In this document: positions 1 to 41,936 of the stretch, piece after piece
How positions within the stretch are numbered: the stretch's first letter is position 1
How the letters are laid out: each line of letters starts with the position of its first letter
Source of the DNA: Desulfurococcales archaeon
Lineage (GTDB): Archaea > Thermoproteota > Thermoprotei_A > Sulfolobales > AG1
NCBI GenBank assembly: GCA_015521765.1
Contig: WANO01000075.1
Location: 1 to 41,936 of the forward strand
Length of the DNA: 41,936 nucleotides
Direction of reading: 5' to 3'
Notes under the pieces: model-generated
Database searches by the model: none
What the model was told of the DNA's origin: nothing
The model's input: the letters and a program-made list of their open reading frames with translations, nothing else
Position numbers and translations under genes: made by a program

Positions 1-73
1 AGATCTCATCAATGCTGCATTTTGGGAAGCATATTATTCTTATTCTATTTCTCTCCACTGTGGCTTCCCGCAG

Positions 74-1030
74 CTAGCTTTTAGCCGGGATCATTCTGTA
101 GATATCCTCTCCCCAGCTACCGAGCTCGCTGAGCATGTACCTGATCATTATGTTGGGTAGGAAAGCTATATATAGCTTGTATCTTGATTCAGGGAACCCA
201 CCTATATAGCTTGACAGCTCCCTCAGGAAGTCAGATATCTTTACTGTTGCTTTCTCTATAAGTTCATCAGTGTTGATCGGCTCCTCTATGTTTAGCCATT
301 CGAGAAACATCTTTAATGATGCTACCTCCCCTATGTTTTTCTCTATATCTATGTTTCCATCGCTATTATCGAGTACCTTCAGCAGATCAACCAGATCATC
401 AACCACCTGGTACAGAACACCCAGCGACTCACCGTATTTAGATGCATTATACTTTATTTCTTTAGACGCGTTAGCCGACACAGCACCTAGATAGGCGGAG
501 ACCCTGAATATAGATGCTGTCTTCAGCAGAGCCACCACCTCATAGCTGCTGAGGTCCCTTGGCGCACCGAAGACATCCAGAATCTCTCCTGTTGTCGAGT
601 CGAGCCATGTTCTGATGACGTGGACAAGGGCGTCTAGCCCGTATTTCTCGATCATTATCTGGGCTTTGGGGATCAGTAGATTAGCTACCAATATAGTTTT
701 GCTTACTCCGTGCCTTACCCACGAAGATATCTTTCCCCTTCTATAGAGGTCCCCATCTATTATGTCATCTATAGCTAGAGACGCGGAATGCATCAACTCT
801 ACAGCGACCGCGGCATCCATGGAGTCTCTAATGCTGCCTCCCAGGGCCTCGCATATTAGGAGGGTGAGTATACCTCGAAACCTTTTTCCTCCACTTATGA
901 TGTATTTTGATATCTCCAGAACCTCTCCCTCGTAGGTTTTTATGATCTTATCTAGCTCTAGATCTATCAGCTTCCGCCTTGTCTCTATATAGTTGGCTAA
1001 GCCGCTATATGCTTTCTCCTCATCTGACAA
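74..1030 (-). CDS. idsA: Polyprenyl (geranylgeranyl-type) diphosphate synthase
   Basis: Head-to-tail condensation of isopentenyl diphosphate with allylic diphosphates, giving the C20 (or longer) chains of archaeal membrane lipids. The 318 residues contain the family's signature motifs: GGKR at about 47-50, the first aspartate-rich motif DDIID at 88-92, a KT pair near 170 and the second aspartate-rich motif DDLVD at 211-215. The length is normal. The start is TTG at 1030; no in-frame ATG lies near it. TATA-like stretches lie upstream at about 1042-1049 and 1064-1075, so the gene probably has its own promoter although it follows pop5 on the same strand by 140 bases. Chain length cannot be decided by eye; geranylgeranyl or farnesylgeranyl are both possible. 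The first 73 bases of the window show no feature I can support. Confidence 0.9.
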   Translation of the reverse strand: MSDEEKAYSGLANYIETRRKLIDLELDKIIKTYEGEVLEISKYIISGGKRFRGILTLLICEALGGSIRDSMDAAVAVELMHSASLAIDDIIDGDLYRRGKISSWVRHGVSKTILVANLLIPKAQIMIEKYGLDALVHVIRTWLDSTTGEILDVFGAPRDLSSYEVVALLKTASIFRVSAYLGAVSANASKEIKYNASKYGESLGVLYQVVDDLVDLLKVLDNSDGNIDIEKNIGEVASLKMFLEWLNIEEPINTDELIEKATVKISDFLRELSSYIGGFPESRYKLYIAFLPNIMIRYMLSELGSWGEDIYRMIPAKS

Positions 1031-1170
1031 TCATTTAACCCATTTTATACCTATACTTTATGATAAATAAAAATCGAATTACCATGTTTTTGTAGGGTAT
1101 AAGCATCGTTAGCTAGATCAGAACCGATATATGTGGATTAATATGTTTAAGCATGATTAAATCAGCGAAG

Positions 1171-1683
1171 CTAGCTTTTAGAGAGTCTTGAGAGGTATTT
1201 ATATGCTTTCTTTAAGCTCCCTGTTATTCTTATGGGTGCTATAATGGCTTTAGCGTTATCGATTCTCCTTAATCTAGAGATCACCAACGCTACAAGGTGG
1301 GGGTCCTCTCCAACTATTCTTACTATCCCCAAACCCGTGTTTGGATCATATTTAATCAGCTTTACAGAGGTATAAACCATGCCTATCTCTCCCAGGCTTC
1401 TCTTTATATGGTTTAGGAAGCTGTTCTCTAGAGCTGAGAACCCGATCTCTTCTATGCTGTATACCTTGAATATAAGGTATCTTTTAAGTCTCTTCTTGTC
1501 TCCCACCTTCAGTAGTTTCCTCGATCTATTTTGGATACCTGAGGCATCACCCCCGCTACTCATCTCTCGATGAATTATCCTCTCCAACTTTAGAGATACC
1601 TCTCGGTACCTCATGAATGTGTATAGGGCTATAGCCAGCGAGACCAATATTAAAAGTACCTGGATAGTATCTTGGAGTTCCAT
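1171..1683 (-). CDS. rnp2: RNase P protein Pop5 (Rnp2) with N-terminal membrane helix
   Basis: Protein subunit of archaeal RNase P, which matures the 5' end of tRNAs. Residues about 66-165 match the Pop5/Rpp14 fold: RYLIFKVYS, then an FLNHIKRSLGE helix, GLGIVRI, and a closing RRIDNAKAIIAPIRITGSL segment. Residues 7-23 form an uninterrupted hydrophobic stretch, followed by a basic amphipathic segment; Pop5 proteins normally lack such an anchor. The start at 1683 is set by GAGGTGATCA at 1688-1697, a near-perfect match to the 16S rRNA tail, and overlaps the end of the Rpp30 gene by 34 bases. Starts at Met24 (1614) or Met41 (1563) would remove the helix and have weaker ribosome-binding sites. RNase P identity is firm; membrane attachment is inference. 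Confidence 0.85.
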   Translation of the reverse strand: MELQDTIQVLLILVSLAIALYTFMRYREVSLKLERIIHREMSSGGDASGIQNRSRKLLKVGDKKRLKRYLIFKVYSIEEIGFSALENSFLNHIKRSLGEIGMVYTSVKLIKYDPNTGLGIVRIVGEDPHLVALVISRLRRIDNAKAIIAPIRITGSLKKAYKYLSRLSKS

Positions 1684-2240
1684 TTCCTGATCACCTCAAT
1701 CCAAGAAAGTGTTAGGGGTCCCCTTCTACCGACTATAAGCTTCTCGATCATCACGAGGGTTTTTGGGTGCCAGAGCTCCCACCGGCTTTTTGCCCCCGAC
1801 GATAGTATTGTTGGCACTCCTAACCTGTTTGCTGTGTTTATGCACCTGATCATGTGTCTCAGGTACCTCGTGAACTTTGATTGATCTAGGAGATCCCTAA
1901 GCAGGATCTCAACACTGTTGTTTTTACCGATCATAACGTTTATCTGTCTAGAATCACACAGTATGATGTTGTCATGATCAAATACTATAGTTATGTTGTT
2001 AATCTTGCCAGCTCTTCTGGCGTCTTCTCTTTTTGCTGGTTTATACCCGATCAATACCCTTTTGCTAGGCTTGAGCGAGTCTATATCGTACTCTATTCTT
2101 CGGGGTATAGCTACTAAATCCTTCTCAAGCCTATCTGCATTATCTAGGCTAGCTACGCCAACTAGCTTTATGCCCATTCTGGAGGCTAGATCGAGCGTCT
2201 CAGAGCTGTGGTCCATTATCAGTAGATCCGCATTAATCAA
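1650..2240 (-). CDS. rnp3: RNase P protein Rpp30 (Rnp3)
   Basis: Second protein subunit of archaeal RNase P, which pairs with Pop5 on the catalytic domain of the RNA. The 196 residues follow the PHP/TIM-barrel-like Rpp30 pattern: an N-terminal ADLLIMDHSSETLDLASRMG, a central IVFDHDNIILCD strand region, then NKLGV-like TANRLGVPTILSSGAKSRWE and an R-rich C-terminus. The TTG start at 2240 overlaps the end of the DUF54 gene by 8 bases, and the 3' end overlaps pop5 by 34 bases. The three genes therefore look translationally coupled. The order DUF54, Rpp30, Pop5 is part of the archaeal exosome/RNase P superoperon, which supports the assignment. Confidence 0.88.
   Translation of the reverse strand: MINADLLIMDHSSETLDLASRMGIKLVGVASLDNADRLEKDLVAIPRRIEYDIDSLKPSKRVLIGYKPAKREDARRAGKINNITIVFDHDNIILCDSRQINVMIGKNNSVEILLRDLLDQSKFTRYLRHMIRCINTANRLGVPTILSSGAKSRWELWHPKTLVMIEKLIVGRRGPLTLSWIEVIRKWNSKILSRYF
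1688..1697 (-). promoter_or_regulatory. Strong Shine-Dalgarno deciding the Pop5 start
   Basis: On the minus strand this reads GAGGTGATCA, complementary to the archaeal 16S rRNA 3' tail, placed four to eight bases before the ATG at 1683. It lies inside the 3' end of the Rpp30 gene. It is the main support for the upstream start that includes the hydrophobic N-terminus of Pop5. Confidence 0.75.
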
Positions 2241-2694
2241 GCTTCAGCTCCCTTAGCTCCCTGGTAAATTTAACTAGCTCATCTATGTTCTTAACTCCTA
2301 GAACTGTAAATAGTATCCTTATAACATCGCCTCTATCCAGCAGCTTCAAGTTGGAGAGGTAGGCGTCCTGCTTGGAGAGCCTTATGAAGATCTTGTTTTT
2401 GCCATCGAACCTCTGATCTATTGTAGCAATAAGGTTTTCGAAATCGAGATCATCTATACCGCCTATTATGTGTTTATAGAGATTCTCGGCGTCTGATGAT
2501 TCCAGGGTTATGGTTAGTCTCTTCATGGGGTTTCCGTAGTATCCTTTAGCTTCCGTAACGTGTAGATTGTTTTTCATCGCTGCTTTCAGATGTTTGGGGA
2601 GTATATTTTCTATGGCCCTCAACACCTTTTCCTCGTTTTCTGTGGCGTGTATGGTTGTGGATATTTCGGCGTATGTGATTTTGATTTTTTTCAA
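2233..2694 (-). CDS. DUF54 (COG1325) RNA-binding protein, predicted exosome-associated
   Basis: Small archaeal RNA-binding family long predicted to act with the exosome. The 153 residues begin with ITYAEISTTIHATENEEKVL and contain EAKGYYGNPMKRLTI and the C-terminal FIRLSKQDAYL region, all typical of the family. The biochemical role is not established. The TTG start at 2694 follows an A/T-rich element at about 2709-2717, so the transcript is probably leaderless or nearly so. It is the first gene of an overlapping minus-strand operon with Rpp30 and Pop5. The same family is commonly found beside ribosomal protein L15e; here the L15e gene lies 1.5 kb away on the opposite strand with two plus-strand genes between. 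Confidence 0.82.
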   Translation of the reverse strand: MKKIKITYAEISTTIHATENEEKVLRAIENILPKHLKAAMKNNLHVTEAKGYYGNPMKRLTITLESSDAENLYKHIIGGIDDLDFENLIATIDQRFDGKNKIFIRLSKQDAYLSNLKLLDRGDVIRILFTVLGVKNIDELVKFTRELRELKLD

Positions 2695-2921
2695 TATGCT
2701 ATGCCCGTCTTAAATTAGGTTTCTGTAGGGATATATACTGGTGCTTTGGTTTCCTTGGTTGATCTAATCTAGGTTTTTATTGTTTGTGGTATCCATAATA
2801 CTTGGTGGATGAAGAGAGACTCCAAACGTGATTGATGATCGTACTCCACCCCTAAGACACCGTTTTGGCTTCTCTATATTTAACCAGGCTAGACTGTTTA
2901 GATTTATGGAGTGTATGCTGT

Positions 2922-3740
2922 ATGGTGGGGCATCTATATATGGTTAGCTTGGGTCTGGAGCCTGGTTTCGTTTCTGTCTATGCGTTGAGGGCCTTAAAGA
3001 TCTGTGATGTCGTGTATTTTGAGGAGTACACATCTTTTCCTTCTCGAGGGTCTATAGCTGATATCGAGAGCATGGTTGGGAAGAGGTTTAGGAGGCTATA
3101 CAGGAGGGATTTGGAGGACGATGATGGTAGGCTTATTTTTAGCGATCTAGAGAGGGGTTTGAGCGTTTGTTTCGCTTGCTGGGGTGATTGCTTGATGGCT
3201 ACTACGCACGTATCTATAGCTAGGAGGGCTGTGGAGCGGGGCTATGGATACACATATATACCGGGGGTATCTATAGTTAGTGCCGCCCTCGGTGTCTGTG
3301 GGCTTATGGTTTATAGGTTGGGGAAGATTGCCACGATTACTCGTCCGTGGGAGGGTGTTTTGAGTGAGCATCCATATAATGTTTTGAAGGATAATATGGC
3401 TAGGGACCTCCACACGCTTTTTCTGCTGGAGATCGATGTTGATAGCGGCTACTACATGTCTGCTTCTGAGGCTGTGGATATCTTGTTCAGGATTGAGAGG
3501 TCTAGGGGTGAGGGGGTGGTTAGGGGTGATCTCGAGGCTATAGTGCTTGCTGGTATTGGTGCTGGTGGAAAGATCTGTTTCACCACTCTAGACTCGATAG
3601 AGGATCTCGACGATATAGCAGATCTTTATCCCCATTCACTAATAATACCATCGAGCCTATATTTCACTGAGCGCGAGTTTCTAGAGGCTTTCTCATCTAG
3701 ATTCGGCCCATGCTGGACTCTATCCACCGGTGGGCTGTAG
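2922..3740 (+). CDS. dphB: Diphthine synthase
   Basis: SAM-dependent methyltransferase that makes diphthine on a histidine of elongation factor 2, a step in diphthamide synthesis. The family pattern is clear: N-terminal LYMVSLGLEPG, DVVYFEEYTS, then GDCLMATTHVSIARRA (SAM-binding) and YIPGVSIVSAALGVCGL. I chose the ATG at 2922 because family members begin only a few residues before the first strand (LYMVSLGL). The open frame extends to a TTG at 2865, which would add 19 residues of no family resemblance, and an ATG at 2940 would cut the first strand. The 3' end overlaps the riboflavin kinase start by one base (TAGTG). The 227 bases before it hold the divergent promoters for this gene and the DUF54 operon. 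Confidence 0.9.
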   Translation: MVGHLYMVSLGLEPGFVSVYALRALKICDVVYFEEYTSFPSRGSIADIESMVGKRFRRLYRRDLEDDDGRLIFSDLERGLSVCFACWGDCLMATTHVSIARRAVERGYGYTYIPGVSIVSAALGVCGLMVYRLGKIATITRPWEGVLSEHPYNVLKDNMARDLHTLFLLEIDVDSGYYMSASEAVDILFRIERSRGEGVVRGDLEAIVLAGIGAGGKICFTTLDSIEDLDDIADLYPHSLIIPSSLYFTEREFLEAFSSRFGPCWTLSTGGL

Positions 3741-4150
3741 TGGATGAGCTAGCTCTTTGCGGGATCTACATTAGGGGTTTGGGTAGGGCGTCTAGGTTTA
3801 TTGCTTCTGAACCCTATAATGGATTATTTAGATCTATCCTTGGGGCCGAGCCTTTTCCTGGTACATTGAATATTAAGCTTAAGGATTTTGGGAGCTTCAA
3901 AGAGTTGGTGTCTGTTTGTAGGCCATACGCTTCCTACGGGGATTTCGTGTATCAGGGGAGGGTTTTTGGAGGGCTTACCCTATGGATTGGGTATAGATCG
4001 GGTACTAGGTTTATTGTGTTGAGGCCTCATAGATCTTCGCATAGCGATGATGTGATCGAGATCGTTGCATCTGTAGATCTAAAAGAGAAGTTCGATCTAG
4101 AATACGGAGACGAGTTCTGCTTTAGGGTTATCTGCGGCACCAGTTTCTAG
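3740..4150 (+). CDS. ribK: CTP-dependent riboflavin kinase (DUF120)
   Basis: Archaeal RibK phosphorylates riboflavin to FMN using CTP instead of ATP. The protein carries the family hallmarks: an early GLGRASRFIA loop, PYNGLFRSILG, the strongly conserved EPFPGTLNIKL and a C-terminal VIEIVASVDLKEKFDLEYGDE. It lacks the N-terminal helix-turn-helix domain present in some relatives. The GTG at 3740 shares its first base with the dphB stop codon and has GGTGGG at 3729-3734 at good spacing, so I prefer it over the ATG at 3710, which would overlap dphB by 31 bases. The product has about 136 residues. A RibL-like enzyme at 15.6 kb could take FMN on to FAD. Confidence 0.9.
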   Translation: MDELALCGIYIRGLGRASRFIASEPYNGLFRSILGAEPFPGTLNIKLKDFGSFKELVSVCRPYASYGDFVYQGRVFGGLTLWIGYRSGTRFIVLRPHRSSHSDDVIEIVASVDLKEKFDLEYGDEFCFRVICGTSF

Positions 4151-4216
4151 TGCGGCTTAACGTTATAAGCCTCCAATTTTATTTATTGTATGTGATTCCA
4201 GAGTCGGTGTAGCGGT

Positions 4217-4888
4217 ATGGCTAGATCTATGTATCACTATATCGCCGAGCTGTGGAAGAGGCCTCATGATAGTGAGATTAGAGACATTATGAGGGAGAGG
4301 TATATTGAGTGGCGTAGAGAGCCCGTTGTAGTTAGGGTTGATAAGCCGACGAGGCTTGATAGGGCTAGGGCTCTTGGATATAAGGCTAAGCAGGGCTTTG
4401 TTGTGGTTAGGGTTAGGATATCTAAGGGAGGTAGGGAGAGGCCTAGACCGAATAAGGGTAGGAGGCCGAAGAGGATGGGTGTCTATGGCTATTCCCCCGA
4501 AAAGAGTATTCAGCTTATGGCTGAGGAGACGGCTGCTAGGAAGTATAGGAATCTCGAGGTTTTGGGTAGCTACTATGTGGGTGAGGACGGGCTATATAAG
4601 TGGTATGAGGTTATCTTGGTTGATCCCCATCACCCGGCGATTAAATCTGATCCCGACATCAACTGGATAACCGATCCCTCTCAGAGAGGCAGGGTGTTTA
4701 GAGGAAAGACTATGGCTGGAAGAAGAATGAGGGGGCTGCTACGTAGCAGAGGTTTGAGAGGCACCCACCACTACAAGTGGAAGAAGAAGGCTAAGGAGAG
4801 GAAGCTTAGGAAGAGGCATGAGGCTTCCAGGGGTGCTAGGCTTATACTTCCCCAAGATAAGTATGAGGAAGTTATGGGTGAGAAATAG
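4217..4888 (+). CDS. rpl15e: Ribosomal protein L15e
   Basis: Large-subunit protein of archaeal and eukaryotic ribosomes. The 223 residues are strongly basic and begin [16 protein letters not shown], with [41 protein letters not shown] and the VDPHHPAI motif, all typical of L15e, and a Lys/Arg-rich tail. The C-terminus is somewhat longer than in many L15e proteins. A TATA-like GTTATAAGC at about 4162-4170 suggests a start of transcription near 4190, giving a short leader. In many archaea this gene heads the exosome superoperon; here it is separated from the DUF54-Rpp30-Pop5 part and faces the other way. Confidence 0.95.
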
Positions 4889-4914
4889 CGTTTTGACTAT
4901 TATTTACCCACCCG

Positions 4915-5319
4915 CTACACATACCTAACCGTGTGCATCCAAACATTCAACGTTCCCTTTATTCTCCTCATATTTCTTACCATCTCCACTATTTGGGACT
5001 TCTTCCCGATCGCTAGAATAATATTTATGCATAGGTCATCGTTTATTTTGTAGTGCTGTATAACCTTAACTATATCGCTGTAGTGGTGTGCGGTCTGTAT
5101 TATTTTCTCGTCTGCATCGTATTTTATCTCCCTCGATGTTATTGCCGTAACGATCGTTGTTATCTCCTCGTCTTGCTCTGTATAGTCTATACGATCCAGT
5201 ATATAGTGCCTTAACGCATCTCTAACTAGCTCTGACTTGCTTGAGTACCCGTATCTAGACATGAATTGGTCTAGTTGCTTTATCATTTCATCAGGTAGGG
5301 AGATGGTCATTATGACCAT
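4915..5319 (-). CDS. NikR-like ribbon-helix-helix metal-responsive regulator
   Basis: Predicted dimeric DNA-binding repressor with an N-terminal ribbon-helix-helix (MTISLPDEMIKQLDQFM, then SSKSELVRDALRHYI) and a C-terminal ACT-like metal-sensing domain. Against Escherichia coli NikR, His78, His89 and Cys97 (numbered from the 5319 start) match ligands His76, His87 and Cys95, but the position of His89 is Lys91. The usual four-ligand nickel site is therefore altered. I start at ATG 5319 because GAGGT at 5327-5331 sits seven bases upstream and the protein then begins just before the beta strand; the frame is open back to ATG 5349. It diverges from a metal ATPase gene, the probable target. Metal identity is unknown. 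Confidence 0.82.
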   Translation of the reverse strand: MVIMTISLPDEMIKQLDQFMSRYGYSSKSELVRDALRHYILDRIDYTEQDEEITTIVTAITSREIKYDADEKIIQTAHHYSDIVKVIQHYKINDDLCINIILAIGKKSQIVEMVRNMRRIKGTLNVWMHTVRYV

Positions 5320-5334
5320 TGTGTCTACCTCAAA

Positions 5335-5378
5335 ATTATTAATGTGCATGGCGATATTTAATAATTATTATTAATAAT
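5335..5378. promoter_or_regulatory. Candidate operator: repeated ATTATTAAT and 12-base palindrome
   Basis: The 121-base gap between the NikR-like regulator and the metal ATPase holds two copies of ATTATTAAT (5335-5343 and 5367-5375). The second is part of a perfect palindrome, ATTATTAATAAT, at 5367-5378. NikR-type proteins bind inverted repeats between divergent genes, so this is a plausible site for control of both genes. The region is very A/T-rich, so chance repeats are possible. Confidence 0.4.
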
Positions 5379-5440
5379 GAATTCTACGATAATATTATCC
5401 TTAAATATATTTTAATAAGATTTCTTTGGTGTGACTAGCC

Positions 5441-7255
5441 ATGCATGGCGAGGATCATGAAGAGCATGGATTTATCCATGAGATCTATTGGCCTATGCTG
5501 CTAGCTTTCAACGTGATCGGTCTGGTGAGCGAGCTAATAGGCTTGGAGATAGGTTTATATGTATTATCTACAGTGACTGTTCTACTTATTGGTAGAGCTG
5601 CTGCTAAGCTTCTCATGAGATCTTATGACGCCACAAACATATTCATGAGTATTGTTGCCGTAGTATTGCTGTCTATGGGATACTATCTGGAGGCCTTCAT
5701 AATATTTATCCTCTATAGCGCGTCTGAGCTTATTGAGGAGGCGTCGGAGAAGCTGGCTAGAAGGAGGCTCAAGAATCTGCTTAATCTAGTGCCGAAGAGG
5801 GTTACTAAGGTCTACGATGGTGACAAATTCAGGGAGGTTGATGCGTCGGAGATTAATAGAGGAGATGTTGTTCTCGTGAAACCTGGCGAGGCTATACCTG
5901 TAGACGGTGTGGTTGTTGAAGGCACCAGCGAGGTGAATACCTCTGTTCTTACTGGCGAACCTATACCGATAACTGTTAAGCCTGGGGACCAGGTGGAGAG
6001 CGGCTATATAAACATGTCTTCAGCTCTAAAAGTTAAGGCTCTAAAGCCGGCCAGCGAGTCTGTTCTCCAGAGTATAGTTAGGGAGGTTAAAAGGGCTCTA
6101 GAGAGTAAGGGTGCGATCGACAGGTTTATCGATAGGTTCGCCAAGCCATACACCGTGATTATTCTGGCCATATTCGCTGTCGTATTCATGACATATGATC
6201 CCTATAGAGCCCTAGCTATACTTATAGCCACGTGCCCAAGCGCATTTATAGTGACTTCCTCGATATCTACAACACTCTCGATTGCAAGATTAACTACTCG
6301 TGGAGTTATAGTTAGGGGAAGCGTTGCGCTAGAGTCGGCTAAGAAAGTTAAGGTTGTCGCCTTCGATAAAACCGGCACCCTCACTGTTGGTTCTCCTAAG
6401 GTTCTCGACATTATCCCGTTGAACGGCTTTAAAAAGGATCAGGTTATCAGCTATGCAGCCTCGCTAGCCAGGTTCAGCACACATCCTGTCTCTAAAGCCA
6501 TATCGTCTCTCGGCAACTACGTTAGCTGTGAGTTCGTTAGGGAGTACCCAGGTATGGGTATTGAGGGCAGGATAGATGGTTCGAGAGTCCTTCTAGGGAA
6601 TATTGAGCTGGTTAAGAAATTCAATATTAGCCATGATCCCTCGCTCGAGAGCAAGATTGGCCAGGGTATCAGGGCTTATCTGTGTGTGGGTAACTCTGTT
6701 GCTGGAGTAATTATTCTCGATGATCAAATCAAGGAGGACGCGAAACAGCTAGTTAGCGATCTAAAATCATTCGGCTTCAAAATGGTTTTGATTAGTGGGG
6801 ACCGAGAGGATCGTGTTAGGAAGGTGGCTGAGGAGCTAGGGATAGACGAGTTCTATCACAGCATGAAGCCCGATACCAAGCTGAAGGTTATTAGGGACCT
6901 CAGATCTAGATACGGCCCTGTAGCGATGGTTGGCGACGGAATAAACGATGCACCCTCGCTAGCGGAGTCGGACTTCGGCATAGCTATAGGGAAGTACGCT
7001 GTTGTTGCCGAGGTGGCTGATGCGGTTATACTTTCGAAGCTGAGGCATATAGTAGATCTATTCAGGATAGCCCATGCTAGATGGGGTAGCCTTATAGCTT
7101 CCTTTGGGATAGCTCTAGCTATAAAGGGCCTTGCTCTTGCTCTAGGTATAACGGGGCTGATACCCCTATGGGCTGTAGCTTTATTGGGTGACGATGGCTC
7201 AACGTTGCTTGGCTTGATACCAATGGCCAAGATAGTTAAGACCAGGTTTATATAG
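5441..7255 (+). CDS. P1B-type heavy-metal transporting ATPase (Zn/Cd-like, CPS motif)
   Basis: Metal-exporting P-type ATPase of the cell membrane, 604 residues. Visible in order: a His/acid-rich N-terminus (His2, 6, 9, 13) in place of a metal-binding HMA domain; membrane helices; actuator TGEP at 171-174; the ion-site motif CPS at 265-267; phosphorylation motif DKTGT at 309-313; the HP dipeptide at 348-349; and the GDGINDAP hinge. Near the C-terminus Lys562 and Asp584/585 followed by Gly match the TM7 lysine and TM8 aspartate that mark the zinc/cadmium/lead subgroup (ZntA, CadA). That subgroup has CPC, so the serine is unusual. An A/T-rich TATA-like stretch lies at 5400-5413. The divergent NikR-like gene is the likely regulator. 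Confidence 0.9.
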   Translation: MHGEDHEEHGFIHEIYWPMLLAFNVIGLVSELIGLEIGLYVLSTVTVLLIGRAAAKLLMRSYDATNIFMSIVAVVLLSMGYYLEAFIIFILYSASELIEEASEKLARRRLKNLLNLVPKRVTKVYDGDKFREVDASEINRGDVVLVKPGEAIPVDGVVVEGTSEVNTSVLTGEPIPITVKPGDQVESGYINMSSALKVKALKPASESVLQSIVREVKRALESKGAIDRFIDRFAKPYTVIILAIFAVVFMTYDPYRALAILIATCPSAFIVTSSISTTLSIARLTTRGVIVRGSVALESAKKVKVVAFDKTGTLTVGSPKVLDIIPLNGFKKDQVISYAASLARFSTHPVSKAISSLGNYVSCEFVREYPGMGIEGRIDGSRVLLGNIELVKKFNISHDPSLESKIGQGIRAYLCVGNSVAGVIILDDQIKEDAKQLVSDLKSFGFKMVLISGDREDRVRKVAEELGIDEFYHSMKPDTKLKVIRDLRSRYGPVAMVGDGINDAPSLAESDFGIAIGKYAVVAEVADAVILSKLRHIVDLFRIAHARWGSLIASFGIALAIKGLALALGITGLIPLWAVALLGDDGSTLLGLIPMAKIVKTRFI

Positions 7256-7262
7256 TTCGGAC

Positions 7263-9377
7263 TCAATACGTTTTAACTCTGCTGAAGCATCCAGAAACCT
7301 TCTCGTATAGCACTCCCTCCTGCTTTAGCTGATATATTATTCTCTCGACAGTCTCCTCATCTATATTCTCGCTTCTAGCCCTCTCCATTATGTCTTTAAG
7401 TCTTGCGCATCCTATTTTTGATTGCGAGGATAGCTCCCTAATTATATCTTCGATAAACAGTATCTTCTCTCTTCTGCTCTTCGGCTTGCCCGTCATTATT
7501 GTGTCTATATCTACAGTCCCGCTCTCAATATCTAATCCAACGTTCTCAAGCATCGTCTTCATAAGCCTTATAGCCTCGATCGCGTCTTCCTCAGTAACCA
7601 CCTCCTTTAGGGCCATCCTAGCGTGCGCCTCTGCTAACCTGATTAAGGCTTCAAGTTGCCTAGCCGTTATGGCTATCGGGGCATCCCTGCTTTCAGCCGC
7701 GGTTCTCCTCATCTCTACGAAGAACTCTGTGAGTATCTTTCTGGCCTCCTCTGTGAGTTTGGGGTAGACGTATTTCTTTGCGTATATTATGTACTTTCTA
7801 AGCATCTCCGGATCTATAGGCGATTTAACATCCTCAAAGCTCGCGTGTACAGTAGCTATATATTCCGCTAGTCTTCTATCTTCATCTGGGTTGGGTATGT
7901 CTTTCAGTATAAATATCAGGTCGAATCTAGATAGTATAGTTACAGGCAGGTTTATATTGTCCTGTATAGTCCTCTCCTCAATATATCTCCCATACCTGGG
8001 GTTCCCCGCAGCTATAACCGTGGCTCTAGCATTGAGAACGGCGTGTATACCTGCCTTTGATATCGATACTGTTTGTTGCTCTAGAGCCTCGTGGATGGCG
8101 ACACGGTCCTCGTCTCTCATCTTATCTATCTCATCGATACATACAACACCCATATCGCCCAGAACCATTGCTCCGGCTTCAAGATAGTATTCTCCGGTCC
8201 CCTTCTCTCTCAGCACTGCTGCTGTCAGTCCTGCGGCTGTTGATCCCTTCCCTGTGGTGAATAGCCCTCTTGGAGCTATCTTCGATGCGAACTGGAGTAG
8301 CTGGGACTTAGCGGTTCCTGGATCGCCTATAAGCAGAACATGTATATCACCCCTTATTCGGGTTCCATCCCTCCTTATTTTAGGTATTCCACCGAATAGG
8401 GCTAGGGCTATAGCCTCCTTAATGTCCCAGTGTCCATATATCGTTGGTGCTATGCTGGCGATTATTTTCCTTCTTATCAGGGGGTCCCTCCCAAGCTTCT
8501 TGATCTCTTCAATATCCTCCTCAGTTAGGGTTATCTCATCAACACCCTTTCTCCCGGCCTCTATATAGTTTGCGTATATCTCGCTCTCATATACCCCTTT
8601 GAATCTCCTCGAGCTACCGCCCTTATCCTTGGCTAGTCTAAGTATGCCAACCACGATGGCCTTGTCTCCAGGCCTAACTCTATCCACCAGCTCGCCTTCA
8701 AGTATGATGGTTATCTGCCTCGGCATTCTTCCTGAGGGGACCTCTTCGGGCATTTCGCTTATAACGATCTTCTGATAATCTATGAACTCGCTTTCCTCCT
8801 CAATAAGCTCAAAAGATCCCGCTGAACCGCCGCAAACACCACAGCTCGAGGGTCTCTTAACGATCTCTGAGGAAACCTCTATACTAAACTTGCTGTTGCA
8901 TTCGGGGTAGGCGTGGAGGAAGGTGGCTTTCTGTATTCTCTGTTTTGGGGGTGTTAATTTAAGCACCACCCCCTCGACCTGCACAAGTTTTCCTAGATGT
9001 TCTGTTCTCAGATCTCTTATGGGGACTGTCTCTATCAGCCCCCTAAATCTGGGTGTGAGTGTCTTCTTCTCGAAAGCTATAAATATGCTTCTGGCGAACT
9101 CTATAAGTGCGGGCTTAAACACGTTCTCGATCATGTATTCGGGGTCTTCTACGAGCCTCGTAGCTAGATCCTCATCGTAGTTTATGAGATCGATGAAATC
9201 AATAACTATACTGTTCTCTCCCCTCAGTATGGCGTCTCTGATACGGTTACGGTACTTGAAATCTCCATCTGCACCCTTGGTGTTCTCGAGGAAGTCTATA
9301 GCTCTAGATAGAAGATCTGTGACCTCCTCCCTGTTTTGGAGAAGCTCGTTAGCCACGGCTAGACTCACCCCTGCCAC
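7263..9377 (-). CDS. mcm: Replicative helicase MCM
   Basis: Hexameric 3'-5' DNA helicase of the replication fork, 704 residues. N-terminal OB/zinc region with zinc ligands His155, Cys160, Cys179 and Cys182 (the His-Cys3 arrangement seen in Sulfolobus MCM). The AAA+ core has Walker A GDPGTAKSQ at 351-359, Walker B CIDEIDKM around 413-420 and the arginine-finger SRFDLIF. A C-terminal winged helix follows (SQSKIGCARLKDIMERA onward). No intein is present. The start overlaps the end of gins23 by 29 bases, as in other crenarchaea where Gins23 and MCM are co-transcribed and interact. Confidence 0.97.
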   Translation of the reverse strand: MAGVSLAVANELLQNREEVTDLLSRAIDFLENTKGADGDFKYRNRIRDAILRGENSIVIDFIDLINYDEDLATRLVEDPEYMIENVFKPALIEFARSIFIAFEKKTLTPRFRGLIETVPIRDLRTEHLGKLVQVEGVVLKLTPPKQRIQKATFLHAYPECNSKFSIEVSSEIVKRPSSCGVCGGSAGSFELIEEESEFIDYQKIVISEMPEEVPSGRMPRQITIILEGELVDRVRPGDKAIVVGILRLAKDKGGSSRRFKGVYESEIYANYIEAGRKGVDEITLTEEDIEEIKKLGRDPLIRRKIIASIAPTIYGHWDIKEAIALALFGGIPKIRRDGTRIRGDIHVLLIGDPGTAKSQLLQFASKIAPRGLFTTGKGSTAAGLTAAVLREKGTGEYYLEAGAMVLGDMGVVCIDEIDKMRDEDRVAIHEALEQQTVSISKAGIHAVLNARATVIAAGNPRYGRYIEERTIQDNINLPVTILSRFDLIFILKDIPNPDEDRRLAEYIATVHASFEDVKSPIDPEMLRKYIIYAKKYVYPKLTEEARKILTEFFVEMRRTAAESRDAPIAITARQLEALIRLAEAHARMALKEVVTEEDAIEAIRLMKTMLENVGLDIESGTVDIDTIMTGKPKSRREKILFIEDIIRELSSQSKIGCARLKDIMERARSENIDEETVERIIYQLKQEGVLYEKVSGCFSRVKTY

Positions 9378-9885
9378 TCTCTGTAAGGCTGTTTATCCAG
9401 ATATTAACCACATCCATGAATCTCCTGAATAGTATTCTCTCCTCCAGGCTCATACTGTTTTCAAGCTCCTCCAATTTCTCTTTAGCTATCAAGGAGGATA
9501 ATATGATTTTCTGGAGCCTCAGGAGAACCAGGCGGGATAGGTTTTTACGTATCTTCTCCAGCTCCAGAAGAGCCTCAGGGTCTCTGCCCGACCTGTATTT
9601 TTCATATAGATCGCTAATCAGGTTCTTCGACTCTAGATAGAAGTCCGCGGGTATGTTGCTCAGAGATATCTGATTCTTTCTAGATAGAGCCTCCTCCGTG
9701 AACTTGGCTTTATTTATGTCGTTTACGCTTGACACGCTCCTCTTAACCTCAACATACCCAAGCTTCTCCATCTCATATGCTATCCATCTAGGCATCTCTA
9801 TCTCGATCCCCTTAATAAACTCTATATCGCTAAACGGGGTTCTACCTATGGTCCTTAAGACAATTACCCTCACTGGGGAAAGCAT
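9349..9885 (-). CDS. gins23: GINS complex subunit Gins23
   Basis: Subunit of the archaeal GINS complex, part of the CMG-like replicative helicase. The 178 residues show a small beta-rich domain first (VRVIVLRTIGRTPFSDIEFI, then RWIAYEMEKLGYVEV) and an alpha-helical domain after it. This B-A order is that of Psf2/Psf3, hence Gins23 rather than Gins15. The sequence is poorly conserved, so the strongest support is its position directly before mcm with a 29-base overlap, a known arrangement. The frame is open upstream of ATG 9885 for about 20 codons without a usual start codon. The 177-base gap to the GTPase gene holds divergent promoters and nothing else I can see. Confidence 0.82.
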   Translation of the reverse strand: MLSPVRVIVLRTIGRTPFSDIEFIKGIEIEMPRWIAYEMEKLGYVEVKRSVSSVNDINKAKFTEEALSRKNQISLSNIPADFYLESKNLISDLYEKYRSGRDPEALLELEKIRKNLSRLVLLRLQKIILSSLIAKEKLEELENSMSLEERILFRRFMDVVNIWINSLTESGRGESSRG

Positions 9886-10049
9886 CTGCGCTAGTGTTGT
9901 TGCCTCGATATCTTTTATGTTGAGCAGATTGGGTCCCCCTACAATTTATTTCTCTGCTAATGTGGCTATAATAGCTCTACCCTTAAAACTATACTCTATA
10001 ATTTATCTCTGGTCTTTCCTATGTATTATTAGCTGCAGTCGATATAATC

Positions 10050-10056
10050 GAGGTGG
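10050..10056 (+). promoter_or_regulatory. Shine-Dalgarno supporting a TTG start
   Basis: GAGGTGG six bases before the TTG at 10063 fixes the start of the Obg-family GTPase. It shows that TTG starts in this genome can be served by a normal ribosome-binding site. Confidence 0.7.
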
Positions 10057-10062
10057 CTGATC

Positions 10063-11292
10063 TTGGTTCACCAATCAAGTATACTTATAGGTATTGTGGG
10101 CAAGACAAACGTGGGTAAGTCCACTCTTTTCTCAGCCCTAACCATGCTTCCGGTAAAGATCGAGAATAGGCCCTTCGTAACTATCGAGCCCAACATCGGT
10201 ATAGCTTATGTCAGGTCTGAGTGTCCACATAGATCTCTTAATCTGCCCAAGTGCGATCCCATCAACTCGCTGTGTATAGAGGGATATAGATTCATCCCCG
10301 TAAAGGTTATGGATGTAGCCGGTCTTATCCCGGGAGCCCACAGGGGCCGTGGTTTGGGCAATAAGTTTCTGGATGATATTAGGCAGGCGAATGCATTGAT
10401 ACACGTTATAGATGCCTCAGGATCTACTGACGAGGAGGGGAACCCGGTTAAGCCTGGATCCTATGATCCCTTTGAAGATATAGTAGCTATTGAGAGGGAG
10501 ATAGATCTCTGGATGTTTTCGATAATTAGAAATGGCTGGGATAAGCTTTCTAAGGGGCTGGATCACGTACCACAGGATCAAGCCATAGATAGGCTGACCC
10601 AGAGACTATCGGGTCTTAGTATAAGGAGGACACATGTTGTGCACGCCCTGAAGCGGAGCGGTCTCGACACAAAGAAGTTCTCTCTCTGGGATAGCGATGA
10701 TCTGTTGAGTTTTGTGAGCGAGCTGAGAAAGGTATCCAAGCCAACCATTATAGCTGCTAATAAGGCCGATCTCCCTGAGTCGATAGATATAATTAAGAGC
10801 CTAGTGGAGAGGGCTAGGGATAGGGTTATTGTTCCTGTCTCTGCCGAGATCGAGCTCGCGTTGAGGAGGGCTAGTAAGGCTGGTCTGATCCGTTATATAC
10901 CTGGTGATCCGGTGTTTGAGGTTGTGGATGAGTCTAGGTTGAGCGATAGGCAGAGGAAGGCTCTAGGATATATCCGTGAGGTTATGGATAGGCTTCAGGG
11001 TTCTGGTGTTCAGAGGGTTCTTAATGTGCTTGTATTTGATCTTATGGAGATGATTCCTGTTTACCCCGTGGAAAACGTGAATGAGTATTCGGATTCAAGA
11101 GGGAATATATTGCCTGATGTTATATTGGTTAGGAGGGGCTCTACTCCTAGGGATCTTGCCTATATGATCCATACAGATCTAGGTGAGGGATTCCTCTACG
11201 CGATCGATGCAAGAACGAGAAACAGGGTTGGTGGAGACTATATCCTTAGGGAGAACGATATAATTAAAATAGTTTCGGCCAAGGCTAGATAA
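10063..11292 (+). CDS. Obg/YchF-family GTPase with TGS domain
   Basis: Translation-associated GTPase of the OBG superfamily, 409 residues. Motifs in order: G1 GIVGKTNVGKST, switch region PFVTIEPN, G3 DVAGLIPG followed by the family's HRGRGLGNKFLDDIR, G4 NKAD, and a C-terminal TGS domain ending YAIDARTRNRVGGDYILREND. It resembles the archaeal YchF/Ola1-related group and contains an archaeal insert with a CPHRSLNLPKCDP cysteine pair. The TTG start at 10063 has GAGGTGG at 10050-10056, six bases upstream, and the protein begins shortly before G1 as expected. Role is probably ribosome-linked; the exact process is not known to me. Confidence 0.88.
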   Translation: MVHQSSILIGIVGKTNVGKSTLFSALTMLPVKIENRPFVTIEPNIGIAYVRSECPHRSLNLPKCDPINSLCIEGYRFIPVKVMDVAGLIPGAHRGRGLGNKFLDDIRQANALIHVIDASGSTDEEGNPVKPGSYDPFEDIVAIEREIDLWMFSIIRNGWDKLSKGLDHVPQDQAIDRLTQRLSGLSIRRTHVVHALKRSGLDTKKFSLWDSDDLLSFVSELRKVSKPTIIAANKADLPESIDIIKSLVERARDRVIVPVSAEIELALRRASKAGLIRYIPGDPVFEVVDESRLSDRQRKALGYIREVMDRLQGSGVQRVLNVLVFDLMEMIPVYPVENVNEYSDSRGNILPDVILVRRGSTPRDLAYMIHTDLGEGFLYAIDARTRNRVGGDYILRENDIIKIVSAKAR

Positions 11293-11303
11293 ATGCTCTC
11301 TTT

Positions 11304-12392
11304 CTAGAGCTGGAACATGCTTGGATCGAGGCCTCTTACCTTGATTCTGAATGGCTTACCTATGTTTCCACCGCTGTACTCTATTCTTGCTTCGGGAACG
11401 ATCTTCTTAACTATCTCTATTATCGTGTACGCATGCATAGTTAGCTGGGCTCCTGTGATCTCGCTTATACCGTTGGAGAACACTAGATAGGGTATGATCA
11501 TGTCTGACGCATGCCTATCTAACCCGGCACCTGTCATGAGGTCCTCTATCAGCTTTGATGCAGCCTCATGCCCCACCTCTTCGGCTCTTTTATCTCTAGC
11601 CCCTATACTGTCTGCCCCTATGCGGCTTTTCTCAGTCTCTGCCCATATAGCTATTCCTGACCCTGGGCCTAGATGCGGATCTTTATTTACGGGATAGTGC
11701 TCTATACTTATATCTATATCGATATCCATCCCCAACCCCTTCAATCTAGCTATGGCTGAGTTCGCCTGTCTTTCGGCTACATGTCTCGGAAGCCTTACGC
11801 AGTGGCTGTTTCCTTTGATACGGAGTATCTTGCCCCTCTCTATAAGCTCTATGGGCTTGAAGCCTTTAGGAGGATCATTGACCTCCAGTATAACGTGCCC
11901 GCCACCACGCGGATAATGCCCCCTTCTCAGCAGCTTTAGCTCGATTTCGTAGCCGAGGTTTCTTAGATGATACAGCATTACGTTTTTGAAGTAGTCGAAT
12001 GTGGGGCTCCATGGAACATCTGTCCCGCCCTTAAGCTCAACAGTTACTGAGGAGTCGGCAAAAGCTATTACTGGAAGTATGCTTTGAAGCACCAGAGTTA
12101 TTGATCCCGCTGTACCTATATCCAGATTGAATTTTCCATGGAATATGCCCGTGGGCTCAAAACTTACTTCCGTAGATCCTATCTCAGCACCATACACACG
12201 CGCTCTAGTAAGCTCCGCCAGCGCCCTTATCGCGGTTAAGTGCTGTCTCTGCAGTCCTGGATTAGATCTTTTAACCCTTATATTTATTATCTTTACAGGC
12301 CTCCTCATTATAGAGGCTATAGCCAAGGAATACCTAAGTATCTGGCCTCCGCCCTCTCCGAAGCTGCCGTCTATCAATATGTATTCAGTCAC
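11304..12392 (-). CDS. rtcA: RNA 3'-terminal phosphate cyclase
   Basis: ATP-dependent enzyme that converts RNA 3'-phosphates to 2',3'-cyclic phosphates. About 362 residues of normal family length. Seen: [18 protein letters not shown] at the N-terminus, [33 protein letters not shown] and the C-terminal LDRHASDM segment, whose histidine matches the residue adenylated in the family. Three start codons lie in a row (TTG 12398, GTG 12395, GTG 12392). GGGAGGTGA at 12399-12407 is best spaced for the GTG at 12392, which I use. The start region overlaps the end of nadM by about 8 bases; together with the SAM-cleaving enzyme upstream, these form an overlapping three-gene unit. Confidence 0.95.
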
Positions 12393-12930
12393 CACCAATC
12401 ACCTCCCTGATTCTTTTAACTCCATCAATCATATCGATAATCCTTGAGACCGCATTTGGTACGTAGCTTCTCCACGCATCGTCACCTGCTATCATCATTT
12501 TTCTAATCCTCGTAGAACTATATTTGTTGCGCTCGAACGAGGGTGGAACAAGCACGCTGTATCCTGCCTCCTTAAATAGCCTAACGACTAGGGGGTTTCT
12601 AGAGATCCCTACATCGAACTCTGGAACGAAGAGCCTGAGATAGCTAGCCCACACCGAGTTCATCAATATGTCTGGAACCGGGATTATGAGTATTCTTGAT
12701 AGATCGATATTGCCTTCCTTTAGAGACTCTCTGATCATGATTATCCTCTCTCCAGCGGTGAAGGGATTAACAACGGTATGGCTCTCTTGGGCTGTCCCTA
12801 TAACTATAGCTAGCTCCTCAACATGCTTTAGGGCCCATTTAACAACTTCCAGATGCCCTAGATGGAACGGCTGGAATCTTCCGGGGAATACCCCTCTCCT
12901 GTATTTCCTCTCTATGCTTTCTGGATCCAT
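12385..12930 (-). CDS. nadM: Nicotinamide-nucleotide adenylyltransferase
   Basis: Makes NAD from NMN and ATP. The 181 residues show the archaeal NadM signature [10 protein letters not shown] at 17-26 (nucleotidyltransferase HxGH at its end), [19 protein letters not shown] and the second nucleotide motif SSTRIRKMM. The ATG at 12930 is preceded by GGTGA at good spacing and lies 19 bases inside the upstream SAM hydroxide adenosyltransferase gene. The N-terminus is about ten residues longer than in many NadM proteins. The 3' end overlaps rtcA. Confidence 0.94.
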
Positions 12931-13742
12931 AGCTTGTCACCTATTTTAAGATTCATAATCCTGGATGCATCACCCATGTATTGGGCTATCTCTACGAACC
13001 CCATGCTTCCTGGATACATAACCAGCTCACCTCTAGAGCCGTGGCTGAAGCTCGGATAAAAAACAAGCTGAAACCTGTTTTTTGTGTGTGGGAGCGATAT
13101 ATAGATTCTCTGACCGTTCTCTATGGATAGATGCTTCATGAGGTCCCTCGATCTGCATGATGTTACTATATTGCCAAAATGATCTATATATATCACCGAC
13201 GCTACAGCGGTTCTATCATCCATATAGCTACATGAATAATCTATTGGGGGCTTAACGAGCTTCTCTACATCTATCTCCTCGCCTATTTCTTCGGGATCAA
13301 TGCCCAGGGATAGATAGGCGGCTACGGGGGCAAATATGTCTCTACCGTGAAATGTGTGCGAGATCTCCTCCCTAAAATACTTCGGGTTCTCAAGCACTAT
13401 AGCCTTCTCGATACCATCATCCATAGCTGCAGGGATTAAAACACCGTTGTCGGGTCCGATAAAGAAGTAGTTTCTCGATACTAGTAGTATGGGTTTTCTT
13501 TCGCTCCCTACTCCAGGGTCTATGACGGCAACGTTTATCGTTCCTGCTGGGTATTCTCGGTATGTTGTTAGCAGTATGTATGATCCGTATGCTATATCGA
13601 ATGCGGGGACCTCATGAACTATATCCACTATCTGTGCATTTCTATTGATCGAGTATATCACACCCTTAACAGCGCCTACATAGGGATCCTTAAGACCGAA
13701 ATCTGTGGTCAGCGTTATTATCCCGCAGGGTTTAACGGCCAA
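12912..13742 (-). CDS. SAM hydroxide adenosyltransferase (DUF62 family)
   Basis: Family of SAM-cleaving enzymes that produce adenosine and methionine; fluorinase and chlorinase are specialised relatives. The 276 residues have the N-terminal [56 protein letters not shown] and [11 protein letters not shown] blocks that define the family. No sign of the fluorinase-specific insert was noted, so hydroxide as nucleophile is the likely reaction. The start is TTG at 13742 with a GGTG about ten bases upstream. It is first in an overlapping unit with nadM and rtcA. The physiological role in archaea is not settled; it may limit SAM levels. Confidence 0.9.
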
Positions 13743-13809
13743 GACCTATGCACCTAAGATCACTTGTTACATCCCATATATTACTGTATTCCATATGCTT
13801 GTTCTTCTC

Positions 13810-14385
13810 CTAGGATTTCTCCCCGCTATACTTCTTGCCTCTCTCCTCCAGCCATAGCTCCAGGTATGATTTAACTATGTTCACTCCCGATATGTTTATT
13901 ATGTTCTTGAGTTTCTCTATCTTTGACACGAACTCGCTAGCTGTTTTGACTCCCTCAACCTCGATCTCCACGAATCTCCCGAGGCTTTCAACAGTGTCTA
14001 GGAATATCTTGTATGTTCCTAGCCTATAGATCTTTCTCTGCTTCCTGATTACGTATCTATTTTTGAATCCAAGTCTACCGAATATATCTAGTAGCTTAAA
14101 TGGGTCTCCGATCTCGATGCTTATCTCGTCCCTAACCTTAAGGTCTTTAAATTTCTTTGGGCCTTTATAGGTTAGCTCTCCAGAAACACGGTTGCTTGAG
14201 TTCCGCGTTATTCTTATTCTGAGGACCTCGTCCCTCTTCTTGAGATCTATGCATGGATACAGATCTATATAATGATCCTCCTCAAAAACCTGATCTATGA
14301 GTGAAGCACCCAGCTTCACTAAGGCTCTCTCTATCTCGCCATGGTCTCTAACTTTGAATTTTGCCTCATACTCCGTGTAGGTCAT
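13810..14385 (-). CDS. CYTH-domain protein (CyaB/thiamine triphosphatase-like)
   Basis: Member of the CYTH superfamily, whose enzymes bind triphosphate compounds in a beta tunnel (class IV adenylyl cyclases, thiamine triphosphatases, tripolyphosphatases). The 191 residues begin with the diagnostic EYEAKFKV (ExExK), followed by a DHYIDLYP strand, RIRITRNSS, ELTYKGPK, RDEISIEI, QRKIYRLG and LGRFVEIEVEG. The substrate cannot be told from sequence. The ATG at 14385 lies 87 bases downstream of the NOG1-like gene, and 67 bases separate it from the next gene, so it may be its own unit. Confidence 0.87.
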   Translation of the reverse strand: MTYTEYEAKFKVRDHGEIERALVKLGASLIDQVFEEDHYIDLYPCIDLKKRDEVLRIRITRNSSNRVSGELTYKGPKKFKDLKVRDEISIEIGDPFKLLDIFGRLGFKNRYVIRKQRKIYRLGTYKIFLDTVESLGRFVEIEVEGVKTASEFVSKIEKLKNIINISGVNIVKSYLELWLEERGKKYSGEKS

Positions 14386-14472
14386 TAGCCACGCTACACC
14401 TACACTAAAATTACTTTAGACAGCTAAATACTATTCACCATAATAATATTGAAGTGTGATTTAGATCGTTCC

Positions 14473-15522
14473 TCAATTAATTTGAATCCCTATAACCCTT
14501 TTAAGAAGGTCATTAACGCCTGTACCATGCTTTGCACTTATAAGAACATACCTATCATACCCATGCCTCTGTACTGCGTCTATGGCTGCGTGTATCTCCT
14601 CTCTTGAGGCTATATCGATCTTGTTTATAGCCACATATATCTTGCCTCTCTCGATCCCGAGGACATTCTCAACAGATGCTAGAACCCTCATCTGCTGGTC
14701 TAGACTATAGTATGAGCTCTTTCTCGGATCAATCATGAAAACCACCCTGTCTGAGAGGTGCTTTAGAGCGGACACGGCCTTAAGCTCTATCTCGTTCATT
14801 TCTGATATTTCCCGATCTAGTATTCCAGGAGTATCTATAGCCATATACCTATACCCATCAAGCTCCCCGTGGCCAACAATAACCTTCTTCGTGGTGAAGG
14901 GGAAGGGCGATATCTCCGGTTTAGCGCTGGATATCCTCGCTATAAGTGTTGATTTACCGACCTGGGGCATCCCGGCAACAACTATCTTTACTAGATCCTC
15001 TTCTATGCAGGGGCTCCTTCCAACCTCCTTTATCGACTCCTTCAACAGTTCGAGGCCACGAACCTTTCTTTTGAGAATAGATAGTGTGCGCCCTATAAAC
15101 TCCCTAATGTATCTCTTGGCTTCCTTCGGATCTTCTGCCTTAGCGATCTTTTTCCGGTAATCCCTCATGATCCCCGTGATTATATAGATCGCTCTCCTAC
15201 AGCCTCTAACCGTGTCCTCGTACTTTTGTTTAGTAGCTATATTTATGATCTCACGATAAAAAGGATGTACAGCATCTAGAGGCGGGAGCCTGGCGCATCT
15301 ACCTATGCTCGACGCTATAGCCTCATACAGCTTATCGAGCTTTGAGAGGTAGGTGTTCACTAACGCCTTCTTCCTAGATCTAGATGCCCTTAGATTTATC
15401 TTCTCACTATATATCCTAAGCAGTCTTCTCCTGATATCCTCAATAGTATCTATCCTTATCCTTTTTGCTGAATCGCTGAAGCATCCAGGCAATCTATGAT
15501 CACTGCTCAAGTCTTCATGCAT
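14473..15522 (-). CDS. nog1: NOG1-like GTP-binding protein
   Basis: GTPase of the OBG-like NOG1 branch, linked to 60S/50S subunit biogenesis. An N-terminal helical domain (about 1-180, basic, with the PFYREIINIATKQKY and YIREFIGRTLSILKRK segments) precedes the G domain: G1 GMPQVGKSTL, G2-like PFTTKKVIVGH, G3 DTPGILDR, then NEIELKAVSALKHLSDRVVFMIDP, and G4 NKID. At 349 residues it matches the archaeal version, which lacks the C-terminal extension of eukaryotic NOG1. The ATG at 15522 diverges from the DUF357 fusion gene 58 bases away, so both promoters share a very short gap. Confidence 0.92.
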   Translation of the reverse strand: MHEDLSSDHRLPGCFSDSAKRIRIDTIEDIRRRLLRIYSEKINLRASRSRKKALVNTYLSKLDKLYEAIASSIGRCARLPPLDAVHPFYREIINIATKQKYEDTVRGCRRAIYIITGIMRDYRKKIAKAEDPKEAKRYIREFIGRTLSILKRKVRGLELLKESIKEVGRSPCIEEDLVKIVVAGMPQVGKSTLIARISSAKPEISPFPFTTKKVIVGHGELDGYRYMAIDTPGILDREISEMNEIELKAVSALKHLSDRVVFMIDPRKSSYYSLDQQMRVLASVENVLGIERGKIYVAINKIDIASREEIHAAIDAVQRHGYDRYVLISAKHGTGVNDLLKRVIGIQIN

Positions 15523-15580
15523 GTATTAGTTATTCAATCCTTTTAAGCTTAGGTGTTATTCACTATAATAGGTTGCATCA

Positions 15581-16300
15581 TTGACCAGCGACTCCTGGAC
15601 AAGCAACGCTGATGAGAGGCTGAGGAAATACATCTCGAGCCTTGAGAAAGCTCTGCAGGAGATAGAGATTGTCGCCCCAGATAGGAGGTATGAGGATTCG
15701 GCTAGAGACGTGGTTGATCTGGCTAAAAGATATTTTGAGGACGCAAAATACTACAGAGATAAGGGAGACGCATTAACTGGGATCGTGAATGTAGCATATG
15801 CAGAGGGGCTGCTGGACGCCTTAAGGCTGATGGGATTCGCTAAGTTTAGCTGGAGAAGGAGTGGTGAGGAGAAGAAGGTTTTTGTTGGTGGTACATTCGA
15901 TATAATCCACCCTGGCCATATAGAGCTTCTCAAGTTCGCCTCGAGATACGGTAGGGTGTATGTTGCTGTTTCCAGAGATAGCAATGCGGAGAAGATAAAG
16001 GGTAGGAAGCCCATCAATAACGAGAATGATCGTTTAAGGGTCATTAAGGCGATCAGATACACCTACGACGCCTTCCTAGGAGATGAGAGGGATTTCATCA
16101 AAAGCGTTGAGAGGGTTAGGCCGGATATAATTGTTCTCGGGCCCGACCAGTTCGTTTCGCCGGAGGAGCTTAGGAATAGGCTTTCTGAAAGGGGCCTCGG
16201 CGATATAGAGATAGTCAAGTTTCCTAAGAGGATCGAGCCGTACTCCTCAACCGAGATTATAAGGAGAATTGTGAGGGAGTATCGGGATAAGGAGATCTAG
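15581..16300 (+). CDS. DUF357 domain fused to RibL-like cytidylyltransferase-family enzyme
   Basis: Two-domain protein of 239 residues. Residues about 10-88 form a helical DUF357 domain of unknown role. Residues about 99-239 are a nucleotidyltransferase with GGTFDIIHPGHIELL (HPGH at 110-113), GRKPINNENDRLRVI, LGDERDFIKSVERVRPDIIVLGPDQ and a final SSTEIIRRI. The GPDQ region and the overall pattern resemble archaeal FAD synthetase RibL (MJ1179 type) more than phosphopantetheine adenylyltransferase, but substrate choice in this superfamily is unreliable by eye. RibK in the same window would supply FMN. The start is TTG at 15581; no clear ribosome-binding site is seen, so the transcript may be leaderless. 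It is convergent with psmB across 25 bases. Confidence 0.8.
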   Translation: MTSDSWTSNADERLRKYISSLEKALQEIEIVAPDRRYEDSARDVVDLAKRYFEDAKYYRDKGDALTGIVNVAYAEGLLDALRLMGFAKFSWRRSGEEKKVFVGGTFDIIHPGHIELLKFASRYGRVYVAVSRDSNAEKIKGRKPINNENDRLRVIKAIRYTYDAFLGDERDFIKSVERVRPDIIVLGPDQFVSPEELRNRLSERGLGDIEIVKFPKRIEPYSSTEIIRRIVREYRDKEI

Positions 16301-16325
16301 TATGCAAGTGTGTGGGATGCAGGAT

Positions 16326-16958
16326 CTATATTTTGAAGAAGTACTCCTTAACCCCTTCGGAGCCTATAGCGACAACATCTATACCCTCTCCAGTGTAGGC
16401 GTCTCTCTTTATAGCTGAATATACGGCCTCTCTGGCTAGTTCTACAGCTTTCTCTACGGTTAGATCCTCGCTATAACCATTTTCCAGAACACCTATAGCT
16501 ACTGGGCTACCGCTACCTGTGGCAACGTATTTCTCTTCCGATACGTCCCCGAAGAAACTTATTTGGTATAGTCTGGGGCCGTTGTCGTATCCTCCAAGAA
16601 TAAGCTGGACTATATAGGGGAAGTACTTTGAGCTGTTCAATATCAGGCCCAGCAGTCCCGCCATGGCTTTTATGGGCATTGGCTCACCCACCCTTATTCT
16701 ATACAGCCTTGACTCGTGTCTTAGATAGTCGGCTAGTGCTTGTGCATCCGCTACCAAGCCTGATATTGTTAGTGCTACACGATTATCTATTACCTCTATC
16801 TTTCTAACGTTCTTGTGGGCTATATACTGGCCTGATGTAGCCCTCTTATCTGCGGCAAGCACCACATGGGTTTTTGTGGTTAGCCCAACGGTTGTTGTTC
16901 CTTTAAGGGCTTTCTCTATGGCTCTCTGGATATCTGTGTTGTTGATCAGCGTATCCAC
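16326..16958 (-). CDS. psmB: Proteasome beta subunit (catalytic)
   Basis: Threonine protease subunit of the 20S proteasome. After a propeptide of 20 residues the mature chain would start at Thr21 in KGTTTVGLTTK. Numbered from that Thr1, Asp17, Arg19 and Lys33 of the catalytic system are present, as is the late GSGS loop, so this is an active-type beta subunit. Length is 210 residues, normal. It lies 24 bases after the XRE-type regulator gene on the same strand and so is probably the third gene of an operon starting with a DUF2178 membrane protein. Archaea of this group often have two beta genes; only one is seen here. Confidence 0.95.
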   Translation of the reverse strand: MDTLINNTDIQRAIEKALKGTTTVGLTTKTHVVLAADKRATSGQYIAHKNVRKIEVIDNRVALTISGLVADAQALADYLRHESRLYRIRVGEPMPIKAMAGLLGLILNSSKYFPYIVQLILGGYDNGPRLYQISFFGDVSEEKYVATGSGSPVAIGVLENGYSEDLTVEKAVELAREAVYSAIKRDAYTGEGIDVVAIGSEGVKEYFFKI

Positions 16959-16982
16959 CAGATTATCAATTATACTAAAAAG

Positions 16983-17231
16983 CTAATATTGTTGCTGTCG
17001 CCCCATCTGACTGGGTCTGCATGATTCCCTAAGCCTGAATATCTCTTCAACGGGTAGGTTGAAGTATGCAGCTATCTTGAGCGCTAGTGTGAGGGAGGGT
17101 AGGTACTTGTCGTTCTCTATAGCTATAATGGTTTGTCTGGTGACTCCAACAGCTTTGGCCAGGGCTTCCTGGGAGATCCTGTATCTGGCTCTGATCTCTC
17201 TAAGCCTTACCTCCACGCATTTACCCGTCAT
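16983..17231 (-). CDS. XRE/Cro-type helix-turn-helix regulator
   Basis: Compact 82-residue DNA-binding protein. The helix-turn-helix covers about residues 14-66: RYRISQEALAKAVGVTRQTIIAIENDKYLPSLTLALKIA, followed by YFNLPVEEIFRL, as in the YgzD-like group of small repressors. These are typically encoded next to a DUF2178 membrane protein, as here (6-base gap to the upstream gene). GGTGG lies about 11 bases before the ATG at 17231. The triple half-site upstream of the operon is a good candidate for its binding site, which would mean autoregulation. Confidence 0.92.
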   Translation of the reverse strand: MTGKCVEVRLREIRARYRISQEALAKAVGVTRQTIIAIENDKYLPSLTLALKIAAYFNLPVEEIFRLRESCRPSQMGRQQQY

Positions 17232-17237
17232 TTTGCA

Positions 17238-17639
17238 TTAGCCACCCATTCTGAATCTATAGTATAGATAGAATAGCGAGTTGGCTGTGAGGTATATTAC
17301 TACGACAACCGCTACTATGATGGAGGATTCATCGATTATCTTTGGCATGTTGATGCCTAGCTCAACGGCTATTCTTACAGCGACAACATAGGCGGCGAGT
17401 ATCGAGGTTACTACATCATATGCTCTTTTTGATGCCTTCAGACTTGCATTCTCGTATCTCTCATCCCATTCCGCTCCTTCGCTCGCCTTTCTCAGTTTTG
17501 TGGATGCTATGTAGCCCAGCAGTACTATTGGGAAGGCTATAATCAGAGCTATGTGAAGTGGCTTCACTAGGTAAACAATTACTAGGGCTACGAGTATGAA
17601 TGCTAGATACAGTATGTCTGGTGCGTAGCTTTTTCTCAT
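17238..17639 (-). CDS. DUF2178 membrane protein
   Basis: Small integral membrane protein of 133 residues with four predicted helices (about 8-25, 29-44, 77-97 and 106-126). Between helices 2 and 3 is a soluble loop with EWDERYENASLKASKRAYDV, the DERxE..A pattern typical of DUF2178. The family accompanies small XRE-type repressors and its function is unknown; a sensor or anti-regulator role for the partner repressor is a guess. It is the first gene of the operon leading to the regulator and proteasome beta. The ATG at 17639 is preceded by the 17651-17691 operator-like repeat. Confidence 0.82.
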   Translation of the reverse strand: MRKSYAPDILYLAFILVALVIVYLVKPLHIALIIAFPIVLLGYIASTKLRKASEGAEWDERYENASLKASKRAYDVVTSILAAYVVAVRIAVELGINMPKIIDESSIIVAVVVVIYLTANSLFYLYYRFRMGG

Positions 17640-17650
17640 CTTGTTTCCCT

Positions 17651-17691
17651 ATGTAAATATTTCTTTACATAAGGTTAATAAATATTTACAT
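17651..17691. promoter_or_regulatory. Operator-like array of ATGTAAA half-sites at the DUF2178-XRE-psmB promoter
   Basis: Three half-sites are visible: ATGTAAA at 17651-17657, its inverse TTTACAT at 17664-17670, and TTTACAT again at 17685-17691. The outer two belong to a longer 12-base inverted repeat (ATGTAAATATTT at 17651-17662, AAATATTTACAT at 17680-17691). The stretch overlaps an A/T-rich TATA-like sequence for the minus-strand operon that begins at 17639. Position and symmetry suit autorepression by the XRE-type protein. Confidence 0.6.
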
Positions 17692-17795
17692 TTCCGCATA
17701 GCATAAAGATAATACAGGTACAGCAGGTAAAGTAAGGTTTTTAAGTATTTCTTATCTAGCATTATATTGGGAGAGTATATATTTGGTTTTAACCA

Positions 17796-17803
17796 CTATA
17801 AAT
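17796..17803 (+). promoter_or_regulatory. TATA box of the aCPSF1 gene
   Basis: CTATAAAT preceded by purine-containing bases, in an otherwise non-coding gap. Transcription would begin near 17825, giving a leader of roughly 110 bases before the ATG at 17936, unusually long for this genome. Confidence 0.4.
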
Positions 17804-17844
17804 TGTTCTAATTAGATACATGTGTTGGTTTAAGATGCATAATA

Positions 17845-17913
17845 CACAAGCCACATACGGCTTCAGCCGTGTAGGAGTGGGTTGTGGTGTATAGATCTGT
17901 AGATAAGCTACAG
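17845..17913 (+). ncRNA. Two-hairpin structured leader upstream of aCPSF1
   Basis: First hairpin: CACAA and CCAC at 17845-17854 pair with GTGG and TTGTG at 17877-17886 across a single G-G mismatch; after an AGGA bulge (17873-17876), an inner stem ATACGGC/GCCGTGT (17855-17861 with 17866-17872) closes a TTCA loop. Second hairpin: CTGTAG/CTACAG (17897-17902 with 17908-17913) with an ATAAG loop. Both lie between the predicted transcription start and the ribosome-binding site GGTGG at 17927-17931. It could be a regulatory leader or a small RNA. No C/D or H/ACA boxes, and no tRNA features, are seen. Confidence 0.45.
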
Positions 17914-17935
17914 TCCTAGTCGAGATGGTGGTTCT

Positions 17936-19864
17936 ATGGAGGATCCTGTGCTGGCTAATATTAGGAAAACCATACTAACCAATATCCCCCCGGAGGCGAG
18001 GCTTAAGAGAATAGAGTTTGAGGGGCCATATGTAGTCATCTATGTTGAGAACCCGTCCTTCCTTGTGCAGAACTCTTTTTCGATGAAGAATATAGCCAAG
18101 ATCCTGAAGAAGCGCATAATCATCAAGGTTGATCCATCGGCAAGGCTCAAGCCTGAGGAGGCCAGAAGAAAGATTCTATCTATGCTTTCGCCCGATGCAG
18201 GTGTGGGCGAGAAGGATATAGTGTTTGATGATGTTTTGGGGGAGGTGATTATCAAGGCTGACAGGCCCGGCCTTGTTATTGGTGATGATGGGAAGATGCT
18301 TAAGCAGATTCTCATTGAAACGGGCTGGAGACCTAAGGTTGCTCGGAAAACCGAGATCGAGTCGAGACTTCTGGACGGTATACTGAACTATATGATTCGC
18401 GAGAGTGATTACAGGATTAAGATCCTGAGGTCTTTTGGTGAGAGGATCCATAGAAGCGTGTTCTTTAAAAACAACTATGTCAGGATGACTGCTCTGGGGG
18501 GCTTTAGGGAGGTTGGTAGATCATCTATACTTGTTGAGACTGCTGAAAGCAAGATCCTGCTGGATTTCGGATTGAATCCGGGTATCTCTACGCCTCCAAA
18601 CATGTATCCGAGGATAGATCTTGCTGGGGTTAGGCTGGATGAGATTGATGCTGTAATTATAACCCATGCCCATGTGGATCACTGCGGCCTCGTCCCAATG
18701 CTATTCAAATTCGGTTATGAGGGCCCGATATACGCTACCGAAGCGACAAGGGACCTTATGGTTCTTCTGCAGCTAGACATACTCGATATAGCCAGGAGGG
18801 AGGGTAAGCCGTTGCCTTTCACTCAGAGGGAGGTTCAGAAGATGGTTCTCCACACTATACCCATTAAAATAGGTGAGACAACAGATATATCTTCGGATAT
18901 AAAGCTAACCTTCTATAATGCCGGCCATATTCTTGGCTCGGCTATGGCCCACCTGCATATAGGTAACGGCTTCTACAACATCCTTTATACTGGCGACATG
19001 AAGTTCCAGAAGACTCTTCTTCTAGATAGATCTGACTATAGGTTCCCGAGGGTTGATTCACTTATAATGGAGAGCACGTATGGGGCTACGGTCCTCATGG
19101 ATAGGAGGGAGGCTGAGGCCAAGTTGATAGCCACGATAGCGGAGACAATCAAGAATGGCGGAAAGGTTCTTATACCAACCCTAAGTGTTGGGAGGGCTCA
19201 GGAGATAATGCTTATAATAAGGAATGCCATGATTGAGAAGAGGCTGGAGGAGGTCCCTGTATATATTGAGGGTATGATCGATGAGGTCACATCTATCCAC
19301 ATGAGGTATCCAGAGCTACTATCCAAAGAGACTTTCGCGATGTTTAAGGCTGGTGAGAAGCCGTTTGTTCATCCTGCTTTCAAGATTGTTAAGGATAGGA
19401 GCGCCATATACGATATAGTAGAGTCTAAGGAACCCAGCATAATTATGGCTACGAGCGGTATGCTTACTGGAGGTCCTGCCGTTGAGTACTTTAAGCATCT
19501 AGCCCCCGACCCCAGAAATACGCTGATCTTTGTGAACTATCAGGTTCAGGGAACCCTTGGTAGAAGGGTCAAGGATGGCGAAAAGGAGATTAGCCTGCCG
19601 GATGAAAACGGGAAGATAAGGGTTATCAAGGTCGCTATGAGGATCGAGAGTATCGAGGGATTCTCTGGCCACAGCGACAGGAATCAGCTCTTGTCTTTCC
19701 TGAGACAGATGCAGCCTAAGCCTAAGAGGATAATTCTCAACCATGGAGAGCCCCAGGCCATAGAGGCTCTGGCTAAAGCTATTAGGCGTGAGAAGCCTGT
19801 GCCTAGCGGTACAGAGATCGTGATACCGTCTGTCTTGGATTCTATATCATTTAAGATAGGGTAG
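17936..19864 (+). CDS. fttA: Transcription termination factor aCPSF1/FttA (KH, metallo-beta-lactamase, beta-CASP)
   Basis: Archaeal relative of the CPSF73 endonuclease; it cleaves nascent RNA 3' ends and drives termination. The 642 residues hold an N-terminal pair of KH-like domains (second KH loop VIGDDGK at 114-120), the metallo-beta-lactamase core with HAHVDHC at 244-250, and then the beta-CASP part with MESTYG, TLSVGRAQE, TSGMLTGGPAVEYF and the closing EGFSGHSDRNQLLSFL and LNHGEP motifs. All metal ligands appear intact. The ATG at 17936 has GGTGG four bases upstream. The gene stands alone behind a 296-base gap that contains the operator of the divergent operon and a folded leader. Confidence 0.96.
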   Translation: MEDPVLANIRKTILTNIPPEARLKRIEFEGPYVVIYVENPSFLVQNSFSMKNIAKILKKRIIIKVDPSARLKPEEARRKILSMLSPDAGVGEKDIVFDDVLGEVIIKADRPGLVIGDDGKMLKQILIETGWRPKVARKTEIESRLLDGILNYMIRESDYRIKILRSFGERIHRSVFFKNNYVRMTALGGFREVGRSSILVETAESKILLDFGLNPGISTPPNMYPRIDLAGVRLDEIDAVIITHAHVDHCGLVPMLFKFGYEGPIYATEATRDLMVLLQLDILDIARREGKPLPFTQREVQKMVLHTIPIKIGETTDISSDIKLTFYNAGHILGSAMAHLHIGNGFYNILYTGDMKFQKTLLLDRSDYRFPRVDSLIMESTYGATVLMDRREAEAKLIATIAETIKNGGKVLIPTLSVGRAQEIMLIIRNAMIEKRLEEVPVYIEGMIDEVTSIHMRYPELLSKETFAMFKAGEKPFVHPAFKIVKDRSAIYDIVESKEPSIIMATSGMLTGGPAVEYFKHLAPDPRNTLIFVNYQVQGTLGRRVKDGEKEISLPDENGKIRVIKVAMRIESIEGFSGHSDRNQLLSFLRQMQPKPKRIILNHGEPQAIEALAKAIRREKPVPSGTEIVIPSVLDSISFKIG

Positions 19865-19954
19865 CCCATAGTTCTTGGCCTCTATCCAGAGGATAGTAGT
19901 TATGCGTGAAGAATATTTGTGTCTCTATAACTTTAATATATTGGTAGTTCGGTT

Positions 19955-20272
19955 TTGACGTCTGGGAAAAGTGGGGATAGCTCTAGAGAGAAGCTGGTTT
20001 CAATGATCCTTGACGCAGGCCTACTAGAAGAGTTTCTAGAATGGTATAGAAGAAAAGTAGGGAAACACATAGAGGATGTGAGGCTCACCTCGATAAGTGA
20101 AGACATACTATATGAGTTCGTCAGGAGTAAGAGGCTTGTAGATGAAGATCAAAATCCAGACAACCTACCAGAGGTCGAATACGCCGAGATCCCCCAGCCA
20201 AACGAGAAATCGAGAATGATCAAGAAGATGAGATCTAGACAAAACCAACAAAAACAAACACAAGGCACCTAG
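19955..20272 (+). CDS. Hypothetical protein, 105 residues
   Basis: Not a family I recognise. The protein is soluble and charged: a Ser/Lys-rich start, a helical middle (EEFLEWYRRKVGKHIEDVRL, SEDILYEFVRSKRLV), an acidic stretch and a basic Gln/Lys-rich tail. The start is TTG at 19955 with a TATA-like CTTTAATATA at 19931-19940, so a nearly leaderless transcript is plausible; ATG at 20003 is an alternative. It lies between aCPSF1 and the 5S rRNA gene on the same strand. Codon use resembles the neighbours, which favours a real gene, possibly lineage-specific. Confidence 0.6.
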   Translation: MTSGKSGDSSREKLVSMILDAGLLEEFLEWYRRKVGKHIEDVRLTSISEDILYEFVRSKRLVDEDQNPDNLPEVEYAEIPQPNEKSRMIKKMRSRQNQQKQTQGT

Positions 20273-20313
20273 CCAAGAAGCCATAAAGGCTCTAGAAGAA
20301 GACACGGTTAAAA

Positions 20314-20323
20314 GCATATAAGC
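20314..20323 (+). promoter_or_regulatory. TATA box of the 5S rRNA gene
   Basis: GCATATAAGC centred about 26 bases before the first base of the 5S rRNA, the normal archaeal spacing. A purine-rich stretch (TTAAAA) just upstream could be the BRE. Confidence 0.7.
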
Positions 20324-20343
20324 CCCCAAACATAAGTAATAAA

Positions 20344-20470
20344 TGCCGGCCCGGCCATAGCGGCTGGGCAACACCCGGACTCATATCGAACCCGGAAGTT
20401 AAGCCAGCCGCGTTGGGTGTGGCCGTGAGGTCCGCAAGGACTCGCAGCCCACCCAAGCCGGGACCGGCAT
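20344..20470 (+). rRNA. rrf: 5S ribosomal RNA
   Basis: Near-universal 5S blocks are present: GGGCAACACCCGGACTCAT, TCGAACCCGGAAGTTAAGC and the AAGCCGGGA loop E/helix region. The ends pair, TGCCGG at 20344-20349 with CCGGCA at 20464-20469. It is a separate gene, not linked to 16S or 23S, as in Crenarchaeota. A T-rich run follows directly. Confidence 0.96.
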
Positions 20471-20495
20471 CTTCTCAATCTTTTTATTTCTTTCA
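20471..20495 (+). terminator. T-rich terminator after 5S rRNA
   Basis: CTTCTCAATCTTTTTATTTCTTTC immediately after the 5S 3' end. Archaeal RNA polymerase stops at runs of T without a hairpin, so this is a likely termination site. Confidence 0.55.
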
Positions 20496-20515
20496 CTGTT
20501 TATTCTCGTAATGTT

Positions 20516-21160
20516 CTAGATGCGGAATCCATATTTCTTATCCAGGGATTTGAGTGCGTTTGTTCTGGTGTATCTTCTATATATTATGGCTAGGTTTATT
20601 ACTAGGAGAGCTAACGAGATCGATATAAACACGTATCTATAGGCAAATAGAACCGATGATATAAACGTATTTACCGAGCCCAACATTAGTATTAGCAGAT
20701 TAAGTATTATGCCGGGGCCGCAGCAGCTGAATGCTGCAAATAGGGAGGGGGCTACAGTGGCTAGAGATAATCCAGTGGACTTTTTCAGCGAGAATCCGCA
20801 GCAGCTATTCATTTTCCTGTCTAGAAGTAGTGCAGCTATATTTAGGGAAAACAGCATTGACAATGCTAGGGTTGTCAGCATCGCCTCTAGATTGGCTGAG
20901 ATAACTATATTTGGTGTAAGATAGATTATGATCCATGGGACCTGGCCTATGGGCCCGCTAAGAAAAACCTGGATTGATGGTGTTTCTATATAGGGTGGTA
21001 GTGGGGATGTAGAAATAACTATCATACCTATAGATAATGCATAAATGAATATGAAAAGTAGCACCAATATAGGGATATAGACTCTTACGGGGCTTCTATA
21101 CATTATAAAGTAGAGGAAATATAAAAAACCAAGTATTGTTGCTTTAGCTATATCTATCAC
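20516..21160 (-). CDS. Membrane protein with paired-cysteine CCG motifs
   Basis: Unknown integral membrane protein of 214 residues with about six helices. Two cysteine pairs are seen: SCCGF at 119-123 in a loop and SCCGPGI at 145-151 at the start of a helix. The second resembles paired cysteines in helices of metal or thiol membrane proteins such as MerT, but there is no clear homology by eye. Downstream helices are plain hydrophobic. The start codon at 21160 is 16 bases after the stop of a 37-residue His/Cys-rich miniprotein, so the two are probably co-transcribed. Base composition is A/T-richer than most of the window. A role in metal uptake, export or thiol chemistry is inference. Confidence 0.7.
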   Translation of the reverse strand: MIDIAKATILGFLYFLYFIMYRSPVRVYIPILVLLFIFIYALSIGMIVISTSPLPPYIETPSIQVFLSGPIGQVPWIIIYLTPNIVISANLEAMLTTLALSMLFSLNIAALLLDRKMNSCCGFSLKKSTGLSLATVAPSLFAAFSCCGPGIILNLLILMLGSVNTFISSVLFAYRYVFISISLALLVINLAIIYRRYTRTNALKSLDKKYGFRI

Positions 21161-21176
21161 CCATCAAGCAATTTAT

Positions 21177-21290
21177 CTAGCAGCATGAATGATGATGCTC
21201 ATGCCCATGCTTATGATGCTCCTTAACGTGCTTCTCATACTCTTCCTTAGACTTAAACTTCATACCGCAACACTCGTATTCCTCTGGCAT
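21177..21290 (-). CDS. 37-residue His/Cys-rich miniprotein (zinc-finger-like)
   Basis: Short open frame reading MPEEYECCGMKFKSKEEYEK at the start, then residues 21-37 with His21, His25, His26, His28, His30, His32-34 and a final Cys-Cys. The first two thirds resemble a C2H2 finger (aromatic, cysteines, aromatic, 12 residues, H-x3-H) but the two cysteines (7 and 8) are adjacent, so the usual CxxC spacing is missing. Eight histidines and four cysteines in 37 residues suggest metal binding. A ribosome-binding site GGTGGG (21294-21299, minus strand) sits four bases before the ATG, strong support for translation. It precedes the CCG-motif membrane protein by 16 bases. Confidence 0.72.
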   Translation of the reverse strand: MPEEYECCGMKFKSKEEYEKHVKEHHKHGHEHHHSCC

Positions 21291-21440
21291 AATCCCACCA
21301 TGATCATATAGCCACATATACTTTTATCTTTTGGAAGAAATTGACTAATATTTTTATTCTCATGAAAAGAAAATATAGGACACAGCTATTTTTACATCAT
21401 TCTATTTAGAGTATTTTGAAACCATTATATGGGTCTCTAG

Positions 21441-22142
21441 ATGAAGAAGTCGAGAACTAAGAAATCTAGGAGGCCTAGAAGTAAAGTAAGAAGTAAAGTG
21501 AGATATCACATCTTAATTTCTATAGTTGCAGCAACGGCTATATTAGTTGCTTTATTATACTTGGGGAACATCATAAATATCGATGTAGATACTCAAAAAA
21601 GTACTGAAATCAAGACAGCCAACACTATATCAACCAATGACGCATCTATTCCCTATGAAGGCTTCATGGCTCCAGAATTCACTGTATCAACTATAGACGG
21701 TGATCAAGTTAGCCTAAAAGATTTTCGAGGCAAAACCGTGGTCATATGGTTCATGGCAGCATGGTGTCCATCATGCACGTTTATGGGATTTAATATAGAG
21801 AGGCTCTATAACGAATACAGAGATAGAAATATAGAAATCATAGTTATAGACATGTGGTCTGAAACCCTACTAAAGAAATGGGGAATTCTAGGAAAGGCTC
21901 CCCCACCAGAAAGCCCCGAAATACTTAGAGAATTCATAGTCCAATACAGCAATAGTCTCTCATGGCGCCTGATATTCGACTCCGACGCCTATCTAACTGA
22001 GCTATACGAAATTAAGGCTGTTGACTCGATATTTATAGTAGATCCATCAGGCAAAATAGCATTTAGAAGCGATGGACCGACAAGCTACGATATACTATCC
22101 AGGGTAATGAGCGAGATATATGGCCAGTCTAACCCAACCTGA
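21441..22142 (+). CDS. Membrane-anchored thioredoxin-fold protein (TlpA/ResA-like)
   Basis: Extracytoplasmic thiol-disulfide protein, 233 residues. A very basic N-terminus (about 1-22) and one membrane helix (about 23-43) leave the thioredoxin domain outside. The domain starts APEFTVSTIDGDQVSLKDFRGKTVVI and has the active site WCPSC (Cys109, Cys112). The usual cis-proline before the fourth strand is not visible: the matching segment reads KAVDSIFIVDPSGK. The gene is richer in A-ending codons (AGA, ATA) than its neighbours. It diverges from the miniprotein operon by 150 bases and its 3' end overlaps the convergent HTH-TRASH regulator by 14 bases. Probably part of a metal/thiol system. Confidence 0.85.
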   Translation: MKKSRTKKSRRPRSKVRSKVRYHILISIVAATAILVALLYLGNIINIDVDTQKSTEIKTANTISTNDASIPYEGFMAPEFTVSTIDGDQVSLKDFRGKTVVIWFMAAWCPSCTFMGFNIERLYNEYRDRNIEIIVIDMWSETLLKKWGILGKAPPPESPEILREFIVQYSNSLSWRLIFDSDAYLTELYEIKAVDSIFIVDPSGKIAFRSDGPTSYDILSRVMSEIYGQSNPT

Positions 22143-22752
22143 TCATTCTGAAATAGGCTTCAGCACACTTCTCGTTGTGGAACACAAGCGTCTTTCCATG
22201 GATCTCGACTATATACGGTTTACCCACTATAGGTGCCTTACAGAATGCACATATATAGTTTATATTAACAACCGTGGCCTGGCTAGGAATCCACTGGGAA
22301 TCCTTAAGAACTCTATCTATAGTGATGATATCGACACCAGCCCCAAGACCCTTCTCCTCAACAAGCTTAAACACCTTATCTATATCCCTCAGGTCGAGAA
22401 CCTTCATAACTATATATGCTGTCTTCCTATTATCAGAATAATAGAACTTCTCAACACCACTTAAAGTCTCCTCAAATACTCTATATAGGGTATATGGATC
22501 ATCTGTTTTAACACTAACTATCGCTGTAGAAGCATTGAAAGAGTCGGAGTTGACCTTAGCTTTACAGCCCTCCAACACTCCTGAGGCCTCGAGCCTCTTG
22601 ATCCTCTTACGCACTACGGGAACACTGACTCCGAGCCTCTTAGCGATCTCCTTGGTTGTGGTTCTACAGTCCTCGCTAAGTATCCTCAAAATCTCTATAT
22701 CTATCGCATCTAGATACTTCCTCAGCCTCTTCAAACATATATACCCGGACAC
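22129..22752 (-). CDS. Lrp/AsnC-type HTH regulator with C-terminal TRASH metal-sensing domain
   Basis: Transcription regulator of 207 residues. Residues about 13-60 form an AsnC-type winged helix (DAIDIEILRILSEDCRTTTK, then AKRLGVSVPVVRKRIKRLE). A middle domain of about 70-155 follows, and the C-terminus has a TRASH domain with Cys168, Cys171 and Cys196 in the pattern C-x2-C...HNEKCAEAYF. This architecture is that of the Sulfolobus copper regulator CopT/CopR. The start is GTG at 22752. It overlaps the convergent thioredoxin-fold gene, and likely targets are that gene and the CCG-protein operon nearby; no copper ATPase is adjacent here, so the metal is uncertain. Confidence 0.87.
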   Translation of the reverse strand: MSGYICLKRLRKYLDAIDIEILRILSEDCRTTTKEIAKRLGVSVPVVRKRIKRLEASGVLEGCKAKVNSDSFNASTAIVSVKTDDPYTLYRVFEETLSGVEKFYYSDNRKTAYIVMKVLDLRDIDKVFKLVEEKGLGAGVDIITIDRVLKDSQWIPSQATVVNINYICAFCKAPIVGKPYIVEIHGKTLVFHNEKCAEAYFRMIRLG

Positions 22753-22831
22753 ATATAGGGTGTGAACACAAAATAATATCTACAAAATAATATATTGAGG
22801 CAACGGCACTATATAGATAACGGCACCCAGT

Positions 22832-23134
22832 CTAGGGCTTTTCACGTATCTTCTCAGAATATATGGTTTTAATATACAGCTCTGACTCGCACTTGGGGCA
22901 TGATTTGTTAGCTATGACTTTCCCCACGTAGTCCCCGGGAACAAACTCCCTCCTCTCCTCATGATCGTTGTTTACGCACGAAATCACGGTATATGTATTC
23001 ACCTTCTCCCTCACAGGTTTTGTTCGCTGCTGCATAACGTTAAGTATGGTTGAGATCGCGAAAAGGATAAGTAGCATTATTAGGGTTATTGTGAATATAT
23101 CGATCTGGAAACCTATAAATCCATCGTTAACCAT
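22832..23134 (-). CDS. Small membrane protein with zinc-ribbon-like tail
   Basis: Unknown protein of 100 residues. One hydrophobic helix at about 12-33 is followed by a soluble domain with a lone Cys near 53 and a CPKC knuckle near 83-86 (NKSCPKCESELYI). A complete four-cysteine ribbon is not obvious, though Cys53 and His58 could contribute. The ATG at 23134 lies two bases after the DUF1512 stop codon, so the two are almost certainly one operon. The link suggests a shared membrane function, not yet known. Confidence 0.7.
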   Translation of the reverse strand: MVNDGFIGFQIDIFTITLIMLLILFAISTILNVMQQRTKPVREKVNTYTVISCVNNDHEERREFVPGDYVGKVIANKSCPKCESELYIKTIYSEKIREKP

Positions 23135-23136
23135 GG

Positions 23137-24300
23137 CTAGTAGACACCCACAGTATTACCTATACCGGCGACAATAACCTTATCTCCGGGCTTGGTGGAT
23201 CTAGTAATTATATCCTTAACCACATCGTAGGCTTTAGCCACACCATCATAGATCTCTTTGGTCATATGGGTAATGGCCTCCTCACTACTCATCTTGATAA
23301 CAACAGCGTGAAGCGGCACACCGCACTTAGCCGCTGTTCTCTCTATAGAGATCTTCTCGGGACCAGGATCACCAATAGCCGCACCAACACCATAGGCAAC
23401 CTCACCGCTCTTCTCACCCTCAAGCTTGAGGGCTGCATCAACAGTTATTATAGCTGATACATCGCAGTTTAGACTCTCAACAAGCTTCTCTATAGCCTCG
23501 CCTGGCCTACCCACAGTGCCGCCAGGGCCCTCAGCCTTCACCAGATAGATTTTCCTGCCCTCAAACTCCTTCTCGATATACACGGTCTCCTCCACTATAG
23601 GTATCCTTTTATCTCTGGGTGCAAACATAGACACAACCATGGGGCCTGCGGAGTCCCCTATAGGTATGCCGAGCTTGAACGGATCAACAGCCTTCTTGAG
23701 GGCCTCAAGCTCCTTCATGATGATAGGGAGGATCATTACAAGCTGCATCAAAAGCATCCAGTAGTTGTGCTTCTTACCGAAGAGATAAAGGTGCCTTAAT
23801 ATCCTGAACACCGTGTTGAGAGCCCAATTTATCTCCAGAACAACAGCAACATTGAACCTTCTAGCTTTATCCACTGTCGACGGCAGAATTGAATCAACGA
23901 AACTCCTGATCCTCTCATCCCTTATCCTAATGAGGTGCCCGAGCCTCTTAATGATGTCTGTGGGCTCGATAGATACCGGCTCTATAAGGAAAAAGTTGGA
24001 CGAGAAATTCCTTATCACGTTAGCTGGGTCGTTGATCCCAAGATCCTTAAGGTAGCCCTCTGAATTGGATTTAGCCTCGTTAATCATGACCTCGATCTGG
24101 GCTAGCCTGCTCCTTATAACGCGATCCCATCTAGAGACCCTGATCCTGTCGAAGAGGTCGGTAAAGATCATGGCGAACCATATGAGATTAATGATAATCC
24201 AAAACAGTATGAAGAGCTCGGTGCTCGTCCCGGCTTGAGGTGTTTGGGGAAACTGTAGCTCAACCAATCTACCTATACCCCTAATCCAACTACTATTCAA
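23137..24300 (-). CDS. DUF1512 family protein
   Basis: Conserved archaeal protein of unknown function, 387 residues. An N-terminal hydrophobic helix (about 29-47) anchors it; a charged helical region and a second hydrophobic stretch (about 180-196) follow. The C-terminal half is a soluble, glycine-rich domain with KLGIPIGDSAGPMVVSMF, VKAEGPGGTVGRPGEAIEKL, AAIGDPGPEKISIE and a closing KVIVAGIGNTVGVY. These segments define the family as I know it. The start is TTG at 24300; a TATA-like CTTATATA about 22 bases upstream suggests a leaderless transcript with its own promoter. Confidence 0.82.
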   Translation of the reverse strand: MNSSWIRGIGRLVELQFPQTPQAGTSTELFILFWIIINLIWFAMIFTDLFDRIRVSRWDRVIRSRLAQIEVMINEAKSNSEGYLKDLGINDPANVIRNFSSNFFLIEPVSIEPTDIIKRLGHLIRIRDERIRSFVDSILPSTVDKARRFNVAVVLEINWALNTVFRILRHLYLFGKKHNYWMLLMQLVMILPIIMKELEALKKAVDPFKLGIPIGDSAGPMVVSMFAPRDKRIPIVEETVYIEKEFEGRKIYLVKAEGPGGTVGRPGEAIEKLVESLNCDVSAIITVDAALKLEGEKSGEVAYGVGAAIGDPGPEKISIERTAAKCGVPLHAVVIKMSSEEAITHMTKEIYDGVAKAYDVVKDIITRSTKPGDKVIVAGIGNTVGVY

Positions 24301-24335
24301 TCAATATAAATACAGGATATATAAGGGTAATAAAC

Positions 24336-24746
24336 TCAACATAGCTTCTTGCTCATAATGTATGCATCCTCGTTATCTAGGTAGTAGCCCTTTATAACCC
24401 CATCGATCCTGTAGCCCCTGCCCTCATAGAAGGATATAGCTCTACTATTGGAGACCCTGACCTCAAGAATAGATCTGCAGGCCCTCCTCCTTCTAAATAT
24501 ATCCTCTATACTATCCATGAGCATCGATCCGTAGCCCCTGCCCCACATATCGGGATCAACACATATTGATATGATATGCCCAACTCTGCCCTTCTGCTCG
24601 ATCAAACCAATAACATAGCCAACAATCCTGTTATCCTCTTCAGCAACCAGAAAAAGATCAGGAAATGTCGCAGCGTAGAAAACAAGAACACTTATTGGAT
24701 AAGGATCTTTAAAGCATCTAGATTCAAGCTCATACACAGACAGCAA
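24336..24746 (-). CDS. GNAT N-acetyltransferase (RimI/Ard1-like)
   Basis: Probable protein N-terminal acetyltransferase using acetyl-CoA. The acetyl-CoA loop reads DPDMWGRGYGSMLMDSI (R-x2-G-x-G/A), followed by LEVRVSNSRAISFYEGRGYR, which is the conserved RimI/Ard1 pattern. The first usable start is TTG at 24746. Family resemblance, however, seems to continue about ten residues upstream (RVRSVNIGE before the TTG), where the frame is open but has no ATG, GTG or TTG. So the annotated N-terminus may be short. The gene lies 41 bases after an M50 protease gene. Confidence 0.85.
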   Translation of the reverse strand: MLSVYELESRCFKDPYPISVLVFYAATFPDLFLVAEEDNRIVGYVIGLIEQKGRVGHIISICVDPDMWGRGYGSMLMDSIEDIFRRRRACRSILEVRVSNSRAISFYEGRGYRIDGVIKGYYLDNEDAYIMSKKLC

Positions 24747-24787
24747 CTCGCCGATATTAACGCTTCTAACCCTACAGCCACTCGACC

Positions 24788-25993
24788 CTACATCACCACA
24801 ATAACTAGTGAAATAACAAAGATAGCTATAAACCCTAACACGGTAACCAGCTGAAGAACCATGGTTTTCCTACCCGAAAACAGTATAGACAGAAACTTGC
24901 CGCCATCAGTAATGAATAGCGGAGCAGCATTTATGACAGCTAGGCTTAGATTTATTATAACGACCCACATAAGGAACCTGATAACCTCCTCCAGAGCCAC
25001 AAGGTGTGTATAGCCGTTGTCTCCCTTAACAATCAGCGCACCAGATATGTAGCCGAACGGGAGACTTATAGCCCTGATATATATACCCAGTAGACTCACG
25101 TCGGCAGGCTTAACTATGGTCTCATTAAAAACCCTTCCATCAGGATATATACCCTCAATATATATCTCTACAGTATCGTTAACCGACACCACAGACCTCA
25201 AATAGAGAAAGTCATCAAGGCCATCAATATATCTATCATTAACCCTAACAATAAGCAGTCCAGGCTCAATACCATACCTATCCGCCAGAGACCCGGGCTC
25301 GACATTATCAACTATAAGCCCCTGCTCAATCCCGAATAAAGGTGCAACACTGCTTATGAGATAGATCCCTCCGAAAGCCAGGGCGAATATAACTAGGTTA
25401 GCCATTATACCTCCTGAAAGAATCTTCAGCGCAGACCTCCTAGACCTATTCATAACACTCTCATCAACCTCGACAAAGGCGAAGGGAATGATCAGCATCA
25501 GCCCAGCCCCATAGCTCTTGAGAGGAACCCTCTCCATCTTAGACACTAGTGCATGGCCGAGCTCGTGGAACACAACACCTAAGCCGATAGCTATAAGTAT
25601 ATATATTATATCGACACCGAACACGGTAACCCCAGGAAGAATAGGGACAACAGGTGGGGTCCCGCCCCCATCAGAAACTATCTGGCCGCTCTCGATGAAG
25701 CCTCTAGCGATGTTCAATATAAACTGGATCCCGACAAAGTAGACGCCGTAGTAGAAGAGAATCATGGAAACAATCATGGCGGGCACTCCAACAACAGCAA
25801 GGAACCTTAAGGCCCTATTGGATACAAGCCTATCCAGAAAATCGAGAGTCCCTGGCTTGCGTATATAGAATCCGTAGGGAGCGAACTCGATGTTTAGGCG
25901 TTCAGAGATGCTTCTGAAAACGCCTGTTCTGGAGAACGAGTATATCACTATCTCGGCGAGGATTATGAGCAGAAGTATCTGTAGAGCATTCAT
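24788..25993 (-). CDS. Site-2-type membrane metalloprotease (M50) with PDZ domain
   Basis: Intramembrane zinc protease, 401 residues. The zinc site HELGH lies in a hydrophobic segment (VVFHELGHALVSKM) and the third ligand motif NAAPLFITDGGKF near the C-terminus supplies the aspartate. A PDZ-like domain of about 90 residues (near 225-320, with VEPGSLADRYGIEPGLLI) sits between them. Several other hydrophobic helices are present, including one at the N-terminus. Such proteases release membrane-bound regulators. It overlaps no neighbour; FAU-1 ends 20 bases upstream on the same strand. A second, smaller M50 protein is at 40.8 kb. Confidence 0.92.
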   Translation of the reverse strand: MNALQILLLIILAEIVIYSFSRTGVFRSISERLNIEFAPYGFYIRKPGTLDFLDRLVSNRALRFLAVVGVPAMIVSMILFYYGVYFVGIQFILNIARGFIESGQIVSDGGGTPPVVPILPGVTVFGVDIIYILIAIGLGVVFHELGHALVSKMERVPLKSYGAGLMLIIPFAFVEVDESVMNRSRRSALKILSGGIMANLVIFALAFGGIYLISSVAPLFGIEQGLIVDNVEPGSLADRYGIEPGLLIVRVNDRYIDGLDDFLYLRSVVSVNDTVEIYIEGIYPDGRVFNETIVKPADVSLLGIYIRAISLPFGYISGALIVKGDNGYTHLVALEEVIRFLMWVVIINLSLAVINAAPLFITDGGKFLSILFSGRKTMVLQLVTVLGFIAIFVISLVIVVM

Positions 25994-26013
25994 AGATATT
26001 CAGCCACAGAAAC

Positions 26014-27564
26014 CTATCCCAACTCAAAAATATATCCTTTATCTTTTAAAAACTTAACCAGATCGGATATAAAGCCGAACAAGTGTTCATGATCAATATC
26101 TCTCCTATCCACATTGCCCATCTCAGAAACTTTAGAATAGATGAATTCGCCCGCCTCACCTGCACGCTCAACAAGATCGGTGATCTCCGAATACAGCTCC
26201 TCACTAACTATTCCGCTGCTTCTAAGACCGCTCAACCTATCCAGATCAATAACCCTCTGCCTGCCCGAGCTATCTACAACGAGATCGACCTCAAGATCGT
26301 CATACACAGCATTAACCCTACCGAATCTATCCAGAACGATAGCCACGGGGGAGTTTATATTAATATATATACCCTTCAGTAATCCATCACCACCGAAATA
26401 TATATGGGGAACAATACGTGACCCCTCAACAACTATGGATAATGCATAGTCTCCCCTCTCCTTGGGTATATCAAGCCCATCGTACACGCCGCCTCCCCTA
26501 ATATCCCTAAGCATCGATATGGCTAAGTGGCCACCGATGATATAGGGGTGAGCCCTGCCCGGGCCTATATGGTAGGGTTTGGAGAAGGGCTTTATATGAA
26601 TGATCGATATGTATCCGCTGTTGATAAGTTGATCAACAATATATCTCTTGTACCCTGAAAGCACCACAGACCTATCGACACCAACAGAAACGATAGAGTC
26701 CATCAGATCAGAGATCTCCTGGCTAGACGAGTATGTTTTAATAACATGGTGCATGGGTGCCGTTGGGGCAACGCTGGACCTCACATCATCTAGGCGAATA
26801 AGATCAGCAAGAGAGAAGTGCGTGAAGAATATCTTTTCGCCAACATACACGGGCTCCAGCAAATCAGCGCTCTTCAGCCTATCCCTAACCTCCTTATAGA
26901 GGTCTTTAAGTCGAGACACCTCCTCAACAATATCGCTTAAGGGAGCCCTCGCAGCGGAGCTCCTCCACCTAACCCCGTAGCCCTCGCCAACAACCCTTTC
27001 AGCCACGCTAGATAGCTCCTCCACCCTATCCCTGCTCTTTATATGCTCAGAAAACTTGAGCACGGGCCTATCATACAGGGCGAGGTACCTACCCACAACT
27101 ATAATTCCCCTCTCCAGAACCGCTACAGATCTCGAGTCATTGAAGCTCACCAGAGTAACCGGGAAGGAGTCCCCCGGGACACACACATCAGTCCTAACCA
27201 CACCGTTGACGCCGTATGGAGTCTTGGCGATGCATTCTCTACCGCTTTGATCAATAACCTCAGACTTAAATACGGAGTATATCTCTCTAGGCCTCATATG
27301 GAAGGAACGCCTAAAAACCCTCAAAAAAAGACTATATACACCATCGATAGCGCTCGGAAACCCGACAGCTACAACAATGCCCGGCTTCTCCGTGTCTTTG
27401 ATCGTGAAGTCGACACCGGGGTCTAGAGAGGAGATATTTAGCCTCTTAGCAACAATATCTGAGAGGTCCCCAGGCCTATAGCCATTATCCATGAGGATTT
27501 TAGCTAGAGCAGTTGAGTATCTTCCCCTAACCCTAAATACCGCACCTATACCAGCCACCGTCAA
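26014..27564 (-). CDS. FAU-1-type ribonuclease (RNase E/G-like, DUF402)
   Basis: Archaeal RNA-binding/ribonuclease family named for the Pyrococcus AU-rich-RNA binding protein FAU-1. The 516 residues have an N-terminal RNase E/G-like part and a C-terminal DUF402 domain: YALSIVVEGSRIVPHIYFGG, GIYININSPVAIVLDRFGRV, YDDLEVDLVVDSSGRQRVID. Precursor 5S rRNA processing has been ascribed to the family. It follows UPF0147 by 15 bases and precedes the M50 protease by 20, so a shared transcript is likely. Confidence 0.83.
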   Translation of the reverse strand: MTVAGIGAVFRVRGRYSTALAKILMDNGYRPGDLSDIVAKRLNISSLDPGVDFTIKDTEKPGIVVAVGFPSAIDGVYSLFLRVFRRSFHMRPREIYSVFKSEVIDQSGRECIAKTPYGVNGVVRTDVCVPGDSFPVTLVSFNDSRSVAVLERGIIVVGRYLALYDRPVLKFSEHIKSRDRVEELSSVAERVVGEGYGVRWRSSAARAPLSDIVEEVSRLKDLYKEVRDRLKSADLLEPVYVGEKIFFTHFSLADLIRLDDVRSSVAPTAPMHHVIKTYSSSQEISDLMDSIVSVGVDRSVVLSGYKRYIVDQLINSGYISIIHIKPFSKPYHIGPGRAHPYIIGGHLAISMLRDIRGGGVYDGLDIPKERGDYALSIVVEGSRIVPHIYFGGDGLLKGIYININSPVAIVLDRFGRVNAVYDDLEVDLVVDSSGRQRVIDLDRLSGLRSSGIVSEELYSEITDLVERAGEAGEFIYSKVSEMGNVDRRDIDHEHLFGFISDLVKFLKDKGYIFELG

Positions 27565-27579
27565 TAGATCTGTGTCGGC

Positions 27580-27861
27580 CTAATCCTTGATCGTCTCGAG
27601 CAACGTAACCACGTTCCAGAGAGAGGTTCTGGCATGGGTTGGCATGTTGGGGTCCTGGCTAACCTCGTCGAGAATACTGACCGCGTTGGCCGCTTTAACG
27701 CCTGGGGACAGGCTCTTCTCCTGGAGCATTAGGAGGGCCTTTGTTGCTGCTCTCCTAATATTCCTCGGTATTGAGGGATCGTTTATTATCCTGGTAAGCA
27801 ATATAATAGCCTGCTTGATCCTGGCTTCATTATGGGCCTTTTTCTGATCATCTACACTCAT
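27580..27861 (-). CDS. UPF0147 family protein
   Basis: Small all-helical archaeal protein of 93 residues. It shows the family pattern: [27 protein letters not shown], then [25 protein letters not shown]. The function is unknown; the repeat of two similar helical units (residues about 17-45 and 59-88) resembles HEAT-like packing. It begins with ATG at 27861, divergent from the p27-type zinc protein across 119 A/T-rich bases, and is followed after 15 bases by FAU-1, which suggests an RNA-related context. Confidence 0.9.
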
Positions 27862-27980
27862 CTAGCACTCCCACCCCGAAATATACGCTTACATTTTTAA
27901 TTAATATCAAATGGAAAATATATTAAAATACTGGGTGATGGGGCATAGGTACAGGAAACAGAGAGATAGTCCTCAAGAAA

Positions 27981-28340
27981 ATGACCGAACTACTAAGGGC
28001 AGGCGCGACAATGCTCGCCGAAACATGCCCATCATGCGGCTCGCCTCTATTCAGGCTCAAGAGCGGCGAGATCCAGTGTCCGCTACATGGAAAGATCTAT
28101 CTAGTATCCACAGAGGAAGAGGCATCAACAGCAACACTCATGGCCGTACTCAATAGAGTCGAGGAGCTGGCAGCATCTAAGATATCTGCTCTAGCCAACA
28201 GCCTGGGTTCAGGCAACGACTATGAGGCTATAGAGCTTCTAGATAAATGGCTAACTATAGCTTTAAGGATTCAGGAAATAAAGAGAATGATGCAGCCGCA
28301 GAAACCCCCTGAGGAGGCTGTATCGAAAGATAAAAAGTAG
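27981..28340 (+). CDS. Autoantigen p27 (SSSCA1)-type zinc-binding protein
   Basis: Small archaeal protein of the family that includes human Sjogren syndrome/scleroderma autoantigen 1. The 119 residues carry GATMLAETCPSCGSPLFRLK followed by SGEIQCPLHGK. The last zinc position, normally CPxCG, is CPLHG here, so the fourth ligand may be histidine. The rest is helical. Upstream, the frame is open for only 14 codons without a start, so ATG 27981 is the start. Function is unknown. Confidence 0.85.
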   Translation: MTELLRAGATMLAETCPSCGSPLFRLKSGEIQCPLHGKIYLVSTEEEASTATLMAVLNRVEELAASKISALANSLGSGNDYEAIELLDKWLTIALRIQEIKRMMQPQKPPEEAVSKDKK

Positions 28341-28364
28341 GCCCCCTCTATAACGCTGTGTGCG

Positions 28365-30725
28365 CTACCTAACATACTCCACCCTACTCTGATCCCCAAC
28401 CTTGTATACGTAGAGCACATGGTCAGCTATATCCTCAACCTCCTCGTCGTGGGTAACCACGATAACCTGATCAAGCCTCCCCGAAACCTCCTTTATAGCG
28501 TTAAATATCATCCTCTTATTCTCCTCATCTAGATTCTGTGTAGGCTCATCAAGGATAAGTATGCTGGGAACCCTACCCATCACCACCCTAGCCAAGGCAA
28601 GCCTAAGCGCTATAGCCAGGATAGTCTTCTCACCACCGCTGAGGTTCCTCAGATCGTATGATGCGCCCCCAATAACTATAGATAGGTGGAAATCCTCGTC
28701 TATAGCCACCCTGAAATCCCTTCCAAGCCTATAGAGGATAGAGTTAACCGCATCGTTCAGGTTGGAGACAAGCTTCGATATAAGCTCCCTAGCAATCAAC
28801 CCATCCTTGCCGAGAACCCTATCAGCAAGCCTCTCCAGGACTACATAGGCTTTTTCATACAGAGGCATCTTAGAAGCCCTATCGAGGTACCGCTCAAGAT
28901 CCCTCTTCATCTCATCAATTTGGGCCCTAACCCTATCAATCTCCCCCTCCAACCTGCCTATATCGGATTCAAGCCTCCTAACCTCAAGCTCCACGCCGTC
29001 TATCTCGCTCAATAGAGCCTTATACCTCTGCTCGAAAGAGTCTATATCTACATCGCCTATGAGGGACCTCAGAGACTCCTCGAGCTCTCTCAACCTCGAC
29101 TCGTTGAACGATCTCTTAAGAGTATCAAGCCTACCAACAATAAACCCCTTTCTCTCCAGAAGCCTATCAAGCTCCCTTAAAAGACCCTCGAAAGCACTAA
29201 CTGGGCAGAGACTGACTGAATCTATACCACCTACACCATCTAGATCGATACCCCCACCGATAAGCGAGCTATCCAATCTATCTAGAAGCCCCCTGCACAG
29301 CGAGAGATAATCCTCGACACAGGATCTTGATTCATCAACCTCTTTCCTGAGCCTATCCAGAGCATCTATATACCTCTCAACACTGAACCCTCTAACTATA
29401 GATAGATACTGCTCAGATCTGGAAAGCTCGGACCTGATGGCTCTAAGCTTTCTCTCCATCTCCTCAATCCTAGATCTATTATGCTGAATAATGTGCTCAG
29501 CCTCATCCCTCCCAAGCCTCCTCCCGCAGATAGGGCACTCATCAAACACAAGTTTAGACTCTATAAAGCTCCTCAGGGTCGATATCGTTGCCTCAACCTT
29601 GCCGAGCTCTGTCCTTAAATCATTGATCCTCTCAGAGATCTTCGACTCAACAAGCATCTTCACCCTCTCCACATCGCCTTCGGCAGCTAGATCTATATCT
29701 AGACCCAGATCCTCAATAATACCCCTAACCCTACCCATAAACACCCTTAAACGGGAGTTTATCCTAGAAAGCTCAGAACCAACAGACGAGGCCCTCCGCT
29801 CACACGACAAGGCTTTCGAGTAATCCTTAATCAGCCTCTCGATATCACCCCTAAGGGAAGATACCACAGACAGCCTAGAGAGTCTATCCTCAACACCTCT
29901 CAGCTCGGACTCAAGCTCCCTTATCTCAGAAGCTAGCCTCCTAAGCTCCCTCACCTCAGCTATTACGGCTCTAGCCTCCTCATACCTCCTCAAGGCATCC
30001 TTGAGCTTCTCCAGATCCCTAGATCTAGTCTCGTGCCTCCTCCTCAAATCCTCGAGCCTCGACAATAGATCGCTGTACTCCCTCTCCATAGACGCCACCC
30101 TAGATCTGAGCCTGTCAGCCTCAGCCTTATCCCTTCTGAGACCCTCTATAATAAGCCTAACCCGATCCCTAGCCCTAGCAACACGCTCCCTAGCCTTCTC
30201 AAGCCTCTCTAAACCCACGATCTCAAGGATCTTCTCCCTCCTCTGAGCTTCACTCATAAGTAGAAACTCATCAAGCATATCCTGCCTAGATGCAATAGTA
30301 GCTGTTAAAGCCTTGGGGTCCCTCACACCAAGAATCCTGTATACAGCATCAACAACACTCCTAACCTCTCTAGCTAGAACCCTCTTCCTCCCACCATCCA
30401 GGATCTCGTATAGCTCAGCAAAGCTGGGGGTGTGTTGCCTATAGATTCTCCTCTCAATACCATATACCCTTGAGCCGTGCTCGAAAACAAGGGTTATAGA
30501 ACCGGAGCTCGAGTCATACCTAATCATATTCTCCCTCCTACTAGTCCTCGAGACCTCCTCCCCCCTATGCTGGGGTCCCGCAAGAAGGCAGTAGAGTATC
30601 GAATCTATAATTGTGCTTTTACCAGATCCATTGGGACCCCTAATAGCTGTTAACCCAGGCTTAAACTCTATAAACGTATCCTTATGCGAGAGAATATTTC
30701 GGAGATGAACACTTCTAATAATCAT
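28365..30725 (-). CDS. rad50: DNA double-strand break repair ATPase Rad50
   Basis: SMC-like ATPase that works with Mre11 on DNA ends. The 786 residues contain Walker A GPNGSGKST at 30-38, a long coiled coil on each side of the zinc hook CPIC at 397-400, signature LSGGEK at 695-700, Walker B ILILDEPT at 722-729 and the switch THD at 758-760. The coiled coil is on the short side for the family, but no domain is missing. ATG at 30725 overlaps the mre11 end by 11 bases. It is the last gene of the nurA-herA-mre11-rad50 unit and is followed by 24 bases to a convergent gene. Confidence 0.97.
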   Translation of the reverse strand: MIIRSVHLRNILSHKDTFIEFKPGLTAIRGPNGSGKSTIIDSILYCLLAGPQHRGEEVSRTSRRENMIRYDSSSGSITLVFEHGSRVYGIERRIYRQHTPSFAELYEILDGGRKRVLAREVRSVVDAVYRILGVRDPKALTATIASRQDMLDEFLLMSEAQRREKILEIVGLERLEKARERVARARDRVRLIIEGLRRDKAEADRLRSRVASMEREYSDLLSRLEDLRRRHETRSRDLEKLKDALRRYEEARAVIAEVRELRRLASEIRELESELRGVEDRLSRLSVVSSLRGDIERLIKDYSKALSCERRASSVGSELSRINSRLRVFMGRVRGIIEDLGLDIDLAAEGDVERVKMLVESKISERINDLRTELGKVEATISTLRSFIESKLVFDECPICGRRLGRDEAEHIIQHNRSRIEEMERKLRAIRSELSRSEQYLSIVRGFSVERYIDALDRLRKEVDESRSCVEDYLSLCRGLLDRLDSSLIGGGIDLDGVGGIDSVSLCPVSAFEGLLRELDRLLERKGFIVGRLDTLKRSFNESRLRELEESLRSLIGDVDIDSFEQRYKALLSEIDGVELEVRRLESDIGRLEGEIDRVRAQIDEMKRDLERYLDRASKMPLYEKAYVVLERLADRVLGKDGLIARELISKLVSNLNDAVNSILYRLGRDFRVAIDEDFHLSIVIGGASYDLRNLSGGEKTILAIALRLALARVVMGRVPSILILDEPTQNLDEENKRMIFNAIKEVSGRLDQVIVVTHDEEVEDIADHVLYVYKVGDQSRVEYVR

Positions 30726-31926
30726 CCAGCCTCCTCACCCCAGAGAACCGCTTATACAGCTTATCGAGAAGCCCCTTATCCTCAACCAGCCTAGATATAA
30801 TGCCGTCCTCATCTAGACCCTCGACAATATCGACTATATACCTTGATGCGTCCTCGGGGAAGATGTTTTTGATCACGTCCTCTATATCGACCGATGTATA
30901 GTCCTCTTTAGGCTCTATAGCCAGGTACCCGCTATCCACGTCTCTCCCAGCTGTGAGGGGACCCCTATAGTACAGGATCTTCCCCTCAGATCTAAGCGAA
31001 TTGAGCAGAGACACGATCCTGTCCTTATCGATCCTGCTTAAACCACCCTTAACAGTTATATATACTATAGGCTCCTTAGAGAACACACCCCAGCTAACCG
31101 AGTTGAGGCGCTCAATAACCTCCCTAGCTGTTTCCGCATCGATAATTATCCAGGGCCTAGGCGATCTGAGCTCAACCCTCCTATAGTCCACAAACCCCCT
31201 ATCCAGCTCAACCAGATACACATATCTCTTATCCATGTACTCCGACACATTTAGAGCCTCGGTAGATCCCGGATATATCACTGGCGCCCCATATCTTGTA
31301 CGCCCCTCCCAGTTTTTGTGGAGGTCCCCCAAAGCTATATAGCTGTATCCCTTAGGAATATTGATCGAGTAGGCAGAGCCAGAAATATCCTCCCTACACC
31401 TGGACTCGCTAATCTTCATAACTATAGATGCAGCATCACACAGAATTGTGTGGGCCAGCGCGACCCTAGCATCAATGCCATCTCTGCCCGAAAGCCTATC
31501 TATAAAGAGCCTATCGAAGGCCCTGTGGGAAAAACCCACTACCTCAACCTTCAAGCCGGAGCCATCCTCGAAAACAACGCTCCCAGGGGTGGAGGAGTCG
31601 GAAAGAACCCTAGCTAGGTCTAGAGCCTCGAGAACTCTAAGGGGGGAAACCCCGGTAGCCTTTATAGTTTCGTGGTTGCCGGCAACAACATAGAAGTCGA
31701 TCCCGCTGCTTCTCAGTCTAGACAAATGCTTAAAAGCCGATAGATACGCTGCAGCTTTAGGGTTTGAATCGTGAAACATATCGCCTGCATGGAGGACGGC
31801 ATCGACTTTATGGGCTATAGCTATATCTACAACCTCCTTGAAGGCCTCATATATGTCTCTCTCCCTATCAATCAAGCCGTACGGTGCAGCCCCGAGGTGG
31901 GTGTCTGAGACATGGATGAATCTCAA
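30715..31926 (-). CDS. mre11: DNA double-strand break repair nuclease Mre11
   Basis: Manganese-dependent nuclease partner of Rad50. The 403 residues show the metallophosphatase motifs in order: HVSDTHLG (Asp8, His10), LHAGDMFHD, VAGNHE, ALAHTILCD and GDLHKN. The C-terminal part would bind the Rad50 coiled coil. The start is TTG at 31926. A 68-base gap separates it from herA, with no obvious separate promoter, so it is probably co-transcribed. Confidence 0.96.
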   Translation of the reverse strand: MRFIHVSDTHLGAAPYGLIDRERDIYEAFKEVVDIAIAHKVDAVLHAGDMFHDSNPKAAAYLSAFKHLSRLRSSGIDFYVVAGNHETIKATGVSPLRVLEALDLARVLSDSSTPGSVVFEDGSGLKVEVVGFSHRAFDRLFIDRLSGRDGIDARVALAHTILCDAASIVMKISESRCREDISGSAYSINIPKGYSYIALGDLHKNWEGRTRYGAPVIYPGSTEALNVSEYMDKRYVYLVELDRGFVDYRRVELRSPRPWIIIDAETAREVIERLNSVSWGVFSKEPIVYITVKGGLSRIDKDRIVSLLNSLRSEGKILYYRGPLTAGRDVDSGYLAIEPKEDYTSVDIEDVIKNIFPEDASRYIVDIVEGLDEDGIISRLVEDKGLLDKLYKRFSGVRRLDDY

Positions 31927-31994
31927 GATCCATTCACCACGAAGCAGGCATAAAGCAGATCAACAGGAAAAAACCAGTATTCACAAAAACACAT

Positions 31995-33677
31995 TCAAGG
32001 CACATCAAGCTCCTCTACATCCTCCGTTGAACGCATCCTCCTATCCAGCGCCGCCCTCCACAGCTCCAATATAGCTGGGGAGGTCCCCATCTTCTTACCT
32101 TTATGCATATCTATATCGACAAGAACAGGGAATCTACCCACCCATTCACCAAGAACAATGGCTCTCCCTGTTGGTAGGCTCGGTATGGTTTCCGCTAGGC
32201 TCTCCTCAAGCGAGTCAGCTATATTCATGATCGTTTGGACATCCTCGCTCTGAACCATCTTCAGAAAGATAAAGTTCTGTAGCTGGGACACAACATTTAT
32301 ATCGAGGTCCCTAGGCCTCTGGCTAACTATAACTAGTATAGCTCCAAACTTTCTCCCCTCCCTAGCGAACTTCTGGAGACTCTCCTTGGCTGGGGTGTTT
32401 TCATGTATAGATATAAATACTGGGGCCTCCTCAACAACAAGTACTGTGGGTGTACCTTCTCCTTTTCTGGCTTTAAGATCGTTAAGAAGATCATCAGACA
32501 GAAGCTTCAGTATCCACGCCTTCTGATCATCAGACATCTCAGAGACATCTACAACAACAATCTTCCCTGGCTCAATAAAGCTGCGTATTCTCTTAGCGTC
32601 GAGGGATACAGGTGCATACTCAAAGAACTCTTCAACCTTATCCTTTACGCTCTCAATCTTCTTGGATTCAAATAGGTTCTTTATGTAATCCTGATCCAGC
32701 TCCCTAAGTATAAGATCCCTAAACATCTCTTCAGCACTAAGCTTGTTCTCGCCCTCATCCTCGCTTCCTGAGCTACCCTGCTTAGATAAATCAGTTAAAG
32801 GTTTTGTTTTTTGTTTTTTACCTTCTTCCTTAAATAGATCTGATATAGCCTTTTTAAGATCCTTCCTCTCCCTCCTAGCCTCCTCAAAAACTCTATTAAC
32901 TACATTGCTGAGAGCCATCCTCAGCATTCTCCTCTGTCTAGTTGCCGCGGCCTCCCTAATTATCATTGAGGCTAGAATTCTAGGCTCTATATCTAGCGGA
33001 TTTATAGCTGCCTCGATATGCTCCACCCTAACTCTATCCCTATTCATGCTTTCCAGATTACCGTATTCGCCATGGACATCGAAGATCACTACTGGAGCCC
33101 CGAGCGAGGCCAACCTATCAGCTATTATAGCTACAGTATTGCTTTTCCCGGAGCCTGTCGCGCCAGCTATCAACAGATGTTTAGATAGCTTGTCCACATC
33201 CACATACACCTCCACATCCCTCCTCTCGGCTAGATGGCCTAGCTTGATGCCTTTTGTGCTGTCTATGCTGTATACTAGTTCAAGTATCTCTTTTGGGGCT
33301 GGGTATATTGGTGTGTTTGGCGGGATTGGGTATCTAGGCGTTTCTACGGTGTAGGATCCGTCTTTATTCCTCTTTAAGTTGGCCACAATATAGATGTCTA
33401 TTGGGGAGTATTTAGGGAGATCTATGGAGCCGAGCTTAGCCATTCTAGACTCATCCGAATAGCTAGCTGTGCCGGGCTGTATGCTCATTCTATACCCACT
33501 GTTGCTGACTACCGCTACAGCTGTGTAGGACTCTGTGTCGCCTGATGATCTATTTTTAACCCTGAAGTCCGCACATACATACTCCCCCACAGGTAGAGGG
33601 GTGCTCGAGTTAACCCTGCTTACCTGTGGTCTTGGGGACTCAGATATGTAGCCCAGCGCTACCCTGTCTAGATCCAT
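31995..33677 (-). CDS. herA: DNA translocase/helicase HerA
   Basis: Hexameric bipolar ATPase that, with NurA, resects DNA ends to 3' single strands. An N-terminal HAS-barrel (about 1-130) precedes the FtsK-like core with Walker A GATGSGKSN at 172-180, FDVHGEYGN, a KIVVVDVSE strand, Walker B VLVVEEAPVFI and the sensor VSQRPRDLD. Residues about 283-313 are a low-complexity charged insert (GKKQKTK... GSSGSEDEGE), making it longer than the roughly 500 residues of Sulfolobus HerA. ATG 33677 has GGAGGTG about eight bases upstream and overlaps the nurA end by 10 bases. Confidence 0.96.
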   Translation of the reverse strand: MDLDRVALGYISESPRPQVSRVNSSTPLPVGEYVCADFRVKNRSSGDTESYTAVAVVSNSGYRMSIQPGTASYSDESRMAKLGSIDLPKYSPIDIYIVANLKRNKDGSYTVETPRYPIPPNTPIYPAPKEILELVYSIDSTKGIKLGHLAERRDVEVYVDVDKLSKHLLIAGATGSGKSNTVAIIADRLASLGAPVVIFDVHGEYGNLESMNRDRVRVEHIEAAINPLDIEPRILASMIIREAAATRQRRMLRMALSNVVNRVFEEARRERKDLKKAISDLFKEEGKKQKTKPLTDLSKQGSSGSEDEGENKLSAEEMFRDLILRELDQDYIKNLFESKKIESVKDKVEEFFEYAPVSLDAKRIRSFIEPGKIVVVDVSEMSDDQKAWILKLLSDDLLNDLKARKGEGTPTVLVVEEAPVFISIHENTPAKESLQKFAREGRKFGAILVIVSQRPRDLDINVVSQLQNFIFLKMVQSEDVQTIMNIADSLEESLAETIPSLPTGRAIVLGEWVGRFPVLVDIDMHKGKKMGTSPAILELWRAALDRRMRSTEDVEELDVP

Positions 33678-34756
33678 TCCTCAAGCACCTCCCTCCCTGA
33701 TTCAAAAAGCATGTTGTGGGTTGATAAAAGCTGATCCAGAACACTATGGGAAAGCTTAGATGTTGCATGCGCGTGTCTCAGGGGTTCTGGGTAGCCTGAT
33801 GGGCTGATAGCGTTGATCATTGATACTATTTTCTCTAGAGATTTTCTGTCGTGTCTCCCTAGCAGGCTTAACTGGTATACGGGACCCCCCCTAGAGAATA
33901 TCGCGTACGTTATAGTCATTTCGTCCCCTGTATCCTTGTTCCTCGGTGGGTATATAGGGTCTAGAAACCCGGGGACCCTCCATGCCTCTCCATACCTCTT
34001 TTTAAGGATCCTCTCTACAACTATATAGTCCGGGACCACGGCAGCTTCCCCACCTATCTTTATCTTTCCACTCTCCACAAGCATGTAGGCTAGGGGCTGG
34101 AGAGTTGTTGATTTCGAGATAAAAACAAGGCCCTCGGCGAGTGAATCGATCTTCCTCAACATCTCTATTCTCCTGCTCCAGCTCCTCTTAAGCTTCAGCG
34201 ATAGGCTATCCTTCTTCTTGAATCTGAGGGCTAGAAAGGAGTTTAGGGATCCATCCATAAGCACCAATACAGGCTTCATACCCCTATCAACAAGCCTATC
34301 TACAGCATCCATTGTGGCACCAACCTCAAGATCCTTAGATACGTGGTGAACTATCCTTCTTCTATGCTTGATCTCCCTATCCCTAGCCCTGAACTCATCT
34401 CCGACATTGCCGGCCAGTGAACCACCCATATACTCTGGGATGCCAATGTTCTCGATGACCCTAGACTCGACCTTAATGACCGACATCCCCCAATCAATCT
34501 TCAGCCCCTCCTCACCGTTGTAGAAATATGTGAGTGCTGTAGCCTGTATCAGGTAGATGTAGGCTATTCTAAGATGCTTACCTATAAACGAGGAGTCTGT
34601 AGCTATAACCGGCGATATTCTGCTTGCATCTCTACCCTCCTCAACCACGTTCCATTCGAGGTCCTCTTCTATCTCTATGCGATCGTATATCCCTACGATC
34701 CTCTCTATATCCCTCTTTATCGAGTCGAAGCTCTGGAGGACCTCGATAGATACCAA
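33668..34756 (-). CDS. nurA: 5'-3' nuclease NurA
   Basis: Manganese-dependent nuclease that pairs with HerA in DNA-end resection. The 362 residues contain the RNase H-like active-site segments: VIATDSSFIG near residue 53, VLVLMDGSLNSF in the middle and a later acidic/histidine stretch near PLRHAHATSKLSHS. The start is TTG at 34756. It is the first gene of the four-gene repair operon and its promoter region contains a 17-base palindrome centred about 31 bases before the start codon. Confidence 0.94.
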   Translation of the reverse strand: MVSIEVLQSFDSIKRDIERIVGIYDRIEIEEDLEWNVVEEGRDASRISPVIATDSSFIGKHLRIAYIYLIQATALTYFYNGEEGLKIDWGMSVIKVESRVIENIGIPEYMGGSLAGNVGDEFRARDREIKHRRRIVHHVSKDLEVGATMDAVDRLVDRGMKPVLVLMDGSLNSFLALRFKKKDSLSLKLKRSWSRRIEMLRKIDSLAEGLVFISKSTTLQPLAYMLVESGKIKIGGEAAVVPDYIVVERILKKRYGEAWRVPGFLDPIYPPRNKDTGDEMTITYAIFSRGGPVYQLSLLGRHDRKSLEKIVSMINAISPSGYPEPLRHAHATSKLSHSVLDQLLSTHNMLFESGREVLEEWI

Positions 34757-34778
34757 GACTATCTAACCTAATCAATAT

Positions 34779-34795
34779 ACTATTTTTAAAATAGT
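34779..34795. promoter_or_regulatory. 17-base palindrome at the nurA operon promoter
   Basis: ACTATTTT-T-AAAATAGT, perfectly symmetric around one central base, centred about 31 bases before the TTG of nurA. The spacing fits the TATA box of a leaderless transcript, so the palindrome either is the TATA element or covers it. A repressor site for the repair operon is possible. Confidence 0.45.
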
Positions 34796-34924
34796 TATAA
34801 CCAAATCTACAGCTCAATACATAGCGATTAAAGTAATACGGAGGTACCACTCCAATAATGCGACGGGCTATCCTTCATTAGGGTGTTGGCCTTAATAGGG
34901 GCTCAACGCTTTGGCTGTGGTTAA

Positions 34925-34969
34925 AGCTGTATCGGTATTTCGGTGTTTAGCAACCCGAGCTATACAGCT
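34925..34969 (+). other. Potential hairpin in the 283-base nurA-CDF gap
   Basis: AGCTGTAT at 34925-34932 pairs with ATACAGCT at 34962-34969, and CGG at 34933-34935 can pair with CCG at 34955-34957 beyond a bulge. A second weak stem GCTTT/AAAGC lies just before it. I see no tRNA or boxed sRNA features in the gap, which otherwise holds the divergent promoters of nurA and the CDF transporter. Confidence 0.25.
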
Positions 34970-35039
34970 GTGTTGTATTGTTGATGTGTTTAGGGCCTAA
35001 AGCTTATTACTACTGTTTTTCTTCTCTACATAGAACTGT

Positions 35040-36413
35040 ATGTGGAGCTCCAGTAAGCTCTCTGTGGCTCTGGGATCACTAATCATAAGCGTGTTCCTAG
35101 TTATCCTCAGGATAGTTGCGTACATATACAGCGGTAGCCTTGTGGTTTTAACGGATCTCCTCGACACCAGTATAGATATTCTTGCTGGAGCGATCGCCAC
35201 GTACAGCGTCTATATAGCTTCTAAGCCCCCAGATAGGGAGCATAGATACGGCCATGGGAAGGCTGAGGATATTGGTGGGCTTATCGAGTCGATGATCCTT
35301 ATAGGCGCGTTCATATTTATTCTATACAATGCTCTAGATAGAGTTCTATTTAGGTCTGGAGAGGTAACCGTAACCTTCTCGATGCCCGTTATCCTTCTGA
35401 TATCTACAACTCTAACGGTTAATCTATGGAGATATATTGTTCTTCGAAGGGTTGCGGCTAGGGAGCGGAGCAAGGCGTTGGAGGCTGACTCTCTGCATTA
35501 CTTGAGCGATGTTTTATCTGGATCAACTGTTCTGGCTGTGGGCTCTATCGGGTTCCTCAATCTGGTTTCCAGCGATAATCTAGTTCTAATAGACTCGCTG
35601 TCCGCGGTTGCTGTATCGCTGTATTTTGTCTACTCGGGTGTTAGGGTTGGTTTGAGGGCTATATCTGATCTTATGGACCAGACCCCAGAGATGGTTGCTG
35701 AGGCTGTGGAAAATATTGTCTCGAGCGATCCTAGATGCAGGGTTCTTAGGGTTAGGGCTAGGAGGTCTGGAAAAACGATCTTTATAGACCTCAATCTAGG
35801 GATCAGCCAGCATCTGGATCTCAAGGCTCTAAAGGAGATCATAGCCGAGATAGAGAGCAGGCTAAAAAGCATGTTCCCAGATATGACTGTTGATGTTGTG
35901 TACAACGTTACTCCTGAGGAGCCGGAGGCTATCGTTAAGAAGATAAAGGATATAGCGTCTAGATACAGGGGTGTAGGCAACGTCCACAACATTATATATG
36001 TGCCCACCGAAAAGGGTGGGGAGGTTAGGCTTCACGTCGAGATAGATCCGAGGATGAGCGTGGGTAAAGCCCACGAGATCGTGTCAGATATAGAGAGCGC
36101 AATATATAGCGAGGTTAAGGGTATAAGAAAGGTTATAATCCATGCGGAGCCCTGGAGGGGTAGGGTAGACTACAACAGGCTTATCCAGCAATCCATCGAG
36201 CGGGACCCCGAGCTGAAGGCCCATATAAGGATAAAGTCGATATCCACAACTGTTGTGGGTGATAGGGTGTTTCTGGATATAGTCTGTAGCGTTCCGCACG
36301 ACATGGATATGGAGCGAGCCCACAGAATAGTTTCTAAGCTGGAGGGTGTTTTAAGGGAGAGTCTCGGGGATAATGTTGCTGTAACCATACATATTGAGCC
36401 GCGGCACCTATAG
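35040..36413 (+). CDS. Cation diffusion facilitator transporter with triplicated cytosolic domain
   Basis: Divalent metal/proton antiporter (zinc, iron or manganese), 457 residues against about 300 in typical members. The membrane part has Asp41 and Asp45 in LLDTSIDILAG and a second site HYLSD in ADSLHYLSDVLSG, matching the FieF/YiiP zinc site; HRYGHGKAED lies between. After about residue 205 there are three consecutive ZT-dimer-like units; the last two are clear (GKAHEIVSDIESAI...VIIHAEPW and ERAHRIVSKLEGVL...VTIHIEP), the first is degenerate. ATG 35040 lies about 35 bases after a TATA-like GCTTATTAC. Confidence 0.9.
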   Translation: MWSSSKLSVALGSLIISVFLVILRIVAYIYSGSLVVLTDLLDTSIDILAGAIATYSVYIASKPPDREHRYGHGKAEDIGGLIESMILIGAFIFILYNALDRVLFRSGEVTVTFSMPVILLISTTLTVNLWRYIVLRRVAARERSKALEADSLHYLSDVLSGSTVLAVGSIGFLNLVSSDNLVLIDSLSAVAVSLYFVYSGVRVGLRAISDLMDQTPEMVAEAVENIVSSDPRCRVLRVRARRSGKTIFIDLNLGISQHLDLKALKEIIAEIESRLKSMFPDMTVDVVYNVTPEEPEAIVKKIKDIASRYRGVGNVHNIIYVPTEKGGEVRLHVEIDPRMSVGKAHEIVSDIESAIYSEVKGIRKVIIHAEPWRGRVDYNRLIQQSIERDPELKAHIRIKSISTTVVGDRVFLDIVCSVPHDMDMERAHRIVSKLEGVLRESLGDNVAVTIHIEPRHL

Positions 36414-36415
36414 AT

Positions 36416-37432
36416 CTACCATCTAGATGCGTGAATCCTTATAACCCTAGCTATATTCTCCCAGCTCAGCTTAGATATGTCGTTTTCGCTGAATCCTGAA
36501 TCCCTGAGCCTAGATAGCAGGTTGGGTAGCTTGGAGACGTCCTCCAGTCCTTTGGGTGTGGTTTCTATTCCGAAGTAGTCTGTTCCGATAGCCAGTATGT
36601 CGCTTCCGAATCGCTCTTTAACGTCTACGATGTGCTTCACCAGATCATCTATAGATGGATCATCAGCGATAGTCGAGGTTATCATAGTGAACCCGACAAC
36701 CCCACCGCTTCTCTTTATGCCCTCCAGGATCTCGTCATCGACATTTCTAACGTGCCTCCTCCTACCCATATAGTTTGAGTGGCTGGCTATAACCGGGAGC
36801 TTAGATATGTTGAGCACCTCCAGACTTGTTTTTCTTCCTGCATGGGATATATCAAGTATCACCCCAAGCTCGTTGGCCTTCTCAACCAGATACTCGCCCT
36901 CCCCGGTGAGACCATAGTCCCTCCTAGACATGCATGAGGATGCGTACCTATTATCGTAGTTCCATGTTATCGTTAGGCTTTTCACTCCTAGCCTGGCCAG
37001 TACCTCTAGATCTTCGGGATCTTCAAGCGGATCCGCACCCTCCAAGCTTATCAGAAACCCGATCTTCTCGTTATTCTCCAGATCCTCAAAATCCCTTGCT
37101 GAATCCACAATCTCTATCTCGCTGTATGCCCTGGCCATTCTATAATAGATCTTTATATGCTCCAAAACATTAACCAGCCCCCCTCTATACAGGAGGGGCT
37201 TTATCGAGTACCCGAAGCCGTATCCCTTATTGAGCATCTCCTGGATCCTGGGGTTCCAGGAGCCTATAGCCGGGAAAATAGCCGAGAACACTAGCCTGAT
37301 TCCTGCCCTCCGATACTTTGGTATGTCTCCATGCCTCCCCTCAGCGTCTACATCGAATCCCGGGGTGTTTCGCGGCGCGTTCTGTAGATAGAAGGAGATA
37401 TCTTGATGTAGATCGGCTATCCTGAGCTTCAA
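36416..37432 (-). CDS. Membrane dipeptidase-type metallopeptidase (M19)
   Basis: Zinc dipeptidase of the renal dipeptidase family, 338 residues. Seen: IADLHQDIS (His-x-Asp ligands) near the N-terminus, ISLEGADPL supplying the bridging glutamate, LDISHAGRKT and VIASHSNY supplying the later histidines, and IGTDYFGIETTP near the end. Bacterial relatives cleave dipeptides including D-residues; the archaeal substrate is unknown. No signal peptide is seen, so it is cytoplasmic. It is convergent with the CDF gene, with two bases between the stop codons, and divergent from dnaG. Confidence 0.92.
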   Translation of the reverse strand: MKLRIADLHQDISFYLQNAPRNTPGFDVDAEGRHGDIPKYRRAGIRLVFSAIFPAIGSWNPRIQEMLNKGYGFGYSIKPLLYRGGLVNVLEHIKIYYRMARAYSEIEIVDSARDFEDLENNEKIGFLISLEGADPLEDPEDLEVLARLGVKSLTITWNYDNRYASSCMSRRDYGLTGEGEYLVEKANELGVILDISHAGRKTSLEVLNISKLPVIASHSNYMGRRRHVRNVDDEILEGIKRSGGVVGFTMITSTIADDPSIDDLVKHIVDVKERFGSDILAIGTDYFGIETTPKGLEDVSKLPNLLSRLRDSGFSENDISKLSWENIARVIRIHASRW

Positions 37433-37550
37433 GAAGATTCACCTGATGTTGGTTATGTAATATTAGATATATATAGTTGAGGTGGAACATAATTAATGGT
37501 TACCCATAAAGGGTTCTATATGTAATTTTAAAGTGTAGTGGTGGCGTTTA

Positions 37551-38822
37551 ATGAAGTACGTTATTAAGGCTCGCATTGAGGTTGATGGTATTGTTGATAG
37601 ATCAGATATTGTGGGGGCTATTTTCGGGCAGACAGAGGGGTTGTTTGGCTCGGAGTTCGATTTGAGGGACCTCCAGGAGAAGGGTAGGATAGGCAGAATA
37701 CACGTAGATATCAAGCACCACGGAAACAAGACTGTTGGGGACGTGCTTATACCCTCCAACCTGGATAAGGCCGAGACCGCTTTGATTGGTGCTATGGTTG
37801 AGACCGTAGATAAGGTTGGCCCCTACAACGCCAAGATTCAGGTTGTGGACTTTATCGATGTCAGGCTGGAGAGGATCAAGAAGATAGTTGAGAGGTCTAA
37901 GGAGCTCCTCAAAACCTGGTCGAGGGAGAAGTCCCCGGATCTAAAGGAGATCATAAACCAGATAGTTTCAGCAGTGAAGACAGCAGAGATAACCCACTAC
38001 GGCCCTGAGAGGCTTCCAGCAGGCCCCGACGTGGATAAGTCGGACACTATAATAATTGTTGAGGGCAGGGCCGACGTTATAAACCTGCTGAGGTACGGCT
38101 ATAGGAACGTGATCGCTCTAGGGGGAGCGCAGGAGAAGGTACCCGAATCAATCGTTAAGCTCGCCAAAAACAAGAGGGTTATAGCGTTTGTAGACGGGGA
38201 CCGTGTAGGGGACATGATTCTTAGAACACTAATAAACGCCATCAAGGTAGATATGGTCGCTAAGGCCCCTCCAGGCAGGGAGGTTGAGGAGTTAAGCGGT
38301 AAAGAAATCGAAAAGGCCTTAAAGAATGCTGTCCCACTGGTTGATTATCTGAAGTCGATAAGTAAGGAGGCTAGAAGAGGCGAGGCAGAGATTACGGAGA
38401 TAGTTCTTGAGGAGCCTAAGGAGGAGGTTGCCGAGAAGAAGGCTGAAGCTGCCGAGGAGAAGGCCTCTTCAACAGCTGAGGTGAAGCCTGTTGAAGCTGT
38501 AAAGGCTGTTGAGGCGTACGAGGTCCCCAACACTGTTGTTGAGGATGCGAAAACCATTATTGGCACGTTGACTGGTGTGTTCTATGATCATTCCTGGAAC
38601 CGTGTTGAGAAGGTTAGCGTTAGGGACCTCTATGATAGGCTCTCGCAGTACGATCCTGGGAAGATTTTTGCTGTGGTGTTTGACGGTATAGTAACTCAGA
38701 GGCTGGTTGATCTGGCCAGGGATAAGAGGGTTCAGCTCCTAGTTGGGGTTAGGCTCGGCTCCATATCGAAGAAGCCCGAGGATATACATATATTAACTAT
38801 AAATGATATCGTTGAGGTCTAG
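37551..38822 (+). CDS. dnaG: Archaeal DnaG (Toprim) protein
   Basis: Archaeal DnaG has primase activity in vitro and is also a core component of the archaeal exosome. The 423 residues have the archaeal N-terminus (YVIKARIEVDGIVDRSDIVG, AIFGQTEGLFG), a Toprim domain with Glu171 (IIVEGRADVINLL) and Asp215/Asp217 (FVDGDR), a low-complexity Glu/Lys/Ala linker at about 285-325 and a C-terminal domain of about 95 residues. ATG 37551 has GGTGG about nine bases upstream. The map gene follows after 16 bases on the same strand. Confidence 0.96.
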   Translation: MKYVIKARIEVDGIVDRSDIVGAIFGQTEGLFGSEFDLRDLQEKGRIGRIHVDIKHHGNKTVGDVLIPSNLDKAETALIGAMVETVDKVGPYNAKIQVVDFIDVRLERIKKIVERSKELLKTWSREKSPDLKEIINQIVSAVKTAEITHYGPERLPAGPDVDKSDTIIIVEGRADVINLLRYGYRNVIALGGAQEKVPESIVKLAKNKRVIAFVDGDRVGDMILRTLINAIKVDMVAKAPPGREVEELSGKEIEKALKNAVPLVDYLKSISKEARRGEAEITEIVLEEPKEEVAEKKAEAAEEKASSTAEVKPVEAVKAVEAYEVPNTVVEDAKTIIGTLTGVFYDHSWNRVEKVSVRDLYDRLSQYDPGKIFAVVFDGIVTQRLVDLARDKRVQLLVGVRLGSISKKPEDIHILTINDIVEV

Positions 38823-38838
38823 GCAGGGATAGTATTCA

Positions 38839-39735
38839 ATGCTTAGCGAAGAGGACTTCAGAAGGCTTCTAGCAGCGGGGGATATAGCTAGAAGGATTAA
38901 GAGGGAGCTAGGTAAGATAGCGAAGCCCGGGGCCAGGGTAAGGGATATTGCTGAGGCGATAGAGGCTAGAATAAGAGATCTTGGGGGGTCCCCAGCGTTC
39001 CCGGTTAATATATCTATAGGTAGCACAGCCGCGCACTACACCCCCACGGTGAGTGATAACAGCGTTCTCCCCGAGTCGGGGCTGGTTAAGATAGACTTCG
39101 GTGTCCATATTGATGGTATGATCGTTGATACAGCCTACACGGTAGATCTGGACGACACATACAGGGTTCTGGTTGAGGCGGCTAGAGAGGCCCTGGATAG
39201 GGCTCTATCCATAGTTAAGCCCGGGGTGGCTTTGAGGGAGGTGGGTAAGGTTGTTCAGCAGGTCGCTAGGAAGTATGAGGTTAAGCCCATAAGGAATCTG
39301 AGTGGACATAGGATAGACAGGTATAATCTCCACGCAGGCGAGTCTGTGCCGAACTACAATGATCTCTTGACCCCATGGAGGTTCAAGGACAACTCGATCT
39401 ATGCTATAGAGCCCTTCATGACAACAGGAGCTGGAATGGTTAGCGAAGATAAAACGGTAACTATCTACGCCCTTAAATCCGGGAAGCTGAAGGGGTTAAG
39501 ATCCAGCGAGATCGAGGTGGTGAAGCACATAATCAGCGAGTACAAGACCCTCCCATTCTGTGAGAGGTGGCTCAGCAACAGGTTCAGGGATGCCGGAAAG
39601 ATATTGGATAGCCTCTACAGAAGAAAGTTTCTTAGAGGATACCCTGTCCTCACGGAGGTTTCGGGCTCTCCGGTATCGCAGGCCGAAGATACGGTGGTTA
39701 TATACGGCGGTGAGGTTCATATAGTCACTAGGTAG
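38839..39735 (+). CDS. map: Methionine aminopeptidase, type II
   Basis: Removes the initiator methionine from new proteins. The 298 residues carry the metal ligands of the pita-bread fold: KIDFGVHIDGMIVDTAYT (two Asp), LSGHRIDRYNLHAG (His), IYAIEPF (Glu) and the final AEDTVVIY (Glu). The helical insert after the IEPF region marks type II, the archaeal and eukaryotic form. ATG at 38839 follows dnaG by 16 bases. The gene is convergent with tyrS, with two bases between the stop codons. Confidence 0.96.
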   Translation: MLSEEDFRRLLAAGDIARRIKRELGKIAKPGARVRDIAEAIEARIRDLGGSPAFPVNISIGSTAAHYTPTVSDNSVLPESGLVKIDFGVHIDGMIVDTAYTVDLDDTYRVLVEAAREALDRALSIVKPGVALREVGKVVQQVARKYEVKPIRNLSGHRIDRYNLHAGESVPNYNDLLTPWRFKDNSIYAIEPFMTTGAGMVSEDKTVTIYALKSGKLKGLRSSEIEVVKHIISEYKTLPFCERWLSNRFRDAGKILDSLYRRKFLRGYPVLTEVSGSPVSQAEDTVVIYGGEVHIVTR

Positions 39736-39737
39736 GG

Positions 39738-40820
39738 CTACCTCGTGATCCTAGCCCTCTTTATAGCCTCTAGGGTTTCTCTAGCCCCCTTATTGGTGCT
39801 GAAGTATCTCCTTACGGGCTCCAGGATAGATATAAGCTCTTCCACCACAGCGTTCTTGAGGTCTAGGGGGTGAAGCTTGCCCTCCCTATAGCTCTTCTCC
39901 AACTCTCCATAGCTCTCGAAAACCACATCCCCGCCGTACTCCGGCTTCCTCTTAATCTCTAGCGTGTCTCTAACCCTGAATATTATGTCTCTAGCGATCA
40001 TGAGCACTGGATTCCCCTCGACCTCTCTTGGCGGGCAGTATGCCTTAAGTATCTTAGCCCTAATCTCCCCGGGGTCATCGTAGACGAATACCGCTGTCTC
40101 CGGCTTAGACTTGCTCATTTTTATCTCGGCATATATCTCGTCTATCTCACCTTTCCCAAGCTCCATCCTGCCCGCCCCCTGGAGGGAGGGTAGCAGGGGT
40201 GTGTGAACGGCTACAATTTTCTTTCTGCCTGTCTTCTCCGCTATATCCCTCGCAAGCATGTGGGCTTTTCTCTGATCGGTTCCTCCCAGGGCTATATCGA
40301 GGTCCATGTAGAATATGTCTGTAACCTGCATGAGGGGATAGATCAGCTTCGAGAAGTCGGACTCGGACTCGTCCGCCTTTCTACCCATGATGGTTAGTGC
40401 CCTTCTAACTCTGGCTAGGCTAACCTCTTTGGCGGATCTAATAAGGATCTCCCAGTACTCCATGTCCCTAACCAGGTCTTCAGCTAGAACCCTGCTATAG
40501 CTGGCTCTATCTATCCCTATGGCCTCAAGCACATCCACTATATGGTCTCCAGCCCTTCTTATCAGCTCTATATCTCCACCCAGCTTATCGTTTATCCATG
40601 CATGCCACGTCGCTAGGAGAAGATTCATCTTGAAGCCCACATCGATAAGATCCTTAAACTTGAAGGCCCATATGAGCCATCCAATATGGAAAAGCCCGGA
40701 GGGCTCAACACCTATATAGCCCTTGCCACCGCCGGTCTCTAGGAGGTCCCTCAACTCGCTCTCCGTTATGATTTCCTCCGCCCCCCTGCTGGCTATATAT
40801 AGCTTCCGCTCCAAATCCAT
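39738..40820 (-). CDS. tyrS: Tyrosyl-tRNA synthetase
   Basis: Class I aminoacyl-tRNA synthetase, archaeal/eukaryotic TyrRS type, 360 residues. The HIGH motif appears as GLFHIGW, the KMSKS motif is intact (KMSKSKPET), and YPLMQVTDIFYMDLDIALGGTDQRK gives the tyrosine-pocket pattern with GGTDQR. The short C-terminal domain is typical of archaea. TrpRS is excluded by the YPLMQVTD block. ATG 40820 is followed 22 bases upstream by the M50 gene's stop; the two may be one transcript. Confidence 0.95.
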   Translation of the reverse strand: MDLERKLYIASRGAEEIITESELRDLLETGGGKGYIGVEPSGLFHIGWLIWAFKFKDLIDVGFKMNLLLATWHAWINDKLGGDIELIRRAGDHIVDVLEAIGIDRASYSRVLAEDLVRDMEYWEILIRSAKEVSLARVRRALTIMGRKADESESDFSKLIYPLMQVTDIFYMDLDIALGGTDQRKAHMLARDIAEKTGRKKIVAVHTPLLPSLQGAGRMELGKGEIDEIYAEIKMSKSKPETAVFVYDDPGEIRAKILKAYCPPREVEGNPVLMIARDIIFRVRDTLEIKRKPEYGGDVVFESYGELEKSYREGKLHPLDLKNAVVEELISILEPVRRYFSTNKGARETLEAIKRARITR

Positions 40821-40842
40821 AGGGGCTCCCCCAATAGAGGTT

Positions 40843-41517
40843 CTATATTATCCATATTATTAAAGCGGTTATTATGGCCAATATATAGATGAAGGGGTTC
40901 CATCTAATAACCTTGGAGCCGTCTAGGGGTGGTATGGGTAGGAGATTGAATAGAGCGAGAACAGAATTAACGTGCTTGAGTGCTGAGAAGAATCTAACGG
41001 CATCATATCCCGGGAGGGGTAGGGCTAGCGCTATAGATCCGGCTATAGCCAGCAGGATATTTACTGCGGGGCCAGACAAGGCTATAACCCCCTCGCTGGG
41101 GGTCCCCCCAAATATCGTTCTCTCACCCCACAGGAAGCACCTTATACTAACATACCCTGGAGCGGCAACAATGAATGGGAGGGCTCTCCCGAAGAAAGCT
41201 AGGATGGAGGCTATAAACCCGAAAACCGAGGTGAATAGGAAGCCGAATGTGGATATTGTGAATCTGGCTGAGCACCCCCTGCTTATGGCCACGTATTTGT
41301 GGGCTGCCTCATGCAGGATGAATGCGAGCAGGATGGCTATAGTATATACTGGTAGCACCCCCAGCTCTATGAAATCCACTATCTCTAGGTAGCCTCTGAA
41401 AACCGCCATGAGCACGGCGATCGCAAGAATCCATGAAAGGGTCTCCGAAAACTCTATGGGGTCCCTGAATCTAGGTATCATCATGGCACCCATCTCTGGA
41501 TTACTGCTATTGAGCAA
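40843..41517 (-). CDS. Small M50-family membrane metalloprotease
   Basis: Intramembrane zinc protease, 224 residues with about six hydrophobic segments and no PDZ domain. The zinc site is HEAAH in ILLAFILHEAAHKYVA; the third ligand motif is PIPPLDGSKV after NLLPIP. An AHKYVAISRGC and GPAVNILLA pattern supports the small archaeal S2P group. The start may be TTG 41517, but a TATA-like GTAAAAATAT at about 41523-41532 would place transcription start nearer 41505, favouring ATG at 41493 or the ATG pair at 41484/41481. Confidence 0.88.
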   Translation of the reverse strand: MLNSSNPEMGAMMIPRFRDPIEFSETLSWILAIAVLMAVFRGYLEIVDFIELGVLPVYTIAILLAFILHEAAHKYVAISRGCSARFTISTFGFLFTSVFGFIASILAFFGRALPFIVAAPGYVSIRCFLWGERTIFGGTPSEGVIALSGPAVNILLAIAGSIALALPLPGYDAVRFFSALKHVNSVLALFNLLPIPPLDGSKVIRWNPFIYILAIITALIIWII

Positions 41518-41566
41518 CGTGATATTTTTACATAACGCTCCTAAAATCTATGTCTTGATGAGGAAC

Positions 41567-41936
41567 CTACCTAAAGTCGAATAGCGTTTTTCTAGCCTTC
41601 GCCGCGGCCTTGAGGCTTCGGTCAGAAACTCCGAAGTAGGAGAGTATTCTGAGTGTTGCCGGGACTATCTGGTGATCTATATAGTAGGATGTGTCGATGT
41701 CTTTCGGCGAGACAAACATGTAGGGGTAGGCCCTGTCGCTTATTCTCCCTGACCCCCTGGTGATCACATACCCTACCTTATCCCCGATCGATATCCTCCC
41801 ACCTTTAGAAAGAAGGATCTTCGCAGCCCTAACATGTGGGGCTGCAGCCTCGTACTCGTCCAGGGGTTTAGTTATGGTTTTCCATATAACCAGCTTCTCA
41901 ATCGGTATCTTTCCCTCCTCAAGATCCCTTATCACC
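41567..41936 (-). CDS. polB: Family B DNA polymerase, C-terminal part (partial)
   Basis: C-terminal thumb region of a family B DNA polymerase; the gene runs out of the window, so the palm and exonuclease motifs cannot be seen. Visible: IEKLVIWKTITKPLDEY, APHVRAAKILLSKG, IGDKVGYVITRGSG, the DIDTSYYIDHQIVPATLRIL block and a final KTLFDF that could be a PCNA-interacting tail. Which polymerase (B1, B2 or B3) cannot be said, though an intact thumb suggests an active enzyme. Confidence 0.9.
   Translation of the reverse strand, partial: VIRDLEEGKIPIEKLVIWKTITKPLDEYEAAAPHVRAAKILLSKGGRISIGDKVGYVITRGSGRISDRAYPYMFVSPKDIDTSYYIDHQIVPATLRILSYFGVSDRSLKAAAKARKTLFDFR

Follow-up and report, generated by a model that had tools for sequence, protein, structure and literature searches.

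Reviews of mer operons list HMA domains, TRASH/MerH proteins and Mer transporters as the parts that handle Hg(II) (PMC3466566, PMC8261052, PMC4500099). NmerA and MerP are small Hg(II)-binding units that feed MerA; they have the HMA fold with a GMxCxxC motif, and are either a covalent part of bacterial MerA or periplasmic. MerH, known from Sulfolobales mer operons, is a Cys-rich peptide of 48–80 aa encoded beside merA and proposed to function in Hg trafficking (PMC4500099, PMC3466566). According to a 2012 survey, archaeal mer operons often consist of merA alone, with arsR and a TRASH protein present in Sulfolobus, and archaea lack mer transporters except for one Ferroplasma merP (PMC3466566). 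The origin of MerA itself is thought to lie among thermophilic archaea (PMC8261052).

We analyzed a 41,936-nt stretch of DNA from a Desulfurococcales archaeon (the window), in which a gene for a very short His/Cys-rich peptide is followed by a membrane protein gene and is divergent from a thioredoxin-like gene. The features of this region are:

20516..21160, minus strand: CCG membrane protein of 214 aa, possibly MerT-like, with two CCG motifs; GTG start 16 nt after the peptide stop
21177..21290, minus strand: peptide gene including stop; predicted one-finger protein (C-C-x12-H-x3-H) with a His-rich tail and terminal SCC
21291..21340, minus strand: leader with Shine-Dalgarno-like GGTGGG before the ATG; further upstream an A+T-rich, TATA-like aaaagtatat
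21441..22142, plus strand: TlpA-like thioredoxin with a membrane anchor and AWCPSC, transcribed divergently from the peptide gene
22129..22752, minus strand: Lrp/AsnC-type HTH regulator with a C-terminal Cys-rich TRASH-type domain (C168-x2-C171 ... C196)

Immediately past the 3′ end of the CCG membrane protein gene lies a 5S rRNA gene in the other orientation (20347–20466, plus strand; RF00001, 58.7 bits). Positions 22832–23134 (minus strand), flanked by the genes for the Lrp-TRASH regulator and a DUF1512 protein, encode a 100-aa protein that has a membrane segment at its N-terminus, a C-terminal CPKC motif and no family match over cut-off.

The peptide gene runs from 21290 to 21177 on the minus strand and encodes MPEEYECCGMKFKSKEEYEKHVKEHHKHGHEHHHSCC, a 37-aa product with 8 His and 4 Cys. 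The original prediction gave these counts correctly, without the strand; a plus-strand reading of 21177–21290 was rejected, as it meets a stop within the first codons. The ribosome-binding site it had proposed can be read directly as GGTGGG immediately 5′ of the ATG (ggtgggattATG). There is an alternative in-frame ATG upstream, at 21317, but the start at 21290 is preferred because both the homologues and the Shine-Dalgarno site favor it. The TATA-like stretch farther upstream may mark a promoter.

Searches returned 14 further homologues, all in Thermoproteota, two of which share the adjacent-cysteine core of the window copy. The alignment holds 14 distinct sequences including the window copy, as the copy in genome G534 is identical to that in G071. 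Weak matches (E > 1e-3) were regarded as generic archaeal C2H2 proteins and left out of the homologue count, and the matches in G110, G145 and G152 have neither a His tail nor mer neighbors. The check for synonymous bias that had been suggested for this gene gave a pooled pS of 0.58 vs. a pN of 0.06 over six gene pairs (the Fisher P for so few pairs is merely indicative); for the window gene and one Thermoproteaceae gene, the values were 0.97 and 0.04. Purifying selection on the peptide gene is thus strong, and together with the homologues it settles that the 37-aa frame is a genuine coding gene. Since the His tail is written as a run of CAT codons, one could suspect a spurious frame in CAT-rich, low-complexity DNA, but we give this practically no chance. 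Besides the conservation, 60 dinucleotide-preserving shuffles of the window yielded no frame of 25–70 aa with at least 8 His and at least 4 Cys, and just one of the 60 contained the C..C-x12-H-x3-H pattern; archaeal Shine-Dalgarno sequences (aGGTGa) also precede the start codons of several homologues. The peptide has no match among Pfam and NCBIfam models, and searches of viral contigs and plasmids returned no relative, and thus no sign of viral or plasmid carriage.

Eight positions are invariant in the alignment, including both core cysteines, a phenylalanine and three helix histidines; F12, H21 and H25 are unchanged in all 14 rows. Eleven homologues retain C-x2-C-x12-H-x3-H, whereas C-C-x12-H-x3-H, with the two knuckle residues lost, is seen in the window copy and in two from Thermoproteaceae. 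The window peptide therefore shares the x12 spacing, the H-x3-H and the conserved Phe of classical C2H2 fingers and archaeal one-finger micro-proteins, but has CC in place of the classical C-x2(-4)-C knuckle. The family profile matches solved C2H2 fingers, and AlphaFold2, run on the family alignment, modeled strands at residues 5–7 and 10–12 and a helix at 15–29 (mean pLDDT 78.7, about 91 over residues 11–20). A Foldseek search with the 37-aa model gave no significant E-values, the chain being very short. The peptide is thus predicted to be a one-finger C2H2-type protein with a beta-beta-alpha fold whose CxxC knuckle is reduced to CC, in keeping with the zinc-finger-like core with adjacent cysteines described originally. 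Zn(II) is the usual ligand of C2H2 fingers, and a structural role is possible for the finger core here. The finger is followed by a His-rich tail of variable length, which in only some homologues ends in CC (window, G533) or SC (G092, G442). The sequence contains no hydrophobic segment, so the product is probably cytosolic.

The tail, the terminal CC and the mer neighborhood described below set the peptide apart from classical C2H2 fingers, as does the absence of a Pfam or NCBIfam match. Its resemblance to MerH lies in being a small Cys-rich peptide encoded beside merA, and 9 of 25 MerH sequences likewise end in CC; however, MerH has the TRASH fold (C-x2-C ... FCC..C) and no His-rich tail, and the TRASH signature C-x2-C ... 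YFCC..C does not occur in the peptide. Neither an HMA domain match (Pfam PF00403) nor its GMxCxxC motif was found in the peptide. Being C2H2-related without CxxC, and neither TRASH nor HMA, it is best classed as a C2H2-type, mer-associated and probably Hg(II)-handling peptide. Searches of the open-licence literature brought up no mer system with a C2H2 peptide, and an earlier mention may exist elsewhere.

As originally described, the peptide gene directly precedes the gene for the membrane protein with two CCG motifs, and the 16-nt spacing suggests that both are probably on one transcript. In ten aligned CCG membrane proteins (the window copy and nine others, all nine from MerA loci), Cys146-Cys147-Gly148 and Gly150 are invariant. 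It resembles MerT in being a membrane protein with two adjacent cysteines inside a hydrophobic stretch, although it is larger (about 200 aa), has more hydrophobic segments and carries a CCGxG motif. The Pfam MerT model matched at E = 0.012 (16.1 bits, under the curated cut-off of 32.9), and a weak profile match (hhalign probability 28.9) placed its CC in register with that of MerT TM1, which is only suggestive of MerT identity.

The decisive context for a link to mercury is a locus in G458 (L162), where the peptide gene is divergent from genes for an Lrp-TRASH regulator, a TlpA-like protein, a CCG membrane protein and MerA, i.e., the four parts seen in the window plus MerA. Two Thermoproteaceae MAGs (L026, L027) encode ArsR divergently from a run of peptide, MerA, CCG membrane protein with a C-terminal HMA domain, and TlpA-like protein; their peptides have the CC core and are 76–83% identical to the window copy. 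The peptide gene also runs divergently from merA in four further genomes: G071, G533 and G534, which have merB alongside (the G071 copy matches Pfam MerB at 1e-10), and G531, where MerH is present as well. MerA is thereby next to the peptide in seven genomes. The MerAs of these loci exceed the TIGR02053 cut-off and end in vicinal CC, and the MerAs read in this analysis start directly at the flavin domain, i.e., they lack the NmerA chaperone domain. In G534 (L160, 6354–9269), the merA adjacent to the peptide gene is interrupted by a transposase gene, and an intact MerA is encoded elsewhere in the genome. The original prediction lacked this mercury-resistance context and named Cu, Zn, Ni and Hg as candidate metals; since MerA, in some cases together with MerB, is encoded in homologous clusters, mercury is the likely one.

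As an independent check, we gathered MerA loci with a MerA model alone and scanned them with profiles of the window's proteins; loci used for profile building were not counted as independent, because the profiles rest on few same-cluster sequences. Homologues of the CCG membrane protein, the TlpA-like protein and the Lrp-TRASH regulator recur at these loci (L108, L110, L129, L134, L136 and others), and all three occur together in G242, G159 and G182. The TlpA-like homologues adjoin MerA in several families. Lrp-TRASH homologues also lie beside MerA, and one of them (L129) scores just under the Arc_trans_TRASH cut-off. In the host, MerA (494 bits) is encoded on a different contig (C38) from the window, with a TlpA-like gene beside it. 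A more extensive mer and metal cluster in G004, from the host's family (L022, 6151–11538), encodes MerA, a CCG membrane protein, a TlpA-like protein, a second CC membrane protein, a CopZ-like protein (zf_CopZ, BFD [2Fe-2S] and HMA) and an Lrp-TRASH regulator.

Co-occurrence points the same way. MerA is encoded in 12 of the 13 peptide-bearing genomes from the order of the host, vs. 45 of 214 overall (hypergeometric P = 2e-8), the exception being G473, a 64% complete MAG. As genomes are not independent, the count was repeated by genus (7 of 8 with the peptide vs. 20 of 78; P = 2e-4); among genomes at least 90% complete, it was 8 of 8 vs. 36 of 118 (P = 4e-5). Direct adjacency to MerA occurs in four independent lineages (G458; Thermoproteaceae; G071/G533/G534; G531), for which a rough estimate of the chance probability is 2e-7. 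The association with mer is therefore well supported, and the peptide is probably a component of mer clusters.

It is accessory rather than core, since it adjoins MerA in only 7 of the 62 archaeal MerA loci examined, and was found neither in G004 nor in G001, an incomplete MAG from the host's genus. MerH, identified separately through its TRASH pattern at MerA loci, is present in 25 of the 62, and one of those 25 loci also has the peptide. MerH genes lie directly upstream of merA in, e.g., L104, L111 and L131. The refuting condition set originally was a lack of conservation of the short frame in relatives that keep the membrane protein: both are retained in G458 and the two Thermoproteaceae, but G004 keeps the membrane protein without the peptide.

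In six MerA-bearing genomes (G074, G029, G086, G092, G442, G461) the peptide gene is not near merA, and some copies away from mer genes adjoin CcdA-thioredoxin or MFS genes. Such copies, the 6–15 His per peptide and the HMA P-type ATPase genes in the G071 and G533 peptide clusters would suit a general Zn, Ni, Co or Cu buffer acting through its polyHis tail, with proximity to mer genes reflecting metal-stress islands and not mercury as such. We regard this as quite unlikely given the MerA co-occurrence and the adjacency in independent lineages. Unlinked copies could also be explained if the peptide were a regulatory finger, i.e., a nucleic-acid- or protein-binding factor that senses Zn or Hg and tunes the mer genes, at the level of transcription or translation, or a wider regulon. 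The C2H2 fold itself, inferred from profile and prediction, is compatible with this, as are the best profile matches, which are DNA-binding fingers, with archaeal ribosome-associated C2H2 proteins matching as well (6skg_Bo, 9qf4_Bk); moreover, the gene is often divergently transcribed beside mer promoters. However, this is a single short finger without basic linkers, its knuckle has been lost from the copies in the window and in Thermoproteaceae, the tail with its histidines and terminal CC appears better suited to metal capture, and the clusters already contain Lrp-TRASH or ArsR regulators. A regulatory function is therefore unlikely.

The original prediction raised, as one hypothesis, a metallochaperone that delivers metal to the membrane protein next to it. 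The metal-handling context, with mercury as the likely metal, partly supports this, but not in the proposed direction. Mer transporters bring Hg(II) into the cell, where MerA is the consumer; with the peptide adjoining MerA in seven genomes, hand-over to the membrane protein is unsupported, and MerA is the likelier recipient. Donation to the CCG protein for export, which the probable common transcript and the CC motifs of both proteins might suggest, thus seems very improbable: the commonest partner of the peptide is a cytosolic consumer, the weak similarity of the CCG protein is to an importer (MerT), and no CCG homologue was found near the peptide and MerA of G531.

We consider it probable, with moderate confidence, that the peptide is a genuine part of a thermoproteotal mer cluster and functions as a small cytosolic Hg(II)-binding buffer or relay, in which a C2H2 finger with a His-rich, CC-ended tail feeds MerA. 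It carries two pairs of adjacent thiols and numerous imidazoles, and in the fullest clusters its gene lies between those for the putative membrane entry point and for MerA. These thiols and imidazoles would catch Hg(II) that comes in via the CCG (MerT-like) membrane protein or is freed from cellular thiols. The bound Hg(II) would be buffered and then handed on by thiol exchange to the CC at the C-terminus of MerA, for reduction to Hg(0). The peptide would thereby serve in trans, with an unrelated fold, the function that NmerA has within many bacterial MerAs and that is proposed for MerH in Sulfolobales. The Lrp-TRASH protein may be the metal-responsive regulator of the cluster, and the TlpA-like thioredoxin may keep extracytoplasmic or membrane thiols reduced. 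A terminal CC is found in only about 4 of 540 neighboring non-Mer ORFs (unfiltered MerAs removed), and its presence in MerA, nine MerH and the window peptide fits a shared hand-over chemistry. More tentatively, evolution may have turned a C2H2 scaffold, its CxxC collapsed to CC, into a dedicated Hg(II) relay for MerA, a possible third solution beside HMA (NmerA/MerP) and TRASH (MerH).

The loci described here suggest a fuller archaeal mer cluster with a CCG membrane protein, a TlpA-like thioredoxin, an Lrp-TRASH regulator and a C2H2 peptide, which, if MerA did originate in thermophilic archaea, bears on the early parts of Hg trafficking. The peptide also offers a very small system for asking directly if zinc fingers can turn into Hg chaperones.

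Such a relay finger may be embedded in other cluster proteins too. In the f25 genomes G242 and G159, the TlpA-like protein of the mer cluster has an N-terminal C2H2 finger before its membrane anchor (L129, 2489–3199, and L134, 2500–3216, both minus strand), possibly a fused counterpart of the peptide, although C2H2 fingers are common in archaea.
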